From Algoriphagus sanaruensis (lineage in GTDB: Bacteria; Bacteroidota; Bacteroidia; Cytophagales; Cyclobacteriaceae), in assembly GCF_001593605.1 (NCBI RefSeq), contig NZ_CP012836.1:3662501-3726500 (forward strand): DNA of 64,000 nt. The letters are read 5' to 3'. The translations under genes were made by a program, and so were the position numbers. The notes beneath the pieces were generated by a model. It had not been told where the DNA came from and searched no databases. It saw nothing but the letters and a program-made list of their open reading frames with translations. This document shows positions 1-64,000 of this stretch, piece after piece; within the stretch, counting starts at the first letter, position 1; each line of letters begins with the position of its first letter.

Positions 1-1114
1 CCGCGAGTGGCTCTCCGGAATATGTTGACTTGGCAAAAGCATCCGCTTCAAATTCATTTTTCCGACTCAGCCAATTCATACCCATTCCCAATACCATGGA
101 AATCGGAGCAAAAAGCATCGTAAATCCGATGATATTTAACTCAGCGGACCATTCCTCACCCCCCAAAGCCAAACTCATGGGTTCTGAAAAAATAAACTGA
201 GCCAATAGAAACAGCATTAAGCCCACCTGAGCAACGGAAAGAATCATTCCCCAGATGATATGTTTCTTTTTAAAATGTCCGATCTCGTGGGCAAGTACCG
301 CGACTAGCTCCTCCGGCGGATGCTGTTCGAGCAAGGTATCGTAAAGCACTACTTTTTTGCGTTTGCCAAACCCGGAGAAAAACGCATTTGCTTTAGCAGA
401 GCGCTTACTCCCATCCATTACAAAAATATTTTCCAGGGGGAAATTCACCGATCGGGCGTATTCGACAATTTTCTGCTTCAACTCACCGTCTTCTAATGGC
501 GTCAATTTATTAAACAGGGGCAAAATCCATGCGGTATAAAAGACGTTGATTCCGATCATAAATACAGCGGCCACAATCCAAAATTGCCACCAAAAATCCT
601 GACCCATTTTATGAATCAAGCCCAGAAAAACCAGTAATAGTCCCCCTCCTACCAAAATCGAAAGAATATATCCTTTCACTTTATCTGAAAAGAAAGTCTT
701 CAGGGTAGTTTTATTAAAGCCGTATTTTTCTTCAATGACAAAGGTGGAATAGTAATCAAATGGTAAACTCAATAAATCAGAACCTATGAAAACAATTCCA
801 AAAAAGACCAAAGACTTGAGTAAAGGAGAAAATCCAAACCCCGTCACCCAGGTATCAAGCAGACCAAACCATCCCTGAGTGATAAAAAGAAACGTAAGTA
901 AAAACGAGAAAGAACCTGCAATGAATTTGAATCGGAAATTTTCTTGTTGATAAGCCTTCGCTTCACGAAGCTTGGTCTCACTCAAGTATTCCGAAAGTGT
1001 TTCAGGAATTGAGGGAACAGGGTTTTTGACATTTAAAAATCCTAAGGTTTTGCGAAGCATATACCCAAAGACCAAAACCCCGACCAGCAGGTATTTCAAA
1101 CTTTCTACACTCAT
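1..1114 (-). CDS. M48 family (Ste24-like) membrane metallopeptidase, 3' end cut by window
   Basis: The gene is read from ATG at 1114 and runs off the left edge; about 371 codons are present, so only a short C-terminal part is missing. The zinc-binding motif HEIGH lies at residues 276-280, and a downstream ENEFEADAFA segment supplies the third ligand glutamate. Several hydrophobic membrane segments lie on both sides, as in CAAX protease 1/Ste24 enzymes, which cleave membrane-associated or prenylated substrates in eukaryotes and have quality-control roles in bacteria. It starts 7 bases after the PorP/SprF stop and is probably cotranscribed with it. The family call is secure; the substrate is unknown. 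Confidence 0.9.
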   Translation of the reverse strand, partial: MSVESLKYLLVGVLVFGYMLRKTLGFLNVKNPVPSIPETLSEYLSETKLREAKAYQQENFRFKFIAGSFSFLLTFLFITQGWFGLLDTWVTGFGFSPLLKSLVFFGIVFIGSDLLSLPFDYYSTFVIEEKYGFNKTTLKTFFSDKVKGYILSILVGGGLLLVFLGLIHKMGQDFWWQFWIVAAVFMIGINVFYTAWILPLFNKLTPLEDGELKQKIVEYARSVNFPLENIFVMDGSKRSAKANAFFSGFGKRKKVVLYDTLLEQHPPEELVAVLAHEIGHFKKKHIIWGMILSVAQVGLMLFLLAQFIFSEPMSLALGGEEWSAELNIIGFTMLFAPISMVLGMGMNWLSRKNEFEADAFAKSTYSGEPLA

Positions 1115-1121
1115 TTAAGAC

Positions 1122-2168
1122 TTAGAATTTAGGACAAGGTAGGATTGTATCCCTTCGTGAAGGCTTACCCTGATAACTGTTTGGGAGTGTCCAGGATAGG
1201 CTGAGTTCATGCGCGCCTCCGGACTGAATTCCCAATTGAGATACGGTATAGTCAAAGCTATATCCAATATTGAGTCCATTGAGCAGATTTAAACCCACCA
1301 TCATCACAACTGCATCTCGGTTGCTTTGGTTTTCAACCGGCTTGTAAGGAAGCCCACGGTACCATAGTCCAAAAACGATGGGTTCTACATAAAAATATGC
1401 TCCGACATCCAGCTGTTCAAATGGTCCTTGTCGCTTGTAATTAATCGTAGGAGTAAAATAGCGCTGTTTTCGAATGTGAGTAAAATCGCCTCTCATACTC
1501 CCTTCTCCTAGAGAAAATCGATACCCCCCATGAAAGGAAAATTTAGCAGGAAGAGGGCTAATTCCATCGATAAAAGACTGATTGGGTTGATTGACGTGGT
1601 GAGCAGAGAAGCCCAACCAAAGATTCTCTGTAAACAACAATCCTCCCACTGATAACGAAAGCATTCCTACTGGATCACCCAAACCCGGAATTTCTGTACC
1701 AGGAAAGGTCGGTCCAAATGGATCAGCAGGGTTGATTTGATTGGCAAAGACCAGATTTTCGTAAAAACCTATTTCTCTTCGAATGTAGCTTGCCTGAAAA
1801 CCAGGACGGAAGTAGGTATTGTCAGCAATTTTTAATTCGTACGAATAGAGTGCAGAAATAGTGGTGGATCGAAGTTTGGCTGCTCCTTCGGTATCCTGCA
1901 TCACATGAATCCCGATCCCACTGTTGTAATCAGGTAAGTAGGTATCGTAGAAAGCTGAAAAGGTGGTAAACTGTGCATCCAAAGAAGGCCATTGATTTCT
2001 GTAATTAAACCCGACTCTTCCAGTAAGCTCGCCTCCAGCCATGGCAGGATTGAGATATAAGGGCGCGGCATAGTATTGGCTGTACTGGGGATCTTGAGCC
2101 AAAACTGGATTGGCCAAAAAACCTAAGATTCCGAATAAAAAAACCAACTTTAGCTGAGACCGTAACAA
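1122..2168 (-). CDS. PorP/SprF family type IX secretion-associated outer membrane protein
   Basis: 348 aa with a signal peptide ending near VLAQ, followed by the family hallmark QDPQYSQYYAAPLYLNPAMAG and alternating beta-strand sequence to the end, as expected of an outer-membrane barrel. PorP/SprF proteins work with T9SS in exporting or anchoring large adhesins, and sprF-type genes usually sit beside the adhesin they serve. Here the divergent neighbour is a 1839-aa surface protein with a gliding-type C-terminal domain, which fits that pairing. The start is TTG at 2168: an in-frame stop lies six codons upstream, and no ATG occurs before the signal peptide. Confidence 0.9.
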   Translation of the reverse strand: MLRSQLKLVFLFGILGFLANPVLAQDPQYSQYYAAPLYLNPAMAGGELTGRVGFNYRNQWPSLDAQFTTFSAFYDTYLPDYNSGIGIHVMQDTEGAAKLRSTTISALYSYELKIADNTYFRPGFQASYIRREIGFYENLVFANQINPADPFGPTFPGTEIPGLGDPVGMLSLSVGGLLFTENLWLGFSAHHVNQPNQSFIDGISPLPAKFSFHGGYRFSLGEGSMRGDFTHIRKQRYFTPTINYKRQGPFEQLDVGAYFYVEPIVFGLWYRGLPYKPVENQSNRDAVVMMVGLNLLNGLNIGYSFDYTVSQLGIQSGGAHELSLSWTLPNSYQGKPSRRDTILPCPKF

Positions 2169-2253
2169 GGATTTGTTCGTTTATTTGAAGAATTCTGTTC
2201 GCCTGTTAAAACGAACCAGTCGAAAGGTTGTTTTAATAAGCAGTTCGAAAAAT

Positions 2254-5200
2254 ATGAAAAGCAGCATTAAATCCATACAGTACCGACTTATTTTTAGGAG
2301 CATACTTTTCTGTACCTGGCTAGGCTTCAGTCAATTTGGCTATTCACAGGGGTTTAATGAAAATGAATGGATTTTTGGAAGCTGTGGAACAGGAGAAAAT
2401 TCCTACCTGTCCTTTGGAAAAGGAGGATCGGCAAACGTCCAAACACTTCCGGGAACTGTACTCATCGGAAAAAACAACAATGCCTTAGCCATAGATCCGA
2501 TTACTGGACAGCCGCTTTTTTACACAAATGGAGTTTTAGTGTATGATTTTAGTGGAAGTCCTATTCAAGGCAGTGCGCCTGGTTTGAATGGAGATATTGA
2601 CGGAAGACAAAAAGTAGCCACAGGCTTTTTAGAATATAATCCAGATGGGAATAAGCTGTTCTACATCTTTTACCTTTCTCCTTCAGGACAGCTACAATAT
2701 GCCCTTGTAGATATGAATGCTCCCGGTCAGGCGACTGGAAATGAGCGGCCATTGGGACAAGTAATTGAAAAAGACCAAGCGATCGGCAATGCTGAAGGTG
2801 CTGTATTAGTCGTAAAAACCAAATCCTCCCCTTCGTATCTTATCAGTTTTTCAGGAGGAAATCTCGAATCAAGAAGATTTGGAAGTACCGCGGGAAGCTT
2901 TTCTTTGACTGATTCTGAGGGAATTTCATTCACCCCAAAAGCAATCATCTTTGATGAAGATGCAGGTCAACTTATTGTCATTCCAGAAAATCCAGGGGAA
3001 GACATCTTGGTTATTCCATTTGATACTTCTACCGGGAATTTTGGAAGCCCTCAAGCCATTTCAGAATCTGGTGGGGCAGAAGACATCGGAGGAGCTGATT
3101 TTTCTCCAGATGGGAATTTCATCTATTTCTCCCGTGGAAATCAATTGTTCAGAGTGCCTAGCTCTGACCTCAATGCCACGCCGGAAGTAATTCCTACCTC
3201 CCCAACCAACCATCAAATCTATGATGTAAAAACTGGCCCAGATGGACAACTTTACTACATCTATGAAGAGGTCGTCGGTGGTCCACAATTGATTGGCAGG
3301 GTTACCAATCCCAATGAACCGGATATAGCCCTGGTCAATCTGGAAGAGGATCCATTCAACGGTACGGATTTCTGTGGTACCATATTCCCGATTTTTGCAC
3401 CAAATACAGACATCGATCCAACGGTAGATTTTACTTGGGATCCCGAGGCTCCATGTGCGAATAATCCTGTACAGCTCACGAGCGAAATCACCCCTGAAAA
3501 TTATCAGCCCGTGTCATTCAATTGGGAATTTAATCCTCCCCTGACTGATTCAGACGGCAATCCTCTTCCCGCAGATTTCACCCAAGAGCATTTTCTTGTT
3601 CCTCAGGATGCGACAGAAGGCAGCAGCATTTCTGTGACTTTGACCGTCACCTTTGCAGATGGAACCACCCGAAATGTAACCAAAGACATTCCACTTTCGG
3701 AAAACAACTTGGAGGCGAATTTTACCCCCTCAGACACCACCCTTTGCGAAAGCTGCATAGATCTTGACCCTCTTCTTCAGGCACAATCCGCTGCCGGACA
3801 ACAAGATGGAGAAGCCCCAGGAGGTGGAGGCCAGAATTATGAATACTTCTGGTCCAATAAACGAGATGAAGGTTGGTTGCCTAAAGGAGCCAATGAAGTC
3901 TGCCGTCCGGGATTGTATTGGGTATTGGTTCGGGAGCCTGGTTCATCTTGTTATGCCTATGCCGAGATCCGAATCAAGATGTGGGACATTCCAGATCAAA
4001 GCAACAATATCTGGTACTTTGGGGATGGAGCGGGTTTGGATTTCAACCCTGATCCTGATGACGAAAATGCTCCCACACCTAGGCCGATCGCACAGAGACA
4101 CCCTCAAAATATTCCAGCAGGAACCACCACTATTTCAGACCAAGCCGGTCAAGTTTTGTTTTACACCGATGGAGAATCTGTTTGGGACCTGAACGGAGAC
4201 CTGATGCAAAATGGGGATAACATCGGAGGAGACAATCAAGCTACGCAAGGCGTAATTGCGGTACCTGTTCCGACACAGCCAACCCTATTTTACCTCTTCA
4301 CGACCCAAACCAATGCAGGTGGAACCAATACCGTCAGCTACTCTCTGGTAGATATCAAATCTGAAAATCAAACAGGGGTAGGTAATGTAGTCACCAAAGA
4401 CAACTTCCTCTTTAGTCCAGCTACCGAGCAATCTGCTGCGCTAACTGCCGGAGATACCACATGGGTACTTTTCCATGAATTAGGCAACAACACCTTCCGA
4501 TCTTATCCGGTCACCGTCAATGGAATTGGTCAGCCGGTTTTAAGTTCGGTCGGAAGTAATCATGGATTTAATTCGGGAGTTGGCTCAATGAAATTCAGCC
4601 CAGACGGCACCAAGGTAGCTGTTACCATTACAGAAGGAGGCTGTAACAAATTGGAAATTTTTGAATTTGATCAAAGCACTGGAGAACTGAGTGAATATGC
4701 AAGACTTGATTTGGGCTGCAATGGGGAGGTCTATGGATTGGAATTTTCTCAAGACAGTGACCGAGTATTAGTTTCCTATCGAAATGGTGGACCCGGAATT
4801 GAAGAGTTTATCATCAAGCCCGTAGAAAATAATTCCACTCCAAATGCTCCAACTTGCCCTTCCTGCTTTGATAATGCAAGCACCCGCGCTCAACGTGAGG
4901 CATGTATTTTAACTACTCGCAAGGCTCTCAATGGAACATCAAGTTTGGATTTGGGAGCATTGCAAATTGCATCGGACGGGCAAATCTATGTAGCGGTGGT
5001 AGGTGATAATCGAATCGGACAGATTCAGGTCGGAACTGGCTGTACTGCCGCGAGCACTTTCACCCAAGATGCCGTTTTGCCTATGCCGGGTACTTCTAAT
5101 TTAGGCTTACCTTCTTTTGTTCAAAACTCGGGAAGTTCGATTCCAGAACCTTCTTTGACCATTCCGACTCGACTATGCTTGGATCCTGATTTGGGAGTGA

Positions 5201-7773
5201 GTGGTCTTTTGGAAGGCGCAGGCGAACCAGACATTGATTCGTATTTCTGGACCATCACCCATGAGGATGGGACAGTGATCAGAAATGACTTTGGCGGGCC
5301 TGGTGATCAATTCCAAAGCTTAGATCAAATATTTACTCTTCCAGGAAAATATACGGTAGAACTTAGAGTGGATCGTTGTGGAGATCCAATCTATTACGAA
5401 GCCACGGGAGAATTGGAAGTGGTGGCACCACCGACGCTTACGCTGGCTGCGGACGCTACCCTTTGCGCTGGAAATCCTGTAACCCTCACCGCAATTGATG
5501 GATATGACCCAGCAGACGGATTATATGATTTTCGATGGACTAATGCCGCTGGGCAAATTATTGGAGACGAAAATTCCAACTCGATCACCGTCGATGAGGA
5601 AAGCATTTACCGTGTTGAAGTGAGCTATCGCCTTCCAAACGGTTTAAGTCAAGAAGAGGCTGATTTATTTGAAACATGTCCTTCCACCGCTGAAGTTTTT
5701 GTTGGCCCTGCCTTTGAATTTGAACTTACTCAAACGGCAACCGAGGTTTGCTTCGAAGAAATTTCAGTCACCTTTGCCCCAGATACTCCCATTTCTGGTG
5801 AATGGTTTTATGAGCGAAATGGAGATGGCAACCGGGTGTCTTTAGGCGAATTTTTTGAATTAGAGCTTTGGGTAAATACTCTTCCTGGAGCTGGACTTTA
5901 CGACATTTACTTTGTGACCGAAGATCCGATTCTGGCAGGATGTACTGTGGAAAAAAGACTTCAATTGCAGGTCAATGAACTTCCTCTATTTGTTCCTGCT
6001 CAAACTAGCCCAGCCACTGATTGTGCTACTGCTGATGGAGGCTTTGAAATCACCATGCAGGCAGATGCAGCAGAGGTCAGAATCCCAGAATTAAGCCTAA
6101 GCTTTACCAATGTGAGCGCAGGTGATGTAATTCCTGTAGCGAATGTATTGCCAGGGGTATACACGGTAGAGGCAGAAAGTTCGGCTGGTTGTTTTTATTC
6201 CGGTTCAGTAACAGTTGAAAATGCCAATCCTCCTTCTGGATTAGCATTCACAGTAGCCACGACTGATGAAACCTGCGCAAGTACAGGGGTCAACCCGGGA
6301 ATAATTTCGATCACCTTCACATCTGGGACCGCCCAAACTGGAACCTATACTATCACTCGACAGGGAGACGGAAGTGTTTTCACTGGACCGTTACCAAATC
6401 AAGCGGCTTTTGACGTGGAGGTTCCTTATGGATCCTATTTGGTAGAGGTTGCTGATGCATCGGGATGTTCCGTTCCGGACCCAAGCCTTTACTCAGTTGC
6501 CCAAAAATTCGAAGTAGTCTTTTCTGTTCCGACTTCAGTCGAGGCTTGTGAGATTTTCGCATTTACACCAATAGGTCCAAATACCTTGAATTATCTGGTA
6601 ACCAATTCTTCTGGGACTGTAATTAATCCGGATGCAAATGGCGAATACCTATTAACATCCAGTGGCATCTACACCGTGAGAGGTGAAGATCCAAATGGGG
6701 TAGATTGTCCAAGAGAAATTCAAATGGATGTCACTTTGAGTCAACCTATTGACTTTAGTGTTTCCGGCCCGATCATCGATTGTCAAGCAGGAGTCCGATT
6801 TGAAGCTGTACTGAATAATGCCTTACCTCAAGATGTAATTTTCCTCTGGAAGGATGATCTCGGAGTAATTGTTGGAAGACGTCAAACGTTCACTCCAAGT
6901 CGAGATGGCACTTATACCCTCGAAGTCCAGCCTGCTAGCGGTGGACTCTGCACTACTCCTGCGCAGTCATTTACTGCCGAAATTTTAGATGAAGCTGTTA
7001 CGGTTGCTCTTGAAGCCGATCCGTATTGTATCAGTCAAACCTCCACGGTGATTGATATCCTAGCTGATCTTCAAAATGTCGCAGAAATCGAATGGTTTGC
7101 TGTTAGCGGCGGTACCCGAACTAGACTTCCTAATTTTGACAATCTTTCTTCAATTACTGTTACTGACGAGGGAACCTATGAAGCACTACTTCGAAGTGCA
7201 CAAGGTTGTGAATTAGGCAGAGCCAATATTGTAGTCGTAAAATCCACGATCATTCCTCCTGTCGTACCCACCACTCCCATTACCATATGCGCTGTGGAAG
7301 GAATTACGACTAGCATCAATCCGGGAAATTATGATTTCTATTCTTGGAGACTGAACGGGGTGGAAATTTCTCAAGATGCCATTTTCTCCCCTACACTTCC
7401 CGGAGAATACGAACTTCGGGTGTCCGATAATTTGGGATGTGAATATGTGGCCAACTTCACCATTTTAGAAGACTGTCGTCTGCGAGTCTCTTATCCAAAT
7501 GGCGTAGTGCTCGGTGATCCAAATCGAAACTTCATCCTGTATGCAAATGAGTTTATTGATGAGGTGGAAGTATTTATTTTCAACCGTTGGGGGGAATTGA
7601 TTTTCTATTGTGAGCATGAAAACTTAGAACCAAAAACCGCATTCTGCCCTTGGGATGGCCAAGTGAATGGAAAATTTGTACCTAACGGAACATACGCGGT
7701 CAAGGTGAAGTTTACTTCTAGAAACCAAAATCTAACCCAAACAGAAACTAAAGCGATTACGATTATCCAATAG
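2254..7773 (+). CDS. Large secreted surface protein with two propeller-like regions and gliding/T9SS C-terminal domain
   Basis: 1839 aa from ATG 2254; an upstream in-frame TTG at 2173 is possible but would put 27 residues before the signal peptide. The order is: signal peptide to about 30; a first beta-propeller-like region with PDG-containing strands to about 375; a PKD-like part near 390; a second propeller-like region from about 585 to 945; a cysteine-rich Ig/PKD-like array from about 970; and a C-terminal domain (about 1743-1839) ending in FNRWGELIF...WDGQ.NGK.VPNGTYAVKV, the signature of gliding-motility-associated (CHU_C, type B) C-terminal domains used for T9SS export. Residues 970-1839 are collinear with the whole of the two paralogues downstream. 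It probably acts as an adhesin or scaffold on the cell surface; the ligand is unknown. The yaaA start follows one base after the stop. Confidence 0.85.
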   Translation: MKSSIKSIQYRLIFRSILFCTWLGFSQFGYSQGFNENEWIFGSCGTGENSYLSFGKGGSANVQTLPGTVLIGKNNNALAIDPITGQPLFYTNGVLVYDFSGSPIQGSAPGLNGDIDGRQKVATGFLEYNPDGNKLFYIFYLSPSGQLQYALVDMNAPGQATGNERPLGQVIEKDQAIGNAEGAVLVVKTKSSPSYLISFSGGNLESRRFGSTAGSFSLTDSEGISFTPKAIIFDEDAGQLIVIPENPGEDILVIPFDTSTGNFGSPQAISESGGAEDIGGADFSPDGNFIYFSRGNQLFRVPSSDLNATPEVIPTSPTNHQIYDVKTGPDGQLYYIYEEVVGGPQLIGRVTNPNEPDIALVNLEEDPFNGTDFCGTIFPIFAPNTDIDPTVDFTWDPEAPCANNPVQLTSEITPENYQPVSFNWEFNPPLTDSDGNPLPADFTQEHFLVPQDATEGSSISVTLTVTFADGTTRNVTKDIPLSENNLEANFTPSDTTLCESCIDLDPLLQAQSAAGQQDGEAPGGGGQNYEYFWSNKRDEGWLPKGANEVCRPGLYWVLVREPGSSCYAYAEIRIKMWDIPDQSNNIWYFGDGAGLDFNPDPDDENAPTPRPIAQRHPQNIPAGTTTISDQAGQVLFYTDGESVWDLNGDLMQNGDNIGGDNQATQGVIAVPVPTQPTLFYLFTTQTNAGGTNTVSYSLVDIKSENQTGVGNVVTKDNFLFSPATEQSAALTAGDTTWVLFHELGNNTFRSYPVTVNGIGQPVLSSVGSNHGFNSGVGSMKFSPDGTKVAVTITEGGCNKLEIFEFDQSTGELSEYARLDLGCNGEVYGLEFSQDSDRVLVSYRNGGPGIEEFIIKPVENNSTPNAPTCPSCFDNASTRAQREACILTTRKALNGTSSLDLGALQIASDGQIYVAVVGDNRIGQIQVGTGCTAASTFTQDAVLPMPGTSNLGLPSFVQNSGSSIPEPSLTIPTRLCLDPDLGVSGLLEGAGEPDIDSYFWTITHEDGTVIRNDFGGPGDQFQSLDQIFTLPGKYTVELRVDRCGDPIYYEATGELEVVAPPTLTLAADATLCAGNPVTLTAIDGYDPADGLYDFRWTNAAGQIIGDENSNSITVDEESIYRVEVSYRLPNGLSQEEADLFETCPSTAEVFVGPAFEFELTQTATEVCFEEISVTFAPDTPISGEWFYERNGDGNRVSLGEFFELELWVNTLPGAGLYDIYFVTEDPILAGCTVEKRLQLQVNELPLFVPAQTSPATDCATADGGFEITMQADAAEVRIPELSLSFTNVSAGDVIPVANVLPGVYTVEAESSAGCFYSGSVTVENANPPSGLAFTVATTDETCASTGVNPGIISITFTSGTAQTGTYTITRQGDGSVFTGPLPNQAAFDVEVPYGSYLVEVADASGCSVPDPSLYSVAQKFEVVFSVPTSVEACEIFAFTPIGPNTLNYLVTNSSGTVINPDANGEYLLTSSGIYTVRGEDPNGVDCPREIQMDVTLSQPIDFSVSGPIIDCQAGVRFEAVLNNALPQDVIFLWKDDLGVIVGRRQTFTPSRDGTYTLEVQPASGGLCTTPAQSFTAEILDEAVTVALEADPYCISQTSTVIDILADLQNVAEIEWFAVSGGTRTRLPNFDNLSSITVTDEGTYEALLRSAQGCELGRANIVVVKSTIIPPVVPTTPITICAVEGITTSINPGNYDFYSWRLNGVEISQDAIFSPTLPGEYELRVSDNLGCEYVANFTILEDCRLRVSYPNGVVLGDPNRNFILYANEFIDEVEVFIFNRWGELIFYCEHENLEPKTAFCPWDGQVNGKFVPNGTYAVKVKFTSRNQNLTQTETKAITIIQ

Positions 7774-7774
7774 T

Positions 7775-8527
7775 ATGCTTATCCTTATATCACCTGCCAA
7801 AACCCTAGATTACAGTACTCCGAAAGTCAGTGATTTTACACAACCCGAATTCACTACAGATATCAAAAATCTGGTCAGTGTCATGCGTAAAAAGTCTGCT
7901 GCAGAGATTTCCGAATTGATGCATATCAGTGAAAATCTGGCAGTACTCAACGAGGAACGATACAAAACATTCCAAAAAGAGTTTACTACTGAAAATTCCA
8001 AACAGGCCCTTCTAGCCTTCAAAGGGGATGTCTATACCAAAATCGAAGTGGACAGCTATACTTCGGAAGATTTTGAATTTGCCCAAAATCACCTTCGGAT
8101 TCTTTCTGGACTCTATGGTTTATTGAAGCCTTTAGACTTGATCCAGCCATATCGTTTGGAAATGGGTACTCGGCTAGAAACCAAAAAAGGGAAAAACTTG
8201 TACGAATATTGGGACAAGAAAATCGCCAAAGCCATCAATGAAGTAGCCCAAGGTCAACCCATCGTTAACCTAGCTTCCCAAGAATATTTTAAGGCGGTAG
8301 ATCAAAAAACCTTGAAATCGCCAGTGATCAATATTCATTTCAAACAGTACAAAAACGGTCATTATCAAATCATTGGTCTTTTTGCAAAGCAAGCAAGAGG
8401 TATGATGACCAATTTTGCAATCAAAAACAAAATCACAGATCCAGAAACGCTGAAAACATTCCGTGAAGAAGGATATGAATTTTCAAGCTATCAAAGTACT
8501 AGTACAGACTGGGTTTTTGTTCGTTAA
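7775..8527 (+). CDS. yaaA: YaaA family peroxide stress protein (DUF328/UPF0246)
   Basis: 250 aa, the usual length of the family, beginning MLILISPAKTLDY, the characteristic YaaA N-terminus. In E. coli YaaA lowers intracellular free iron and protects DNA from hydrogen peroxide, and structural work on the family points to nucleic-acid binding; it is cytoplasmic. The ATG lies one base after the stop of the large surface-protein gene, so the two are almost certainly on one transcript, although no functional link between an adhesin and YaaA is known. A terminator-like hairpin follows. Family assignment is secure; the role in this organism is inferred. Confidence 0.93.
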   Translation: MLILISPAKTLDYSTPKVSDFTQPEFTTDIKNLVSVMRKKSAAEISELMHISENLAVLNEERYKTFQKEFTTENSKQALLAFKGDVYTKIEVDSYTSEDFEFAQNHLRILSGLYGLLKPLDLIQPYRLEMGTRLETKKGKNLYEYWDKKIAKAINEVAQGQPIVNLASQEYFKAVDQKTLKSPVINIHFKQYKNGHYQIIGLFAKQARGMMTNFAIKNKITDPETLKTFREEGYEFSSYQSTSTDWVFVR

Positions 8528-8534
8528 AAACCAT

Positions 8535-8570
8535 TTGGCTGATCATTAATCGGATTGGCCAATTTTTTTT
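8535..8570 (+). terminator. Probable rho-independent terminator after yaaA
   Basis: TTGGCT at 8535-8540 pairs with GGCCAA at 8557-8562 (one G-T pair), with an inner GAT/ATC pairing, followed by eight T at 8563-8570. The stem is short, so efficiency is uncertain. Confidence 0.6.
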
Positions 8571-8624
8571 GAAAACACAATCCGCTAGTTTAGTGGTTTG
8601 ATTTTTAACAGGTTATCTGATCCA

Positions 8625-11600
8625 GTGAAAAAGACTCTTTTGCTAGCTTTTATTTTTGTACTTCCTCTCCTAGGTGCAACAGCCTATTCGGAGCTAATAC
8701 AGCTATGGTTTAAGAGAAACGATCATCTGTTTTCATTCGTCTCAGAATCCACCACCCTTGAAAATGATCCAGAATTAATCGGGCCAGATCGGCTTTGTAA
8801 CGTATTTGGAAGCGTTATTGGGACTTTCTCTGGGGGTGGGGATCCGACTACTGATCTTTATCAATGGACAATAGTTGGACCTGGCGGGGAGCTTCTTCGG
8901 GCAACCCAATTTCGAAACTCCCCAGACATTAGTTACACATTTGGCTTGATTGGACCGCATCAAATCACCTTAAAAGTAAGCCGTGGTGGTGTCCAGATTT
9001 TTGAAGAAACCAAAATCGTGGAGCTCGTTCAAGGTCCTAAAATCACACTAGAAGAAATCTATCAAATTTGTGAAAATCAATCGCTTACTATTTCCGCCTT
9101 AGACCCAAGTTCTTCCAATTTTGGCAACTATGAATTTGAATGGAAAGACGAAACAGGAGCCATTGTCGGAACAAGCAATGATCTGATTGTCAATAGCCCA
9201 GGGAAATATCAGGTCACTTTCTTTTTTGTAAACTCATCGGGTATACCTGAATGCGAAACCACCCTTGATACCCAAGTCGAAAAACTAAGCACCTTTCAGA
9301 TCAATGCATCTTCTTCCACCATTTGTCCTGGTGGAAGTATCCGATTTGAAACCAACCCCTCCACATTAGGAGAATGGTATTATCAAAAAGTAGGTGATCC
9401 CAATGAGGTCCGGATTCGAGCAGGACGAAGCATTGATCTGAATGCTATTATTCTTCCGGATCCGGGGGATTATGAAATTATTGTCAAAGTAAATAATCCT
9501 GCGAATCCAGCTTGTAGCCCTGAAGTTAGACTTCCGTTCCAATACAACTTACAGCCCAAAATCGAATTTGTAGAGGCTTTTGGAGCTTCCGATTGCTTTA
9601 TCGCCGATGGAACCCTTCGGGTGAGAGCACTGACTCCTTTGGATGGAATTGGTGTGGAAGGATTGGGAATGACTCAAGGCCCTTTTTCCGCAGGAGATAT
9701 TATCACATTTTCAGGTTTAGAATCAGGCGCTTACAGCCTTCTGATCAACCTGAAAGGATGCACGGATTTATTTGGTACCGTAGTTCCCTTGCTCAATCCA
9801 CCACCATCTCTTGAATTCACAATCGAGGACATTGAGTCTGAATCCTGTACCGATACAGGTAAAGAATTAGGATCATTCCTAGTAAAAATGACGAATGGGC
9901 CTTTAGAAGGATCTTATCGATTACTAAACCAACGTGGAGACGAGGTGCTCAATGAGCTCGCATCAGGTTTGGATGAACTCCGAATCGAAGTCGGGGGAGG
10001 CACCTATTTTTTCCAAGTATATGGATTGGATAGCTGCACGCTTCCCAAGGGAGAGGAATTTATAGTTCCAGGATTGGCCCAAGTGAATTATTCAATTCCG
10101 GGAAATTTATTTGTTTGCCAGAGTTATGACTTGGTTCCGCAAACCAATCAAGATTTGGAGTTTACCCTGACTGATCCTAGTGGGAATCAGCAAACCCTTC
10201 CCAAAGGACAACCTTTCACGATCACCGAGGAGGGAGATTATTCGATTGTTGGTCGACTTGCCGGACCGGGAGATTTATGCCCCCTTCAGCAAACCTTTAC
10301 CATTACGCTTGTAGATCCTGTCGATTTCGAGCCTGTCTTAGTCCAGGAAGATTGTGATGGCAATCGAATTTTTGAAGCAGATATCAAAGGCCGAGACCCA
10401 AATACGGTTCGTTTCCTGTGGTACAATGAAAAAGATGAATTGGTGGGAAATGGACAATTTCTTTTCCCTACCTCTACGGGAGAGTTTAAGTTGGATGTGC
10501 AGCCCAACAATAGTACAGCATGCCCAATTCCTCCAGTTCCATTTATGATTGAAGAACCCATTTTGGAGGTAGAGGTCGAACTGGTGGCCACCAAACTGTG
10601 TGAGTATGGACCTCGGGCAGTGCTGGACCTGAGTACCACTTTTCCAAATGCGGTAACAGATATTGAATGGAGGCGCTATGAGGAAGATGGATCAATCACA
10701 CTTTTGGACGAATACCAAAACAAAATCCAAGTGATAGTTGACGTAGCTGGGATTTATGAAGCAGCGGTCTTTAGTCGAATTCCTGGGATTGGGAAAGATT
10801 GTGAACTTGGACGAAGCAACTTGCAAATTGATTTGGTACCTGATAAAGTACCATTCACGATTCCTGGGGATTTATCTATCTGTGAACCATTTGAACTAAT
10901 TCCGCAAGGAGACCCTACCTTAAATTACCTCTTGACCTATCCAAACGGAAGCGAGGAGCTCAAAGTGAGTGGGGAATCTTTTGAAATCAATCTTGCAGGA
11001 ACTTATACTTTGTTAGCTTTTGACCCGGATATCAATGGACCACTTTGTCCCGAGCAAAAAACATTTGAAGTTAAAATCAATGATCCTGTTCAATTTGAAC
11101 CTGTTTTAGTCAATTTGGCTTGTGATGGAACTTATGAATACCAGGCAGAAGTAAGCAATTACAATTTGACCGAAGTCGATTTTATTTGGAGGAATGCTGG
11201 AGGAACCGTGATTTCCACTGACCCCACCCTGTTTACTTCAAGTTATGGAGAATTCAGCCTGGAAGTACAGCCTTCCGGATCTTTGGTTTGTTCCAATAGC
11301 CTTCAAACGTTCACCGTACCAGTTCCAGTTTTAGACATACCGGTTCAAATCGTTTCTGAAACCTTATGTCCGGATCAGCCGGACGCAGCCTTGAGTTTTC
11401 AGGCAAATTTGGAAAGTGTCCAAACCATTCAATGGTGGTATACAGACTTAAGTAACAACACTTCTCAACTTACTAACTCTACCAACCGTCAGGAAATACT
11501 TGCCGTAGAGGAAGGAACTTATGAGGTTCGTTTACTCAATTCTTTTGGCTGCGTGATTGGTAGCGCGAGTCAACTCGTAATTCGAAGTACGGATCAAGTC

Positions 11601-12116
11601 AGACCAGAGGTAGAAGATTCGTATCAAATCTGTCCGAGATATGAAATAGCACCTACGCTAAACCCTGGGAATTTTGCCTCTTATGAATGGTACTTTGACG
11701 GACAATTAGTTTCCACCTCCCCTACCTTTAAACCTAGCCAAATTGGAAGTTATGAGGTAAATGTGGTCAGCCAAGAAGGCTGTGCGTATCAGGCAAGTTT
11801 TGAGACCATCGAAGAATGTGAACTTCGAGTGGCATTTCCCGATGCAATTCAACCGCAAAACCCTGAAAAACCATTCTTGATTTATACCAACTATTTGATC
11901 GATGAATTGGAGGTTTGGGTGTTCAACAAATGGGGAAATTTGGTATTCCATTGCAAAAACACCAATTTGATTCACGAGGAATCTACTTGTATCTGGGACG
12001 GAACATTGAATGGAAAAAAACTTCCTCCAGGATCATACGCTTATCGGATCAATTTCAAAAATCTGGAAAAGGGAATTGAGAAATCCCAGTTAGGATCCAT
12101 TTTAGTGGTGGATTAA
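8625..12116 (+). CDS. Secreted modular surface protein with gliding/T9SS C-terminal domain (second paralogue)
   Basis: 1163 aa from GTG 8625, chosen because the paralogue at 12223 also begins GTG-Lys just before its hydrophobic segment; TTG at 8598 is an alternative. After a signal peptide/hydrophobic N-terminus comes a segment LCNVFGSVIGTFSGGGDP, then a string of Ig/PKD-like cysteine-containing domains and a degenerate gliding-type C-terminal domain (about 1067-1163, VFNKWGNLVFH...WDGTLNGK.LPPGSYAY). A module of about 250 residues occurs twice in tandem (487-741 and 742-991), whereas each paralogue has one copy. There is no propeller region. It is probably exported by T9SS and surface-located; ligand unknown. 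Confidence 0.83.
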   Translation: MKKTLLLAFIFVLPLLGATAYSELIQLWFKRNDHLFSFVSESTTLENDPELIGPDRLCNVFGSVIGTFSGGGDPTTDLYQWTIVGPGGELLRATQFRNSPDISYTFGLIGPHQITLKVSRGGVQIFEETKIVELVQGPKITLEEIYQICENQSLTISALDPSSSNFGNYEFEWKDETGAIVGTSNDLIVNSPGKYQVTFFFVNSSGIPECETTLDTQVEKLSTFQINASSSTICPGGSIRFETNPSTLGEWYYQKVGDPNEVRIRAGRSIDLNAIILPDPGDYEIIVKVNNPANPACSPEVRLPFQYNLQPKIEFVEAFGASDCFIADGTLRVRALTPLDGIGVEGLGMTQGPFSAGDIITFSGLESGAYSLLINLKGCTDLFGTVVPLLNPPPSLEFTIEDIESESCTDTGKELGSFLVKMTNGPLEGSYRLLNQRGDEVLNELASGLDELRIEVGGGTYFFQVYGLDSCTLPKGEEFIVPGLAQVNYSIPGNLFVCQSYDLVPQTNQDLEFTLTDPSGNQQTLPKGQPFTITEEGDYSIVGRLAGPGDLCPLQQTFTITLVDPVDFEPVLVQEDCDGNRIFEADIKGRDPNTVRFLWYNEKDELVGNGQFLFPTSTGEFKLDVQPNNSTACPIPPVPFMIEEPILEVEVELVATKLCEYGPRAVLDLSTTFPNAVTDIEWRRYEEDGSITLLDEYQNKIQVIVDVAGIYEAAVFSRIPGIGKDCELGRSNLQIDLVPDKVPFTIPGDLSICEPFELIPQGDPTLNYLLTYPNGSEELKVSGESFEINLAGTYTLLAFDPDINGPLCPEQKTFEVKINDPVQFEPVLVNLACDGTYEYQAEVSNYNLTEVDFIWRNAGGTVISTDPTLFTSSYGEFSLEVQPSGSLVCSNSLQTFTVPVPVLDIPVQIVSETLCPDQPDAALSFQANLESVQTIQWWYTDLSNNTSQLTNSTNRQEILAVEEGTYEVRLLNSFGCVIGSASQLVIRSTDQVRPEVEDSYQICPRYEIAPTLNPGNFASYEWYFDGQLVSTSPTFKPSQIGSYEVNVVSQEGCAYQASFETIEECELRVAFPDAIQPQNPEKPFLIYTNYLIDELEVWVFNKWGNLVFHCKNTNLIHEESTCIWDGTLNGKKLPPGSYAYRINFKNLEKGIEKSQLGSILVVD
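10083..11597 (+). repeat. Tandem duplication of a ~250-residue module inside the second surface-protein gene
   Basis: Copy 1 (10083-10847) and copy 2 (10848-11597) encode the same order of landmarks: an IPG-x-L-x-x-C start, a P-x-G-x-x-x-x-x-x-G-E/Q-x-F strand, LCP, DPV-x-FEPVLV, a W/R-x-x-x-G strand, LDVQP/LEVQP with a nearby Cys, and a closing GxYEAxxFxRx or GTYEVRLLN segment. Protein similarity is clear while the DNA has diverged, so the duplication is not recent. Single copies lie at about 6514-7245 and 13672-14421 in the neighbouring paralogues. Confidence 0.85.
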
Positions 12117-12136
12117 CCATCACCTTACTATCAAAT

Positions 12137-12156
12137 AGGTTCAAAACCTGATTTTT
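12137..12156 (+). terminator. Weak terminator-like hairpin after second surface-protein gene
   Basis: AGGTT (12137-12141) and AACCT (12145-12149) form a 5-bp stem with a 3-base loop, followed by GA and five T. The stem is short. Confidence 0.4.
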
Positions 12157-12192
12157 CTTTGGAAATGATTTTTTGGCACTAGCCTTGAACTT

Positions 12193-12200
12193 TACCTTTG
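12193..12200 (+). promoter_or_regulatory. Bacteroidota -7 element for third surface-protein gene
   Basis: TACCTTTG matches TAnnTTTG exactly and ends 22 bases before the GTG at 12223. A TTG lies 17 bases upstream, slightly closer than the usual 19-20. A promoter here would let the third gene be expressed independently of the second. Confidence 0.5.
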
Positions 12201-12222
12201 ATCAGCTTTATCATTCCCAAAC

Positions 12223-14943
12223 GTGAAGTCGTTATCCCAATTTTCATTTCTGAAAGTTGGACTTCTAGGATTGGTGGTCTTCTGGACTTGGCTCGGTGTT
12301 GTTGGCAATCCTTTTCGAAACTACACCGAAGTCGAATCAAACCCAGCCGGAACCCCTAATCTTTCTGGTCCTCAAGAACTCTGTATCGTATTCGGTGCAG
12401 TGATCGGAACCTTTTCCGGAGGAGGAGACCCTGGAATAGATGTTTATTATTGGGAGATTCTGGATCCACAAGGCAATCTTCTAATTGAGCGCTCGGGAGG
12501 AGCCCAATTTCAGAGTATCAATTATTCCTTTCATGAGACAGGGATTTATACCATCAAGCTGCGCGTCAGAAGAAATGCAGCTTTTATTTATCAAGATCAA
12601 CTTCGTGTAACCGTCAAAAATGGGCCTGAATTAGTCATTTTGCCAGATTATTTAATTTGTGGAGAAGACCCTACCCTAATTACAGCCCTCGATCCTGATG
12701 ACCCTAATCTTTCCAATTTTGTTGTTACTTGGAAAAATCAAGCCGGTCAAATTGTATCCAACTCCAATGCCCTATCGGTAACCCAAGAAGGATTTTATTA
12801 CTTCACCGTCACTTCAAATACTGGGGGATGTGAGGTAAATGGGAATACCTATGCCGGGCCATCCTTGGATTTTAGCCTTACCGTATCTAATTCGAGTAGT
12901 TGCAAAGGTTCGGAAGTAACGCTTTCAACAGATACTCCGCTATCTGGAGATTGGTTTTTAATTCGACCAGGTAGTACAACCCGAGAAAATTTAGGAGGTG
13001 GATTTCAAATCCTTTTAGAAAAGGAAGACCTTCAAACTGTAGGCACTTACCAAGCGATCTTCAGTGCCAATGATCCGAACTATCCAGGTTGTAAATCCAC
13101 TCGAAAAATCAACTTTGAAATAAATGAAACACCAGCAATACAAATCACCACGTTAGAAAAACCAGACAATTGTAGCTTCCCCAATGGGCAAATTCAATTG
13201 AATAATTTGGTTGGCCTGGATTCTTTAATTGTGGAAGAATTGGGACAAAAATGGAGCAACTTACCTTCTGGCTCAAATCAGATTCTCTCTAACCTTCCTC
13301 CTCAGATGTATACCATTATCGCTTATACATCAGGCTGCAAATATGTAAGGCTTTATGATCTAGAAACCAAACAACCCCCACTCAACAATTCCTCCACTCC
13401 CACGATAATTCCTCCACAGGTTTCGATTCAAGCTGAAACTTGCGGCGCTACAGGAGCTAATCCGGGGACCTTGAGTTTGGATTTCACCCAAGGAAATGTA
13501 ACTGGCGAATACCGAATACTAGCCGAAGGGGTAGGCCTCATCCAACAAGGGGTAATCACAGATCAATCGAAGGTAAATTTGAATGTGCCGGGAGGAATGT
13601 ATTTTCTCGAACTCAAAATTGACGGGTGTACTTATCCCGTCGAACCTATTGATATTCCCAAAAAGCCTCAAGTGGATTTTAGTGTCCCTTCTGAAATTTC
13701 AATTTGTGAAGTATTCGACCTATTCCCAGATACTAATCAAGAGTTAACTTTCACATTAACCTATCCTGATCTGAGCACCCAAACTTTAGATTCTGGAGAA
13801 GCATTTTCCTTAACTATGGAGGGGGCATATGAAATTATTGCAGTGCCCCAAGATCCAAATTCGGAACTATGCCCGAAAACCCAAGCCTTTACCGCCCGAT
13901 TATCTAATTCCTTTTCCTTTGAAGCCGAATTACTGGAAGAAGATTGCTTTGGGAATCAAATTTTCCATGTCAAGCTTGATGGAGTACCAGAAAACGAGGT
14001 TTCGATTCGGTGGTTTAATCAGGATGGAACAATCGTCGGGCGGGGAGTCCAGTATTTTTCAAGCTTTACTGGTCCTCATTCCTTGGTTGTACAACCTTTG
14101 CGAAGCGGCTATTGCCCATCGGTTCCCTTTGATTTTATTATTGAACAACCTGTACTTTCAGTAGAAGTCAATTTTGTAGCTGAAAAAATATGCCCTGACC
14201 CAGGCTTTGCCTCGATAGAAATGTCCACCAACCGAGACGATGCAATTCGAGCCATTGAGTGGATATTCTTTGACGATGCAGGTAATAGACGGGATTTACC
14301 CCAGTATTCGGGACAAAGGACCATCCAGACTTCCGAACCTGGAAATTACGAGGCAGTGGTCTATAATCGAATTGGCTGCGAAATAGGCAGAAACTTCACC
14401 AAACTGGAAAAAAGTACACTTTTGGCAGAACCAGCACTTGATAACCAATACGGAGTATGCGTTAAAAATCAAAAAGGTCCTGCGATTGATCCAGGAAGTT
14501 TTGCGAGCTATCGATGGTATCTGGAAGGAAACTTGGTTTCCGAAGCACCGATTTTCATGCCGTCCGAAGTAGGGAATTACACCCTAGAAGTAGTAACTCA
14601 AGATGGATGTAGCTTCGCTGGCGCATTCTCAACTTATGACCTTTGTTTTTTTGAATACAAAATGCCTGATGCCATGATCCTCGATGATCCTACCAGAAAA
14701 TTTGACGTCTGGATCAATCAAGGCATTACCGAGGCTGAACTTTTTATTATCAATCGCCAGGGCCAATTGATCTATTATCAAGAAATGGTAGAAAACCCAG
14801 AGACAGGTCCTGCATTTAGTTGGGATGGCTATGCCTTCGGTAAACCAGCAATAGTAGGCACCTATGCCGTAGTCCTCAAGGTCAGCAATTCTGCCTATGG
14901 ATTTTCTCAAAAAGTCACTCAATCCCTGCTTGTAATACAATAG
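12223..14943 (+). CDS. Secreted modular surface protein with gliding/T9SS C-terminal domain (third paralogue)
   Basis: 906 aa from GTG 12223, with a hydrophobic signal-like segment (LKVGLLGLVVFWTWLGVVG). Collinear with residues 970-1839 of the first protein and with the second: an LCIVFGAVIGTFSGGGDP segment, Ig/PKD-like domains, one copy of the 250-residue module (about 484-733), a final Ig-like domain and a C-terminal domain from about 810 (INRQGQLIYY...SWDGYAFGKPAIVGTYAV). That last domain is the most divergent of the three: the usual RWG is RQG and the FTPNGDG-type motif is replaced by KMPDAMILDDP. Expected to be exported to the surface if the domain still acts as a T9SS signal. No ligand can be predicted. 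Confidence 0.82.
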   Translation: MKSLSQFSFLKVGLLGLVVFWTWLGVVGNPFRNYTEVESNPAGTPNLSGPQELCIVFGAVIGTFSGGGDPGIDVYYWEILDPQGNLLIERSGGAQFQSINYSFHETGIYTIKLRVRRNAAFIYQDQLRVTVKNGPELVILPDYLICGEDPTLITALDPDDPNLSNFVVTWKNQAGQIVSNSNALSVTQEGFYYFTVTSNTGGCEVNGNTYAGPSLDFSLTVSNSSSCKGSEVTLSTDTPLSGDWFLIRPGSTTRENLGGGFQILLEKEDLQTVGTYQAIFSANDPNYPGCKSTRKINFEINETPAIQITTLEKPDNCSFPNGQIQLNNLVGLDSLIVEELGQKWSNLPSGSNQILSNLPPQMYTIIAYTSGCKYVRLYDLETKQPPLNNSSTPTIIPPQVSIQAETCGATGANPGTLSLDFTQGNVTGEYRILAEGVGLIQQGVITDQSKVNLNVPGGMYFLELKIDGCTYPVEPIDIPKKPQVDFSVPSEISICEVFDLFPDTNQELTFTLTYPDLSTQTLDSGEAFSLTMEGAYEIIAVPQDPNSELCPKTQAFTARLSNSFSFEAELLEEDCFGNQIFHVKLDGVPENEVSIRWFNQDGTIVGRGVQYFSSFTGPHSLVVQPLRSGYCPSVPFDFIIEQPVLSVEVNFVAEKICPDPGFASIEMSTNRDDAIRAIEWIFFDDAGNRRDLPQYSGQRTIQTSEPGNYEAVVYNRIGCEIGRNFTKLEKSTLLAEPALDNQYGVCVKNQKGPAIDPGSFASYRWYLEGNLVSEAPIFMPSEVGNYTLEVVTQDGCSFAGAFSTYDLCFFEYKMPDAMILDDPTRKFDVWINQGITEAELFIINRQGQLIYYQEMVENPETGPAFSWDGYAFGKPAIVGTYAVVLKVSNSAYGFSQKVTQSLLVIQ

Positions 14944-15061
14944 GCATAAACCACTTACAGAATATTTTTTTGGACGGGAAAGCTGAATAAGTTTTTTTTT
15001 CTATTTTAAGCTGTTTGAAAAGTTTGTCTAATCAACCCAAAAAACCAAAAAGCACTACTTT

Positions 15062-16288
15062 ATGACTCAATCCATCAACAAAAGTGCCCTCTTCATCGGA
15101 AGTTGTTTTGCACTAATCACAACTGGCCTTTCTTTCTCTATAAGAGCTGGCATCCTTTCTCAGCTTGGCACCGAGTTTGAACTTTCTCGAGAACAACTTG
15201 GGCACATCAGTTCTATGTGGTTCTATGGTTTCCCAATTTCCATGATAATTGGAGGTTTGGTTTACCATTCAGTTGGCCCTAAAATTATAATGAAGATCGC
15301 ATTTGTCGCTCATATTCTTGGAGTACTTCTAACTATTTTTGCGACTGGGTACATAGGATTACTAATCTCTATGCTTTGTATCGGGTTAGGAACTGGTTGT
15401 ACCGAAGCAGCGTGTAATCCCATGATCGCAGATATGTTTTCTGGACCTAAAATGGACAAAATGCTCAACAGGTTTCACATGTGGTTCCCGGGGGGTATTG
15501 TAATGGGCGCCTTAATTTCGAAATTGATGACAATTTTAAATTTAGGATGGCAAGCCCAAATGGGAGTCGTAATGATTCCTGCCATAACCTATTTTGTATT
15601 GTTCTTTGGCAAAAAGTTCCCTGAACCAGCAGTAAATGAAGCTACTTCATTAAAAAGCAATCTTAAAGCTATGGTAAGTCCTGTATATTTATTTCTTATA
15701 GCATGCATGGCTTTAACTGCTATTTCAGAATTTGGCCCTGGTCAATGGGTTGAAGTTATTCTTGGAAGTAGCGGTGCAGACCCAATGATAATTCTAGCCT
15801 TAACAGCAGGTCTTGTTACAATTTTAAGATTTTTTGCGGGACCGGTTGTTTCTTCATTAGGTCAAACCGGAGTACTTTTATTCGGAGCTATTTTAACTGC
15901 AATTGGAATTTATCTATTTAGTATTTTAACAGGACCAATGGCCTATGTTGCCGCAATCCTATATGGTTTGGGATATGCTTATTTTTGGCCAGTTATGGTT
16001 GGTGCAGTTGCTAAGAGAGTTCCATTAAGTAGTGCTCTTGGCATGTCAGTTATTGGAGCAGTAGGAATGTTCTCATCTGGTATTTTTCAACCAATTATTG
16101 GTAAATGGATTGATAATGCGAATGAGAAATTCAGCTCCATTTATAACACTAAAGAAGCTATAGATCTAGCTACTGGGCAAGAGACACTACAAAAAATGGT
16201 CTTATTCCCCGGCATATTAATTGTATTGTTTGTTATATTCTTCATTTGGCAAAGAGGGGTAAAAACAACTGGTAAAACAACTCATTAA
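15062..16288 (+). CDS. MFS transporter, sugar-symporter-like
   Basis: 408 aa, with about twelve hydrophobic membrane segments and no signal peptide. Features include an early SIRAGILSQLGTEFELS stretch, the GLGTGCTEAACNPMIADMF segment in the middle of the N-terminal half and an FWPVMVGAVAKRVP segment in the C-terminal half, a pattern resembling FucP-like sugar:proton symporters of Bacteroidota. It is an inner-membrane carrier; the substrate cannot be read from sequence. It stands alone, with a strong terminator behind it. The second half of the gene is visibly richer in A and T than the surface-protein genes before it. Confidence 0.8.
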   Translation: MTQSINKSALFIGSCFALITTGLSFSIRAGILSQLGTEFELSREQLGHISSMWFYGFPISMIIGGLVYHSVGPKIIMKIAFVAHILGVLLTIFATGYIGLLISMLCIGLGTGCTEAACNPMIADMFSGPKMDKMLNRFHMWFPGGIVMGALISKLMTILNLGWQAQMGVVMIPAITYFVLFFGKKFPEPAVNEATSLKSNLKAMVSPVYLFLIACMALTAISEFGPGQWVEVILGSSGADPMIILALTAGLVTILRFFAGPVVSSLGQTGVLLFGAILTAIGIYLFSILTGPMAYVAAILYGLGYAYFWPVMVGAVAKRVPLSSALGMSVIGAVGMFSSGIFQPIIGKWIDNANEKFSSIYNTKEAIDLATGQETLQKMVLFPGILIVLFVIFFIWQRGVKTTGKTTH

Positions 16289-16297
16289 GAGTCACTT

Positions 16298-16322
16298 AAA
16301 GCAGCCTTCGGGCTGCTTTTTT
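16298..16322 (+). terminator. Rho-independent terminator after the MFS gene
   Basis: AAAGCAGCC (16298-16306), a TTCG tetraloop and GGCTGCTTT (16311-16319), with the T tract continuing: a classic intrinsic terminator. Confidence 0.93.
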
Positions 16323-16325
16323 ATA

Positions 16326-16556
16326 GTTGGATATTAAATCTTCAATTGATAAATTTAAATATTATTTTAATAATAAAATTTAATAAATTTCCGAGATTAA
16401 AGACTTCTAAGTCTAAGAAAAGTAAGTTTGAAATAATGAATTTTCGGTAATTTCACAGTTTTATGCAAAATAACTTTGTATGAATTTAATCTTTAACAAT
16501 TGAAATTGACTAAAATCAAGATAGACCAACTATTTATAGAATAGAACATAAAAAAC
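16326..16556. other. AT-rich intergenic stretch, nothing recognised
   Basis: Very AT-rich spacer between the MFS terminator and the zinc-ribbon/RDD gene. It presumably carries the promoter of the downstream pair, but I see no convincing TAnnTTTG element, RNA gene or repeat. Confidence 0.5.
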
Positions 16557-17351
16557 ATGAATTATAATTGTCCTAAATGCGGAAACAAATTCAAAGAAGG
16601 AACGAAATTCTGCCAAGCTTGTGGTTGCAATTTAGAATTGGAATACATTGAAAATCCTATTTGCCCAAAATGTAAAAGATCATATCAGACAAATACTAAA
16701 TTCTGTGTAAGTGACGGATCAAAACTTGTACGACAACAGGACTTAATTCCAAAATGTGTAACTTGTAATTCTTCTTATAATGATGACATTAAATTTTGTC
16801 CAAAAGATGGCGGAGAAGTTAAAATCATAATATCAAGGAATTTTGATCAACCCATTTATGGGGAATCACAATCCTTTCAAACGTTTGGTATAAATCAAAA
16901 ATATCCTAAAGCATCATTGGGAAATAGATTTTTAGCTACATTGTTGGACGGAATAATTGGTTTAGGGCTTTCTATTCCCTCCCTTATATTTTTTTGGTTA
17001 GGAATAGCAAAGTTAGAAAGTTATAATAATGAAGATGATGTAATTGGACTTTTCCTCACAGCTTTTTTATTCTACTTAATTCCTTTAGTTTATCACTTTA
17101 TTAAAGATGGATTGGGACAAGGACAAAGTTGGGGGAAAAGATCACTTGATTTAATGGTTGTGAACCTTGAAAACAATAGACCATGTGATAAAGGAAAATC
17201 ATTTTTAAGAAATTTTATTTCAGGATTGGTTGCAATAATTCCTTTTGTTGGTTGGTTAATAGAACCAATTATGGTGTTAGCAACGGAAGATGGAAGAAAA
17301 CTTGGTGACAAAGCCGCAAATACACAAGTAATTGATAAAAAGAACTACTAA
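16557..17351 (+). CDS. Zinc-ribbon RDD family membrane protein
   Basis: 264 aa. Three zinc-ribbon-like Cys pairs fill the first 90 residues: CPKCGNKF...FCQACG, CPKCKRSY...FCVSDG and CVTCNSSY...FCPKDGG; in the second and third the last ligand Cys is replaced. From about residue 120 follows an RDD-type domain (LGNRFLATLLDGIIG, two to three membrane segments, GQSWGKRSLDLMVV, DKAANTQVIDK). RDD proteins are inner-membrane proteins, some implicated in ion or solute transport. The zinc ribbons would face the cytoplasm. It is followed 10 bases later by a second zinc-ribbon membrane gene. Base composition is clearly AT-richer than its surroundings. Function unknown. Confidence 0.8.
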   Translation: MNYNCPKCGNKFKEGTKFCQACGCNLELEYIENPICPKCKRSYQTNTKFCVSDGSKLVRQQDLIPKCVTCNSSYNDDIKFCPKDGGEVKIIISRNFDQPIYGESQSFQTFGINQKYPKASLGNRFLATLLDGIIGLGLSIPSLIFFWLGIAKLESYNNEDDVIGLFLTAFLFYLIPLVYHFIKDGLGQGQSWGKRSLDLMVVNLENNRPCDKGKSFLRNFISGLVAIIPFVGWLIEPIMVLATEDGRKLGDKAANTQVIDKKNY

Positions 17352-17361
17352 TCAAAATAAT

Positions 17362-17733
17362 ATGATCTGTAAACGCTGTAACACCCAAAATGAGGCTGGA
17401 GCAAAATTCTGTAAGAATTGTGGAATGGAGTTGAACTTTATACCTTCAAATAAAGACAAGCATTCTAAGATATCGGACACATTACTCACTATTTTTATAT
17501 TTATTACTTTTGTTATTACAGTTGCAAATTTTACAATACAAAAATTAGTAGATGATTGGTATGAAGTTCCAACCAAATATTTTCAAGGCACTTTATGGAT
17601 TTTAGGAAACCTAATCTACATTTTAGTCCCAATAGCAATAAAAAATCAAACGATAAAAATCATCGGTATAATATTAACAGCGATAATGGTCCTATACTGG
17701 TCTTATGGGAATTTTACTTGGATATTTGAATAA
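17362..17733 (+). CDS. Small zinc-ribbon membrane protein
   Basis: 123 aa from ATG 17362; a TTG-initiated form from 17332 would overlap the previous gene and push the ribbon inward, so the ATG is preferred. The N-terminus is a complete zinc ribbon (CKRCNTQNEAGAKFCKNCG) followed by a charged linker and three hydrophobic membrane segments. It lies 10 bases downstream of the RDD zinc-ribbon gene, and the two appear to form a bicistronic unit. Of the 60 bases from 17461, only 14 are G or C. No specific function recognised. Confidence 0.7.
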   Translation: MICKRCNTQNEAGAKFCKNCGMELNFIPSNKDKHSKISDTLLTIFIFITFVITVANFTIQKLVDDWYEVPTKYFQGTLWILGNLIYILVPIAIKNQTIKIIGIILTAIMVLYWSYGNFTWIFE

Positions 17734-17815
17734 GAAAAATTATTAACGGTTTTTTTGCATTTGCTACAATAGAACCTTATAGGCGAAGATTATGTACTAG
17801 TTTTTGAAGGGAAAA

Positions 17816-18052
17816 TCAATTCCCACAGGAATAGCTCGTGTACTCATCTTTGGTTAAAGACCAAAGTCTTCCTTCGTCGTCTCGATAGGTGATAGTTCCC
17901 GTGCTTTCTAAGATTTCAAGGCTGTCCTCTGTAAAAATGGTGGTTCCATCCGTAAGTTGAATTGAACAAGGTCCATCAATTCGAATCACTTCAAGGATAT
18001 TATCGCAAGCTGAAAAAGAGAGGGCCAGAAGACAGATTAAAATCAATCGCAT
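17816..18052 (-). CDS. Small lipoprotein, unknown function
   Basis: 78 aa; a short hydrophobic signal ends in the lipobox LSFSAC, with the lipidated Cys at residue 16. The mature 63 residues contain TDGTTIFTEDSLEIL and DDEGRLWSL, a small beta-rich pattern, and one more Cys pair candidate (C at PCSI and SCGN). The residue after the lipid Cys is Asp, with no cluster resembling the Bacteroidota surface-export signal, so a periplasmic face is more likely. It stands alone on the minus strand. I do not recognise the family. Confidence 0.65.
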   Translation of the reverse strand: MRLILICLLALSFSACDNILEVIRIDGPCSIQLTDGTTIFTEDSLEILESTGTITYRDDEGRLWSLTKDEYTSYSCGN

Positions 18053-18126
18053 AGGAAAAGGATTTGACTCAAAAATAGAAAGTAGGCATTAAAAATCAAC
18101 CTTTCATTCTTCGCTTGTGACAATAA

Positions 18127-18155
18127 AAAAAGCTCAACTTTTCAGTTGAGCTTTG
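18127..18155 (-). terminator. Rho-independent terminator of tRNA-Arg
   Basis: Read on the minus strand: AAAGCTCAACT, a GAAA loop, AGTTGAGCTTT, then more T. It starts directly after the tRNA 3' end. Its ascending arm repeats the tRNA D-arm (see findings). Confidence 0.9.
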
Positions 18156-18229
18156 TGACCTCGTCAAGATTCAAACTTGAAACCTCCTGAGCCGTAATCA
18201 GGTGCTCTATTCAGTTGAGCTACGAGGCC
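18156..18229 (-). tRNA. tRNA-Arg (anticodon ACG)
   Basis: 74 nt cloverleaf. The 7-bp acceptor stem GGCCTCG/CGAGGTC has one G-T pair and discriminator A; the D-arm begins TAGCTCAACTGAATAGAGC; the anticodon stem CCTGA/TCAGG closes the loop TTACGGC, giving anticodon ACG at 18193-18195; the T-loop TTTGAAT is closed by a 5-bp stem. CCA is not encoded. A34 should be deaminated to inosine to read CGU, CGC and CGA. Promoter and terminator flank it directly. Confidence 0.95.
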
Positions 18230-18240
18230 GATTCGGTGTG

Positions 18241-18270
18241 CAAAAGTACCTATTTATCTTTTTTCTCCAA
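18241..18270 (-). promoter_or_regulatory. Promoter of tRNA-Arg (TTG-N19-TACTTTTG)
   Basis: On the minus strand the -33 TTG (18270-18268) is followed by 19 bases and the -7 element TACTTTTG (18248-18241), an exact match to TAnnTTTG, ending 11 bases before the first base of the tRNA. This is one of the clearest Bacteroidota-type promoters in the window. Confidence 0.8.
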
Positions 18271-18367
18271 ATATCCCGTCCAAAGAATTATTGGATTTTA
18301 TATCCAATCCTGAATTTAACTTAAGAATAATTAAGAGCCTAAACCCCAGAATTCTTGAAGGATTTTC

Positions 18368-18375
18368 TATTTTTG
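18368..18375 (+). promoter_or_regulatory. -7 element upstream of the outer-membrane protein at 18407
   Basis: TATTTTTG matches TAnnTTTG and leaves a leader of about 25 bases to the ATG. No TTG is present at the ideal -33 spacing. Confidence 0.45.
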
Positions 18376-18406
18376 CCCACATTCTCAACCTTAGAAGTTG
18401 CTTTTA

Positions 18407-19156
18407 ATGAAAAAATTATTCCTCCTGTTTCTCGCTTGCGCGCTTATCCCTCAGCTGTCCATTTCCCAAGAAACAGAACCAAAGGTAAAACTCCCTGTCA
18501 GTGGTAGACCAAACATTCCCAGCGATTTGAGTTTTGAATTTGGATTCAATCAACTCAACAATAGACCGGCAGATTTGACTACGCGGTTTATCACTTCCAG
18601 AACCTTCAATGTATTCTATCAAGTTCCTATCCAGCTTTTCGGTGAAGGCTCTGGATTTACTTTCAATCCAGGGATTGGAATCGCTACAGATAAATTAGAA
18701 TTCAAAGGCAATAAGAACCTTTTTATCAATCCTACCTTGGGAGCAGAATCTTCAAGCCTTTTGAATTTGTCTGATGTATATGGCTCCACGGCTGTAATTA
18801 ACAAAAACAACTTCTCGGCAAACTACTTTGAGGTGCCTTTGGATATTCGCTATCACCTAAACAAATCCAATTATTCAAGAAGCTTTAGATTCACGTTAGG
18901 TGGAAAAGTGGGATTCCTTTACAATGCTCACACCAAAATCGCCTACGAAACTGCAGCTGTTGGAAGTAAAAAAATCAAGGATTCTCAAAATTTCGGACTT
19001 GAGAAATTTAGATATGCGGTTTCCTTCAAAGCAGGAACTCCAGGATTCTACATGTGGATGAACTATTACATCAATTCGATGTTCCAGCCAGGTCGAGGGC
19101 CATTTGCCACAGAGGCCACACCTTTAACCTTCGGAATAGCGTTCACTGTATTTTAA
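18407..19156 (+). CDS. Outer membrane beta-barrel protein (PorT-like)
   Basis: 249 aa from ATG 18407 (an in-frame TTG at 18398 would add three residues). A signal peptide ends near SISQ; the mature chain shows alternating hydrophobic strands with aromatic ends (YFEVPLDIRYHL, FRFTLGGKVGFLYNAHTK, LTFGIAFTVF), typical of 8- to 10-stranded outer-membrane barrels in the PorT-like domain family. PorT itself is a T9SS component, but many paralogues of this fold have no known role, and this one has no T9SS gene next to it. It ends in a strong terminator. Barrel fold likely, function unknown. Confidence 0.75.
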   Translation: MKKLFLLFLACALIPQLSISQETEPKVKLPVSGRPNIPSDLSFEFGFNQLNNRPADLTTRFITSRTFNVFYQVPIQLFGEGSGFTFNPGIGIATDKLEFKGNKNLFINPTLGAESSSLLNLSDVYGSTAVINKNNFSANYFEVPLDIRYHLNKSNYSRSFRFTLGGKVGFLYNAHTKIAYETAAVGSKKIKDSQNFGLEKFRYAVSFKAGTPGFYMWMNYYINSMFQPGRGPFATEATPLTFGIAFTVF

Positions 19157-19163
19157 AATTTAG

Positions 19164-19189
19164 ACCGGGTTTTCACCCGGTTTTTTTTT
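19164..19189 (+). terminator. Rho-independent terminator after outer-membrane protein gene
   Basis: ACCGGGT (19164-19170), a TTTC loop, ACCCGGT (19175-19181), followed by eight T. It separates convergent genes and may also act weakly on the PAP2 transcript. Confidence 0.9.
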
Positions 19190-19808
19190 AGCTCCAAATC
19201 CAAAAAAATCCTCCCAGACAAATCAGCAAACCTGTACAGAATCCAGCATATACTTCTGCAGGTCGATGTGCATTGAGATAAAGGCGGGAAGAAGCTATAA
19301 TTCCAGAAAGAAGAATCGCCGCCAGAAGAGGATATACCATTTGATAGGAAGTGAATTTCAAGGCTAGGCAAATCACAACACCCAAAAATCCTCCAGCTCC
19401 GACCATATGTGCGGACATTTTCCAAAAGAAGGTAACCAAGGTCAGAAAAATCACAGCTGAAGTAATAATCGCCATACTCAACCAAAGCACTGGATCAAGT
19501 TCCGTCTTTTGGTACAAAAAGTAGGTAATCAAAATATAATAGAGGCAGATAATCAAAAAAGGAATGGTTCGATCTTTCAGTTCAGCCATATGAAGACTTT
19601 TTACCAAGCCACTTAGACGAAGCCCGAGAATAGTCACCATCGGAATCAATAACGTAGAAAGTACGATTAAAAAGAACAACCGGTACTTGAATTCTTCCGG
19701 GATACTGCTTGCCTGAGGGACTCCAAAAAGGACCATTCCGACGACCAAAATCGGCATCAGCAAAGGTTGAAATACAACAGAAATAGTTAGCGAAAAAAAC
19801 CTCAACAC
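19188..19808 (-). CDS. PAP2-like (phosphatidic acid phosphatase type 2) membrane protein
   Basis: 206 aa with about six membrane segments. PAP2 motifs are present in weakened form: KDRTIPF for the first (KxxxxxxRP), MSAHMVGAGG for the second (PSGH) and SSRLYLNAHRPAEV for the third (SRxxxxxHxxxD, with Glu for Asp). PAP2 enzymes remove phosphate from lipid pyrophosphates or phosphatidate at the periplasmic face; the altered motifs make activity uncertain. The start is GTG at 19808, overlapping the rpoN stop in TAGTG, so translation is probably coupled to rpoN. Confidence 0.75.
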   Translation of the reverse strand: MLRFFSLTISVVFQPLLMPILVVGMVLFGVPQASSIPEEFKYRLFFLIVLSTLLIPMVTILGLRLSGLVKSLHMAELKDRTIPFLIICLYYILITYFLYQKTELDPVLWLSMAIITSAVIFLTLVTFFWKMSAHMVGAGGFLGVVICLALKFTSYQMVYPLLAAILLSGIIASSRLYLNAHRPAEVYAGFCTGLLICLGGFFWIWS

Positions 19809-21268
19809 TACAATTCCTTTCTAAGTCTTGCTACAGGAATCTGGAGTTGCTCACGGTATTTGGCAACTGTACGGCGAGCAATATTGTACCCTTTTTTATT
19901 CAGCATTTTCACCAGCTTATCATCAGATAGCGGTTTCTTTTTATCCTCGGCATCCACCATTCCCTGCAATACTGATTTGACTTCTCGATTGCTGACATCT
20001 TCCCCACTATCTGTAGCAATCCCCTCTGAAAAGAAATATTTCAAAGGATAAACTCCAAACTCCGTCTGAATGGATTTACTATTTGCCACACGAGAAACCG
20101 TTGAAATATCCATATCAATTTTCTCAGCAATATCCTTTAGAATCATCGGTCGAAGATTAGTCTCATCTCCATCGATAAAAAATTCCTTTTGATAGTTAAG
20201 AATCGCCTCCATGGTTCTCAAAAGCGTATTTTGGCGCTGTTTGATTGCATCGATAAACCATTTGGCGGCATCAAGTTTTTGCTTGACAAAAGTGACAGTT
20301 TCTTTAAGCTTTTTATCTTTCTTGTCACTCTTATCATACGCGTCAAACATATCCGCATAGGATCTAGAAATCCGAAGTTCAGGAGCATTTTTAGAATTTA
20401 GACTGACCTCTAGCTTCCCGCTATTGTTGGTCAAAATAAAATCAGGAATGATGTATTGCGTACGGACCAAGCCATCAGAAATACCTCCTGGCTTAGGATT
20501 TAATCGCGTAATTAGATTGACCGCATCTTTGATCTCCTCCTCAGAAAGATCCAGTCTCTTTTGAATTTTAGGGTAATGCTTTTTGGTGAATTCTTCAAAA
20601 CAATCCTGAACAATGGCTAAGGCATGTAAAACCATCGGATCATCTGGGTGCTCTTTCCGCTCCAATTGAATAATCAGGCATTCTTGAAGATTTCTTGCGG
20701 CGATTCCTGCAGGATCAAAAGTTTGAATCTTCCTAAGGATCTCCTCCATCTCATCAATATCCGTTTCAATATTTTGAGAAAAAGCCAAATCATTAATGAT
20801 TGCCTCGAGATCCCGGCGGATATAGCCATCATTTTCAATACTTCCGATCAATTGCTGACCAATGATTTTCTGACGATCATCCAGTTTCAAAAAGTTAAGC
20901 TGGGAGATCAGCTGCTCATGCAAGCTCGACTGGGAGGATATTGGAATTTCCCGATCTTCCTCGTCGGCGTTGTAATTCCCATCTCCTTGCATTTTATACC
21001 CACTATACTCATCATCGAGATAGTCATCCAAGTTGATTTCATGATCATCCCGCCCCAAATCATCCTCATACGAATCCTCAAAATCATCCTCTTCTTGAGC
21101 TTTATCAGATTCTTCCTCGCGCCCTTCCTCCAGCGCGGGATTAATTTCCAATTCCTCTTCAATACGTGCATCCAGTTCCGCTGTAGGCACCTGCAACAAT
21201 TTGATAAACTGAATTTGCTGCGGAGAAAGCTTCTGTGAAAGCGATTGTGTAAGATTAAGCTTTTGCAT
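19808..21268 (-). CDS. rpoN: RNA polymerase sigma-54 factor
   Basis: 486 aa, normal length. Region I starts LTQSLSQKLSPQQIQFIKLLQVP and carries the activator-interacting segment; a very acidic region II follows (residues about 50-100, many Glu/Asp); the core-binding and HTH regions come next, and the RpoN box ARRTVAKYRE lies near the C-terminus. Sigma-54 directs transcription from -24/-12 promoters with ATP-dependent enhancer-binding proteins, none of which is encoded here. It is divergent from asnS; a -7 element TAAATTTG lies at 21342-21335, and a perfect inverted repeat sits in the predicted leader. Confidence 0.96.
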   Translation of the reverse strand: MQKLNLTQSLSQKLSPQQIQFIKLLQVPTAELDARIEEELEINPALEEGREEESDKAQEEDDFEDSYEDDLGRDDHEINLDDYLDDEYSGYKMQGDGNYNADEEDREIPISSQSSLHEQLISQLNFLKLDDRQKIIGQQLIGSIENDGYIRRDLEAIINDLAFSQNIETDIDEMEEILRKIQTFDPAGIAARNLQECLIIQLERKEHPDDPMVLHALAIVQDCFEEFTKKHYPKIQKRLDLSEEEIKDAVNLITRLNPKPGGISDGLVRTQYIIPDFILTNNSGKLEVSLNSKNAPELRISRSYADMFDAYDKSDKKDKKLKETVTFVKQKLDAAKWFIDAIKQRQNTLLRTMEAILNYQKEFFIDGDETNLRPMILKDIAEKIDMDISTVSRVANSKSIQTEFGVYPLKYFFSEGIATDSGEDVSNREVKSVLQGMVDAEDKKKPLSDDKLVKMLNKKGYNIARRTVAKYREQLQIPVARLRKEL

Positions 21269-21306
21269 GGAAAGGGATTAAATCCTGCTATTTGGGTTCA
21301 AAAAAA

Positions 21307-21326
21307 GCTTTTTCCAAGGAAAAAGC
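21307..21326. promoter_or_regulatory. Perfect inverted repeat in the rpoN leader
   Basis: GCTTTTTCC-AA-GGAAAAAGC, 9-bp arms with a 2-base centre, lying just downstream of the predicted rpoN start of transcription. It could be a dimeric repressor site; the 2-base loop is too tight for a normal RNA hairpin. Confidence 0.45.
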
Positions 21327-21334
21327 CAACTGAT

Positions 21335-21342
21335 CAAATTTA
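21335..21342 (-). promoter_or_regulatory. -7 element of rpoN
   Basis: On the minus strand TAAATTTG, an exact TAnnTTTG match, about 67 bases before the rpoN ATG. No TTG is seen at the expected -33 distance. Confidence 0.45.
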
Positions 21343-21360
21343 GGAAAAACGGGCAATTTT

Positions 21361-21391
21361 TTGATAAAAAGGTGATTTAATCGTTTTTTTG
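21361..21391 (+). promoter_or_regulatory. Probable promoter of asnS
   Basis: TTG at 21361-21363, then 20 bases and TTTTTTTG at 21384-21391 (the second base differs from TAnnTTTG). The predicted leader to the asnS ATG at 21443 is about 45 bases. Confidence 0.4.
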
Positions 21392-21442
21392 CATTCCTTC
21401 TCAAATAGATAGGAAATCTCCTTTTTCTAAAAAAATTAGCTA

Positions 21443-22894
21443 ATGGCATTTAACAAGCGGGTTAAAATCAAAACTGTCCTCGAGCAAAACCTGATCGGAC
21501 AGGAAATCACCCTTATGGGCTGGGTAAGAACGAAGCGAAGCAATAAAAATGTGTCCTTTATTGCGCTTAATGACGGCTCGACTATCACCAATTACCAAGT
21601 GGTGGCTGATCCCAATGTGATTGCTGATGACATTTTGAAAAAGTGTAGCACTGGAGCCTGTATCAAAATCACCGGCTCTGTAGTAGAAAGCCTTGGATCA
21701 GGACAATCTTCTGAAATCAATGCTCAGTCGATCGAAATCCTAGGCGAAGCAGATCCTGAAAAATATCCTCTACAACCTAAGAAGCACTCTTTGGAATTTC
21801 TTCGGGAGATTGCCCATCTTCGGATGCGAACCAATACCTTCGGGGCTGTATTCCGTGTCCGTCATGCTTTGGCATTTGCGGTGCATAAGTATTTCAACGA
21901 CAAGGGATTTTTCTATATCCACACTCCGATTATTACAGCATCGGATGCAGAAGGTGCAGGGGAAATGTTTCATGTAACCACACTCCCGATCGGAAACCCA
22001 CCACGAACCGAAGACGGAAAAGTGGATTACAAGCAGGACTTCTTTGAGCGGGAGACCAATTTGACTGTTTCGGGTCAATTGGAAGGCGAACTTGCTGCCA
22101 TGGCCTTATCTGAGATTTACACCTTTGGACCGACTTTTCGTGCAGAAAACTCCAATACTACAAGACACCTTGCTGAGTTTTGGATGATCGAGCCAGAGAT
22201 GGCTTTCTACGATGCGGAGGACAACCAAAATTTAGCGGAAGACTTCCTGAAATACGTAATCCGCTATGCGCTCGAACATTGTGAGGAAGATCTGAAGTTT
22301 TTAGCTCAGCGAGCTCAAGATGAAGAAAATACCAAACCTGCGGATCAGCGGGCTGAATTGGGCTTGATTGAGAAACTCAAGTTTGTAGTCGAAAATGACT
22401 TTGTCAGACTTACCTACACCGAGGCAATTGATATTCTCCGCAATAGCAATCCAAATAAAAAGAAGAAATTCCAATACCTGATCGAATCATGGGGTGCAGA
22501 CTTACAGTCTGAGCATGAGCGATATTTGGTGGAAAAGCACTTCAAAAAGCCGGTGATTTTGACGGACTATCCTAAGGATATCAAAGCCTTCTACATGCGT
22601 CAAAATGAAGATGGCAAAACCGTAGCCGCGATGGATATCCTATTCCCAGGCATTGGTGAAATTGTGGGTGGTTCTCAGCGAGAAGAAAGGCTAGAAAAGC
22701 TTACACAGCGGATGCAAGAGATGAATATTCCAGAAGAAGAACTCTGGTGGTACCTTGATACCCGACGATTTGGAGCTACGCCACATGCTGGATTCGGCTT
22801 AGGTTTCGAGCGGATGGTACTCTTTGTGACAGGTATGAGTAATATTAGGGATGTAATTGCCTTCCCGAGAACACCAGGAAACGCAGAATTCTAA
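21443..22894 (+). CDS. asnS: Asparaginyl-tRNA synthetase
   Basis: 483 aa, a class IIb synthetase that charges tRNA-Asn with asparagine in the cytoplasm. The N-terminal OB-fold anticodon domain covers about 1-115 ([21 protein letters not shown]); the catalytic domain has motif 2 ([20 protein letters not shown]) and motif 3 ([12 protein letters not shown]), and ends [14 protein letters not shown]. The [12 protein letters not shown] signature favours AsnRS over AspRS. Single gene with its own terminator, divergent from rpoN. Confidence 0.97.
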
Positions 22895-22900
22895 AATCAA

Positions 22901-22933
22901 AAAAAACCTCGCTTAGACAAAGCGAGGTTTTTT
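22901..22933. terminator. Bidirectional terminator between asnS and the MFS gene
   Basis: AAAAAACCTCGCT (22901-22913), a 7-base loop and AGCGAGGTTTTTT (22921-22933). The A and T tracts make it work in both directions for these convergent genes. Confidence 0.93.
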
Positions 22934-22935
22934 GT

Positions 22936-24123
22936 TTAACTGACAACCTTCACTCTTCTGGCCAAAGGAATACAAAGGATACTGAAGAAAATTGCCAAAT
23001 AACCCACAAAATTAAAATTGGTGAGTTGCCCGAGTTCATTTTCACCGATAATCATCCCTGCTAAAAGGGCTGCAAATCCAGAAGCCAACTGCTGAACGGC
23101 TGAGTTGAAACTTAGGAAACTGCCCCTGTTTTCAGGTTTGGCGGTCCCTGTGATAATCGCGGCTGCTGGTACATATCGCCCATTGGAAGTGACAAAAAAC
23201 ATGGTGGTTATAATCAGCACCAAAGGAACCGGGGTCACCCCCAAATGAGTAATAATTCCAATGGGGATTAAGTTTAGTATCATAAAAATGGTAAAGATCT
23301 TAAGCTTCCCATGCCGATCAGAGAGCTTTCCCACCCAGGGAGAGGTAAAAATCGTAAAGGCTCCTCCTGCGATATAGACATACGTCAATTGCATATCCGT
23401 AAAACCTACATTGGCTACATTGTAAGGACTCAAAAATGGGATAATCATAAACTGCCCAAACATCATCATTACCGAAAGAGTAATGGCTCTCATTTGATTG
23501 GCATTACCCGTCACACGTCGGATTACTTCCAAGGGATGTGGGCGTTTAATATCGTGAACCAAGTGATCGGATAATTCGGGAATAAACTTGATAATCATTC
23601 CCAAACTAACCACAGAAAGTCCAGTCAGAATGAAAAATGGCGTATGCCAATTGGACAAACTTGCCAAGAAAAGCCCCAATGGAACTCCCATTACAGACGC
23701 AAAGGAAAAGGCAGACATAACTAATCCCATCGCTTTTCCACGATGCTCAAATGGAACAACATCTCCAATGATCGCCAAAATCAATGCGGAGGTAAGTCCA
23801 CCAAAAACCCCAGACAAAACTCGAGCGATCAACAGAATAGGGAAATTCGGTGAAAAAGCACAGCCCAAAGTTCCGAGCGTAAACCCTACATAAACCCAAA
23901 GAAGGATTTTTTTTCGGTCAAATCGATCCAAGAAAAAGGCACCCAAAAAACTGGATGCTCCCGCACTGAATGTATACGATGAAACCAATAAGCTAAATTC
24001 GCTGGGACCAATTTCAAAGATCCGCATCAATTGGGGACCCAAGGGCATCAAAATCATAAAATCCACGATGTGGATAAAATTGATTATGGCTAAAGTCCAA
24101 AGTAGAAGTTTCTCGTTTCGCAT
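22936..24123 (-). CDS. MFS transporter (DHA1-like)
   Basis: 395 aa, twelve predicted membrane segments, with the motif A region FFLDRFDRKKILLW in loop 2-3 and ARVLSGVFGGLTSALILAIIGDVVPFEHRGKAMG in the N-terminal half, as in DHA1 drug or metabolite:proton antiporters. A second motif-A-like loop, GKLSDRHGKLKIF, lies in the C-terminal half. It is probably an inner-membrane exporter; the substrate cannot be predicted. Single gene ending at the shared terminator with asnS. Confidence 0.85.
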   Translation of the reverse strand: MRNEKLLLWTLAIINFIHIVDFMILMPLGPQLMRIFEIGPSEFSLLVSSYTFSAGASSFLGAFFLDRFDRKKILLWVYVGFTLGTLGCAFSPNFPILLIARVLSGVFGGLTSALILAIIGDVVPFEHRGKAMGLVMSAFSFASVMGVPLGLFLASLSNWHTPFFILTGLSVVSLGMIIKFIPELSDHLVHDIKRPHPLEVIRRVTGNANQMRAITLSVMMMFGQFMIIPFLSPYNVANVGFTDMQLTYVYIAGGAFTIFTSPWVGKLSDRHGKLKIFTIFMILNLIPIGIITHLGVTPVPLVLIITTMFFVTSNGRYVPAAAIITGTAKPENRGSFLSFNSAVQQLASGFAALLAGMIIGENELGQLTNFNFVGYLAIFFSILCIPLARRVKVVS

Positions 24124-24184
24124 AAAAGGGGTAATGGGTGACTAACCTTTTTTTCAAAAATTAAGTTTGCCCCAATGAGATTTT

Positions 24185-25666
24185 TTAATCAATGTCCAAA
24201 GCTAGAAAAGATTCAGGAATAGCCTCCACAAGATCGGTTGCAATCATCGATCTCCCATAATCCGATCCTGCGATCTCCCCTGCCAATCCGTGATGATATA
24301 CCCCACAAAGAACTGCCGAAATGGGTGAATAACCTTGGCCCAAAAAGGAAACCAGGATGCCTGAAAGAACATCTCCTACCCCTCCGGTAGCCATATGCTT
24401 AGTTCCGGAGGAATTAAAAATAACTCTGCCATCCGCCAAGCAAATGGCTGAATTCGCTCCTTTGATAACCAAGTTCAATTCGTATTTCAAACAAAACTCT
24501 CTTCCTACTTTGATCCGATCCAAATGAGAGGAATATGTAGTACCGAAGAGCCTTGAAAACTCCCCTAAATGAGGGGTAAGAATACTTCCTTTTGGAATTT
24601 TAGCGATTAATTCAGGATGACTAGCAAGAAGATTTAAACCATCTGCATCGATAACAAGGGGACAATGAGTTGAAGTAAAAAAGGAACTTAGCACCTCCAC
24701 ACTGATCTTTTGCCCTAATCCGGGACCAAGTGCAATGGCATCAAAATCATGGGAGTCCACTGGATCAAAAACACACATCGCCTCAGGCACCGCAATCTGA
24801 ATGATTTGCCGCTCAGATTCTGGAATCTGAAGGGTGACTAAGCCAGAGCCCGTTCTCAAAGCTGCCTTCGCTGCTAATATTGCTGCCCCCATTTTCCCTT
24901 TTTGACCCGCCCAAATGAGCACCTTTCCAAAATCCCCTTTATGAGAAAATCGATGAAATCGCCGGTGTAAAGGGATCACATCCTTTTTTTGCAAGTAATA
25001 GTTCTCGCCTTCCAATCGTTCATGGGATTCATCTGGAATTCCGATATCCAATAAAACCAACTCTCCTACTACTGAGGCATGTTCCGGAAATAATAAAGAC
25101 AGCTTCGGAAACGAAAAGGTAAGTGTGAAACTTGCTGAAACAACAGGTGTCAAATTGGAAAGCGACTCATCAGAAGGAAGACCACTGGGCAAATCCACTG
25201 AATATATTGGACCTTTACCCAAAAAGGAATTGATCTTTTCTATAATTGAAATCGCCTTTGGCCTTAACTCACCTCGAAGTCCTACACCCAAAAAAGAATC
25301 AATCACAGCAGAATAGCGACTGGAATCAAATAAAGTCCAAGATTCTACTGGAATTCCGGCTGGCAAGAGGTTAAGATTTGTAGAAGTATCAGGACTTAAC
25401 TTATCCTCAGAGTCAAAACAGGTAAATACATTTACATTTATTCCACCTTTTGACAATAGCCTGGCAATTGCTAAACCATCTCCCCCATTATTACCAGAGC
25501 CAACAAAAATTGCAACGGCTTTTTCAAATTGAAAAGATTGCCCAGCCCACCACTCGACGAAAGAGTGAGCCGATTTTTCCATTAATTCAAGACTTGAAAT
25601 ACCTAGCTCTTGTTGATGATTCAAATCGAGAATTTTCACCTGATTTCCAGAAAGAATCTTGAGCAT
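24185..25666 (-). CDS. nnr: Bifunctional NAD(P)H-hydrate epimerase / ADP-dependent (S)-NAD(P)H-hydrate dehydratase
   Basis: 493 aa, the length of the fused YjeF_N-YjeF_C enzyme. The N-terminal epimerase domain (1 to about 215) carries VGSGNNGGDGLAIARLL and an SVDLPSGLPSD segment; the C-terminal carbohydrate-kinase-like domain (about 225-493) carries KMGAAILAAKAALRTGSGLV, ALGPGLG, VIDADGLN, LTPHLGEFSRL and MATGGVGDVLSGI, the ADP/phosphate-binding end. It repairs hydrated NADH and NADPH in the cytoplasm. Its ATG lies 3 bases after the UMF1 stop, so both are one operon. Confidence 0.95.
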   Translation of the reverse strand: MLKILSGNQVKILDLNHQQELGISSLELMEKSAHSFVEWWAGQSFQFEKAVAIFVGSGNNGGDGLAIARLLSKGGINVNVFTCFDSEDKLSPDTSTNLNLLPAGIPVESWTLFDSSRYSAVIDSFLGVGLRGELRPKAISIIEKINSFLGKGPIYSVDLPSGLPSDESLSNLTPVVSASFTLTFSFPKLSLLFPEHASVVGELVLLDIGIPDESHERLEGENYYLQKKDVIPLHRRFHRFSHKGDFGKVLIWAGQKGKMGAAILAAKAALRTGSGLVTLQIPESERQIIQIAVPEAMCVFDPVDSHDFDAIALGPGLGQKISVEVLSSFFTSTHCPLVIDADGLNLLASHPELIAKIPKGSILTPHLGEFSRLFGTTYSSHLDRIKVGREFCLKYELNLVIKGANSAICLADGRVIFNSSGTKHMATGGVGDVLSGILVSFLGQGYSPISAVLCGVYHHGLAGEIAGSDYGRSMIATDLVEAIPESFLALDID

Positions 25667-25669
25667 AAC

Positions 25670-26983
25670 CTAATTCGATTTAGGAGATAAGGCAGTCTTT
25701 GGAATGGTCACTAAAATCAGAAAACCCAATCCTACAATAAAGAACACCCCTAGAAATAGAGCAGAATTTCGCATGCTTCCAGTAAGTTGTTCAATCGCCC
25801 CATAGGTGAAGGTTCCTATTACAATTGCCAGTTTTTCGGTAACATCAAAGAAACTGAAATAAGATGCGTGATCGGTGGTTTCTTCCGGGATAAGCTTTGA
25901 AAATGTTGATCGGGAAAGTGATTGAATTCCTCCCATTACCATACCCACTACAAAGGCCAAGGCATAAAACTGAAGAACTTCATACACATAGTAAGCCGAA
26001 CCACAGATCCCTATCCAGATAAACACCATGATCATTAGGCTGATTTTATTGCCGAATTTTTTTGAAACAAAGGCAAACAAATAGCTTCCAATGATGGCTA
26101 CGAACTGGATAATCAAAATTGTGAGGATGAGTTGGTCTCCGGGCATTTTAAGCTCTTTATCTCCAAAAGAAGCGGCGAGATACATCACTGTTTGTACACC
26201 CATCGAATAAAAAAAGAAAGAATAAAGGAAGCGTTTCATCATGGACTTTTCCTTTACCTCAGCATATACTTTCCGGATTTCTTGATAGCCTTTCAAGATT
26301 AAGGCTCGATGAATTTTCTTTTTAAATGGATTTTTGGGGAGATACTTAAATGGAATTTGAGAAAACCCAGCCCACCAAATTCCGGTAATTAAAAAGGATA
26401 ATCGTGCTGCCAAACTTCCTTCTGGCAAACCAAACCAATCTGGAAATTGGATCATCAAAAGGTTTAAAACCAATAAAATCACACTTCCTACATACCCCAA
26501 AGCAAATCCACGGGCACTTAAAAAATCATACTCACTTTCTTCGGCAATTTCAGGCAAATAGGCATTGTAGAAAACGATACTTCCAGCGTAACCAATACTT
26601 GCCAGAACACTACAAAGAATCCCAAATTCTAAATTAGATCCATCAAAAAAGAATAAACCTATACAAGCTATTGATCCCAGATAGGCAAATAATTTCATAA
26701 ACAACAACTTCCTACCTGAAGCATCGGCCATACCACACAGAAGTGGAGAAAAAATAGCAATTACCAAATATGAAAATGAAATGGAGTAGGAATATAAAAC
26801 CGTATTAACTACTTCCCATCCAAAAAAAGAAACTCGGTCAGAACCATCAATTCCCTTGGTAACACTATTATAGTAAACAGGGAAAATGGTAGAGGTAATA
26901 ACCAAACTATAAACCGAATTGGCCCAATCATACATGGCCCAGGCGCCTTGTACTTTACTTTTATTGCTAAGTCTTAGTTTCAT
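25670..26983 (-). CDS. MFS transporter, UMF1 (Atg22-like) family
   Basis: 437 aa with about twelve membrane segments and the family N-terminus GAWAMYDWANSVYSLVITSTIFPVYY. UMF1 proteins resemble the fungal vacuolar effluxer Atg22, which exports amino acids; bacterial substrates are not established. A GGIQSLSRSTFSKLIPE segment in the second half is typical. It is upstream of, and nearly touching, the Nnr gene. The transcript begins just after the terminator of the exbB operon. Confidence 0.88.
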   Translation of the reverse strand: MKLRLSNKSKVQGAWAMYDWANSVYSLVITSTIFPVYYNSVTKGIDGSDRVSFFGWEVVNTVLYSYSISFSYLVIAIFSPLLCGMADASGRKLLFMKLFAYLGSIACIGLFFFDGSNLEFGILCSVLASIGYAGSIVFYNAYLPEIAEESEYDFLSARGFALGYVGSVILLVLNLLMIQFPDWFGLPEGSLAARLSFLITGIWWAGFSQIPFKYLPKNPFKKKIHRALILKGYQEIRKVYAEVKEKSMMKRFLYSFFFYSMGVQTVMYLAASFGDKELKMPGDQLILTILIIQFVAIIGSYLFAFVSKKFGNKISLMIMVFIWIGICGSAYYVYEVLQFYALAFVVGMVMGGIQSLSRSTFSKLIPEETTDHASYFSFFDVTEKLAIVIGTFTYGAIEQLTGSMRNSALFLGVFFIVGLGFLILVTIPKTALSPKSN

Positions 26984-26991
26984 AGGGTGAT

Positions 26992-27023
26992 AAAAAAAGC
27001 CATCCCGATTAGAGGATGGCTTT
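26992..27023 (-). terminator. Terminator of the exbB-exbD operon
   Basis: On the minus strand AAAGCCATCC (27023-27014), an 8-base loop and GGATGGCTTT (27005-26996) running into more T. Confidence 0.9.
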
Positions 27024-27044
27024 AAATATAAGGTTTAATGCAAA

Positions 27045-27509
27045 TTATTTATCATAAATCTTACCAGTCGAAGCATAAAGCACACGACGAGCATCTGCAT
27101 TTCTAAGTTCTGTCTGAACGTCGGAGATAGGACCCATTTTCACGTCTTTGTCCACTTTCATGGAAATGGTGATTAGACCTCTATCTGCTTCAGGGAGTTT
27201 ATCACGCTCTTGGTTAACCCACTGAACCAACTCAGGAGCATTCAACAACGCATCGTTTGCTTGAATTCTTGGTTCGCTACCATACAAGCCGGTGTTTTTT
27301 GGCTTACCGATGTAGATGTAGGAAATCAAAGTCTTCTTTTGAAGCTTTTGAAGCTGCGTTGCTTGAGGAATTTTTTGCTCTACCAAGATGTCTTGCTCTC
27401 TCAATACGGTAGTCACCATGAAGAAGAACAACAACATGAAGATGATATCAGGCAAGGCAGACGTAGGAATACTTTCCTGTGTTTTGGTCTTTTTCTTAAA
27501 CTTTGCCAT
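27045..27509 (-). CDS. ExbD/TolR family proton-channel subunit (second)
   Basis: 154 aa: a short basic N-terminus (KFKKKTKTQ), one membrane segment PDIIFMLLFFFMVTTVL containing the essential Asp, and a periplasmic domain. ExbD dimers sit in the ExbB pentamer and use proton flow to energise TonB, or a gliding/secretion motor. It starts one base after the first exbD and is last in the operon. The C-terminal LRNADARRVLYASTGKIYDK resembles other Bacteroidota ExbDs. Confidence 0.9.
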   Translation of the reverse strand: MAKFKKKTKTQESIPTSALPDIIFMLLFFFMVTTVLREQDILVEQKIPQATQLQKLQKKTLISYIYIGKPKNTGLYGSEPRIQANDALLNAPELVQWVNQERDKLPEADRGLITISMKVDKDVKMGPISDVQTELRNADARRVLYASTGKIYDK

Positions 27510-27510
27510 A

Positions 27511-28146
27511 TCAATTACCTCCTATTTTATCAGGTTCAGCAATAGAAATCGCCATAGGGATTCCTTCTTTTCCTTTGTCTTGAAGCGCTTTTGAAGCTTC
27601 ATCTTCTCCAGTCAAACCTCTGTATTCGTCAGCAGTCAACCCAACTCGCTCAGCATAAATTTCAAAATATGCCTTTTTCGCTAAGTCAAATACTTCCAAG
27701 AATACATCGTAGCTTGTACCACGGTTGGTTTTGATGGAAATAACTGCTTCACCTGGGTGATCTGAAGATTCAGGTCTTCTTAATGCTTGCGCTTGAAGTG
27801 AAGCTGGCAATGTGTTGAACAAAGCAGCTGCATCCTCATCAGGAGCACCAAAATTCAAGATGAAATCTTTAAAATCTTGATCCAGACCTTCAGCAGTTCT
27901 TCTGTACTCGCCTTCTACAAGCAAATCATCATTCGCGTTAATCAACACGTTGAAGATGTTACGCTCGTTTTTCTTAATATCTGGTGGCGGTACGTTCGGA
28001 TCCAACTTCGGAGGTAGGATGTTTAGAATCCCCTTATCCGAAGCGATCGTAGTCGTCACGAGAAAGAAGATCAATAGCAGGAAGGCGATGTCAGCCATCG
28101 AACCCGCATTAACCTCCTGACTCATTCTTCCTTTACTTCTCGCCAT
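27511..28146 (-). CDS. ExbD/TolR family proton-channel subunit (first)
   Basis: 211 aa, longer than a typical ExbD of about 140. The N-terminus MARSKGRMSQEVNAGSMAD leads into one membrane segment (ADIAFLLLIFFLVTTTI) with the conserved Asp; the periplasmic part has an insertion (about residues 85-125) and an extended C-terminal tail rich in charged residues. Double exbD genes of unequal length are usual in Bacteroidota TonB systems. It is cotranscribed with exbB and the 109-aa membrane gene upstream (2-base gap). Confidence 0.9.
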   Translation of the reverse strand: MARSKGRMSQEVNAGSMADIAFLLLIFFLVTTTIASDKGILNILPPKLDPNVPPPDIKKNERNIFNVLINANDDLLVEGEYRRTAEGLDQDFKDFILNFGAPDEDAAALFNTLPASLQAQALRRPESSDHPGEAVISIKTNRGTSYDVFLEVFDLAKKAYFEIYAERVGLTADEYRGLTGEDEASKALQDKGKEGIPMAISIAEPDKIGGN

Positions 28147-28148
28147 GA

Positions 28149-28478
28149 TTATTTGATCGCTTTATTGAGTTCAGTAATAACAATTCCAACTACTGCAATG
28201 ATCGTCAAAATGTAAGTAGTAACTAAAAAGCCACCAACAATTTGAGACATCTGAGGAGTTAGGTTGAATGGTTCTCCTTCAAACTTAGGCAATACTTCAT
28301 TTGAAGAAATAGAGTAGCTAATGAAGAAGAGAACAAAGATCACTAGAACACCAAGACCTGTCTTAAGCAAGCTCTTAGGATCATCCAATGACTTGATCAA
28401 TGGAAGGACAACTGCGAAAACAGCACCTAAGCCGACTAGCGCGTATCCAACGTATAAAATGATATCGTAAGTATCCAT
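28149..28478 (-). CDS. Conserved small membrane protein of the Exb operon
   Basis: 109 aa with three hydrophobic segments (about 6-28, 42-60 and 82-105), a short SLDDPKSLLKTG loop between the first two and a KFEGEPFNLTPQ loop that is probably periplasmic. It sits between exbB and the two exbD genes with very tight spacing, suggesting a structural or assembly role in the proton-driven complex. I do not recognise a named family. Composition matches its neighbours. Confidence 0.75.
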   Translation of the reverse strand: MDTYDIILYVGYALVGLGAVFAVVLPLIKSLDDPKSLLKTGLGVLVIFVLFFISYSISSNEVLPKFEGEPFNLTPQMSQIVGGFLVTTYILTIIAVVGIVITELNKAIK

Positions 28479-28530
28479 ATTAAATCAACTTAAAGTTAAA
28501 TGACTTATTAATTGAACCAGAAGGCTGGAA

Positions 28531-29340
28531 TTACTTACCAGTCAACTTGTGCTTCACCAACACGTCTACCAAAGAGATAGAAGCGTCTTCCATGTCATTT
28601 ACCAAAGAGTCGATTTTAGCTACTAGGTAGTTGTAGAACAACTGTAGGATAATCGCAACGATCAAACCAGCAACTGTAGTCAAAAGGGCGATTTTAATAC
28701 CACCTGCTACGATTGAAGGAGAGATATCACCAGCAGCCTCGATGGTATCGAAGGCGAAGATCATACCGATTACCGTACCCATGAAGCCCAACATTGGAGC
28801 CAAAGAGATGAAAAGAGAGATCCATACAAGACCTTTTTCCAAACGGCCCATTTCAACTGAACCGTAAGCAATGATTGATTTTTCAACCATTTCGATACCT
28901 TCTGAGTATCTCATCAAGCCTTGGGTAAAGATAGAAGCAACTGGACCTTTAGTGCTCTTAGTAACATCCTTAGCAGCTTCAACGCCTCCAGAAGCCAAAG
29001 CCTCTTCGATTTTGTTGATCAACTTCTTAGTGTTAGTAGTAGAAAGGTTCAAAGTGATGATTCTTTCCAATGCAATAGCAAGACCCAAGATCAAACAGAT
29101 CAATACTGGAGTCATGTACACTGGATCACCTTCGATAAACTTTTCTTTGATGATTTGGTGGAAGCTTTGCTCCTCAGCGACGATCTCGTCGTCAACCATA
29201 GTTGGGGATGCAGCAGGCTCTTCTACTGCTTGAGTTTCTTCAGTTGCAGCAGTTGTGTCAGCAGCTGCATCTTGTGCGTTAGCGAAAACAGGAACAAATA
29301 GGATACCTGCAAGCATGAACAAAGCGATTAACTTTCTCAT
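28531..29340 (-). CDS. MotA/TolQ/ExbB proton channel family protein
   Basis: 269 aa. Unlike E. coli ExbB it begins with a cleavable-looking signal peptide (ending VFANAQ) followed by an acidic Ala/Glu/Thr/Asp-rich linker of about 35 residues. Then come three membrane segments: ILGLAIALERIITL, the LFISLAPMLGFMGTVIGMIFAFD helix and the IKIALLTTVAGLIVAIILQ helix, all conserved ExbB/TolQ channel positions. It forms the pentameric inner-membrane channel for the ExbD subunits. First gene of a four-gene operon with its own terminator; the 5' leader is AT-rich without a clear -7 match. Confidence 0.93.
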   Translation of the reverse strand: MRKLIALFMLAGILFVPVFANAQDAAADTTAATEETQAVEEPAASPTMVDDEIVAEEQSFHQIIKEKFIEGDPVYMTPVLICLILGLAIALERIITLNLSTTNTKKLINKIEEALASGGVEAAKDVTKSTKGPVASIFTQGLMRYSEGIEMVEKSIIAYGSVEMGRLEKGLVWISLFISLAPMLGFMGTVIGMIFAFDTIEAAGDISPSIVAGGIKIALLTTVAGLIVAIILQLFYNYLVAKIDSLVNDMEDASISLVDVLVKHKLTGK

Positions 29341-29929
29341 AATGTGATTTTTAAATAGACTTTTGATAAAGGTTAAATGGTTTCCAGATTAAATCGAGGC
29401 TTTAAAGTTATCATTTTTTAAATTCAAAAAACAATGGGTTCTTTTTACTTTTTTGAAAGAATCCCCTGTTTTAAATGATTTAAAGCCAATTTTTACATGA
29501 ATGGAATGAAAAACACAGGAATCATTGAATGGGGTTTTTAAACCCAAATTATCTGAATTTTTTGATCCACTTGTTCAAAGATTAGCCAATATATTGGTTT
29601 TCAAAAGAATCATTAAAATAAAAGTAATTTTCTTTCTTCTTTTCCATTCACGGGCTGAGTTCACAATCATTTCGATCGCATCATTTACGAGGATTTAAAA
29701 ATTTATTCTTCCTGTATCGAATTGTAATCGAAACGTAACTTCCTTGAATTGTAAAAAATGATTGTCTGCAATTTTGGACCTCATTTACAAACTGCCAAAT
29801 CGCTCATACCTCCAAGTATCTCCTGGAGGCCAATTTCAACCCCGAGGTTCCTCAATCAGTCCACCTTCTTTTTGATAAAACAAGAGGAAACAAAAAAGCC
29901 AACCTTATCGCTAAAGTTGGCTATTGATG
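29341..29929. other. 589-base spacer between exbB and tRNA-Ser
   Basis: The first 300 bases are AT-rich and should contain the exbB promoter; a TAACTTTA at about 29407-29414 (minus strand) is only a near match to TAnnTTTG. From about 29755 to 29860 the composition rises and a short inverted repeat occurs: CCTCCA (29809-29814) and TGGAGG (29824-29829). A reading frame on the plus strand from 29758 runs through the tRNA and is not credible. I see no coding gene; a small RNA cannot be excluded. The last part holds the tRNA-Ser terminator. Confidence 0.5.
29892..29922 (-). terminator. Rho-independent terminator of tRNA-Ser
   Basis: On the minus strand AGCCAAC, a 12-base loop, GTTGGCT, then a T tract; it starts about 8 bases after the tRNA end. 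Confidence 0.85.
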
Positions 29930-30017
29930 CAGAGAGGAAGGGATTCGAACCCTCGATACCCTTTAGGGGTATACACACTTTCCAGGCGTGCTCCTTCAAC
30001 CACTCGGACACCTCTCT
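29930..30017 (-). tRNA. tRNA-Ser (anticodon GGA)
   Basis: 88 nt class II tRNA. Acceptor stem AGAGAGG/CCTCTCT with discriminator G; D-arm TCCGAGTGGTTGAAGGAGC; anticodon loop CTGGAAA giving GGA at 29981-29983 (reads UCC and UCU); a long variable arm with the stem TACCC/GGGTA; and T-loop TTCGAAT. The long variable arm and G73 are serine identity features. CCA is not encoded. Confidence 0.95.
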
Positions 30018-30051
30018 GTGTTGATTTTTGGTCCCTTTCGGAATCGGAGTG

Positions 30052-30082
30052 CAAAGAAAAAAATTATTCCTCCCCTTTCCAA
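30052..30082 (-). promoter_or_regulatory. Promoter of tRNA-Ser
   Basis: On the minus strand TTG (30082-30080), 20 bases, then TTTCTTTG (30059-30052), one base off TAnnTTTG. The tRNA 5' end is 34 bases downstream. Confidence 0.55.
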
Positions 30083-30089
30083 ACCAGAC

Positions 30090-30121
30090 GATAAAATAAC
30101 CGAAAAATCATGCGGTTATTT
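30090..30121 (-). terminator. Probable terminator overlapping the ansA stop codon
   Basis: On the minus strand AAATAACCG (30121-30113), a 10-base loop containing the ansA TGA, CGGTTATTT (30102-30094), then TTAT. The stem is AT-rich but 9 bp and perfect. Confidence 0.6.
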
Positions 30122-31175
30122 CCCCTGCTATAGATTGAGTGAGTTTGAGACACACTTCCTCTCGACTATAATTTTGCCCCAATAAAAACATCAATTTAGT
30201 GACTGCTGCTTCAGTGGTCATATCTGCACCGCTCACTACCCCAACTGCCAGCAATTCTTTGCTTGTCTCATATCGACCTTGAATTACACGTCCACCATTA
30301 CATTGAGAGACATTTAAAATAATTAATCCCTTTTTGATCGCTTTTTCTAAAGACTGCATAAACCAAGCTTCTGATGGACTATTCCCCGAACCATAGGTTT
30401 CTAAGACAACTCCTCTAAGCCCGTCAATACTGAAACATGCATCCATGATTTTATCGGTGATTCCAGGGAAAAGCTTCAGAATCATGACCCGGTTATCGAG
30501 ATTGTTCAGATTTTTCAATTTACGCGTCGCCTCATAAGGTCTGATCGCATTGGTATTGTAGTCGATCACAATCCCTGCCTCCGCCAGAATGGGGTAGTTT
30601 TCGGACTCAAAAGCATCAAAGTGGATACTTTGTACTTTTTTAGCCCGATTTCCTCTCAGGAGCATGTGGTTGAAAAAGATGCATACCTCAGGGACAATAG
30701 GCCGGCCATTGATTTTAGCGGTAGCGATTTCGAGGGAAGTCATCAAATTTTCCCTTGCATCTGAGCGCATCGCCGAAATAGGTAATTGCGCTCCTGTGAA
30801 TATGACTGGCTTATTTAACCCATTGAGCATGTAACTCAACATGGATGCGGAATAGGCCATGGTATCAGTGCCATGCAATACCACAAAGCCATCATAACTA
30901 TCATAGTTCTCATAAATAATATAGGCCATGTCTTTCCAATGTCTCATAGACACATTTGAAGAATCAATTGGCTCGGGAAATGAGATAACCGTAATAGCAA
31001 TGTCCATATTGGACAGGATCGGTATTTTTTCGAGAATCTGTCCAAAATTAAATGGAACTAGAGCGCCTGATTCGTCATAGGCCATCCCCAAAGTTCCCCC
31101 AGTATAGATAATCAATACGGAGGCAGTCTTTGCCGTCTTTAGACCAGTATTTAATCGGACGATTTTATAATTCAT
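30108..31175 (-). CDS. ansA: Type I (cytoplasmic) L-asparaginase
   Basis: 355 aa without a signal peptide. Active-site motifs are YTGGTLGM (first Thr) and HGTDTMAYSASMLSYML (Thr-Asp pair); GAQLPISAMRSDARENL is the typical type I continuation. It hydrolyses asparagine to aspartate and ammonia in the cytoplasm. It is the last gene of the seven-gene minus-strand operon, its ATG overlapping the TatD stop (ATGA). The final strand of the gene forms half of a terminator hairpin. Confidence 0.95.
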   Translation of the reverse strand: MNYKIVRLNTGLKTAKTASVLIIYTGGTLGMAYDESGALVPFNFGQILEKIPILSNMDIAITVISFPEPIDSSNVSMRHWKDMAYIIYENYDSYDGFVVLHGTDTMAYSASMLSYMLNGLNKPVIFTGAQLPISAMRSDARENLMTSLEIATAKINGRPIVPEVCIFFNHMLLRGNRAKKVQSIHFDAFESENYPILAEAGIVIDYNTNAIRPYEATRKLKNLNNLDNRVMILKLFPGITDKIMDACFSIDGLRGVVLETYGSGNSPSEAWFMQSLEKAIKKGLIILNVSQCNGGRVIQGRYETSKELLAVGVVSGADMTTEAAVTKLMFLLGQNYSREEVCLKLTQSIAGEITA

Positions 31176-31948
31176 TTTCTTACCTCCTTAAATAAATTAA
31201 GTGCATTGGCCTTGGTGAATTCTGCTACCTGTGCAGAGGAAATCTCCTTGAGATCACCTACTCGCTGTGCAATTATTCCCAAATACGCTGGTGTATTTCT
31301 TTTTCCCCGATGAGGAACCGGGGCCAAATACGGCGCATCTGTTTCCAAAACCAAATTTTCTATTCCAATATAAGGAATCACTTGATCTAAGCCACCGTTT
31401 TTGAAAGTGACCACTCCGCCAATTCCTAATAAAAATCCTAAATCGATAATTTTTTTTGCTTGCTCCAAGCTCCCGGTAAAGCAATGAAAAATCCCTTTTA
31501 ACGTACCGTTCTGATGGCTACTTATTATCTCGATAGTTTCGTCAATGGATTCTCTGCAATGCAACACGATCGGCAAATTCAAGGATTTAGCCCAGTTGAT
31601 TTGAATCTCCAAGGATTCCTTTTGGATGCCAAAAGTAGTTTTATCCCAATACAGATCAGTCCCAATCTCTCCCACTGCCGCAAAATCACGCTTGCCCAAC
31701 CACTCTTCCATGATTCGTAGCTGATCTCTAAAATCTTCCTTGACATCGCAGGGATGAAGCCCCATCATTGGAATACACAAATCCCCATATCGCTCTTCAC
31801 AGTCCAACATCCGATTGATTGTTTCCACATCCACATTGGGCATGTAAATTCGTTCGACCCCTGCCGCCTTGATTTCTTCAATGATCTGATCTCGATCAGA
31901 ATCAAATTTTGATGAATAAATGTGGGCATGAGTATCGATCAGATTCAT
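31172..31948 (-). CDS. TatD family metal-dependent hydrolase (DNase)
   Basis: 258 aa from ATG 31948, chosen because it overlaps the preceding glycosyltransferase stop as ATGA and puts the metal motif DTHAHIYSSKFDSDRD at the very N-terminus; a frame extended to 32104 exists but lies inside the upstream gene. Other metal ligands are seen in EIGTDLYWD, LHCRES, FHCFTGS and ETDAPYLAP. TatD enzymes are 3'-5' exonucleases or deoxyribonucleases with a TIM-barrel fold. Position in the operon gives no specific clue to its role. Confidence 0.94.
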   Translation of the reverse strand: MNLIDTHAHIYSSKFDSDRDQIIEEIKAAGVERIYMPNVDVETINRMLDCEERYGDLCIPMMGLHPCDVKEDFRDQLRIMEEWLGKRDFAAVGEIGTDLYWDKTTFGIQKESLEIQINWAKSLNLPIVLHCRESIDETIEIISSHQNGTLKGIFHCFTGSLEQAKKIIDLGFLLGIGGVVTFKNGGLDQVIPYIGIENLVLETDAPYLAPVPHRGKRNTPAYLGIIAQRVGDLKEISSAQVAEFTKANALNLFKEVRK

Positions 31949-33045
31949 GGGTATTTTCTGGATTTCCAAGGGGTTTTCTGGGGCCAAAAGTAATAAAGAA
32001 TAGTTAGCGTAAGGGTCAGAAACTGGTAAAAATCGTAGAGCAATCCGTCGGTGAATCTCATCTTTTGTCCTGCCCTTCCAGCCAAAATCCGGTTCAGACT
32101 CCATTGAATCAGAGATTTACCCATCCAAATTCCATATCCAACTATCGGCCAATGGAAGATCAAGTAAACTAATGCTGGGAAATAGGCAAATTGAAGCCCC
32201 AAAGCGATTTTCCAAGGAATTGAAAGCGACATGACACCTTGCATCCATCGCTTGCGCTGTTGCATCAAGGCACGAAAACTGCCCTCACTTTTGGTTTTCA
32301 CCAGCATGTTTTGGGTGAATTGGTAACGAATCTTAAAACCTATCTTTCGAATTAATCGAGCCAATTCAAGATCTTCAGTCAGTGAATTCGCGGTGTTTGG
32401 AAATCCTCCACTTTGAAAATATGCCTCTCTGGAGACAACCATATTATTTCCCAAACCCGTGGCAGGAAAACCTAGATCAGTCGAAATTTTCACCAATCCA
32501 AGTGTATTCCACCAATCCATTGCCTGCATTCGATCCAAAAACCGATTCCCATGCACGGCTGTAATCCCCAAAACCAGTCCTGTTTTAGAATCTGTAAATG
32601 CCGATAAACCCGCCTTAATCCAATCTCTTGGAACCTGGCAATCTGCATCGGTAAAAAAGAAAAAATCACCAGTTGCCTGCATGACCAGTTGAGCCAAAGC
32701 GTTAGCCTTTCCATTGGGATGAAGCTTTCCAAAATCTGCTTCACTCAGGGTTAATACTTGATGCCTTTCGGATTCTTTTTTCCAATCATAAAGGATCGAT
32801 TGAGTTTGATCTTGACTGGCATCATCTACAATCAAAATCTCCAAAAGCTCTTTCGGATAATCTAGCGTTTTCAAACTTTCTAAGAGCCTCGGTAATTGAG
32901 TTTCTTCGTTTCTCGCGGCAATTAGAATGGAGACTTTGGGATCTATGAATTTGGACTGGTCATACCTTTTCCAAAAAAACCGAATCGCGATCCATAGCGC
33001 TAAAAACTGGATCAAAAGAAAACATACGACTACATAGGCAATCAT
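31945..33045 (-). CDS. Family 2 glycosyltransferase, membrane-bound (operon downstream copy)
   Basis: 366 aa from ATG 33045, which overlaps the deacetylase stop (ATGA); a TTG six codons earlier is less likely. An N-terminal membrane helix is followed by the GT-A domain: VSILIAARNEE, ILIVDDASQD, FFFTDADCQVP (DxD), SLTEDLELARLI (ED motif) and QQRKRWMQG (QxxRW), the full set of a processive or semi-processive inverting GT2. The C-terminal part has further membrane segments. Together with the adjacent deacetylase it may build or modify a surface polysaccharide or glycolipid; the sugar is unknown. Confidence 0.88.
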   Translation of the reverse strand: MIAYVVVCFLLIQFLALWIAIRFFWKRYDQSKFIDPKVSILIAARNEETQLPRLLESLKTLDYPKELLEILIVDDASQDQTQSILYDWKKESERHQVLTLSEADFGKLHPNGKANALAQLVMQATGDFFFFTDADCQVPRDWIKAGLSAFTDSKTGLVLGITAVHGNRFLDRMQAMDWWNTLGLVKISTDLGFPATGLGNNMVVSREAYFQSGGFPNTANSLTEDLELARLIRKIGFKIRYQFTQNMLVKTKSEGSFRALMQQRKRWMQGVMSLSIPWKIALGLQFAYFPALVYLIFHWPIVGYGIWMGKSLIQWSLNRILAGRAGQKMRFTDGLLYDFYQFLTLTLTILYYFWPQKTPWKSRKYP

Positions 33046-33668
33046 AATAGTGCTGTTTGCCAATCTTCCCGTTTCAAAAAATCCAAATAGGCAGGAAGAA
33101 TTTGGGGTAAAACTTGGGCTGTCTTTTGCTGATCATGAAAAACAACCACCTTTCCTGGTTTGGTATTTTGGATACTGTTTTGAAGAATTCGCTGGCTAGA
33201 GATACCCTTTGAATAATCTCCTGTCAACAAGCTCCACATTACAATCTTTTTGGATTTCTTCACTTCCATGGCTTGCATTTGAGTTAACCTACCATAAGGC
33301 GGACGAAATAGCGAGGTCTTTTCACCTAGCTCTTCATTGAGCAACTGATCAAAGCGTCTCACATCTTCCAGGTAGATCTCAGTTTTAGTCTTCCAACCGT
33401 TTAAATGATGGGTGGTATGATTACCGATTTGATGACCTTCACTTAAAACTCTCTCCGCCAATCGGGAATGTTTACGGAGATTTTCCCCGACCATAAAAAA
33501 AGTGGCTTGAAATCCTCTTGCTCCTAATTCATCTAGAACAAAATCAGTAACTCCAGGTACAGGACCATCGTCAAAAGTCAACCATATCCTCCGATCCACT
33601 GCAGGCATTTCCCAAATTCGATTGGGGAAAATGTTCTGGATGATTTTTGGAACCGAATGAAAAACCAT
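33042..33668 (-). CDS. Polysaccharide deacetylase (CE4/NodB fold)
   Basis: 208 aa. CE4 motifs: WLTFDDGPVPG (first, catalytic Asp and metal Asp), GHQIGNHTTHH (zinc His pair), FRPPYGRLTQ (third) and VVFHDQ near the end. These enzymes remove N-acetyl groups from chitin-like or peptidoglycan sugars or from glycan intermediates. No signal peptide is obvious, so it may act at the inner membrane face or on cytoplasmic lipid-linked substrates. It overlaps the following GT2 by ATGA and lies 3 bases after the PP2C stop. Confidence 0.9.
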   Translation of the reverse strand: MVFHSVPKIIQNIFPNRIWEMPAVDRRIWLTFDDGPVPGVTDFVLDELGARGFQATFFMVGENLRKHSRLAERVLSEGHQIGNHTTHHLNGWKTKTEIYLEDVRRFDQLLNEELGEKTSLFRPPYGRLTQMQAMEVKKSKKIVMWSLLTGDYSKGISSQRILQNSIQNTKPGKVVVFHDQQKTAQVLPQILPAYLDFLKREDWQTALL

Positions 33669-33671
33669 GGC

Positions 33672-34883
33672 TTAAGCTATCCGCAAACTCAGCAAAGTGA
33701 GATCGTCTCTGAGTGGTTGATCTTTGGAAAACTTGTTGATTTCTTCCAGAAAGTTTCGATGAAACATATCTGGATCCATGCAAATATTTCCTTCTGCAAA
33801 TGCCCGAAATCTATCCTCGCCAAATTCTTCCTCGTTGGGATTGATCGTTTCGGTTAGGCCATCGGTATAAAGGTGAATCATAAATTTCCCCAAGTTTGTC
33901 CTAGACCCCACTTCCATAAAAGGTAACTCTTCAAATGCGCCGAGTATTGTGGTTCCTGCCTCCAAGGTTTCCCCTTGCATCGAATCCTCTCGACATAAGA
34001 TAGGAGGATTATGGCCCGCATTAATAAATCGTAATGTCTGAGTCGAAAAACGATATTCCCCTAGAAAAAAGGTAATGAATCGTTCTCCTTTGGTATTATC
34101 AAACAAGGTGTAATTCAATTGTCTTACGATGGTCTCCAAGGAAGCATCACTTCGAAGCAAGGTTCGTAATGCCGCTTGGAAATTAGACATCAATAGTGCG
34201 GCGGCGATTCCTTTACCAGAGACATCTGCGATACAGAAGTAAATTGTGTCTTCACTTTTCTGAATCAGATCGTAATAGTCCCCTCCCACCATACTATGCG
34301 GGAAATAGGTGACTTTCGCCTTTATTCTTCCATTTTCAGGAAGTGTGGATGGAAACAACATCTGTTGAACCTGGGAAGCGATTGCCACTTCTCTATTCAA
34401 TACCTCCTGTTCCAGTTGTTTTCGGGCAAAGCGTTTATTTTCCAAGGCCACAACCAAAATATTGGTCAAAGCTTGTGTAAAGTCCAAATCCAGTTCCTGA
34501 GCGACATGCTTCCGTTTCAAAAAAAGAATCGCCAACATGGAATTCTTGTGGTATACCGGCAAGTAGGTTTCCAACTCTTCAAAAGAATACCCATCCGGCA
34601 ATTGAATGGACATTTGCCCGGTCTCTTTTTGATCTTTTACCTGATCTAAAGCAAGCGAGGAGGGAATTTTATACTTTACACCATGGGCTATTTTTTGCTC
34701 AAACTGCCCCTCTTTAAAAACATAAAGAACCAGAGACTTCAGTTCCAAATGGACCAGACAGGTAAATTTGAAAATATTCACCAAGACGGATTCCGACTGA
34801 TTTTCATTGATCGCCTGGGTGATTTCCAAAAGAGCTTTTAACTCCAACTCTTTCCGTTGGTATTTAAATTCTTGTTCTTTCAC
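33672..34883 (-). CDS. SpoIIE/RsbU-type PP2C serine phosphatase with N-terminal sensor domain
   Basis: 403 aa from GTG 34883, one base after the small gene upstream. The N-terminal 150 residues look GAF-like, followed by a helical linker (about 155-180); the phosphatase domain from about 185 has GGDYYDLI, IADVSGKGIAAALLMS, FINAGHNPPIL, LYTDGLTE and RDDLTLLSL, including the metal-binding Asp residues. Such phosphatases usually dephosphorylate an STAS anti-anti-sigma protein; no STAS or anti-sigma gene is adjacent. Cytoplasmic. Its place in a glycan gene operon suggests control of envelope functions, which is inference. Confidence 0.9.
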   Translation of the reverse strand: MKEQEFKYQRKELELKALLEITQAINENQSESVLVNIFKFTCLVHLELKSLVLYVFKEGQFEQKIAHGVKYKIPSSLALDQVKDQKETGQMSIQLPDGYSFEELETYLPVYHKNSMLAILFLKRKHVAQELDLDFTQALTNILVVALENKRFARKQLEQEVLNREVAIASQVQQMLFPSTLPENGRIKAKVTYFPHSMVGGDYYDLIQKSEDTIYFCIADVSGKGIAAALLMSNFQAALRTLLRSDASLETIVRQLNYTLFDNTKGERFITFFLGEYRFSTQTLRFINAGHNPPILCREDSMQGETLEAGTTILGAFEELPFMEVGSRTNLGKFMIHLYTDGLTETINPNEEEFGEDRFRAFAEGNICMDPDMFHRNFLEEINKFSKDQPLRDDLTLLSLRIA

Positions 34884-34884
34884 A

Positions 34885-35136
34885 TTAAAGGGTATTGTGA
34901 GCCATTAGGCCCTTTTTTGTAGCTAAATAAAAAAGTGATGCACCCTCCTCCAAGATATCCACAGTATCGAATCGTTCCTCATCTGGCCCAATTAGACATT
35001 TGATCATCCCTTTTTGATAAAGCGAACGGAGTGTTTCTAAGATTTGACGATCCTCCCACCCTAGGGCATTCTTTAGATAGGAAAAAGGCTGAACAAAGTA
35101 CAATTCGTCCAAAAGATCAAACTCCAAATCACTCAT
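34885..35136 (-). CDS. Small protein of unknown function, possibly winged-helix-like
   Basis: 83 aa, starting at the ATG overlapping the GT2 stop (ATGA) and ending one base before the phosphatase GTG. The sequence has a helix-turn-helix-like rhythm (FSYLKNALGWEDRQILETLRSLYQKG followed by MIKCLIG and a strand pair), reminiscent of small winged-helix domains, but no family is recognised. The tight coupling to the PP2C gene suggests it works with, or is regulated by, the phosphatase. Confidence 0.65.
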   Translation of the reverse strand: MSDLEFDLLDELYFVQPFSYLKNALGWEDRQILETLRSLYQKGMIKCLIGPDEERFDTVDILEEGASLFYLATKKGLMAHNTL

Positions 35137-36272
35137 GCTGACTTTATTTTAGGCTTAAAATTAAGCAAACTTCGATTGTCCCTCTCTTTCCAAGTGAATT
35201 TTCCCTGAAGCACTCCAAAGATGACAAGTAAAACATAAAGCGGATGCATGAGACTTGTCAGTAAATAATCGGTTTTGGAACAAGGAATTTCTAAGCTTTC
35301 CAATACCCGGCTCAAAGCCAAAAAATCTACCAACCACTTCAACAACCAAAGGATCAAAAATCCTGCAATACCCGCTTTCCCAAGTAACAGCAAACCTAAA
35401 CTCCCTATCCAAAATGCTGGAAATAACCCGGCAATAATTGCAGTCAATTGATGCCTCTTTCCATGCTTATTCCATTTACTCGACCAGCGAACTCGCTGTT
35501 GAATCAATTCAGACCAGAAATGAAGGGATGTGGTGCTGACCAACGCTTCGCGAAAGGGAACATACACACAGGATTCATTACCAAAATGGCTTGAGAATTT
35601 TTCCAATAAAAACGCATCATCGCCCGACAAAAACTGATATGATCCCTCATAGCCCCCAACCTCCTCAAAAGCCACTCTTCGAAAAGCCAAATTTGCACCA
35701 CTGCACATCAAAGGATTTGACTTCTGAAATGAAAACTGAGTAACCAAAAGAATACTCGCCCACTCGATTTGCTGAAATTTGGCGAACAGATTTCCATCTC
35801 GAGCCATGGTCATTACAGGACCCGCAACCAATTGCACTTTTTGATTTGAAAAAGGGTTCGTCAATGCCTCCAACCAAGTAGCTGAAAATTCACAGTCAGC
35901 ATCCGAAGTCACTATAAATTTCTCCTTCGAATGACTGATCCCAAAGTCCAAGGCAGCTTTTTTCCCAATCCCCGGACTCTTGAGAAGTTTTAGGTTGGGG
36001 ATCTGTCCGAGAAAAGATTCAAAAAGAGAATAAGAACTATCTGTACTTTGATCATCCACCAAAACAATCTCCGTAACATGCTGATGAATAAGTGCTAGTT
36101 GCTTTCCAAGACTTACCCCATTTGCTTGTTCATTTCGAAAAGGAATAACTAGGGAAATGCTTTTCCTTTCAGCCCTTTGAGGCTTTTCAAGTTTTTTCTT
36201 TGGCCAACTTTGAGCCAGTAAAACCAATAGCACTGCATACACTACACCTCCAAAAAGGTAGAAACTGATCAT
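35133..36272 (-). CDS. Family 2 glycosyltransferase, membrane-bound (operon first gene)
   Basis: 379 aa. N-terminal membrane helix; GT-A domain with ISLVIPFRNEQAN, EIVLVDDQSTDSS, KFIVTSDADCEFS (DxD), FLSGDDAFLLEKF (the ED motif as DD) and IQQRVRWSSKW (QxxRW); C-terminal membrane segments. It differs enough from the GT2 at 31945 to act on another acceptor. First gene of the seven-gene operon; its ATG is only 20 bases from the divergent ruvC start, so promoters of both must overlap each other's coding regions. Confidence 0.87.
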   Translation of the reverse strand: MISFYLFGGVVYAVLLVLLAQSWPKKKLEKPQRAERKSISLVIPFRNEQANGVSLGKQLALIHQHVTEIVLVDDQSTDSSYSLFESFLGQIPNLKLLKSPGIGKKAALDFGISHSKEKFIVTSDADCEFSATWLEALTNPFSNQKVQLVAGPVMTMARDGNLFAKFQQIEWASILLVTQFSFQKSNPLMCSGANLAFRRVAFEEVGGYEGSYQFLSGDDAFLLEKFSSHFGNESCVYVPFREALVSTTSLHFWSELIQQRVRWSSKWNKHGKRHQLTAIIAGLFPAFWIGSLGLLLLGKAGIAGFLILWLLKWLVDFLALSRVLESLEIPCSKTDYLLTSLMHPLYVLLVIFGVLQGKFTWKERDNRSLLNFKPKIKSA

Positions 36273-36292
36273 CTTTTACCTAACTTGCGCAG

Positions 36293-36868
36293 GTGACCAA
36301 AGTACAAGAAAAACCCGCGAAAGAAAAGATTATCCTAGGCATTGACCCTGGTACCACAGTGATGGGCTATGGCTTGATTCTCACCCAAGGGAAAACTTAC
36401 AAACTCCTGCAATTTGGTGTGATACACCTCAAAAAATACGAAACTCACGAACTGAAGCTTAAAAAAATTTTTGAACGAATCAGTGGGATCATTGAGGAAT
36501 TTACCCCGGATTCGGTCGCTTTGGAAGCCCCATTTTACGGAGCTAACGTACAATCAATGCTCAAACTCGGTCGCGCTCAAGGGGTTGCTATGGCGGCGGC
36601 ACTTTCCCGCGAAATCCCGATCACAGAATATTCTCCCAAAAAAGTCAAGCAATCAGTCACGGGTAATGGAAACGCTTCCAAGGAACAAGTAGCCGCTATG
36701 CTTCAAACTCTTCTAGGCATTGCAGAACTTCCTAAACTCTTGGATGCGACGGATGCACTTGCTGTAGCTCTATGTCATCATTTTCATGAAGGACGAATCC
36801 AAACACGTGGACGAACTGAAGGCTGGAAATCGTTCATTGAAGAAAATCCCAACCGCATCAAAAAATAA
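36293..36868 (+). CDS. ruvC: Crossover junction endodeoxyribonuclease RuvC
   Basis: 191 aa from GTG 36293. The RNase H-like catalytic acids are visible in LGIDPGTTVMGYG (Asp), VALEAPFYGANVQS (Glu) and LDATDALAVALCHHFH (Asp pair). RuvC resolves Holliday junctions with RuvAB during recombination repair. The N-terminus before the first motif is short and basic, and the C-terminal tail after HHFH is slightly longer than in E. coli. Divergent from the glycosyltransferase operon. Confidence 0.95.
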   Translation: MTKVQEKPAKEKIILGIDPGTTVMGYGLILTQGKTYKLLQFGVIHLKKYETHELKLKKIFERISGIIEEFTPDSVALEAPFYGANVQSMLKLGRAQGVAMAAALSREIPITEYSPKKVKQSVTGNGNASKEQVAAMLQTLLGIAELPKLLDATDALAVALCHHFHEGRIQTRGRTEGWKSFIEENPNRIKK

Positions 36869-36871
36869 ATC

Positions 36872-36896
36872 CCAGCCTTTTGAGCTGGAATTTTTA
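36872..36896. terminator. Terminator-like hairpin between ruvC and the PorT-like gene
   Basis: CCAGC (36872-36876), a 7-base loop and GCTGG (36884-36888), followed on the plus strand by AATTTTTAT and on the minus strand by GATTTATTTTTT. Short stem; probably serves both convergent genes. Confidence 0.5.
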
Positions 36897-36914
36897 TTTC
36901 AAACCGTTGGAGGA

Positions 36915-37475
36915 TTAATTTCCTCCAAGTGTATATCCCAAGGACAACTTGAAAACCTGATTTTTCACTGGGGTATTGAAGTAATTCAGGGAGCTCAGTC
37001 CAAAATCAAAGTTCGCCTGAACATTAACCCCAAATGGAAGTCGGGCTTGCGCACCTACTACACCTCCCAAATCATAGCCTCGAATCACATCGGTGGAATT
37101 AGAAATATCATCTCCCAACTGGTATTCTCTAGCCAGTAAAAGGGAAGCTTGAGGACCTGCGAATACATTTACAGAAGGCAGAATATTCAACCTCAACAAC
37201 ACCGGAATATCAAGATAGGACAAGTTTTCATCCACCATTCTTCCTGTTCCGAGCTCTTCCCCTTGATAGCCCTTTTTGGAGAAAAACATTCCCGGTTCCA
37301 CTGACACAAAGGTTCCCTCTGCGGTATAATAAGCACCAAAATGGAATCCACTTTTTGCATCAAAATTTGTGTCCGAAAAGTTGGCAGAATTAAAGCCAGC
37401 CCGTACTCCAAATTGAGCCTGAGCTACTCCCAAGGAAAGCCCAAAGACGAAAACCAAGATTAAAATCTTTCTCAT
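36915..37475 (-). CDS. PorT-like outer membrane beta-barrel protein
   Basis: 186 aa with a clear signal peptide (ending AQAQ) and the small-barrel pattern FGVRAGFNSANFSD, FHFGAYYTAEGTFVSVEPGMFFSKKG, LSYLDIPVLLRLNILPSVNVFAGPQASLLL and a terminal FKLSLGYTLGG strand. This is the common PorT-family outer-membrane barrel of about 180-220 residues in Bacteroidota; most members have no assigned role. It is divergent from a Crp/Fnr regulator gene, with 73 bases and an inverted repeat between them. Confidence 0.85.
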   Translation of the reverse strand: MRKILILVFVFGLSLGVAQAQFGVRAGFNSANFSDTNFDAKSGFHFGAYYTAEGTFVSVEPGMFFSKKGYQGEELGTGRMVDENLSYLDIPVLLRLNILPSVNVFAGPQASLLLAREYQLGDDISNSTDVIRGYDLGGVVGAQARLPFGVNVQANFDFGLSSLNYFNTPVKNQVFKLSLGYTLGGN

Positions 37476-37511
37476 AAATTCTTTCTAAGTTTAATGGTGT
37501 AAAACTAACGC

Positions 37512-37527
37512 AGGAAAGCAATTTCCT
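37512..37527. promoter_or_regulatory. Inverted repeat in the PorT-like / Crp-Fnr intergenic region
   Basis: AGGAAA-GCAA-TTTCCT, 6-bp arms with a 4-base spacer, 22 bases upstream of the regulator ATG. It could be an operator for either divergent gene; its half-site differs from the FNR-type site at 38117. Confidence 0.4.
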
Positions 37528-37548
37528 AGCATCTTTCTCCTATAAAGA

Positions 37549-38112
37549 ATGGAAATGCCACTACTTCTACTTAACCAATTTCCTGAATTAGATCAAAAAT
37601 CAAAAGAAGCATTTTTGAAAAAGCTTCAAATCATCACCGTAGAACGTGGCGAATTGCTTCAAAATGAAGGGGAAATTTGTGATTTCTTATTTTTTGTCCT
37701 TGAGGGATCATTACGAAGCTTTCATCTACGGGATAATCGAGACATCACCATTTCTTTTGCGCTCGAACAGGAAATTGCCACTTCTATGCATTCTTTTATT
37801 ACGCGAAAAAATTCACACGAACTCATTGAGCCTATGGAAAAAAGTCGGATTGGGAAAATTTCCTACACTGACTTGATGGGCCTTTTTGATGAATTCCCGA
37901 TGATCGAGCGTGTTTATCGAAAAATTCTCGAGCAATATTACATTCAATTGGAAGAGCAAATTCTTTCTGTAAAGTTCAAATCAGCAAGAGATCGCTATTT
38001 AGAACTACTTGAAACTCGACCCAAAATTATCCAAAAGGCAGCAGTTGGACAGATCGCCTCCTATTTGGACATGAGTATCGAAACGCTTAGCCGAATTCGG
38101 GGTAAAATTTGA
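37549..38112 (+). CDS. Crp/Fnr family transcriptional regulator
   Basis: 187 aa: cyclic-nucleotide-binding fold (about 5-125, with EGEICDFLFFVLEGSLRSF), a dimerisation helix and a short C-terminal HTH, VGQIASYLDMSIETLSRIRGKI, where the protein ends, as is usual for Bacteroidota members. The recognition helix reads E-T-L-S-R, the same contacts as E. coli FNR (E-x-x-S-R) and unlike CRP. Only one Cys is present, so an FNR-type [4Fe-4S] cluster is unlikely; a heme or other ligand is possible. An exact FNR-type box begins four bases after the stop codon. Confidence 0.9.
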   Translation: MEMPLLLLNQFPELDQKSKEAFLKKLQIITVERGELLQNEGEICDFLFFVLEGSLRSFHLRDNRDITISFALEQEIATSMHSFITRKNSHELIEPMEKSRIGKISYTDLMGLFDEFPMIERVYRKILEQYYIQLEEQILSVKFKSARDRYLELLETRPKIIQKAAVGQIASYLDMSIETLSRIRGKI

Positions 38113-38116
38113 TTTT

Positions 38117-38130
38117 TTGATCTAGATCAA
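38117..38130. promoter_or_regulatory. FNR/DNR-type box TTGAT-CTAG-ATCAA
   Basis: A perfect palindrome (16 bp including flanking T and A, 38116-38131) that equals the FNR consensus TTGAT-N4-ATCAA. It is centred at 38123.5, about 64 bases before the beta-helix ATG. If its centre is at -41.5, transcription would begin near 38165, a few bases after a weak -7-like TAACTTCC (38153-38160). Confidence 0.7.
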
Positions 38131-38187
38131 AGGGTTTTTGACTCATCATCAATAACTTCCCGACTACGTTAGGAAAACCCAGCCCTT

Positions 38188-39486
38188 ATGAAACCCAATT
38201 ACCTGCACCTGTTATTCCTTGCTTTGGTCAGTATGATCCAAAGCTGCGGATTTGAAACAACCGAACAAACCTACGATTCTTCGTTACTCAATCGGGCCTC
38301 TGAAGAAGAAGTAGAGCAGCTTGTAGAATCATTTATTCTTGCCGAAGACTCGAGCACGATTACCTTGCCAGAGGGATTTTTTGATATTCAAACCCAACTG
38401 ATTCTAGACAACAAAACAGCAGTCAAAATCAAAGGAGCAGGAATGGACAAAACAGTCCTCTCATTTAGAAACCTAAGCTCAGGGGGCGAGGGAGTTAAGA
38501 TTGTAGGTCGAGATATTATCCTTGAAGATTTCACCATCGAAGACGCTCCCGGGGATGGCATCAAATCTCAGCATACCGATGGAATCACCTTCAGAAGGAT
38601 TAATGTCACGTGGACTAATGGAGAAAAATCCAAAAACGGAACCTACGCCATCTATCCTGTTCAATGCAAAAATGTCCTGATCGAGGAGTGCATCGCTTCG
38701 CACTCCAAAGATGCGGGCATTTATGTTGGACAATCCGAAAACATCGTGGTTAAAAACTCTCTGGCTTTTGGAAATGTAGCTGGAATTGAAATCGAAAACT
38801 GCGACAATGCAGAGGTTTTTGGAAATACTGTGCGACATAACTCAGGTGGAATCTTGGTATTCAACTTACCAGGTCTCCCGAAAAGTGATGGAAAAGCCAC
38901 CAAGATTTACGACAATCACGTGTTCGAAAACAACCATAAAAACTTTGCCACCCCACTCGGAGAAGATCCAAATGGAAACACTGTGACCATGATTCCACCT
39001 GGATCGGGTATTGTACTTTTAGCAGCAAAGGAGGTTGAAATTTTCAACAACAAAATTGAGCATAACAAGACTGCCGGAATCTCAATCGCGAGCTATCAAG
39101 TCACTGGATTTCCGGCTGAGGCTCCCAATTGGTCTCCCTACACCTCCAGCGTGTTTGTGCATGACAACACCTATTTGAGAAAAGGCTTTAGCCTTCCGGA
39201 TTTTTCCAGAGAATTGGGAAAATTAATCAGTGTGTACAATGCCCACGGGTTTGGAAAGGGTCAAGACATCATTTACGACGGCATTTGGGATGAATCTATT
39301 TCTTCAAGCATCGATTCTAATCCCATGAAAATCTGTATCAGTGAAAACATGGAAAACCTTCGCTTTACCAGATTTTACCTCATGGAAGGAGAAGAGCATA
39401 TCGAATCCTTTTCAGATTTTGAAAAATTCCAAAATTGCAGCGTTACCGTGCAAACCAATGTAAACATGCTCGCTCAAGCCAAGTAA
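38188..39486 (+). CDS. Parallel beta-helix lipoprotein (partner of diheme cytochrome-type protein)
   Basis: 432 aa. The lipobox MIQSC puts the lipid on Cys20. From about residue 60 the chain is a right-handed parallel beta-helix: repeated short strands such as DGIKSQHTDGITFRRINV, NVLIEECIASHSKDAGIYVGQSENIVVKNS and GIEIENCDNAEVFGNTVRHNSGGILV. Families of this type occur regularly as a two-gene pair with the cytochrome-like protein found here directly downstream (the TIGR03805/TIGR03806 pair, from memory). The substrate is unknown; such folds often bind or cleave polysaccharides. An FNR-type box precedes it. Confidence 0.87.
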   Translation: MKPNYLHLLFLALVSMIQSCGFETTEQTYDSSLLNRASEEEVEQLVESFILAEDSSTITLPEGFFDIQTQLILDNKTAVKIKGAGMDKTVLSFRNLSSGGEGVKIVGRDIILEDFTIEDAPGDGIKSQHTDGITFRRINVTWTNGEKSKNGTYAIYPVQCKNVLIEECIASHSKDAGIYVGQSENIVVKNSLAFGNVAGIEIENCDNAEVFGNTVRHNSGGILVFNLPGLPKSDGKATKIYDNHVFENNHKNFATPLGEDPNGNTVTMIPPGSGIVLLAAKEVEIFNNKIEHNKTAGISIASYQVTGFPAEAPNWSPYTSSVFVHDNTYLRKGFSLPDFSRELGKLISVYNAHGFGKGQDIIYDGIWDESISSSIDSNPMKICISENMENLRFTRFYLMEGEEHIESFSDFEKFQNCSVTVQTNVNMLAQAK

Positions 39487-39497
39487 TATTTCACACT

Positions 39498-40592
39498 ATG
39501 AATCGAATTTTTGTAGGAATTGCCGCTGTAATCTTGCTCTCTCTTTTGAGTTATGCCTGCCAAAGCAAGGATGAAATAAAGACAACTCCTGTTAGTTCTC
39601 GAGCATTGGCGCCGGAAGAAGCGAATGGATCATTTCCCTATCGTAGATTATCCACCTATGGATTTTTTGAGGGAGAAATGCATCTACTTCAACCGAGCGA
39701 GGAGCTTCTCTTTTATGCCCCGGCTTCTTCCCTTTTCACGGATTATGCGCGCAAATCCAGGTACGTATACATTCCAGAGGGAAAAAAAGCAGTTTTAACA
39801 TCCTCCGAGATCCAACTTCCTGAAGGCTCAATTCTAGTCAAAAACTTCTATTATCCAGAAGAAATGAATAAGCCGGAAGGAAAGCGCCGAATCATTGAAA
39901 CCCGGCTTTTCATTCATGAGGAAAAAGGTTGGTTTGCCTACCCCTATGTCTGGAACGAGGAACAAACGGATGCCATCCTCAAAATTGCAGGCGGATCTAC
40001 CGAGGTTCATTTTGTCGATGAAAAAGGAAAAGACCAAGTCATCAATTATGTAATCCCCAACAAAAACCAATGTAAAAGCTGTCATAATTCGAATGAAGAG
40101 CTTGCTCCCATCGGAATTCAACCGAAGCATCTCAATTACGAGGGGGAATTTGGAGGAAAAAGAATTAATCAGCTTGCCTACTGGATAGCAGAAGGGAAAT
40201 TAGAAGGTAATGCCGATCAACTGAGAGAAATTCGTGCTTTGGTCAACTACCAAGACGAGCATCAAGCCTTACCTGATCGAGCCATGGCCTATTTGGACAT
40301 AAACTGTGCACATTGCCATCGACCCGAAGGACCGGCAAGTACATCTGGCTTGTTCCTCACCTTTGACCAACGTGATCGATTGAAACTTGGGATCAAAAAA
40401 ACACCCGTAGCCGCGGGAAAAGGAGCAGGGAGCTTCACTTTTGATATAGAGCCCGGACAACCCGAAGAGTCCATTATGATTCATCGCATGAACTCGACCG
40501 AAGTGGGGGTTGCTATGCCTGAAATCGGCAGAACCACCGTCCACCAAGAAGGTGTAGAATTGATCAAAGCTTGGATTTCCACTTTAAAATAA
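39498..40592 (+). CDS. Diheme c-type cytochrome-like lipoprotein (SO_2930/HNE_0200 family)
   Basis: 364 aa from ATG 39498; a longer frame from 39435 overlaps the previous gene and lacks a signal. The lipobox LSYAC lipidates Cys21, and the next residues QSKDE resemble the Bacteroidota lipoprotein surface-export signal. Two heme-c motifs are present, CKSCH (192-196) and CAHCH (270-274), with the rest predominantly beta. It is 11 bases downstream of the beta-helix gene and should be co-expressed. An electron-transfer role is implied by the hemes; partner unknown. Its stop is one base from the convergent racemase stop. Confidence 0.85.
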   Translation: MNRIFVGIAAVILLSLLSYACQSKDEIKTTPVSSRALAPEEANGSFPYRRLSTYGFFEGEMHLLQPSEELLFYAPASSLFTDYARKSRYVYIPEGKKAVLTSSEIQLPEGSILVKNFYYPEEMNKPEGKRRIIETRLFIHEEKGWFAYPYVWNEEQTDAILKIAGGSTEVHFVDEKGKDQVINYVIPNKNQCKSCHNSNEELAPIGIQPKHLNYEGEFGGKRINQLAYWIAEGKLEGNADQLREIRALVNYQDEHQALPDRAMAYLDINCAHCHRPEGPASTSGLFLTFDQRDRLKLGIKKTPVAAGKGAGSFTFDIEPGQPEESIMIHRMNSTEVGVAMPEIGRTTVHQEGVELIKAWISTLK

Positions 40593-40593
40593 C

Positions 40594-41664
40594 CTACACC
40601 ACTCGTTTTTCGATGTAGTTGGAATTGAGCAAGGATAAAGCACCCATGTATTTGAGGCTGAATGTTACTGTGCCGCCCATTGCATACCCTTGGTGATTTG
40701 CTCCCAGATTAAGAATTAGCATATCTGAACTAGCTCCTAATAATTCTAATTCCGGATCATTTGGTAATAGGTATTTGGGATCAACATCCAAAAGGCCCAC
40801 GTCAACAATCGCTCGATATGCCGTTTTTCCATACAAAGATTCATCGATTTCAGTCACTTCTCCACGAGGATTACTTGCCAAAACTCCAATTGGAACCATC
40901 GGCTTCTCTTGGAGTTCGATGATCTCTGCTTCAAGCTGAAACACATCCCCATGCATCCCTTCCAAGACCTTTTCCTCAAACAGATCCACCCCAAAATAAA
41001 GCGTTTCCCCTACCCGATAATGATTGATCCCCTGGGGAAGTTGATGGTTAATCATAAGAGGAATAGTCACCGAAGTACCCGCGGAAAGCCATGGAATCTC
41101 GCGCCCAAACTTGAGTTCAATAATCTGCTTGTACAAAGAAAGCTGGATCAATTTATCCGTACTCGGCATCACTCCATTGAGGCAATTGAGATTTGTCCCC
41201 AAGCCTATGACCTGAATATGGGGCAGTTCGAATACCTCGGCATAAAAATCCACCAACGAATCCCCCATGACCCCTTCACGAAGATCACCCGTTTCCACCA
41301 TAATAATGATTTTATGGATTTTACCTTGCTTTCCTGCTTCCTCACTGATCATTCGGATCGTTTCTAATTCGCTATTGAGGCTCACATCGGCGAATTCCAC
41401 CATTTTGGACACATTCTTTTTTGAAACAGGCTTGATATAGACCGTTTGCACGTCTTTCTTTAGACGCTTTACCATGGCCAAATTAGAAATCCGACTATCG
41501 TGAACCTCCTTAATTCCTAGGTCTAAAAGCTCCTGAAGAAAAAGCTTATTCCCACAAAGTAGCTTGGAAACTACTCCCCAGCTAACGGAATAGGTCTCAA
41601 ATAAATCTTGCAAAAAGCGGAAGTTTTCACTGAGTTTTTGCTTGTTTAAAGTCAGTACTGCCAT
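40594..41664 (-). CDS. PLP-dependent amino acid racemase (alanine/ornithine racemase family)
   Basis: 356 aa, fold-type III. The PLP lysine lies in SWGVVSKLLCGN near residue 34; VHDSRISNLAMVKRL, IIMVETGDLREG, VIGLGTNLNCL and LSAGTSVTIPLM are the barrel strands of the alanine racemase N-terminal domain; the C-terminal beta part includes HYRVGETLYFG. Members include alanine and ornithine racemases, so the substrate is not certain. Cytoplasmic. One base separates it from the GNAT gene upstream, and the operon begins with a sodium symporter. Confidence 0.87.
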   Translation of the reverse strand: MAVLTLNKQKLSENFRFLQDLFETYSVSWGVVSKLLCGNKLFLQELLDLGIKEVHDSRISNLAMVKRLKKDVQTVYIKPVSKKNVSKMVEFADVSLNSELETIRMISEEAGKQGKIHKIIIMVETGDLREGVMGDSLVDFYAEVFELPHIQVIGLGTNLNCLNGVMPSTDKLIQLSLYKQIIELKFGREIPWLSAGTSVTIPLMINHQLPQGINHYRVGETLYFGVDLFEEKVLEGMHGDVFQLEAEIIELQEKPMVPIGVLASNPRGEVTEIDESLYGKTAYRAIVDVGLLDVDPKYLLPNDPELELLGASSDMLILNLGANHQGYAMGGTVTFSLKYMGALSLLNSNYIEKRVV

Positions 41665-41665
41665 C

Positions 41666-42109
41666 TTATTTTCGGGTCAATCGCATTTCAAGATATTTAT
41701 TGGTAAAGCCCAATCGCTCATACAGTTTTCTGGCAGGATTATCAGGCTCGACATGAAGTGCAATTCCCCCGTTGGCCATTTTGATGGCTAAATCCATCAG
41801 TTTACTCCCAATTCCCTTACCTCGCTGCTTTTCATCCACGGCGATGTAAACCAGGATATTTTCAGGGATGTAACTCGACATACCCGTTTTATTCATGACT
41901 AATGCACCGACGATTTGATGGTTTTCGCGAGCCAAAATCACAAAGCCCCCCGCATGGAGTCCTGGATCAAGTGCATAATCCAAACACTTCATAATATCCT
42001 CTTTGGGATCCCCAAACTTGCCCAAATGGAGATGTAAAAAGTCAGCGATTTCACTTTTCTGCAGAAAGGTAGCCGAATCAATTGCGGAGAGAGTTTCAAG
42101 TTTTATCAT
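41666..42109 (-). CDS. GNAT family N-acetyltransferase
   Basis: 147 aa. The acetyl-CoA-binding loop is seen as VDEKQRGKGIGSKLMDLAIKMA (Q/RxxGxG/A), and the C-terminal NPARKLYERLGFTNKYLEMRL is the usual GNAT ending. It transfers acetyl from acetyl-CoA to an amine; the substrate is unknown. Its ATG overlaps the symporter stop (ATGA) and it ends one base before the racemase ATG, so all three are translated from one message and probably handle the same imported amine or amino acid. Confidence 0.9.
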   Translation of the reverse strand: MIKLETLSAIDSATFLQKSEIADFLHLHLGKFGDPKEDIMKCLDYALDPGLHAGGFVILARENHQIVGALVMNKTGMSSYIPENILVYIAVDEKQRGKGIGSKLMDLAIKMANGGIALHVEPDNPARKLYERLGFTNKYLEMRLTRK

Positions 42110-43539
42110 CTAGTTTTTTGTTGGTTTAGAAATTTTTGAAAATAAGTTACGATGCCAAAAGCCAAGGCTGCCGAAAGGATTCCGAATAGATTGGGGTCTA
42201 AGCCGAAGGGTAAAGAAATTTTAGAAAATGACAATCCGGCGGTGACCGTACCCCCAGAAATCATAGCACAAACTGCTGCAGTTTCATTACGCTGATTGAA
42301 AAATAAGCCAGCAAGGACTGGGATCAATAAGCCAGAGACCATAAAAGCATACGAATAAAGCATAAGGCTAAGCACCTCTGTCATTTGCCATGCCAATGCT
42401 ACCGCTAGAATTCCAATGAGCAAGGTCATAAATTGACTTACTAGGATTTCTTTCTGGGAAGTAAGATTCGGAAACCATCGACTCAACAAATCAGTGGTGA
42501 AATTTCCAGATGCAGCCATCAAACAGGAATCTGCGGTGGAAAGAACAGCAGAAAAGTAAGCCGACATCATCAGGCCTAATAGTCCTGGAGGCAAAATTTG
42601 ACTCAATAATACCGGGAGTCCCATTTCAGGATCTAATTGAGCAGAAAAATGAAGTAAAATTCCTTGCTCTACTGCGACACGTGCCAATAACCCCAATGAA
42701 ACACCCAAAAAGGCCATCAAAGGCCATTCAAAAAGTCCAGCTATAAACCAGGCTTTCTGGGCAGAACGTGTGTCTTTTGCTGCAAAAATTCGTTGGTATA
42801 ACGTCATTCCCACAAACCAAATGGGAATAATTGTTATCCCCCAGTTGACCAGGTCTTGCCAAGACAACTCCGTCAAGGAGAAAAATTCGGGAGGAAGCGT
42901 AGAGACGATTCCTTCCCAACCCCCAACAAACGAATACGCCATCGGCAGTCCAATTAAAGAAAGTCCCAAAAGCAATATGATCCATTGAATAGTATCTGTA
43001 TAGATCACCGCCTTCAATCCACCCATAACCGTATAGATGACGGCTATCATACCCATGATCCAGAGTGCTGATTCAAGTTCCAAAGAAGGAAATGTCCCTG
43101 AGGCCAGTTTGGCTCCTGCCAAAAACTGAGAGGAAGTAAACCCTAAGTATCCCAAAAAACAGATAAATGCAGCAACCTGAGCAGCTCGTGATCCAAATAA
43201 ATGCCCGATGATCTGCGGAAAAGTAAAAAATCGAGCAAATGCCGGATTGGATTTCACTTTAGGAATCAACAATACCGCTGCGAGCCATGCACCAATTAGT
43301 CCTGTAAAAAGCATCCATGAACCCGAAATCCCCATAGCAAACCCAAGTCCTCCAAGCCCAATGGAGAATCCACCTCCGACATCTGTGGCGACGACCGAAA
43401 GACCGATATGCCAACTTCCGATCGATCTTCCCCCTACATAGTAATCATCTTGACCGGAGTTCTTCTGCATGAAAAAATACCCTACTCCCAACATCGCAAC
43501 CATATAAAGTATGAAGATCCCCAGATCTATAAAATGCAT
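42106..43539 (-). CDS. Sodium:solute symporter (SSS family)
   Basis: 477 aa with about thirteen membrane segments. Features include VGGRSIGSWHIGLSVVATDVGGGFSIGLGGLG in the first helices, the GxxGGLKAVIYTDTIQWIILL segment (sodium-binding region) and STADSCLMAASGNFTTDLL in the later helices, typical of SSS/PutP-like transporters. It imports a solute with sodium across the inner membrane. First gene of a three-gene operon with GNAT and racemase. The leader upstream is AT-rich with no obvious -7 match. Confidence 0.9.
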   Translation of the reverse strand: MHFIDLGIFILYMVAMLGVGYFFMQKNSGQDDYYVGGRSIGSWHIGLSVVATDVGGGFSIGLGGLGFAMGISGSWMLFTGLIGAWLAAVLLIPKVKSNPAFARFFTFPQIIGHLFGSRAAQVAAFICFLGYLGFTSSQFLAGAKLASGTFPSLELESALWIMGMIAVIYTVMGGLKAVIYTDTIQWIILLLGLSLIGLPMAYSFVGGWEGIVSTLPPEFFSLTELSWQDLVNWGITIIPIWFVGMTLYQRIFAAKDTRSAQKAWFIAGLFEWPLMAFLGVSLGLLARVAVEQGILLHFSAQLDPEMGLPVLLSQILPPGLLGLMMSAYFSAVLSTADSCLMAASGNFTTDLLSRWFPNLTSQKEILVSQFMTLLIGILAVALAWQMTEVLSLMLYSYAFMVSGLLIPVLAGLFFNQRNETAAVCAMISGGTVTAGLSFSKISLPFGLDPNLFGILSAALAFGIVTYFQKFLNQQKTR

Positions 43540-43681
43540 TCCTTTTTCTATTATTTAACAAATTTTATTTAGAATATAATTTTTCAAAGTTAATAAAATG
43601 AGCTTAAAAACCCAATTTTATTGCGTTTAATTGAAAAACTGATCAAAATATCCAAATACAACTGAAAAAAGTGAAAAAAAA

Positions 43682-43710
43682 ATAAAGCCAAGCTTTTGGC
43701 TTGGCTTTAT
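43682..43710. terminator. Terminator downstream of sdhB
   Basis: ATAAAGCCAAGC (43682-43693), a 5-base loop and GCTTGGCTTTAT (43699-43710): a perfect 12-bp stem, flanked by A-rich sequence on the left that provides T on the minus transcript. Confidence 0.9.
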
Positions 43711-43731
43711 CAAATTGAAAAAGGTATTTAA

Positions 43732-44481
43732 TTAAACATTTTCACTGCTCACTACTGCTGAGAAGTACTCGCGGTTCATTCGTGCAATATTGGTCAAAGA
43801 AATTCCTTTTGGACACTCTGCCTCACAAGCCCCAGTGTTTGTACAAGCACCAAACCCTTCGGCATCCATTTGGGCAATCATTTTCTCAGCACGATCCTTA
43901 CGCTCAACTTGTCCTTGAGGCAATAGTGCCAACTGAGAAATTTTTGCTGAGGTAAAGAGCATAGCTGAAGCATTTTTACAAGCAGCTACGCAAGCACCAC
44001 AACCAATACAAGTCGCAGCATCGAAAGCCTCGTCAGCGATTTTCTTTGGAATCGGAATCTCGTTGGCATCAGGCACACCCCCCGTATTTACAGAGACATA
44101 ACCACCCGCCTGAATGATTCGATCAAATGCAGATCGATCCACCACCAAGTCCTTGATTACTGGGAAAGCCTTCGCTCTCCATGGTTCAATGGTGATAGTC
44201 TCTCCATCGTTAAACGAACGCATGTGCAACTGGCAAGTCGTCGTTTGTAATGGACCATGAGGTTTCCCATTAATATATAAGGAACACATTCCACAAATAC
44301 CTTCACGGCAATCATGGTCAAAGTGCACCGGATCTTCTCCTTTTTCGGTAAGTTGTTCATTTAGCACGTCCATCATTTCTAAGAAGGACATGTCTTTGGA
44401 AACTCCGTCTACAGGATAGGTAGCAAAACCACCTTTATCTGCCGCATTTTTTTGTCTCCAAACTTTAAGTGTGATTTTCAT
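43732..44481 (-). CDS. sdhB: Succinate dehydrogenase/fumarate reductase iron-sulfur subunit
   Basis: 249 aa. [2Fe-2S] ligands lie in [15 protein letters not shown]...TTCQLHM, and the two cubane clusters in [14 protein letters not shown] and [14 protein letters not shown]; in the last motif the spacing is the usual C-x5-C-x3-CP form of these subunits. It passes electrons from FAD in SdhA to the quinone site in the membrane subunit. Last gene of sdhCAB, followed by a strong terminator. Confidence 0.96.
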
Positions 44482-44510
44482 ATCGCTAGTTGTCTATGAA
44501 TTCGAACTGA

Positions 44511-46445
44511 TTATTTGTAAGAACGCTGAGTAAGTTTGACATTTTCAAACACCAAGTTCTCCTTATTTAGCTCCTCAGGCTGGTTGTCACCGGTATATTT
44601 CCAAGCTGCGACGTATGCATAGTTTTCGTCATCACGAAGAGCTTCACCTTCTGGAGTTTGGTATTCTTCACGGAAGTGACCACCACAGGATTCGTTTCTG
44701 TTTAGTGCATCATCCACCATCAACTCTCCCAACTCTAGGAAATCAGCTACACGGTGTGCTTTTTCCAAAGACTGATTAAGTTCTTCATTTTCACCAAGAA
44801 CCCTCACGTCCTTCCAGAACTCTGCACGTAGCGCTTGAATTTCAGCTTTGGCTTTTTGTAAGCCTTCTGCTGTTCGAGCCATTCCGCACTCATTCCACAT
44901 GATTTTTCCGAGTTTCTTATGGAAATAATCCACAGATTTAGAACCATTGATGCCCAACAACTTTTGGATTCGATCTTGAACTTCACCCTTTACCTTGGCA
45001 AATTCAGGATGAGAGCCATCCACTTTGGTCGGAGGTGTTTGAGCCAAATAGTCACCTAAGGTATAAGGGATTACAAAGTATCCGTCAGCAAGACCTTGCA
45101 TCAAAGCAGAAGCTCCAAGTCTATTCGCTCCGTGATCAGAGAAGTTAGCCTCTCCAAGAGCATAAAGACCTGGCACTGTAGTCATCAAATTATAATCTAC
45201 CCAAAGACCGCCCATGGTATAATGCACGGCAGGATAAATCTTCATTGGAACCTTGTATGGATTTTCTCCCGTGATCTGCATGTACATATCGAAAAGGTTG
45301 CCATACTTCGCACGAATCACACTTTCGCTATCACGGATGATTGCATCTCGGAAGTCCAGGAACACAGCTTCACCTGTTTCATTCACGCCTCGACCTTCAT
45401 CACAAACATATTTTGCATTTCGAGAAGCCACGTCACGAGGCACAAGGTTACCAAATGATGGGTATTTTCTTTCCAAGAAATAGTCGCGATCCTCGTCTTT
45501 GATATCGTTTGCTGAAATTTGACCTTTTCTTAGTTTTTCAGCTGTTTCGACTGTTTTAGGCACCCAAACTCTACCATCATTTCGAAGTGATTCGGACATC
45601 AACGTCAATTTAGACTGATGATCCCCAGACACTGGAATACAAGTTGGGTGAATTTGAGTGAAACACGGATTAGCAAAGTAAGCTCCACGCTTATGAGCTC
45701 TCCAAGCAGCGGTAACGTTAGATCCCATTGCATTGGTTGAAAGGAAAAACACGTTTCCATATCCTCCAGTACACAATAAAACTGCGTGAGCTGCATGGGT
45801 TTCTACCGCACCAGTCACCAAGTTTCGAGTTACGATACCACGAGCATGTCCATCAATCACAACCACGTCCATCATTTCAGTTCGTGGGTACAATTTCACT
45901 TTTCCATTTGCTACTTGTCTGCTGAGAGCTGAGTAAGCTCCCAAAAGCAATTGCTGTCCAGTTTGGCCACGTGCATAAAACGTTCTGGACACCTGAGCAC
46001 CACCGAAGGATCGGTTAGCAAGTAGTCCACCGTACTCTCTTGCAAATGGTACACCTTGAGCCACGCACTGGTCAATGATATTGACCGATACTTCAGCTAG
46101 CCGGTATACATTGGCCTCACGAGCTCGGTAGTCACCACCTTTGATAGTATCGTAGAACAATCGATAAATCGAGTCACCGTCGTTTTGGTAGTTTTTAGCA
46201 GCATTGATTCCACCCTGAGCCGCGATTGAATGCGCTCTTCTAGGGCTATCCTGGAAACAAAAGGCCTTCACATTATACCCCAACTCAGCCAAGGAAGCGG
46301 CAGCCGAAGCTCCTGCCAACCCTGTACCCACCACGATTACATCGTACTTTCTTTTGTTTGCCGGATTGACCAGCTTGCTGTTAAACTTGTGCTTAGTCCA
46401 TTTTTCTGCCAAAGGACCAGCAGGAATTTTGGAATCTAGTATCAT
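44511..46445 (-). CDS. sdhA: Succinate dehydrogenase/fumarate reductase flavoprotein subunit
   Basis: 644 aa. The N-terminal FAD motif is [22 protein letters not shown]; the covalent-FAD His segment is [19 protein letters not shown]; substrate-site segments include [13 protein letters not shown] and [12 protein letters not shown], and the end of the FAD domain is [20 protein letters not shown]. It oxidises succinate to fumarate in the TCA cycle (or the reverse). Length and the SdhE-less fumarate-reductase-like pattern are those of the Bacteroidota type. Middle gene of sdhCAB. Confidence 0.97.
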
Positions 46446-46458
46446 ACGGGACTATGGA

Positions 46459-47139
46459 TTAGCTAGTGAAATAAATGTACAAAGGCATCGATGCAAACAA
46501 AGCCGGCACTACGATGCAATAGAAATTACCAATTGCCTTGATTGCAGGAGAGTATTTCTTGTGATTCAAACCTAAAGTCTGAAATGCAGATGCGAATCCA
46601 TGAGACAAATGAAATCCAAGGAATCCCATCGCGATTACATAGAGTGCGACCAACCACTCTTGCTGGAAAGCAGCTTGAACGATTGTGAAAAGGTCTTTGT
46701 ATTCTTCCCCTCCGATGGTTACTATTGGCATTTCGGCGAAATGCATCTTCGCCCAGAATCCCTGAAGGTGAACTACCAAGAACACTAAAATAATTGTTCC
46801 CAATACCCCCATGTTTCTAGATGCCCATGACACCTTTGGAGAAGCATTGGTGGTAGAATAAGCCACTGGTCTCGCTGATTTATTGCGCTGAGAAAGGGCG
46901 ATAGAGTAAACCACGTGAGCCAATACAGAGAGATATGTCAAATACGACAAAATCTTCACTGCAGGATTGGTGGTCATAAATTTGGCATACATATTAAATG
47001 CCTCTCCTCCATCACCTCTGAACAGGAGTAAGTTACCTGAAACGTGGCCTGTAAGGAACAGAATGAGAAAGAGACCGGTCACGGCCATTAACAACTTTCT
47101 CCCAAGGGTACTATTCAAGGTTTTTGTAACCCAACTCAT
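46459..47139 (-). CDS. sdhC: Succinate dehydrogenase cytochrome b subunit
   Basis: 226 aa, five predicted membrane helices, of the single-subunit (Type B, B. subtilis/W. succinogenes-like) anchor. His residues suited to bind two hemes lie in FLTGHVSGNLLLF, LAHVVYSIALS, VHLQGFWAKMHF and FLGFHLSHGFASAF. It anchors SdhAB and reduces menaquinone, consistent with a menaquinone-using Bacteroidota. First gene of sdhCAB, with a good promoter about 50 bases upstream. Confidence 0.94.
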   Translation of the reverse strand: MSWVTKTLNSTLGRKLLMAVTGLFLILFLTGHVSGNLLLFRGDGGEAFNMYAKFMTTNPAVKILSYLTYLSVLAHVVYSIALSQRNKSARPVAYSTTNASPKVSWASRNMGVLGTIILVFLVVHLQGFWAKMHFAEMPIVTIGGEEYKDLFTIVQAAFQQEWLVALYVIAMGFLGFHLSHGFASAFQTLGLNHKKYSPAIKAIGNFYCIVVPALFASMPLYIYFTS

Positions 47140-47592
47140 ACAAGTTTATCGATTAGTTAAGAACGAACTGTTTTTGCTTTTAAACGCCGCCAAATTTACA
47201 TGGGGATAGTGTAGCAAACAATGCAATCGAATTCCATTTACTTATTTTAAAAGGTTCTAAATAAATAGATTTGCTTACTCATTTTCATTCAACTGGACAA
47301 TGATTTTAATGAATTCAAAATCTAAAGATTGTTGTCTATGATCTTACAATCCATACCGATTGATTTCTAAGACTTTACCTTTTTTGCCAGGAATTGCCTC
47401 TCAAAACAGACCCTTTTCAGCTTCAAATTTGAATTTCAAACAGGGTGTTTATTTTTATTGTTTGAAAATCCTCTAAAATTCTACTTACTTCCATTTATTT
47501 CGTATACGCTAAAAACCAAAAGCGAAGCACTTTTCGTTAACCATACTGGTTTTTGAAAGTTGTTAGAATAGAAACTGATTAAGTTTGATAAA
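47140..47592. other. 453-base divergent spacer between sdhC and the T9SS surface protein
   Basis: It holds the sdh promoter at its left end and is otherwise AT-rich. TAAGTTTG at 47580-47587 matches the -7 consensus but is only 5 bases from the surface-protein ATG, so it would give a nearly leaderless message; its role is doubtful. No gene or RNA is recognised. Confidence 0.5.
47191..47221 (-). promoter_or_regulatory. Promoter of the sdhCAB operon
   Basis: On the minus strand TTG (47221-47219), 20 bases and TAAATTTG (47198-47191), an exact -7 match, giving a leader of about 45 bases before the sdhC ATG. Confidence 0.65.
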
Positions 47593-50370
47593 ATGAAGCT
47601 AAAAATCTCCGTCGGACTATTTTTTACATTCTTATTAGCTGGCATTTCTTCAGCATGGGCAACACATATTCGAGCGGGTGAGATTATTGCCGAACGAATT
47701 TCGGTCCAAACACTCACCTACCGGATTACTGTAGTAGGCTACACTGACACCCGATCAAGTGTTGATTTTGGACCTGGATTGGTCAATTTTGGAGATGGTC
47801 GCGAGGTACAGCTAAATACTGAAAGTGATATTTTCCTAGTGGAGCCTTTAGGAAATCAAATTGAAAAAAACACGTTTGTAATCACACACACCTTCCAAGG
47901 TCCCGGAGAGTATACGATTCGATTTCAGGAATTTAACCGGAATGATTTGACCTTGAACATGGATAATTCGGTTGACACACCTTTTTATGTAGAGACCAAA
48001 ATTACCATCGACCCTTTTATAGGCATTAACAATTCTCCAGTTTTGACTATCCCTCCGGTGGACAATGGAGCGGTAAATGTGCGATTCATCCACAATCCTG
48101 GAGCCTATGATCCCGATGGCGATAGCTTAGCTTATGAATTGGATATTCCGAAGCAGGCTTTTCAGCGTCCGGTAAACAATTACAGAGACCCAAATGTCTC
48201 TGAATTTAGCTTCAATCAAGAGTCAGGAGCTCCCGGTGCATTATTTTCAATTGATGAAATTTTTGGGGATTTAGTCTGGGACGCCCCAGGGACAGCAGGC
48301 CAGTTTAACGTGGCCTTTAAAATTAAGGAATATCGAAAGTTGGAAGGTGAATGGGTGCAGATCGGATATGTAGTCCGTGATATGCAAATCATCATCGAAA
48401 ACTCCAACAACAAGCGTCCTGAGCTTATTTTGCCTGATGACATTTGTGTAGAAGCAGGCACTTTGATTGAGGAAATCATCCAAGGATCGGATCCAGATGG
48501 TGATCCTATCAAAATCGAGGTCTTTGGAGAGCCACTTCAAATCGACAATAATAAAGCGACTTACAGTCCGATCAGTGAGTTTCAACCTCAGCCTGGTATT
48601 GTTAATTTCTCTTGGCAAACTGTCTGTAATCACGTCCGTGCCCGTGAATACGAGGTTCGGGTTCGAATCACTGACCAACCTCGATCAGGACCTGCTTTGG
48701 TGGACATTAAAACCTGGAGGATAAAAGTAATTGGCCCTCCACCTGTTTGGGATGAACTCACTCAAATGCAAGGTCGAACAGTTGAGCTCAATTGGGATCC
48801 TTATGTCTGCGCAAATTCTGCAAAAGAAATGCAGATCTGGCGAAGAATTAATTCGGACCCTTATGTGCCCGACTCCTGCGAAACTGGCATTCGTCCTGGT
48901 TATGAATTAGTTGGAATCACCGATATGGAGACCTTCAGTTTTACTGACCTAAATGGTGGTGAAGGATTAGCCCCAGGCAATACCTATTGTTACCGCTTGG
49001 TGGCTGCTTATCCTGAACCAAGACTCGGAGAAAGCGTCGTATCCGAAGAAATCTGCATTACTATAGATGTGGACGTGCCAATTTTGACGAATGTTAGTGT
49101 AGAAGCGACCGATGCCATCGAAGGAGAAATTTTCGTAAAGTGGACGCCTCCTTATGACATTGACAAAACTCAATTTCCAGGTCCATACACCTATGAACTA
49201 TTGAGAAGTGAGGGATTCACGGGTACCCAAAATCGAGTTTCCCTTGGAATCACTTCTGATACCTTATTTACAGATACCGGTTTGAATACCGAAAATCTGG
49301 TTTACAATTACAAAGTGGTGCTATTGGATCAAGGAACAAAAATTGACACCTCCTCTTCCGCATCCAGCGTCCGATTGGAGCCAACCATTATCAATGAAGC
49401 CATCGAATTGAACTGGACGTTTACCGTTCCTTGGAACAATCAAATCGGTGAATACAAACACGAAGTCTATCGAAATCGGACCGATGCAGAGGTTGCTGAC
49501 GCAGACACTTTCGTGAAAATAGCTGAGGTAGACGTCACCCAAAACGGATTCTCTTATTTGGATGATGGAAGCTTTAACGGAGTTCCTTTAGTGAAAGAAA
49601 TTGAGTACTGCTACTATGTCATTACCAAGGGAGCATACAATGTAGAAGGCTTAATCTATCCATTGGAAAATAAGTCTCAGATCATTTGCGCTAAACCCGA
49701 TGACAACCGTCTTCCTTGTCCTCCTGTTTTGACTTTTGAAGGGCCAGAATGTGCCGCCTATGTTGCCGATCAGCCTTGCAATAGTTCCTCATTTGAACAT
49801 GAATTGAGCTGGGTTCCAGATTTCAGTGGCAACTGTGATGACGAGTTGAGTGGATTTAAATTATACTTCACCTCCGAAGGAGAAGAAGGGGAATTCACCT
49901 TGGTTGGAGAATATTCGTCTCTACAACTTCAAGCTACCCTTACCAATCTACCGACCTATCGCGGATGTTATTACATCACGGCAGTAGATCGCTCAGGTAA
50001 CGAAAGTGAGCCAAGCAATGTGGTTTGTGTGGACAATTGTCCATCCTATAACCTTCCGAATGCATTTACACCGAACGGTGACGGAATCAATGATACCTTC
50101 TCCGCGTTCGACAATCCATTTTCTGAATGTCCAAGATTTGTAACTGGAGTAGAACTTTTCATCGTCAACAGATGGGGCGTGGAGGTATTCCGATACAATA
50201 GCTTGGAGTCGAATGAAAATGATGTCTTTATCCGTTGGAATGGACGGGATAAAAACGGCAACGAATTACCAGTAGGCACCTATTTCTATTCGGGTAAGGT
50301 CTTCTTTGATGTCCTTGATCCTAGTCAGCAAGAGCGCGAGCTTAAGGGTACAATTCAAATTCTTCGATGA
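47593..50370 (+). CDS. Secreted surface protein with PKD-like/FN3-like domains and canonical gliding/T9SS C-terminal domain
   Basis: 925 aa. A signal peptide ends near SAWA; the mature N-terminus THIRAGEI is followed by a PKD-like domain (VNFGDG...[16 protein letters not shown]), Ig-like domains with [11 protein letters not shown] and [11 protein letters not shown] calcium-type loops, several fibronectin-III-like domains (about 395-720), and from 819 the canonical gliding-motility C-terminal domain: [43 protein letters not shown]. Sixteen Cys are in the mature chain. It is expected to be exported by T9SS and displayed. The last bases overlap the DCC gene start. Confidence 0.9.
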
Positions 50371-50768
50371 ACCGAAAGTCCATCATTCTATTTGATGGTG
50401 TCTGTTCGCTTTGCAATGCTTCCATCGATTTTGTTCTTAAAAGAGACAAACATAATCGCTTCTTAGTAGGGGCATTGCAAAGTGAAGCGGGCCGAAAACT
50501 GAAAGAAGCCCATCAAATTCCAGAAGAATATTTTGATTCCCTGATTCTCATAGAAAATGGACAGGCCTTTTTTAAAAGTACTGGAGCACTCAAAATTGCC
50601 AAGGACTTGAGCGGTATCTGGCCAATTTTATATCCCTTGATTTTTTTACCCAAAGGCTTGAGAGATCCCATTTACGACTGGATTGGAAAAAACCGATACC
50701 GTTGGTTTGGAAAAAAAGAAACCTGTCGACTTCCTTCCCCCGAGGAAAAAGAAAAGTTTTTGGTTTAG
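50367..50768 (+). CDS. DCC family thiol-disulfide oxidoreductase-like protein (DUF393)
   Basis: 133 aa with the family motif [19 protein letters not shown] (a CxxC in a thioredoxin-like N-terminus) and a C-terminal [19 protein letters not shown] segment. No signal peptide, so probably cytoplasmic or membrane-associated. Its ATG overlaps the stop of the large cysteine-containing surface-protein gene (ATGA), implying translational coupling. Function of DCC proteins is not established; redox chemistry is inferred from the Cys pair. Confidence 0.9.
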
Positions 50769-50781
50769 GAGATTCTAAGCT

Positions 50782-51741
50782 TTAGAAATATTGGATAATC
50801 ATCCAAAAGAAAGGCATCCCAAAGGTGATATTGAAGGGGAAAGTGATCGCTAATGCCATGGGCACATATAATCCTTCATCAGCATCTGGATTGGCAAGTT
50901 TCATTGCTGCAGGGACTGCAATATAAGAAGCGGAGGCTGCAAGGATAGAGAAAATTAAACGATCGCCTGCCGCAGGAGCTATCCAATGCGTAAGGACTGC
51001 AACTGTACAACCGTTTATAAGTGGAACTGCCACTGCAAAGAGGGTGGAGAAGTAACCGTATTTGAAGAATGTCTTGAGCTTTTTCCCACTTCTGATCCCC
51101 ATATCCAATAAAAAAACAGCCAGAAAACCCTTAAAAATATCCGTAACGAAAGGCTTGATCCCTTCAGCTTGACGCTCATCAGCAATTAATCCAATCAGCA
51201 AACTGCCTAAAATCAATAGCACGGAACCATTGGTCAAAGCATGATGAAGGATAGACTTAAGTCCTCCCACTGGTCCTTTATCAGAATATTTTTGAAGTAA
51301 AATCACCCCTGTAATTATCGCTGGAGCCTCCATCAGTGCCATCACTGCCACCATATGACCTCCAAAAGTAACTCCCTGCATGTCCAAAAATGAAACGGCT
51401 GCCACAAAGGTTACCGCCGAAATAGACCCATAGGCAGCTGCAACGGCTGACGCGTTAGCTACTCCTAATCTTTTTCTAAGAATATAAAAGGTATATATCG
51501 GAACTCCAGCTGAAAGTCCTACTCCAAAAAGTAAGGCCCAAATGATCTCAGACCCAAATTCACTATGAGAAAGTTCTTGTCCACCTTTAAATCCAATAGA
51601 CAACATTAAATACAATGCAATAAATTTGGCACTTGTCCCGGGGATTTCTAAATCGCTTTTGATTCGTACCGCGATAATTCCCAACACAAAGAATAACAGG
51701 CTGGGATTCGTCAAATTATTGATCAGTATTTGAAAATCCAT
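50782..51741 (-). CDS. SbtA-like sodium-dependent bicarbonate transport family permease
   Basis: 319 aa with about ten membrane segments. Family features: LSIGFKGGQELSHSEFG, AAAYGSISAVTFVAAVSFL, MALMEAPAIITGVILL and ILAASASYIAVPAAMKLANPDADEGLYVPMALAITFPFN. The cyanobacterial homologue imports bicarbonate with sodium; in heterotrophs it may supply bicarbonate for carboxylases. It is divergent from a LysR regulator, a common arrangement for inorganic-carbon genes. Convergent with the DCC gene at its 3' end with only 13 bases between. Confidence 0.9.
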   Translation of the reverse strand: MDFQILINNLTNPSLLFFVLGIIAVRIKSDLEIPGTSAKFIALYLMLSIGFKGGQELSHSEFGSEIIWALLFGVGLSAGVPIYTFYILRKRLGVANASAVAAAYGSISAVTFVAAVSFLDMQGVTFGGHMVAVMALMEAPAIITGVILLQKYSDKGPVGGLKSILHHALTNGSVLLILGSLLIGLIADERQAEGIKPFVTDIFKGFLAVFLLDMGIRSGKKLKTFFKYGYFSTLFAVAVPLINGCTVAVLTHWIAPAAGDRLIFSILAASASYIAVPAAMKLANPDADEGLYVPMALAITFPFNITFGMPFFWMIIQYF

Positions 51742-51827
51742 GGCGCAAATATCCTTTCCATTTCCATCTCAAAAAAGAAAAACATAATTTTTTTTAATCC
51801 GTATCAATTTTGAAATTAAAAAAATTT

Positions 51828-52751
51828 ATGAATATATCTTTCCAGCAACTCAAGGCACTACAGGCAGTCGCAAAGTATCAGAGCATCACCAAAGCTGCTG
51901 AAGCAATGGATATGACCCAACCGGCAGTCTCCATCCAATTGAAAAATCTTCAGGAGCAATTCAATGTTCCGCTTACTGAGATCATCGGAAAAAAAATCCA
52001 TATCACGGAGTTTGGTCAAGAGCTGGTGTCAACTGCTGATCGGATTTTTGAAGAACTCAATCAAATCGAAAACCGAATGCTGGAGCTCAAGGGCTTGTTG
52101 GGAGGTAAAATCCGAATTTCGGCAGTTTCTACTGGGAAATATATTATCCCATATCTAATGGCGGATTTCACCAAAATTCATCCACATGTGGATATCAGCC
52201 TAGAGGTTTCAAATCGGTTTACGGTGTTAGCTCACCTTCAGGAAAACTCTACCGACCTAGCTTTAGTATCTCTCTGGCCAGATGACTTGGATCTGGAGAG
52301 TGTCACTTTAGCTTCTAATAAATGGTATCTCGTCTGTGCTCCTGAAAAGGCAACCGAATACCAAGCCTACATCGAATCCGGAAATTGGGCAAAAATCCCA
52401 TTTGTCCTTCGGGAAAAAGGTTCAGGTACGCGAACCATGATGGAAACCTTTTTCCAAGACCGCGATATAATCATCAATAGTAAAATGGAGTTGGCAACAA
52501 ACGAAGCTGTCAAACAAGCCGTTATGGCTGGCCTCGGAGCTTCCGTGATTTCCAATTTTTCCATGACTCAAGAACTCAAAGACAAGCGCATTGCCATTTT
52601 GACTTATCCAAATTTGCCTTTGGTCGCAGATTGGAAATTGATTTGGTTAAAGCAAAAAAACCATAATCCAGCCGTCAAGGCCTTCATTCGCTGGGTGAAC
52701 GAAAACAGAGACACCATACTTCATGAACATTTCCCGGGCTTGGATCTCTAA
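51828..52751 (+). CDS. LysR family transcriptional regulator (CmpR/CbbR-like)
   Basis: 307 aa from ATG 51828 (a TTG at 51810 would add six residues). N-terminal HTH: FQQLKALQAVAKYQSITKAAEAMDMTQPAVSIQLKNLQ; the effector domain follows from about 90 (IRISAVSTGKYIIPYLMADF, LREKGSGTRTMMETFF). The SGTR segment occurs in CbbR/CysB-type effector domains. Divergence from the SbtA gene, with 86 bases between, makes the transporter the likely target, possibly responding to a carbon metabolite. Confidence 0.9.
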   Translation: MNISFQQLKALQAVAKYQSITKAAEAMDMTQPAVSIQLKNLQEQFNVPLTEIIGKKIHITEFGQELVSTADRIFEELNQIENRMLELKGLLGGKIRISAVSTGKYIIPYLMADFTKIHPHVDISLEVSNRFTVLAHLQENSTDLALVSLWPDDLDLESVTLASNKWYLVCAPEKATEYQAYIESGNWAKIPFVLREKGSGTRTMMETFFQDRDIIINSKMELATNEAVKQAVMAGLGASVISNFSMTQELKDKRIAILTYPNLPLVADWKLIWLKQKNHNPAVKAFIRWVNENRDTILHEHFPGLDL

Positions 52752-52782
52752 TCAGAAGAAATTCCAGCTTTGAAAAAAGGCC

Positions 52783-52790
52783 TATATTTG
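52783..52790 (+). promoter_or_regulatory. -7 element upstream of fabD
   Basis: TATATTTG, an exact TAnnTTTG match, about 90 bases before the fabD ATG; no TTG at the usual -33 distance. The long leader has no recognisable structure. Confidence 0.45.
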
Positions 52791-52880
52791 TGCCTTTGAA
52801 AAAATCAAGCGCTAGAAATCAACTCCAATTGCAAGTGTTTAATTCAACTTGGAAGAGGATTTGATTAAAACGAAAAATTC

Positions 52881-53756
52881 ATGAAAGCATTTGTTTTCCC
52901 GGGCCAAGGTGCCCAGTTCCCAGGAATGGGCAAAAATCTTTACGAAGAAAATGCAGCCGCAAAGGCCTTGTTTGAACGGGCGAATGAAATCCTCGGATTC
53001 CGAATCACAGACATCATGTTTAATGGAACGGAAGAAGAGTTGAAGCAAACTAAAGTAACTCAGCCTGCAATATTTCTTCATTCAGTTGTTCTTGCCAAAA
53101 TCACTCCTGATTTTGCTCCTGATATGGTCGCAGGTCATTCTTTGGGGGAATTTTCTGCTTTGGTAGCGAATGGAACACTCGCTTTTGAAGATGGTTTAAA
53201 GCTCGTTTATCAGCGAGCTATGGCGATGCAAGAAGCCTGCGAAATTAACCCTTCGACCATGGCTGCAATCTTGGGTTTAGCTGACGAAAAGGTCGAAGAA
53301 ATCTGCTCAGAAATCTCCGATGAGATTGTCGTTGCAGCAAACTACAACTGCCCAGGTCAATTGGTGATTTCAGGCTCAAATAAAGGCATCGAAATCGCCT
53401 GTGAAAAAATGAAGGCTGCCGGAGCAAAACGAGCCCTTCCTCTTCCTGTCGGTGGAGCATTCCACTCTCCTTTGATGGAGCCTGCAAGGGAAAAACTACA
53501 GAAAGCCATCGAATCCACGGAATTCCATACCCCAAGCTGCCCCGTATATCAAAATGTGAGTACCACAGCAGTATCGGATGTAGAAGAAATCAAGCGCAAT
53601 TTGATTGCCCAATTGACTGCACCCGTTAAATGGACGCAATCTGTCCAGAATATGGTAAAAGATGGAGCCACGCATTTTGTAGAATGCGGACCAGGCAAAG
53701 TCCTCCAAGGATTAGTGAAAAAAATCCATCCGGAAGCTGAAGTTTCCGGAGTTTAA
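52881..53756 (+). CDS. fabD: Malonyl-CoA:acyl-carrier-protein transacylase
   Basis: 291 aa. FPGQGAQFPGMGK at the N-terminus, the catalytic serine in AGHSLGEFSALVANG, the active-site His in GGAFHSPLM and the Gln/Arg strand VYQRAMAMQEAC. It loads malonyl onto ACP for fatty acid synthesis in the cytoplasm. It is not in a fab cluster here, but monocistronic with its own terminator. Confidence 0.97.
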   Translation: MKAFVFPGQGAQFPGMGKNLYEENAAAKALFERANEILGFRITDIMFNGTEEELKQTKVTQPAIFLHSVVLAKITPDFAPDMVAGHSLGEFSALVANGTLAFEDGLKLVYQRAMAMQEACEINPSTMAAILGLADEKVEEICSEISDEIVVAANYNCPGQLVISGSNKGIEIACEKMKAAGAKRALPLPVGGAFHSPLMEPAREKLQKAIESTEFHTPSCPVYQNVSTTAVSDVEEIKRNLIAQLTAPVKWTQSVQNMVKDGATHFVECGPGKVLQGLVKKIHPEAEVSGV

Positions 53757-53763
53757 GATCAAG

Positions 53764-53795
53764 ATCCCGCCAAATATTAGGCGGGATTTTTTTTT
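53764..53795 (+). terminator. Rho-independent terminator after fabD
   Basis: ATCCCGCC (53764-53771), an 8-base loop, GGCGGGAT (53780-53787), followed by nine T. Confidence 0.94.
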
Positions 53796-54276
53796 AAAAT
53801 GCCGGAACTACCTCACTTTGATCCTCACATTCTTGAAGTAGTTCAAGCATAGATTTCCCAGAAACAGGATGCTTCCGATCTGGAATTAGCTCCACCAATG
53901 GAACTAATACGAACTTTCGCTCACCTAGAAATGGGTGGGGAATGATCAAACGATCAGACTGAATTATCGAATCCCCAAAAAAAATAATATCAATGTCCAT
54001 GGTTCGATCCCCCCAAGTTTCGACACGAGTTCTTCCGAGCTGAATTTCGATTTGCTGCAGAATATCCAAGACCGATTCGGCAGACATCGAAGTAGAAATG
54101 ATTGCGACTTGGTTTAAAAATTTCCCCACAGCAACTCCACCCCATGGAGCAGATTCATAAACTTTGGAGCACTGGACCAGGTGAAATTTATCCTTGATAG
54201 AACCCAAGGCTTGTTGAATTAATTCCTCCCTGTTTCCCTTATTCCCTCCAAAACATAATACAACCTCTGTTTGCAT
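53794..54276 (-). CDS. folK: 2-amino-4-hydroxy-6-hydroxymethyldihydropteridine pyrophosphokinase
   Basis: 160 aa. CFGGNKGNREE near the start, ESAPWGGVAVGKFLNQV, RVETWGDRTMDIDIIFFGD (metal-binding Asp pair) and IPHPFLGERKFVLVPL are the HPPK signatures. It transfers pyrophosphate from ATP to the pterin in folate synthesis. It is divergent from sppA with 155 bases between, and convergent with fabD; the fabD T tract reaches its stop codon. Confidence 0.96.
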   Translation of the reverse strand: MQTEVVLCFGGNKGNREELIQQALGSIKDKFHLVQCSKVYESAPWGGVAVGKFLNQVAIISTSMSAESVLDILQQIEIQLGRTRVETWGDRTMDIDIIFFGDSIIQSDRLIIPHPFLGERKFVLVPLVELIPDRKHPVSGKSMLELLQECEDQSEVVPAF

Positions 54277-54431
54277 CGCTTGTCACTTCGCTTTTGTAAA
54301 CCTAAGGCAAAATGGATTATTTTCGGGACAAAGTATAATGGGAAAATTTGCGATCCTTTAGTGAAAGCAATTATTCCATGTACCTCTCAACAAAACGAAA
54401 ACCAAGAACTATTCACCTCAATATTTAAAAA

Positions 54432-56198
54432 ATGAAGTTTCTAGGAAATGTATTAGCTGTCATTGTCGGATTGATCGTTTTCACCGGATTGAGTTTGATG
54501 ATCCTATTTGGTATCATCGGAATTATCGCGGCATCTTCTGAAAAAGATGTGAAACTGGATGAGCCCACATTGCTTCATTTGAATCTAAATGGAAGATTGC
54601 TAGTCGAGCGCACCAGTGATGACGATTTTAATTTTGGAGCATTCGGAGATCCTTTTGGAAATCAACTGAATGCTGGCTTGGTCAACTTGAAAAAGGCCAT
54701 CGCAGAAGCCAAGACCAATGAAAACATCAAAGGAATCTATCTCAATACAGGCTTGATCATGGCAGGACAAGCCAACCTTTTGGAATTGAGAGAAGCGCTG
54801 ATTGACTTTAAAGAATCTGGAAAATTTATCCTTGCCTACGATGAGGCTTATGGAGAAGGAGGATATTTTTTGGCATCTGTAGCTGATGAGATTTACCTCA
54901 ACCCATTGGGAGGCATTGATTTCAATGGTTTTTCTTCTGAGACCATTTTCCTCAAAGGCTTTTTCGAAAAAGTGGGAATCAAACCTGAAATTTTCCGAGT
55001 GGGAGAATTCAAAAGTGCAGTTGAGCCTTTCATTTTAGATAAAATGAGTCCCGAAAACCGACTCCAAACCGAATTTTTCCTAAATGACATCAACGCCCTT
55101 GCAGTAAAGCAAATTGCTGATTCTCGAGGAATGAGCTTTGACAGTTTGATGAAAATCAACTCCAAAATGCTTGTAAGAAAGCCAAAAGACGCGGTAGCCT
55201 ATGGGCTTGCCACCGAACTTCTTTATGAAGATCAAGTCCATGCAAAACTTCGGGAGAAGCTTGGTCTTGGAGAAGACGATGACATTCCAACCATCAACGC
55301 TTCAGATTTAGGCTCCATGGCGAAATCAAAAAATATCACTTCCTCAAATCGCATCGCAGTGATTGTGGCAGAAGGTGAAATTGTTGATGGGGATGTAGAA
55401 GGCGTAATCAGCTCTGAAAAGTTTGCCAAGGAAATCCGTAAGGCTAGAAAGGACGACGCCATTAAAGCGATCGTACTTCGGGTGAATTCTCCTGGAGGAT
55501 CTATTTTGGCCTCAGAGGTGATCTGGAGAGAAATGGTGGAAGCTAAAAAAGCAAAACCGGTCATTGTTTCTATGGGTGAAGTAGCAGCTTCCGGAGGCTA
55601 TTATATTTCAGCTCCTGCGGATACCATTGTCGCTCAGCCAAACACGATTACGGGTTCCATCGGCATTTTCGGAATGTGGTTTAATGTGCAAGAATTATTA
55701 AATGATAAGCTGGGAATCACCACCGATGTAGTCTCTACCGGGGAACTTTCTGATTTCATGAATGCAGGACGTCCATTGACAGAAGTGGAGCGAACCATCA
55801 TTCAGTCAGGCGTAGAGGATGGATACGAAACCTTCATCACTCGTGTGGCAGAAGGCCGTGGGATGCATCCAGATTCTGTAAAGAAAATCGCTTCTGGTCG
55901 AGTATGGACAGGAAGTCAGGCTAAAGAAAGAGGCCTAGTAGACGTTTTAGGTGGATTGGATACTGCTATCGAAATCGCAGCGGCGAAGATTGAGGCCGGA
56001 GACGATTATCGAGTGGTTTATTATCCAGAACAAAAACCTTGGTTTGAGGAGTTCATGTCTTCCATGACAGACCAAGTAAAAGTCAAAGTGCTTCAAGCCC
56101 AACTGGGAGAACACTACCCGATGTACCAAAAAATCGATCGAATCAAGCGATACCAAGGAGTACAAGTACGAATGCCTCAGGAAATCGTTATCAAATAA
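54432..56198 (+). CDS. sppA: Signal peptide peptidase SppA, 67K type
   Basis: 588 aa with an N-terminal membrane anchor (LAVIVGLIVFTGLSLMILFGIIGIIA) and two S49 domains, the size of the long E. coli-type SppA. The N-terminal half holds the general-base Lys segment (SGKFILAYDEAYGEGGYFLAS) and the C-terminal half the serine segment (SMGEVAASGGYYISAPAD), followed by ITGSIGIFGMWFN. It degrades leftover signal peptides at the membrane. It ends at a strong hairpin terminator. Confidence 0.95.
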   Translation: MKFLGNVLAVIVGLIVFTGLSLMILFGIIGIIAASSEKDVKLDEPTLLHLNLNGRLLVERTSDDDFNFGAFGDPFGNQLNAGLVNLKKAIAEAKTNENIKGIYLNTGLIMAGQANLLELREALIDFKESGKFILAYDEAYGEGGYFLASVADEIYLNPLGGIDFNGFSSETIFLKGFFEKVGIKPEIFRVGEFKSAVEPFILDKMSPENRLQTEFFLNDINALAVKQIADSRGMSFDSLMKINSKMLVRKPKDAVAYGLATELLYEDQVHAKLREKLGLGEDDDIPTINASDLGSMAKSKNITSSNRIAVIVAEGEIVDGDVEGVISSEKFAKEIRKARKDDAIKAIVLRVNSPGGSILASEVIWREMVEAKKAKPVIVSMGEVAASGGYYISAPADTIVAQPNTITGSIGIFGMWFNVQELLNDKLGITTDVVSTGELSDFMNAGRPLTEVERTIIQSGVEDGYETFITRVAEGRGMHPDSVKKIASGRVWTGSQAKERGLVDVLGGLDTAIEIAAAKIEAGDDYRVVYYPEQKPWFEEFMSSMTDQVKVKVLQAQLGEHYPMYQKIDRIKRYQGVQVRMPQEIVIK

Positions 56199-56202
56199 AA
56201 TC

Positions 56203-56237
56203 AAAGCCCTCTAAAAGATATTTTTAGAGGGCTTTTT
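56203..56237. terminator. Terminator between sppA and the flavin reductase gene
   Basis: AAAGCCCTCTAAAA (56203-56216), a 5-base loop and TTTTAGAGGGCTTT (56222-56235), then T. The perfect 14-bp stem can serve both convergent genes. Confidence 0.93.
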
Positions 56238-56253
56238 AAATTTTTAAAGAATC

Positions 56254-57150
56254 CTACTGGATACTTAAAAGCAAAATTTTCCAAGCTAGCTCCACATTAC
56301 CAGCCTCCAATTCTTCTTTTGCCCAGCGATGAAGATGGTCAACTAGCGAATCAGGATCATTTTGAAATCGAATTTTCATTTCCAAAACTTCCTCCTGCTG
56401 ACCAAATGCAGCGATCGCCTCAGGGGAAGGAAGATGTTCTACATTTCCTAACCTGCCCAGATTATTTCCTGTCAATACAGGGCTGTTTTTGATGGATTCC
56501 GGGATTTGATCCACTCCAATTCCCAAGGTGGTCAATGGCTTAGGAATCTGAAAAAGGGTTTCTAGAGAGATTTTGGAATACCAATTTCCACCAAGACGAG
56601 CTACAGGATCGAGCTTCAGCGGATCGATAGCACCTTTTTCATCCAAAATTTGCTCGGAAACATGGATTTTTAGCACCTCACAAATCACGAGATTTCCAGC
56701 CCCTCCTTCTTCTCCCAGAGGCTTGACCTCATTCACCTTACATTCAAAAGCAACGGGCGCTTCTTTGACCCGAGGAGGAGCGACTAATTCTGAGGAAATG
56801 GAAGTTAAGCCTGCCTTTTCAAACTCATTAACTCCTCTCGGATACTCCGTACTGGCCAGAGACATTTGTTCGACCAAGTCAAATCCGATCAGATGAATGA
56901 CTACTTCCGGGACCTCCAGCACATTTTCCAGCGTATGCTTGGTCGAATTATCACGAACTCTCCGAGAGGGTGAAAAAACCAAAATCGGTGGATTCGCACT
57001 AAACATGTTGAAAAAGCTGAATGGACTTAGGTTGACATTCCCATTTTTATCGATGGTGCTTGCAAAAGCGATAGGCCGGGGCGCTATGGCTCCCTGTAAA
57101 AGTGCCTGTAAATCTTGAGTACTTAGGTCTTTCGGATAAATGGTTTTCAT
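56254..57150 (-). CDS. Flavin reductase family protein (FMN-binding split barrel)
   Basis: 298 aa from ATG 57150 (a GTG two codons earlier is possible). The first 200 residues form the flavin-reductase-like split barrel: APRPIAFASTIDKNGNVNLSPFSFFNMFSANPP, VVIHLIGFDLVEQMSLAS and the AFECKVNEVKPLGEEGGAGNLVICEV strand. The C-terminal 90 residues, with LPSPEAIAAFG and helical segments, are an extension found in many Bacteroidota members. It binds FMN; the reductase partner is unknown. It is divergent from the secreted EEP gene. Confidence 0.88.
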   Translation of the reverse strand: MKTIYPKDLSTQDLQALLQGAIAPRPIAFASTIDKNGNVNLSPFSFFNMFSANPPILVFSPSRRVRDNSTKHTLENVLEVPEVVIHLIGFDLVEQMSLASTEYPRGVNEFEKAGLTSISSELVAPPRVKEAPVAFECKVNEVKPLGEEGGAGNLVICEVLKIHVSEQILDEKGAIDPLKLDPVARLGGNWYSKISLETLFQIPKPLTTLGIGVDQIPESIKNSPVLTGNNLGRLGNVEHLPSPEAIAAFGQQEEVLEMKIRFQNDPDSLVDHLHRWAKEELEAGNVELAWKILLLSIQ

Positions 57151-57213
57151 TTCCACAAAATAGATCGCAATTTTATTTGTATAAGTATTTTTCCACGAAT
57201 TAGTTCAAACCCA

Positions 57214-58062
57214 ATGAATCCCAAATTTCTCATTTCTCTCCTTTTCCTATCCTGGATTTGGATGAGCTCATTAGTTCCGACTCAAGCTCAGACACATACC
57301 TTTGCCACCTTTAATATCCGGTGGGCAAATCCAAATGACGAAGGAAATCTCTGGAAAGATCGCGCGCCTCATGTTATTCATTTGATACAATTTCACAAAA
57401 TCGGCCTTTTTGGAACCCAAGAAACCCTCGTCCAACAATTGAAGGAAATCAACGAGGGATTAGGCTACCTATCCATAGGGGTCGGAAGAGATGATGGAAA
57501 AGAGAAAGGCGAATTCTCCCCTATCCACTATGACCCTTCTTTGTACACCTTAGAAGATTCCGGGACTTTTTGGCTATCTCCAACTCCAAATGTTCCAAGC
57601 AAAGGATGGGATGCTGCCCTTAACCGAATTTGCACCTGGGGAAGATTTAAATCCTCGGATGGCAAACGATTCTACGTGTTTAATATTCATTATGATCATA
57701 TCGGGCAAGAGGCGCGAGAGGAAAGCAGTAAACTAGTTGCTGCTCAAATTTCGGCAATCAACCAAGAAAAACTTCCTGTCATTTGGATGGGGGATTTCAA
57801 TGTCACACCAGAGAATCCAGCCTATCAAACCATCATGAATCAATCCGATTGGAAAGATGCTCGGTTAATTTCAGAGATTCCTTCCTATGGCCCTGCAGGA
57901 ACCTTCACCGGATTTGATTGGGAGAAAATGCCAGATGGAATCATTGACCACATTTTTGTCAATGGAAAAGTGAAGGTCATTAGACATGGAATATTGACGG
58001 ATAATTATGGAAAAAAATACCCCTCTGATCACTTTCCAGTCCTTGTAGAGGTTTCATTTTAA
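57214..58062 (+). CDS. Secreted endonuclease/exonuclease/phosphatase (EEP) family hydrolase
   Basis: 282 aa with a signal peptide ending near TQAQ. EEP catalytic segments are FATFNIRWANPNDEG, LFGTQETLVQQL (Glu), NIHYDHIGQEARE (His), VIWMGDFNVTPENPAY (Asp/Asn) and PSDHFPVLVEV (Asp-His). The family includes DNases, sphingomyelinases and inositol phosphatases; the short WLSPTPNVPSKGWDAALNR segment is common in secreted Bacteroidota phosphodiesterase-like members. Periplasmic or extracellular. It is followed by an unusual pair of inverted repeats. Confidence 0.9.
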   Translation: MNPKFLISLLFLSWIWMSSLVPTQAQTHTFATFNIRWANPNDEGNLWKDRAPHVIHLIQFHKIGLFGTQETLVQQLKEINEGLGYLSIGVGRDDGKEKGEFSPIHYDPSLYTLEDSGTFWLSPTPNVPSKGWDAALNRICTWGRFKSSDGKRFYVFNIHYDHIGQEAREESSKLVAAQISAINQEKLPVIWMGDFNVTPENPAYQTIMNQSDWKDARLISEIPSYGPAGTFTGFDWEKMPDGIIDHIFVNGKVKVIRHGILTDNYGKKYPSDHFPVLVEVSF

Positions 58063-58069
58063 AAATTAA

Positions 58070-58138
58070 GGCTGTCTATCGTGGAAGTAGGGACTCAACT
58101 TTTGAATCTCTTTTCCGGAATAGACAGCCCTACTTGAG
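58070..58138. terminator. Interleaved inverted repeats between convergent genes
   Basis: GGCTGTCTAT (58070-58079) pairs with ATAGACAGCC (58120-58129), and AAGTAGGG (58085-58092) with CCCTACTT (58128-58135). The arms alternate, so the two helices would make a pseudoknot or be mutually exclusive. On the minus strand the outer stem is followed by TTAATTTTT, on the plus by little T. It probably ends the lipoprotein transcript; exact role uncertain. Confidence 0.5.
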
Positions 58139-58144
58139 GATTAA

Positions 58145-59284
58145 TTAATTACCCCCGATAGTCTTTGTGGTAGTTTCACCATTGATGGTGATGGTAATAG
58201 TTTGGTTATCACAAGTCCCTGCACCATAGTCCACGATTACTTCATTTTCTCGGTAAAGCGTTTCTACGACCCCTTCAATCGGTCCTCTTCTTCTTCCATT
58301 GCAAGAAAGGTCAATAACAACAGGAGTGGTGGTTTCATGAGAATAAATCACATCCCCTGAGGCAGTAATTAAAGAAGTTTTTGCCTGATGGATGATGGTA
58401 CCTTCTTTTGGTCTTCTACGATCTTCACTCGGAACAACTTCAGAATCTCGTGATTTTTCAGATGTCCAAATAGCTTCTGTTCCATCTGCAAAGATGAATT
58501 TACCTCCTGCAACGCTGGATGTTAAGGAACCAACTCCGGTTGTTTTATCGAAGGTAGAGACGGTAGTTTTTACTCCAAAAATCTGAATTTCATTAACCAC
58601 ATAATCTTCAAAAGTGATGACTTCAGTAAGTGTATTGTCTACTTTGTTTCGCTCTATAATGATTTTTCCTGATCGAGTGATTTCCTCCTCACCTCTAGTA
58701 ATAGTCACTCCTGTTCCGAAGTCTACTTCTGTCTTGACAATTAGGGCTAATAAAGAATCAATTTCCGGAAACTGATTCCCACTTGGCCCTTCATGCGGAC
58801 CTTCTTGACTACTTGGCAAAGGAAGCTGTACCACAGCTCCGTCTGCATCATAGTGGGTGAGTGTAGCACCCCCAAATTTTGAAATACGGAAGCCTCTGAT
58901 TTCGCCCGAAGATTCAGCATCGATAATGGCAAGAATCTCATCATTTGGTGCGAGGAGGTTCAATCCGTCAATTACTCCTTTATGTCCTCCCTTTCCTGAA
59001 CCTTTGCCAATTCCTTTGCCTTTCCCGTTCGATTTTCCATTTCCCGCATGAGCCGTTTCAGATGTGGCTACTACCCGAGAATTAACCGTTCCTGCTTGAA
59101 TGGAATTTCCACTTATCGTAAAGCTGGATCCACTGACAAGCTGACCGGAAGTTTGTGCAAGATCAACGGCAGTAGCATCTTCCACTGTCAATTGATCAAT
59201 CCCTGTGACATCATCGTTTTGAGAACATGCAGTAGCCAAAAGCAACAAATAGCCGAGCAAAAGTGCGTTTTTAAGAGTTTTCAT
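58145..59284 (-). CDS. Lipoprotein with Gly/Lys-rich segment, unknown function
   Basis: 379 aa. The lipobox ends LATAC with the lipid on Cys20, and the next residues SQNDD resemble a surface-export signal. A Gly/Lys-rich low-complexity stretch (about 82-103, repeated GKG) separates the N-terminal part from a beta-rich C-terminal region (about 140-379) with ITRSGKIIIERN and SLTSSVAGGKFIFADGTEAIW strands and a late Cys pair. No family recognised. Its promoter shares a 7-base direct repeat and spacing with the promoter of the Pro-rich gene at 62574, suggesting control by the adjacent two-component system. Confidence 0.75.
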   Translation of the reverse strand: MKTLKNALLLGYLLLLATACSQNDDVTGIDQLTVEDATAVDLAQTSGQLVSGSSFTISGNSIQAGTVNSRVVATSETAHAGNGKSNGKGKGIGKGSGKGGHKGVIDGLNLLAPNDEILAIIDAESSGEIRGFRISKFGGATLTHYDADGAVVQLPLPSSQEGPHEGPSGNQFPEIDSLLALIVKTEVDFGTGVTITRGEEEITRSGKIIIERNKVDNTLTEVITFEDYVVNEIQIFGVKTTVSTFDKTTGVGSLTSSVAGGKFIFADGTEAIWTSEKSRDSEVVPSEDRRRPKEGTIIHQAKTSLITASGDVIYSHETTTPVVIDLSCNGRRRGPIEGVVETLYRENEVIVDYGAGTCDNQTITITINGETTTKTIGGN

Positions 59285-59310
59285 GTTTTGAGATTAGTTG
59301 GTTAATGATC

Positions 59311-59346
59311 CAAAAGTGGAATGTCAATATGAAGACAACATGAAGA
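59311..59346 (-). promoter_or_regulatory. Predicted response-regulator box and -7 element of the GKG lipoprotein gene
   Basis: On the minus strand TCTTCAT (59346-59340), GTTG, TCTTCAT (59335-59329), ten bases, then CACTTTTG (59318-59311), one base off TAnnTTTG. The leader to the ATG at 59284 is about 20 bases. The same layout, with the same spacings, occurs at 62629-62594. Confidence 0.65.
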
Positions 59347-59358
59347 TTTAAACTTTCT

Positions 59359-60684
59359 TCAATTTTTTTTCAAAAAAATAAATTCAACCTGATTTTGTTG
59401 GTCAATACTGGTTAGTTCCAGTTGGACGCCCAAAAACAAAGCAATCTTAAACATAATCTGAAGTCCAAATCCAGAGCTTTCTCTTGAAGCATCTTTTAAA
59501 AAGACTTGACCTTCCCTGACTTGTTCCAAGACCTGCGGATCGATGGGATCGCCCTCATTAGTAACACGAATCCGATATCCATCTGATATCAGCTCCCCAG
59601 AAAGCACAATTTCCGATCCGCTGAAGGAGTAGCGAATGGCATTTGAAATGGAATTTTGAATCATCATGCTCAGCAAAGAAGCATTTGTTTTTTCAAAATT
59701 GAATTGATCCAAACGATCCAAACGTAGGCGTAGACCTTGATTGGCGGCAATGCCTTCCCAATCTTCCACCAGCTCCTCAATCAATTCGACCATGGACACA
59801 TTTTCCTTCTTTAAAAACTGGGCATTATTTACTTTGGAAAGTAGCAGAAGGGCATTGACCGATTTTTTCATTTTTTGAATGGTCTGCTGCATTTCCATCA
59901 ATTTCCCCTGCTGCTTTTCAGTCAATTCTTCCTCCTCAAAGAGCATTTCCAACTTGGATTGCAAAACAGAAATCGGTGTTTTCAATTCATGCGAGGCATG
60001 AGAAATAAAAATCCGCTCTTGATTAAAGGACTTTTGGATCCGTTTCATCATTTCAGATATGGCCTGATCCAAAATCACAAATTCTCGAGTGGTACTCGGA
60101 ATCGATTCATCCTGAAACTGCTGCGGTTCGTTGATCTGGGTAATTTTCGTTCGAATTATTCGATCAAAGGGTTTCATAATGACCCTGCTAATCCCTGAAT
60201 CTAACAGTGCCGAAAACACAAGAAACAAAATCAGGATGGCGATCGAAATTTGAAAAAATAGGTATTCAATTTCCTCTATGGTTTTGAGGCTTTTTCCAAT
60301 TTCAAGTAAGTAATCCTGCCCTTCAACTGAAATCACTTCAGCAAAAACACGATAGCTTATTTCCTCCTCCTCGATGATCCTCTTTTCGGTTACATATTCT
60401 GTCACTAATGCAAAGCCCATATCCACTTTTTCAAGCAGGATGTATTCCTCTTTTAAAATATTGTAGGACCCGTATCCCGCATCCGGCTCATCATCCGAGA
60501 TAAATGACTGAATCCCATTCTCCAAGATTATTTCTTCGACTTGCTCCTTTTTTTGCTGAAGTTCAGCATCTGTGTTTCGAAGAATCAAATACCTAAAAAT
60601 GAGTGGGCCAGACATCAAAAAAAGCAGCAAGAGAATGCCTTTTCCCAATAAATTAAATAAAAGAAGCTTATTGAAAAGTCGCAT
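59359..60684 (-). CDS. Sensor histidine kinase
   Basis: 441 aa from ATG 60684, which overlaps the response-regulator stop (ATGA); a TTG one codon earlier is unnecessary. Two membrane segments (about 13-35 and 145-165) flank an extracytoplasmic domain of about 110 residues. Then come a linker, HisKA with FISHASHELKTPISVLQSKL (phospho-His), and HATPase with QNSISNAIRYSF (N box), RVTNEGDPI and ESSGFGLQI (G box). Partner of the OmpR-type regulator directly upstream. The stimulus is unknown; the adjacent outer-membrane and secreted genes suggest an envelope signal. Confidence 0.93.
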   Translation of the reverse strand: MRLFNKLLLFNLLGKGILLLLFLMSGPLIFRYLILRNTDAELQQKKEQVEEIILENGIQSFISDDEPDAGYGSYNILKEEYILLEKVDMGFALVTEYVTEKRIIEEEEISYRVFAEVISVEGQDYLLEIGKSLKTIEEIEYLFFQISIAILILFLVFSALLDSGISRVIMKPFDRIIRTKITQINEPQQFQDESIPSTTREFVILDQAISEMMKRIQKSFNQERIFISHASHELKTPISVLQSKLEMLFEEEELTEKQQGKLMEMQQTIQKMKKSVNALLLLSKVNNAQFLKKENVSMVELIEELVEDWEGIAANQGLRLRLDRLDQFNFEKTNASLLSMMIQNSISNAIRYSFSGSEIVLSGELISDGYRIRVTNEGDPIDPQVLEQVREGQVFLKDASRESSGFGLQIMFKIALFLGVQLELTSIDQQNQVEFIFLKKN

Positions 60685-61358
60685 CAACCTGTCACTTTAT
60701 ATCCCAAACCCCGGATTGTTTCCAACCAAGTTACTTCTGCAAAGGGGCTGAGTTTTTTCCGGATGTTTTTAACGTGCACATCAATATAATTTGACTGAAA
60801 ATCATCCTCCAGATGATCACCCCAGAGGTGTTCGGCCAATTGAAAGCGATTTAAAACCCTGTTCTTATTGATCACCATAAACTGGAGAAGAATATACTCT
60901 TTCTTGGTCAATTTCACTTCTTCCCCATTAAAAGCGATAAGTGGCTGATTGAGATGAATCTCAAATCCTCCAAGATTGATCACGTCTTTTTTCCATCCGC
61001 TTTTCCTTCGAATGATCGCTTGCATCCGGGCTTTTAATTCGAGTAGAGAAAATGGCTTTGCCAAATAATCGTCAGCACCGCTTTCCAATCCCAAGATCCG
61101 GTCACCTACCTCAGCTCGCGCAGTTAAGATAATCGTGGAAGCATCCGCTTGGTATTGATTTACTTCCGGGATCAAATCCAATCCATCTCCATCCGGTAAT
61201 CCTAGGTCGAGGAGTACAAAATCATAGGAATTAACGGCTAAACATTCTGAGGCCATCCTTTTTGAAAAGGCATGATCTACCAAATGATTTTCACCTTGAA
61301 CAAATCGGATGATTTCCTGGGCCAAGCCGGCTTCGTCTTCCACTAGCAGAACTCTCAT
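60684..61358 (-). CDS. OmpR/PhoB-type response regulator
   Basis: 224 aa. Receiver domain with acid pocket (LLVEDEAGLA), phospho-Asp in YDFVLLDLGLPDGDG, Thr/Ser and Lys switch residues (IILTARAEVGD, YLAKPFSLLEL); C-terminal winged helix (VKLTKKEYILLQFM, SNYIDVHVKNIRKKL, RGLGYKVTG). It is cotranscribed with an outer-membrane protein gene (ATGA overlap) and the kinase. The direct repeats TCTTCAT-N4-TCTTCAT (11-base period, typical of OmpR/PhoB dimers) in front of two neighbouring units are candidate binding sites. Confidence 0.94.
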   Translation of the reverse strand: MRVLLVEDEAGLAQEIIRFVQGENHLVDHAFSKRMASECLAVNSYDFVLLDLGLPDGDGLDLIPEVNQYQADASTIILTARAEVGDRILGLESGADDYLAKPFSLLELKARMQAIIRRKSGWKKDVINLGGFEIHLNQPLIAFNGEEVKLTKKEYILLQFMVINKNRVLNRFQLAEHLWGDHLEDDFQSNYIDVHVKNIRKKLSPFAEVTWLETIRGLGYKVTG

Positions 61359-62176
61359 TTTGTTTTCTTTTGAAATGGAATCAAATATGAAATCCCTCCA
61401 CTGAGAAAGAAGCGCGAGGAGGACGAATCGTAATCAGGAACTTGAAGCGGTTGAAGAAAATTTAAATCCAACTTAAGCTCCAAATTCTGAAAGGTCAGAG
61501 AAAAAGGAAGAACAAACTCGAAAGCTTGAAGTGTAAATCGGCTGGCTTGAAGGGTCTCCTGTTCGGTAAGCACAAAGTTTCCAAGGGTATAAAAATTGGT
61601 AGTCCCAAAGTAAAAAGAGGCTTTTGGCTCAAACGAAAATAGTCCCTTTCCCCAAAGTAATTGATTCAGTTGAAAATATCGGGAGTGATTAGAAGCTATT
61701 ACAAAATCACTGGGTTGATTGAGAATCGCCTGGACCTGAAAAGTACTATACAACACATTCCAATCCCATCCCAATACTCCTTGAAGAACTCCCATCCGGT
61801 CTGCTCCCACTGAATTCAAATAGCTTCCTCCAGAATATAACCAAGCTCCAAGATCAAGATCCAGTTTTTCACTCACTGAAGAAGAATAGCCTAAGCCTCC
61901 ACCAACCAGACCTGTCAAATCCGGATCAAAAAACCGAGTCCAAGAACCGGAGACGTAGAACCCCGATTTAGTTAAATACATCGATTGAAAGGAAAAAGCA
62001 GGAAGGGATTGTCCAAAGTCTCTGGCCAGAAAAGTAGAAACAGGCTGAAAATCTGTATTGATCCAAAGAAAACTGGTAGAATCTACCGATTCCTCTTGTG
62101 TGGAATCTTGTTCCTGACCGAGTGCTACCAATGGGAAGCTACAAATAAAAACCAGCAACCAGGATGCTATACGCAT
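61355..62176 (-). CDS. Outer membrane beta-barrel-like protein of the two-component operon, unknown function
   Basis: 273 aa with a signal peptide ending near ALGQ, then a Ser/Thr/Glu-rich linker and alternating strands (FYVSGSWTRFF, GGGLGYSSSVSEKLDLDLGAWLYSGG, FEFVLPFSLTFQNLELKLDLNFL) ending in SGGISYLIPF, consistent with an outer-membrane barrel of perhaps ten to twelve strands. No named family is recognised. Its stop overlaps the response-regulator ATG, so the genes are translationally coupled; it may be a sensor accessory or a target of the system. Confidence 0.75.
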   Translation of the reverse strand: MRIASWLLVFICSFPLVALGQEQDSTQEESVDSTSFLWINTDFQPVSTFLARDFGQSLPAFSFQSMYLTKSGFYVSGSWTRFFDPDLTGLVGGGLGYSSSVSEKLDLDLGAWLYSGGSYLNSVGADRMGVLQGVLGWDWNVLYSTFQVQAILNQPSDFVIASNHSRYFQLNQLLWGKGLFSFEPKASFYFGTTNFYTLGNFVLTEQETLQASRFTLQAFEFVLPFSLTFQNLELKLDLNFLQPLQVPDYDSSSSRFFLSGGISYLIPFQKKTK

Positions 62177-62220
62177 GTGAAATATGATGAGCCAAATGAA
62201 CCCTTGAGCTGATTAGATTA

Positions 62221-62574
62221 TCAGCCTCCGGGAGGTCTAAACCGAGGATTTCGAGGTCGAACTTCAGGTCGTTTGATCGGACCAGAAGGGCGGGCTTTAG
62301 GAACACGGACGTTTGCTCTTCCGGGCATTCCTCCTTGTGGGTGAGGTCCTTTTCCGCCTGGCACTGCAGGATTGGCAGCAGCACCTTTAGGGTCAGTTGG
62401 TTTAGCAGACGGAACAGGTAGCGCTCCTTTCTTTGAAGCACTAGAAATTCCTACTTTTTTTTGGGCTCCAGCGGGCGCAGTCTGACTTGGCACCGGTTTT
62501 TTGGGCGGATCAGTTTGAGCCAAAACTGAGAAGTTCAGCCCAATAACCAAGAAAAAAACGAGTATTCGGATCAT
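62221..62574 (-). CDS. Small secreted Pro/Gly/Lys-rich protein, first gene of the two-component operon
   Basis: 117 aa with a signal peptide (ending SVLAQ). The mature 97 residues are low-complexity: Pro, Gly, Ala, Lys and Arg dominate, ending PRNPRFRPPGG; no Cys, few aromatic residues, strongly basic. No family recognised. It begins 44 bases upstream of the outer-membrane gene and carries the promoter of the operon with the TCTTCAT direct repeat. It could be a ligand, an envelope-stress chaperone-like or a matrix-binding product; none is established. Confidence 0.65.
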   Translation of the reverse strand: MIRILVFFLVIGLNFSVLAQTDPPKKPVPSQTAPAGAQKKVGISSASKKGALPVPSAKPTDPKGAAANPAVPGGKGPHPQGGMPGRANVRVPKARPSGPIKRPEVRPRNPRFRPPGG

Positions 62575-62593
62575 AACTACAACTAGATGCCTA

Positions 62594-62629
62594 CAAATAA
62601 ATGTAGGAAAAATGAAGAAAAGATGAAGA
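62594..62629 (-). promoter_or_regulatory. Predicted response-regulator box and -7 element of the Pro-rich/OMP/RR/HK operon
   Basis: On the minus strand TCTTCAT (62629-62623), CTTT, TCTTCAT (62618-62612), ten bases, TTTATTTG (62601-62594), one base off TAnnTTTG. An inverted repeat CCTACA (62590-62595) / TGTAGG (62602-62607) overlaps the -7 region. The leader to the ATG at 62574 is about 14 bases. Confidence 0.65.
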
Positions 62630-62656
62630 AAAAAGGCCGACTTGATGTCGGCCTTT
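62627..62656 (-). terminator. Rho-independent terminator of pgk
   Basis: On the minus strand AAAGGCCGAC (62656-62647), a 5-base loop, GTCGGCCTTT (62641-62632), then TTTCTTC. Its end abuts the predicted response-regulator box. Confidence 0.92.
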
Positions 62657-62670
62657 AAATTTCTCTTTTT

Positions 62671-63870
62671 TTATTCTGCCAAAGCAGCAACTCCTGGAAG
62701 GACTTTCCCTTCCATATGCTCCAACAACGCGCCACCACCTGTGGACACGTAAGAAACCTGCTCTGTGAATCCGAATTTATTGACAGCAGCGGCAGAATCA
62801 CCTCCACCAATCAATGAGAAAGCTCCATTTTGAGTTGCTTGAGCCACATATTCTGCAATTGCAATGGTTCCTTTGTTGAAAGACTCCATTTCAAATACAC
62901 CCATTGGTCCATTCCAAAGGATAGTTTTGGATTCCAAAATCACCTTACCAAAAAGTTCTCTTGTCTTTGGCCCGATGTCTAATCCCATCCAATCCGTCGG
63001 AATTTCTCCGCTATTTACCAAGCCTTGATTCGCCTCATTAGAGAAAGCATCAGCAATCACTGTGTCTACTGGAAGAATCAAATTCACGCCTTTTGCCTTC
63101 GCTTTTTCCATCAGCTCCAACACGTAATCCATTTTATCCGCCTCCAAAAGGGAAGTTCCAATCTCACCACCTTTTGCTTTGGCAAAGGTGTAAGACATTC
63201 CACCACCAATGATCAGATTGTCAACCTTTTCAAGAAGACGCTCAATGATTAAAATCTTATCAGCAATCTTGGCTCCGCCCATAATGGCCGTGTACGGACG
63301 CTCAGGATTTCCTAGTACTTTATCTGCATTAGTCAATTCAGATTCCATCAAGTATCCAGCAACTTTCTCAGAAAAATTCTCTGCAATTACGGCTGTAGAA
63401 GCATGCGCTCGGTGTGCAGTTCCAAATGCATCATTGACATAGACATCACCCAATTTGGCGAGTTTGGCAGCAAACTCCTGATCTCCTTTTTCTTCTTCTT
63501 TGTAGAATCTAAGGTTTTCGAGAAGCAATACTTCACCAGCACCAAGACCTGCAGCTAGTTCAGTAGCATCAGCTCCGATGCAATCAGTTGCAAATTTGAC
63601 GGGTTGACCCAATGCAGCTTCTACGGCTGATAGGATATGTTTCAAAGAATATTTATCCTCAGGACCACCTTTTGGACGACCGAGGTGAGACATCAAGATC
63701 GCTGAACCGCCATCTTTCAAAATTTTCTTAATGGTAGGAACCGCCGCTTGAATTCGAGTATCATCAGTTACATTGAAGCTTCCGTCCAATGGCACATTAA
63801 AATCGACTCTAACCAGGGCCTTTTTGCCTGCAAAATTGAGGCTATCCACATTTTTTACATTCAAACTCAT
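62671..63870 (-). CDS. pgk: Phosphoglycerate kinase
   Basis: 399 aa. [14 protein letters not shown] at the N-terminus, [12 protein letters not shown], the substrate-binding [33 protein letters not shown] and the C-terminal nucleotide segment [14 protein letters not shown]. It transfers phosphate from 1,3-bisphosphoglycerate to ADP in glycolysis. Monocistronic in view, followed by a strong terminator; the region 63871-64000 upstream shows no gene or clear promoter before the window ends. Confidence 0.97.
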
Positions 63871-64000
63871 AGTATTGGTTTAATAGATGTTGAATTGGTT
63901 TTCGTAAAAACTGCCTGAAATTTAAGCCAAATTCATCCAAAAGTCGACCCTTCTTTCCGATCATTTTGTGAAATCCCAAGATTCCATTTTCGAAATCGAT

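Follow-up and report, generated by a model that had tools for sequence, protein, structure and literature searches.

A candidate autoregulated two-component circuit with a shared direct-repeat promoter box in Algoriphagus sanaruensis and other Bacteroidota

We consider it quite likely, as judged from sequence, that a two-component locus of Algoriphagus sanaruensis constitutes an autoregulated circuit, and that the same circuit operates in several classes of the Bacteroidota. The locus is located on the minus strand of the analysed 64,000-nucleotide stretch of DNA (the window), in the order pgk, Pro-rich secreted protein, outer-membrane protein, OmpR-type regulator, histidine kinase and lipoprotein. 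Two promoters of the locus, one for the operon and the other for the lipoprotein gene, carry the same box, TCTTCAT-N4-TCTTCAT. The preliminary description had suggested that a two-component system of the envelope regulates itself through a shared box. This suggestion is supported by the conservation of the box in all 23 family loci fetched, by the uniqueness of its exact form in the genome, and by the co-occurrence of promoter and kinase within one genus, g105, which may be Flavobacterium.

Both boxes were identified by exact motif scan, and all features described here are on the minus strand. Box A (TCTTCAT-CTTT-TCTTCAT; 62612..62629), a direct repeat with an 11-bp period upstream of the operon, is followed by the −7-like element TTTATTTG (62594..62601). 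The operon encodes a Pro-rich basic secreted protein of 117 aa with a signal-peptide-like start (62221..62574), a predicted outer-membrane beta-barrel of 273 aa (61355..62176), an OmpR-type response regulator of 224 aa (60684..61358) and a sensor histidine kinase of 441 aa (59359..60684). Box B (TCTTCAT-GTTG-TCTTCAT; 59329..59346) and its −7-like element CACTTTTG (59311..59318) are located upstream of the gene for a lipoprotein of 379 aa (58145..59284), for which sequence and predicted structure indicate a Gly/Lys-rich linker and an all-beta C-terminal half. The boxes start 55 and 62 nt ahead of the respective ATG, and the distance from the second repeat to the 8-mer ending in TTTG is exactly 10 nt at both promoters. 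The coordinates thus confirmed the earlier claim that box and 8-mer are shared by the two promoters and lie on the coding strand.

The exact box was found at two sites in the whole 3.88-Mb genome, both at the present locus, against 0.07-0.16 occurrences expected from base or dinucleotide composition. The rarity anticipated for the motif was therefore observed for its exact form, and the claim rests on that form because the excess is small or absent at two to three mismatches: with up to three mismatches the window contains 14 matches versus 14.26 expected, and with up to two the genome contains 99 versus 64 for the reversed pattern. When the box core was combined with the promoter element (TTCATN5CTTCATN{13,15}TTG), the same two sites were recovered in this genome and none was found for the reversed pattern. 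The predicted regulon in this genome consists of the operon promoter and the lipoprotein promoter, and nothing else. A candidate third site with one mismatch (G000:C1:2599414, locus L007) was rejected for want of TTTG at the right place; the other three exact CTTCATN5CTTCAT sites, rejected as well, lie within an ORF or overlap an ORF start.

Box A directly adjoins a terminator-like hairpin with a T-run behind pgk (62629..62653; GGCCGAC-ATCAA-GTCGGCC-TTTTTT as read from the sequence). This position, together with the chance-level count at three mismatches in the window, could be taken to mean that the repeats are fortuitous AT-rich sequence behind a terminator, kept through the recent common descent of close relatives. 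In the alignment of four loci, box A is identical letter by letter and its flanks have diverged; the hairpin stem keeps its position with changed letters in the three sister loci aligned. Furthermore, boxes were also found beside distant regulators whose gene neighbourhoods differ, in numbers that far exceed those of permuted motifs (below). With these controls, the rarity of the exact form and the absence of reversed-pattern sites, a chance origin is hardly credible, and we reject it as the main explanation.

The presence of an OmpR-type regulator and its kinase within the operon, as noted in the preliminary description, was confirmed and could be specified further, the regulator being PmrA-like and the kinase PorY-like, both under the curated cut-offs. 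The regulator carries Response_reg (PF00072) and Trans_reg_C (PF00486) domains, both above the Pfam cut-off, and its Asp51 is invariant among 24 aligned sequences; it thus has the receiver, winged helix and phospho-acceptor Asp of the OmpR family. Its top NCBIfam model is PmrA (NF007928) and its closest solved structures include BasR, but the score of 174 bits against a curated cut-off of 330 rules out its assignment as a PmrA equivalog. The kinase carries HisKA and HATPase_c domains (Pfam), and His232 is invariant among 21 aligned sequences, from which L062 and L144 (incomplete) and L151 (an ORF without the stretch around the phospho-acceptor His) were omitted. Its top model, the PorY family, matches over nearly the full length at 204 bits versus a cut-off of 350, and an identity as PorY is ruled out likewise; no protein of this genome gave a PorY-family match over 350 bits. 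In the periplasmic part of the kinase, a G-GS-N-L-EEY stretch is invariant and acidic residues are numerous.

These likenesses place the pair beside two described systems. The PmrA protein of PmrA/PmrB (BasR/BasS) also uses a direct repeat, YTTAAK (PMC10927774). The direct half-sites with 11-bp period next to a −10/−7 element represent, at the level of sequence, a PmrA-type layout. The present locus differs from PmrA/PmrB in the regulator score, in the letters of the half-sites, and in its predicted targets, namely a barrel, lipoproteins and secreted proteins that are small and basic. The PorX/PorY system of Porphyromonas gingivalis is similar with respect to the kinase model; unlike in that system, the kinase here scores below the cut-off and is encoded next to a DNA-binding regulator of the OmpR type. 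PorX is of another type. Small secreted proteins, either basic or stress-related, are among the strong outputs of the Asr, RstAB and CpxP/Spy systems; the Pfam scan of eight target proteins gave none of these families.

Conservation of the locus was then analysed within the Cyclobacteriaceae. The search of 390 family genomes clearly separated regulator orthologs (56-78 percent identity, with 79 percent in another search) from paralogs (44 percent or less), and 23 loci were fetched, three from the same genus (L061-L063) and 20 further ones. The three same-genus loci retain the order pgk, Pro-rich protein, outer-membrane protein, regulator, kinase and lipoprotein, with the L062 stretch stopping inside the kinase. 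Ahead of the first operon gene, the box was detected with zero to two mismatches in all 23 loci with a regulator ortholog, and the product of this gene is a small secreted protein, mostly Pro-rich. When TTG at the fixed spacing was also required, a site was present anywhere in the stretch in 20 of 24 loci, the window included. As to the spacing, the end of the −7-like element is 18 nt past the box at both promoters of this genome. In L061 and L063 the corresponding distance is 17 nt for each of the two promoters, and the operon promoter of L062 likewise has 17 nt. The exact spacing claimed initially thus holds for the two promoters here but varies in close relatives.

The lipoprotein promoter is less strictly conserved. 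The window-type lipoprotein was found among these loci in L061, L063, L134, L135 and L136, the five sister loci that hold both the gene and its upstream region. In four of them (all except L136) the upstream half of the box is degenerate (TTTTCAT); ATTTG occurs in the sister loci at nearly the same position as the −7-like element of box B. The prediction that orthologous upstream regions keep the repeats was thus upheld for the operon (23/23), whereas ahead of the lipoprotein gene one half of the box, the upstream one, is mostly degenerate (4/5). A different lipoprotein gene follows the kinase in L139, L148, L149 and L152; the L139 product is a DUF4382 protein by Pfam, those of the other three resemble it, and in L139 and L152 the gene is preceded by the box.

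Another reading is that a different regulator, or an alternative sigma factor, recognizes the box, and that the two-component pair is just one target among others. We consider this quite unlikely, even though binding of the present regulator to the box is itself a prediction from sequence. In a sample of 335 family genomes, a looser pattern was matched in 14 of 19 genomes with a regulator ortholog (five had no match) and also in 45 of 316 without one, and the latter matches could be accounted for by another regulator. On the other hand, the lipoprotein also has orthologs where no regulator ortholog is present (16 genomes), and these lack the full box: in 15 cases no box with up to two mismatches was found close upstream, and the remaining one, L160, has a single degenerate match, with TCTTAAA as its second half, located 159 nt ahead of the hit start. 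A direct repeat with 11-bp period would also be apt for a dimer of the OmpR type, and the −7 element at many sites is an ordinary one by the consensus given in PMC7366714. The distribution of the kinase in g105, described below, argues in the same direction, that is, for the regulator encoded in the operon.

To more distant relatives the kinase served as the guide. A profile of the 21 kinases yielded 112 related loci, and the best 80 of the 112 were kept. In 77 of these best 80 the regulator gene is located less than about 1 kb upstream of the kinase, the exceptions being L263 and L313, at contig ends, and L297. The recognition helix of the regulators in this set is mostly like SN[YF]xD[VA]HxKNxRKK, and differs in the five paralogs of this genome examined. 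The distant set comprises 56 loci (L264-L319) chosen by kinase sequence alone, from Bacteroidales, Marinilabiliales, Pedobacter, Mucilaginibacter and others, with regulators of 48-59 percent identity and other gene neighbourhoods. The box (two mismatches at most) with TTG at the fixed spacing, accepted within a three-position window, was detected in 44 of these loci, at 55 sites in total; the 12 loci without a site include several with little upstream DNA. Under the same rules, the mean for 200 permuted motifs was 0.9 sites; means are quoted because the control maxima (e.g. 23 sites in g105) are inflated by a few permuted motifs within two swaps of the true one. This count excluded L240-L263, which include many duplicate contigs of other sampled genomes, and retained any overlap of L264-L319 with the f16 genomes. 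In the f16 and f13 loci a site was found in two of nine, neither ahead of a signal-bearing ORF, and six of nine regulators have DAH in place of DVH in the recognition helix.

The strict pattern TTCATN5CTTCATN10TANNTTTG was further searched in a phylum sample of 395 genomes, giving 25 sites in 13 genomes against one control site. The kinase profile at E 1e-45 detected 28 of the 395 genomes. Promoter and kinase occur together in 11 genomes, all of genus g105 (Fisher, P about 2e-12), and among the 23 g105 genomes 11 have both and 12 have neither (Fisher, P 7e-7); these P values overstate the case because related genomes are treated as independent. Such genome-by-genome coincidence would not be expected if the box belonged to a different regulator. 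A single strict site was found in each of two genomes that lack the kinase, and 17 of the 28 kinase-bearing genomes lack the strict promoter; they include A. sanaruensis, since neither of its 8-mers is a full TAnnTTTG. In the 11 g105 loci the sites flank the operon, ahead of it on one side and directly past the kinase on the other. The tally of sites in these loci (11/11) is circular because they were fetched for holding the strict promoter, and only the co-occurrence with the kinase is counted as evidence from this genus.

Taken together, the membrane kinase would sense an envelope or surface condition and phosphorylate the OmpR-type regulator, a dimer of which would occupy the two TCTTCAT half-sites, one helical turn (11 bp) apart. 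The primary sigma factor of Bacteroides is reported to read TAnnTTTG at −7 and TTTG around −33 (PMC7366714). As each box ends 10 nt ahead of the −7-like element, it covers roughly the −33 place. Such a placing corresponds to that of an activator of the OmpR type acting in lieu of the upstream promoter element. The regulator may thus activate from the place of the −33 element, just upstream of the Bacteroidota −7 element, with one promoter serving its own operon (small basic secreted protein, barrel, regulator and kinase) and the second one serving the lipoprotein gene. Autoregulation would follow from binding of the regulator to box A, because box A precedes the operon in which the regulator itself is encoded. 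A cation or cationic peptide, or feedback by the basic protein, would fit as signal, since the acidic periplasmic part of the kinase would suit a cationic ligand.

The box lies inside the stretch that RNA polymerase would cover, and the regulator could instead repress by overlapping the polymerase site, with the kinase signal lifting or imposing the repression. We judge this mode unlikely. Within the three-position window in which TTG was accepted, TTTG occupies offset 14 at 16 of the 25 family sites and at 42 of the 53 unique distant sites (34 of the 53 having the full TAnnTTTG), a preference that would be somewhat more expected of an activator, though the argument is a weak one.

The products encoded behind the sites differ in sequence across the phylum, and their type would be constant: small, secreted, basic and of low complexity, accompanied by a lipoprotein in some cases. 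The ORFs behind 105 sites were classed with a crude signal-peptide rule, at least one pick of which (L308) is doubtful. A secreted protein of less than 210 aa follows 79 of the sites, 77 of these having a net positive mature part, and the remainder precede lipoproteins (21), other secreted proteins (2) or no such ORF (3). The small proteins are Pro/Arg-rich in Cyclobacteriaceae, Gln/Glu/Lys-rich in Bacteroidales, Lys/Ala-rich in g105 and Lys/Ala/His-rich in Pedobacter. Across 24 aligned Pro-rich proteins, SSA-R and RP-rich stretches are conserved; the Pfam scan gave no family for the present one. For the barrel protein about 12 strands are predicted (pLDDT 83.8), and 20 of the 24 barrels were aligned. 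An LpxR-like lipid A deacylase, which would call for the same barrel together with the catalytic residues, was considered for this protein and is at most a possible identity. We tentatively propose, as a possibility with less than even chances, a hitherto undescribed phylum-wide envelope-response system in which one kinase/regulator family uses a single promoter code, TCTTCAT-N4-TCTTCAT-N10-TAnnTTTG, and the main output of which would be fast-changing, small, secreted, polycationic and disordered proteins (Pro/Arg-, Gln/Lys- or Lys/Ala-rich) that bind anionic envelope material or, in a feedback loop, their cognate kinase at its acidic sensor domain.

The lipoprotein of the window belongs to a family without a name. 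Its GKG tract, as first described, is indeed Gly/Lys-rich, and the alignment of 38 selected lipoproteins indicates a variable Gly/Lys/His-rich linker. No significant Pfam or NCBIfam family was found for this protein; it does not reach the gathering threshold of DUF4382 (PF14321), unlike the box-preceded lipoproteins of L139, L231 and L265, which are members. A search of the PDB gave no match at E 0.001 or better, a result that shows little because the model contains a disordered stretch. The C-terminal half is related to the acidic, box-preceded lipoprotein of L288 (30 percent over 185 columns), with weaker matches at other Bacteroidales loci.

All parts of the locus, the two-component pair and the direct-repeat operator, are of known kinds. 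A search made mostly outside the subscription literature found no published report of the box, the regulon of this regulator family or its small basic outputs; in the accessible part of a report on an OmpR-family mutation in F. johnsoniae (PMC10197871), no link to the present regulator family was found. If the proposed circuit is correct, a two-component promoter code of the Bacteroidota would be recognizable in the sequence of many genera and would predict response genes, and it would point to tiny secreted basic proteins that are easily missed in annotation. It would also represent a case of a regulator and its site persisting while the output proteins are exchanged.

Sites away from the locus were searched in 24 regulator-bearing genomes with TTCATN5CTTCATN{13,15}TTG. 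At least one such site was present in 21 of them, and 48 were found in total against five for the reversed pattern. A selection of ten off-locus stretches was opened, eight from this pattern and two from CTTCATN5CTTCAT. The nature of L234 is uncertain, and L233, L237, L238 and L239 are apparent chance or coding matches. Four of the ten (L231, L235, L232 and L236) resemble promoters of related outputs: L231 precedes a DUF4382-type lipoprotein confirmed by Pfam, L235 one assigned by likeness, and in L232 and L236 the site is followed by a second Pro-rich paralog. L182 is a further DUF4382-type case, by likeness, and in L230 the site precedes a lipoprotein without a Pfam family.

In 16 genomes that carry an ortholog of the lipoprotein gene without an ortholog of the regulator (loci L154-L169), the full TCTTCAT box was absent upstream of the lipoprotein orthologs. 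TACAC-type direct repeats with a period of about 21 bp, which we take to be LytTR-like spacing, were instead detected there by one regular expression in 7 of the 16, and a CGTATT/CGTCTAA element follows such repeats in several of these loci. These repeats suggest that the same lipoprotein is under another control there.

The recognition helix of the regulator carries DAH in place of DVH in six relatives (L385-L388, L391, and L393), and no convincing box was found at these loci; the single box site of L391 is not located ahead of a signal-bearing open reading frame. As judged from these sequences, a changed DNA specificity of the DAH regulators is possible. The box is also missing at some DVH relatives (L389 and L392).

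In the window, box A is located directly after the T-run of the pgk terminator (62612-62653, minus strand). One short spacer thus holds both this terminator and the presumed activator site, as it does in three aligned sister loci.

Box-preceded genes were also observed away from the operon. At L182, L231, and L235, a gene presumably encoding an iron/manganese superoxide dismutase, by its motif, is directly followed by a box-preceded gene for a DUF4382-type lipoprotein (PF14321). At L232 and L236, a paralog of the Pro-rich protein is encoded at a second genomic place with its own box and -7 element. The box-preceded gene of L230 (genome and contig G163:C10) encodes a 218-aa lipoprotein without a family in the Pfam scan, perhaps another output of the circuit.

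In the kinase reading frame of L151, the region surrounding the phospho-acceptor His is missing, which we attribute to a gap or an assembly fault. Metagenome assemblies labelled Spirosoma fluviale (L243, L244, L252, and L261, the last cut short) encode kinases 60-65 percent identical to that of the window in an Algoriphagus-type gene order, and the labels may therefore be wrong.
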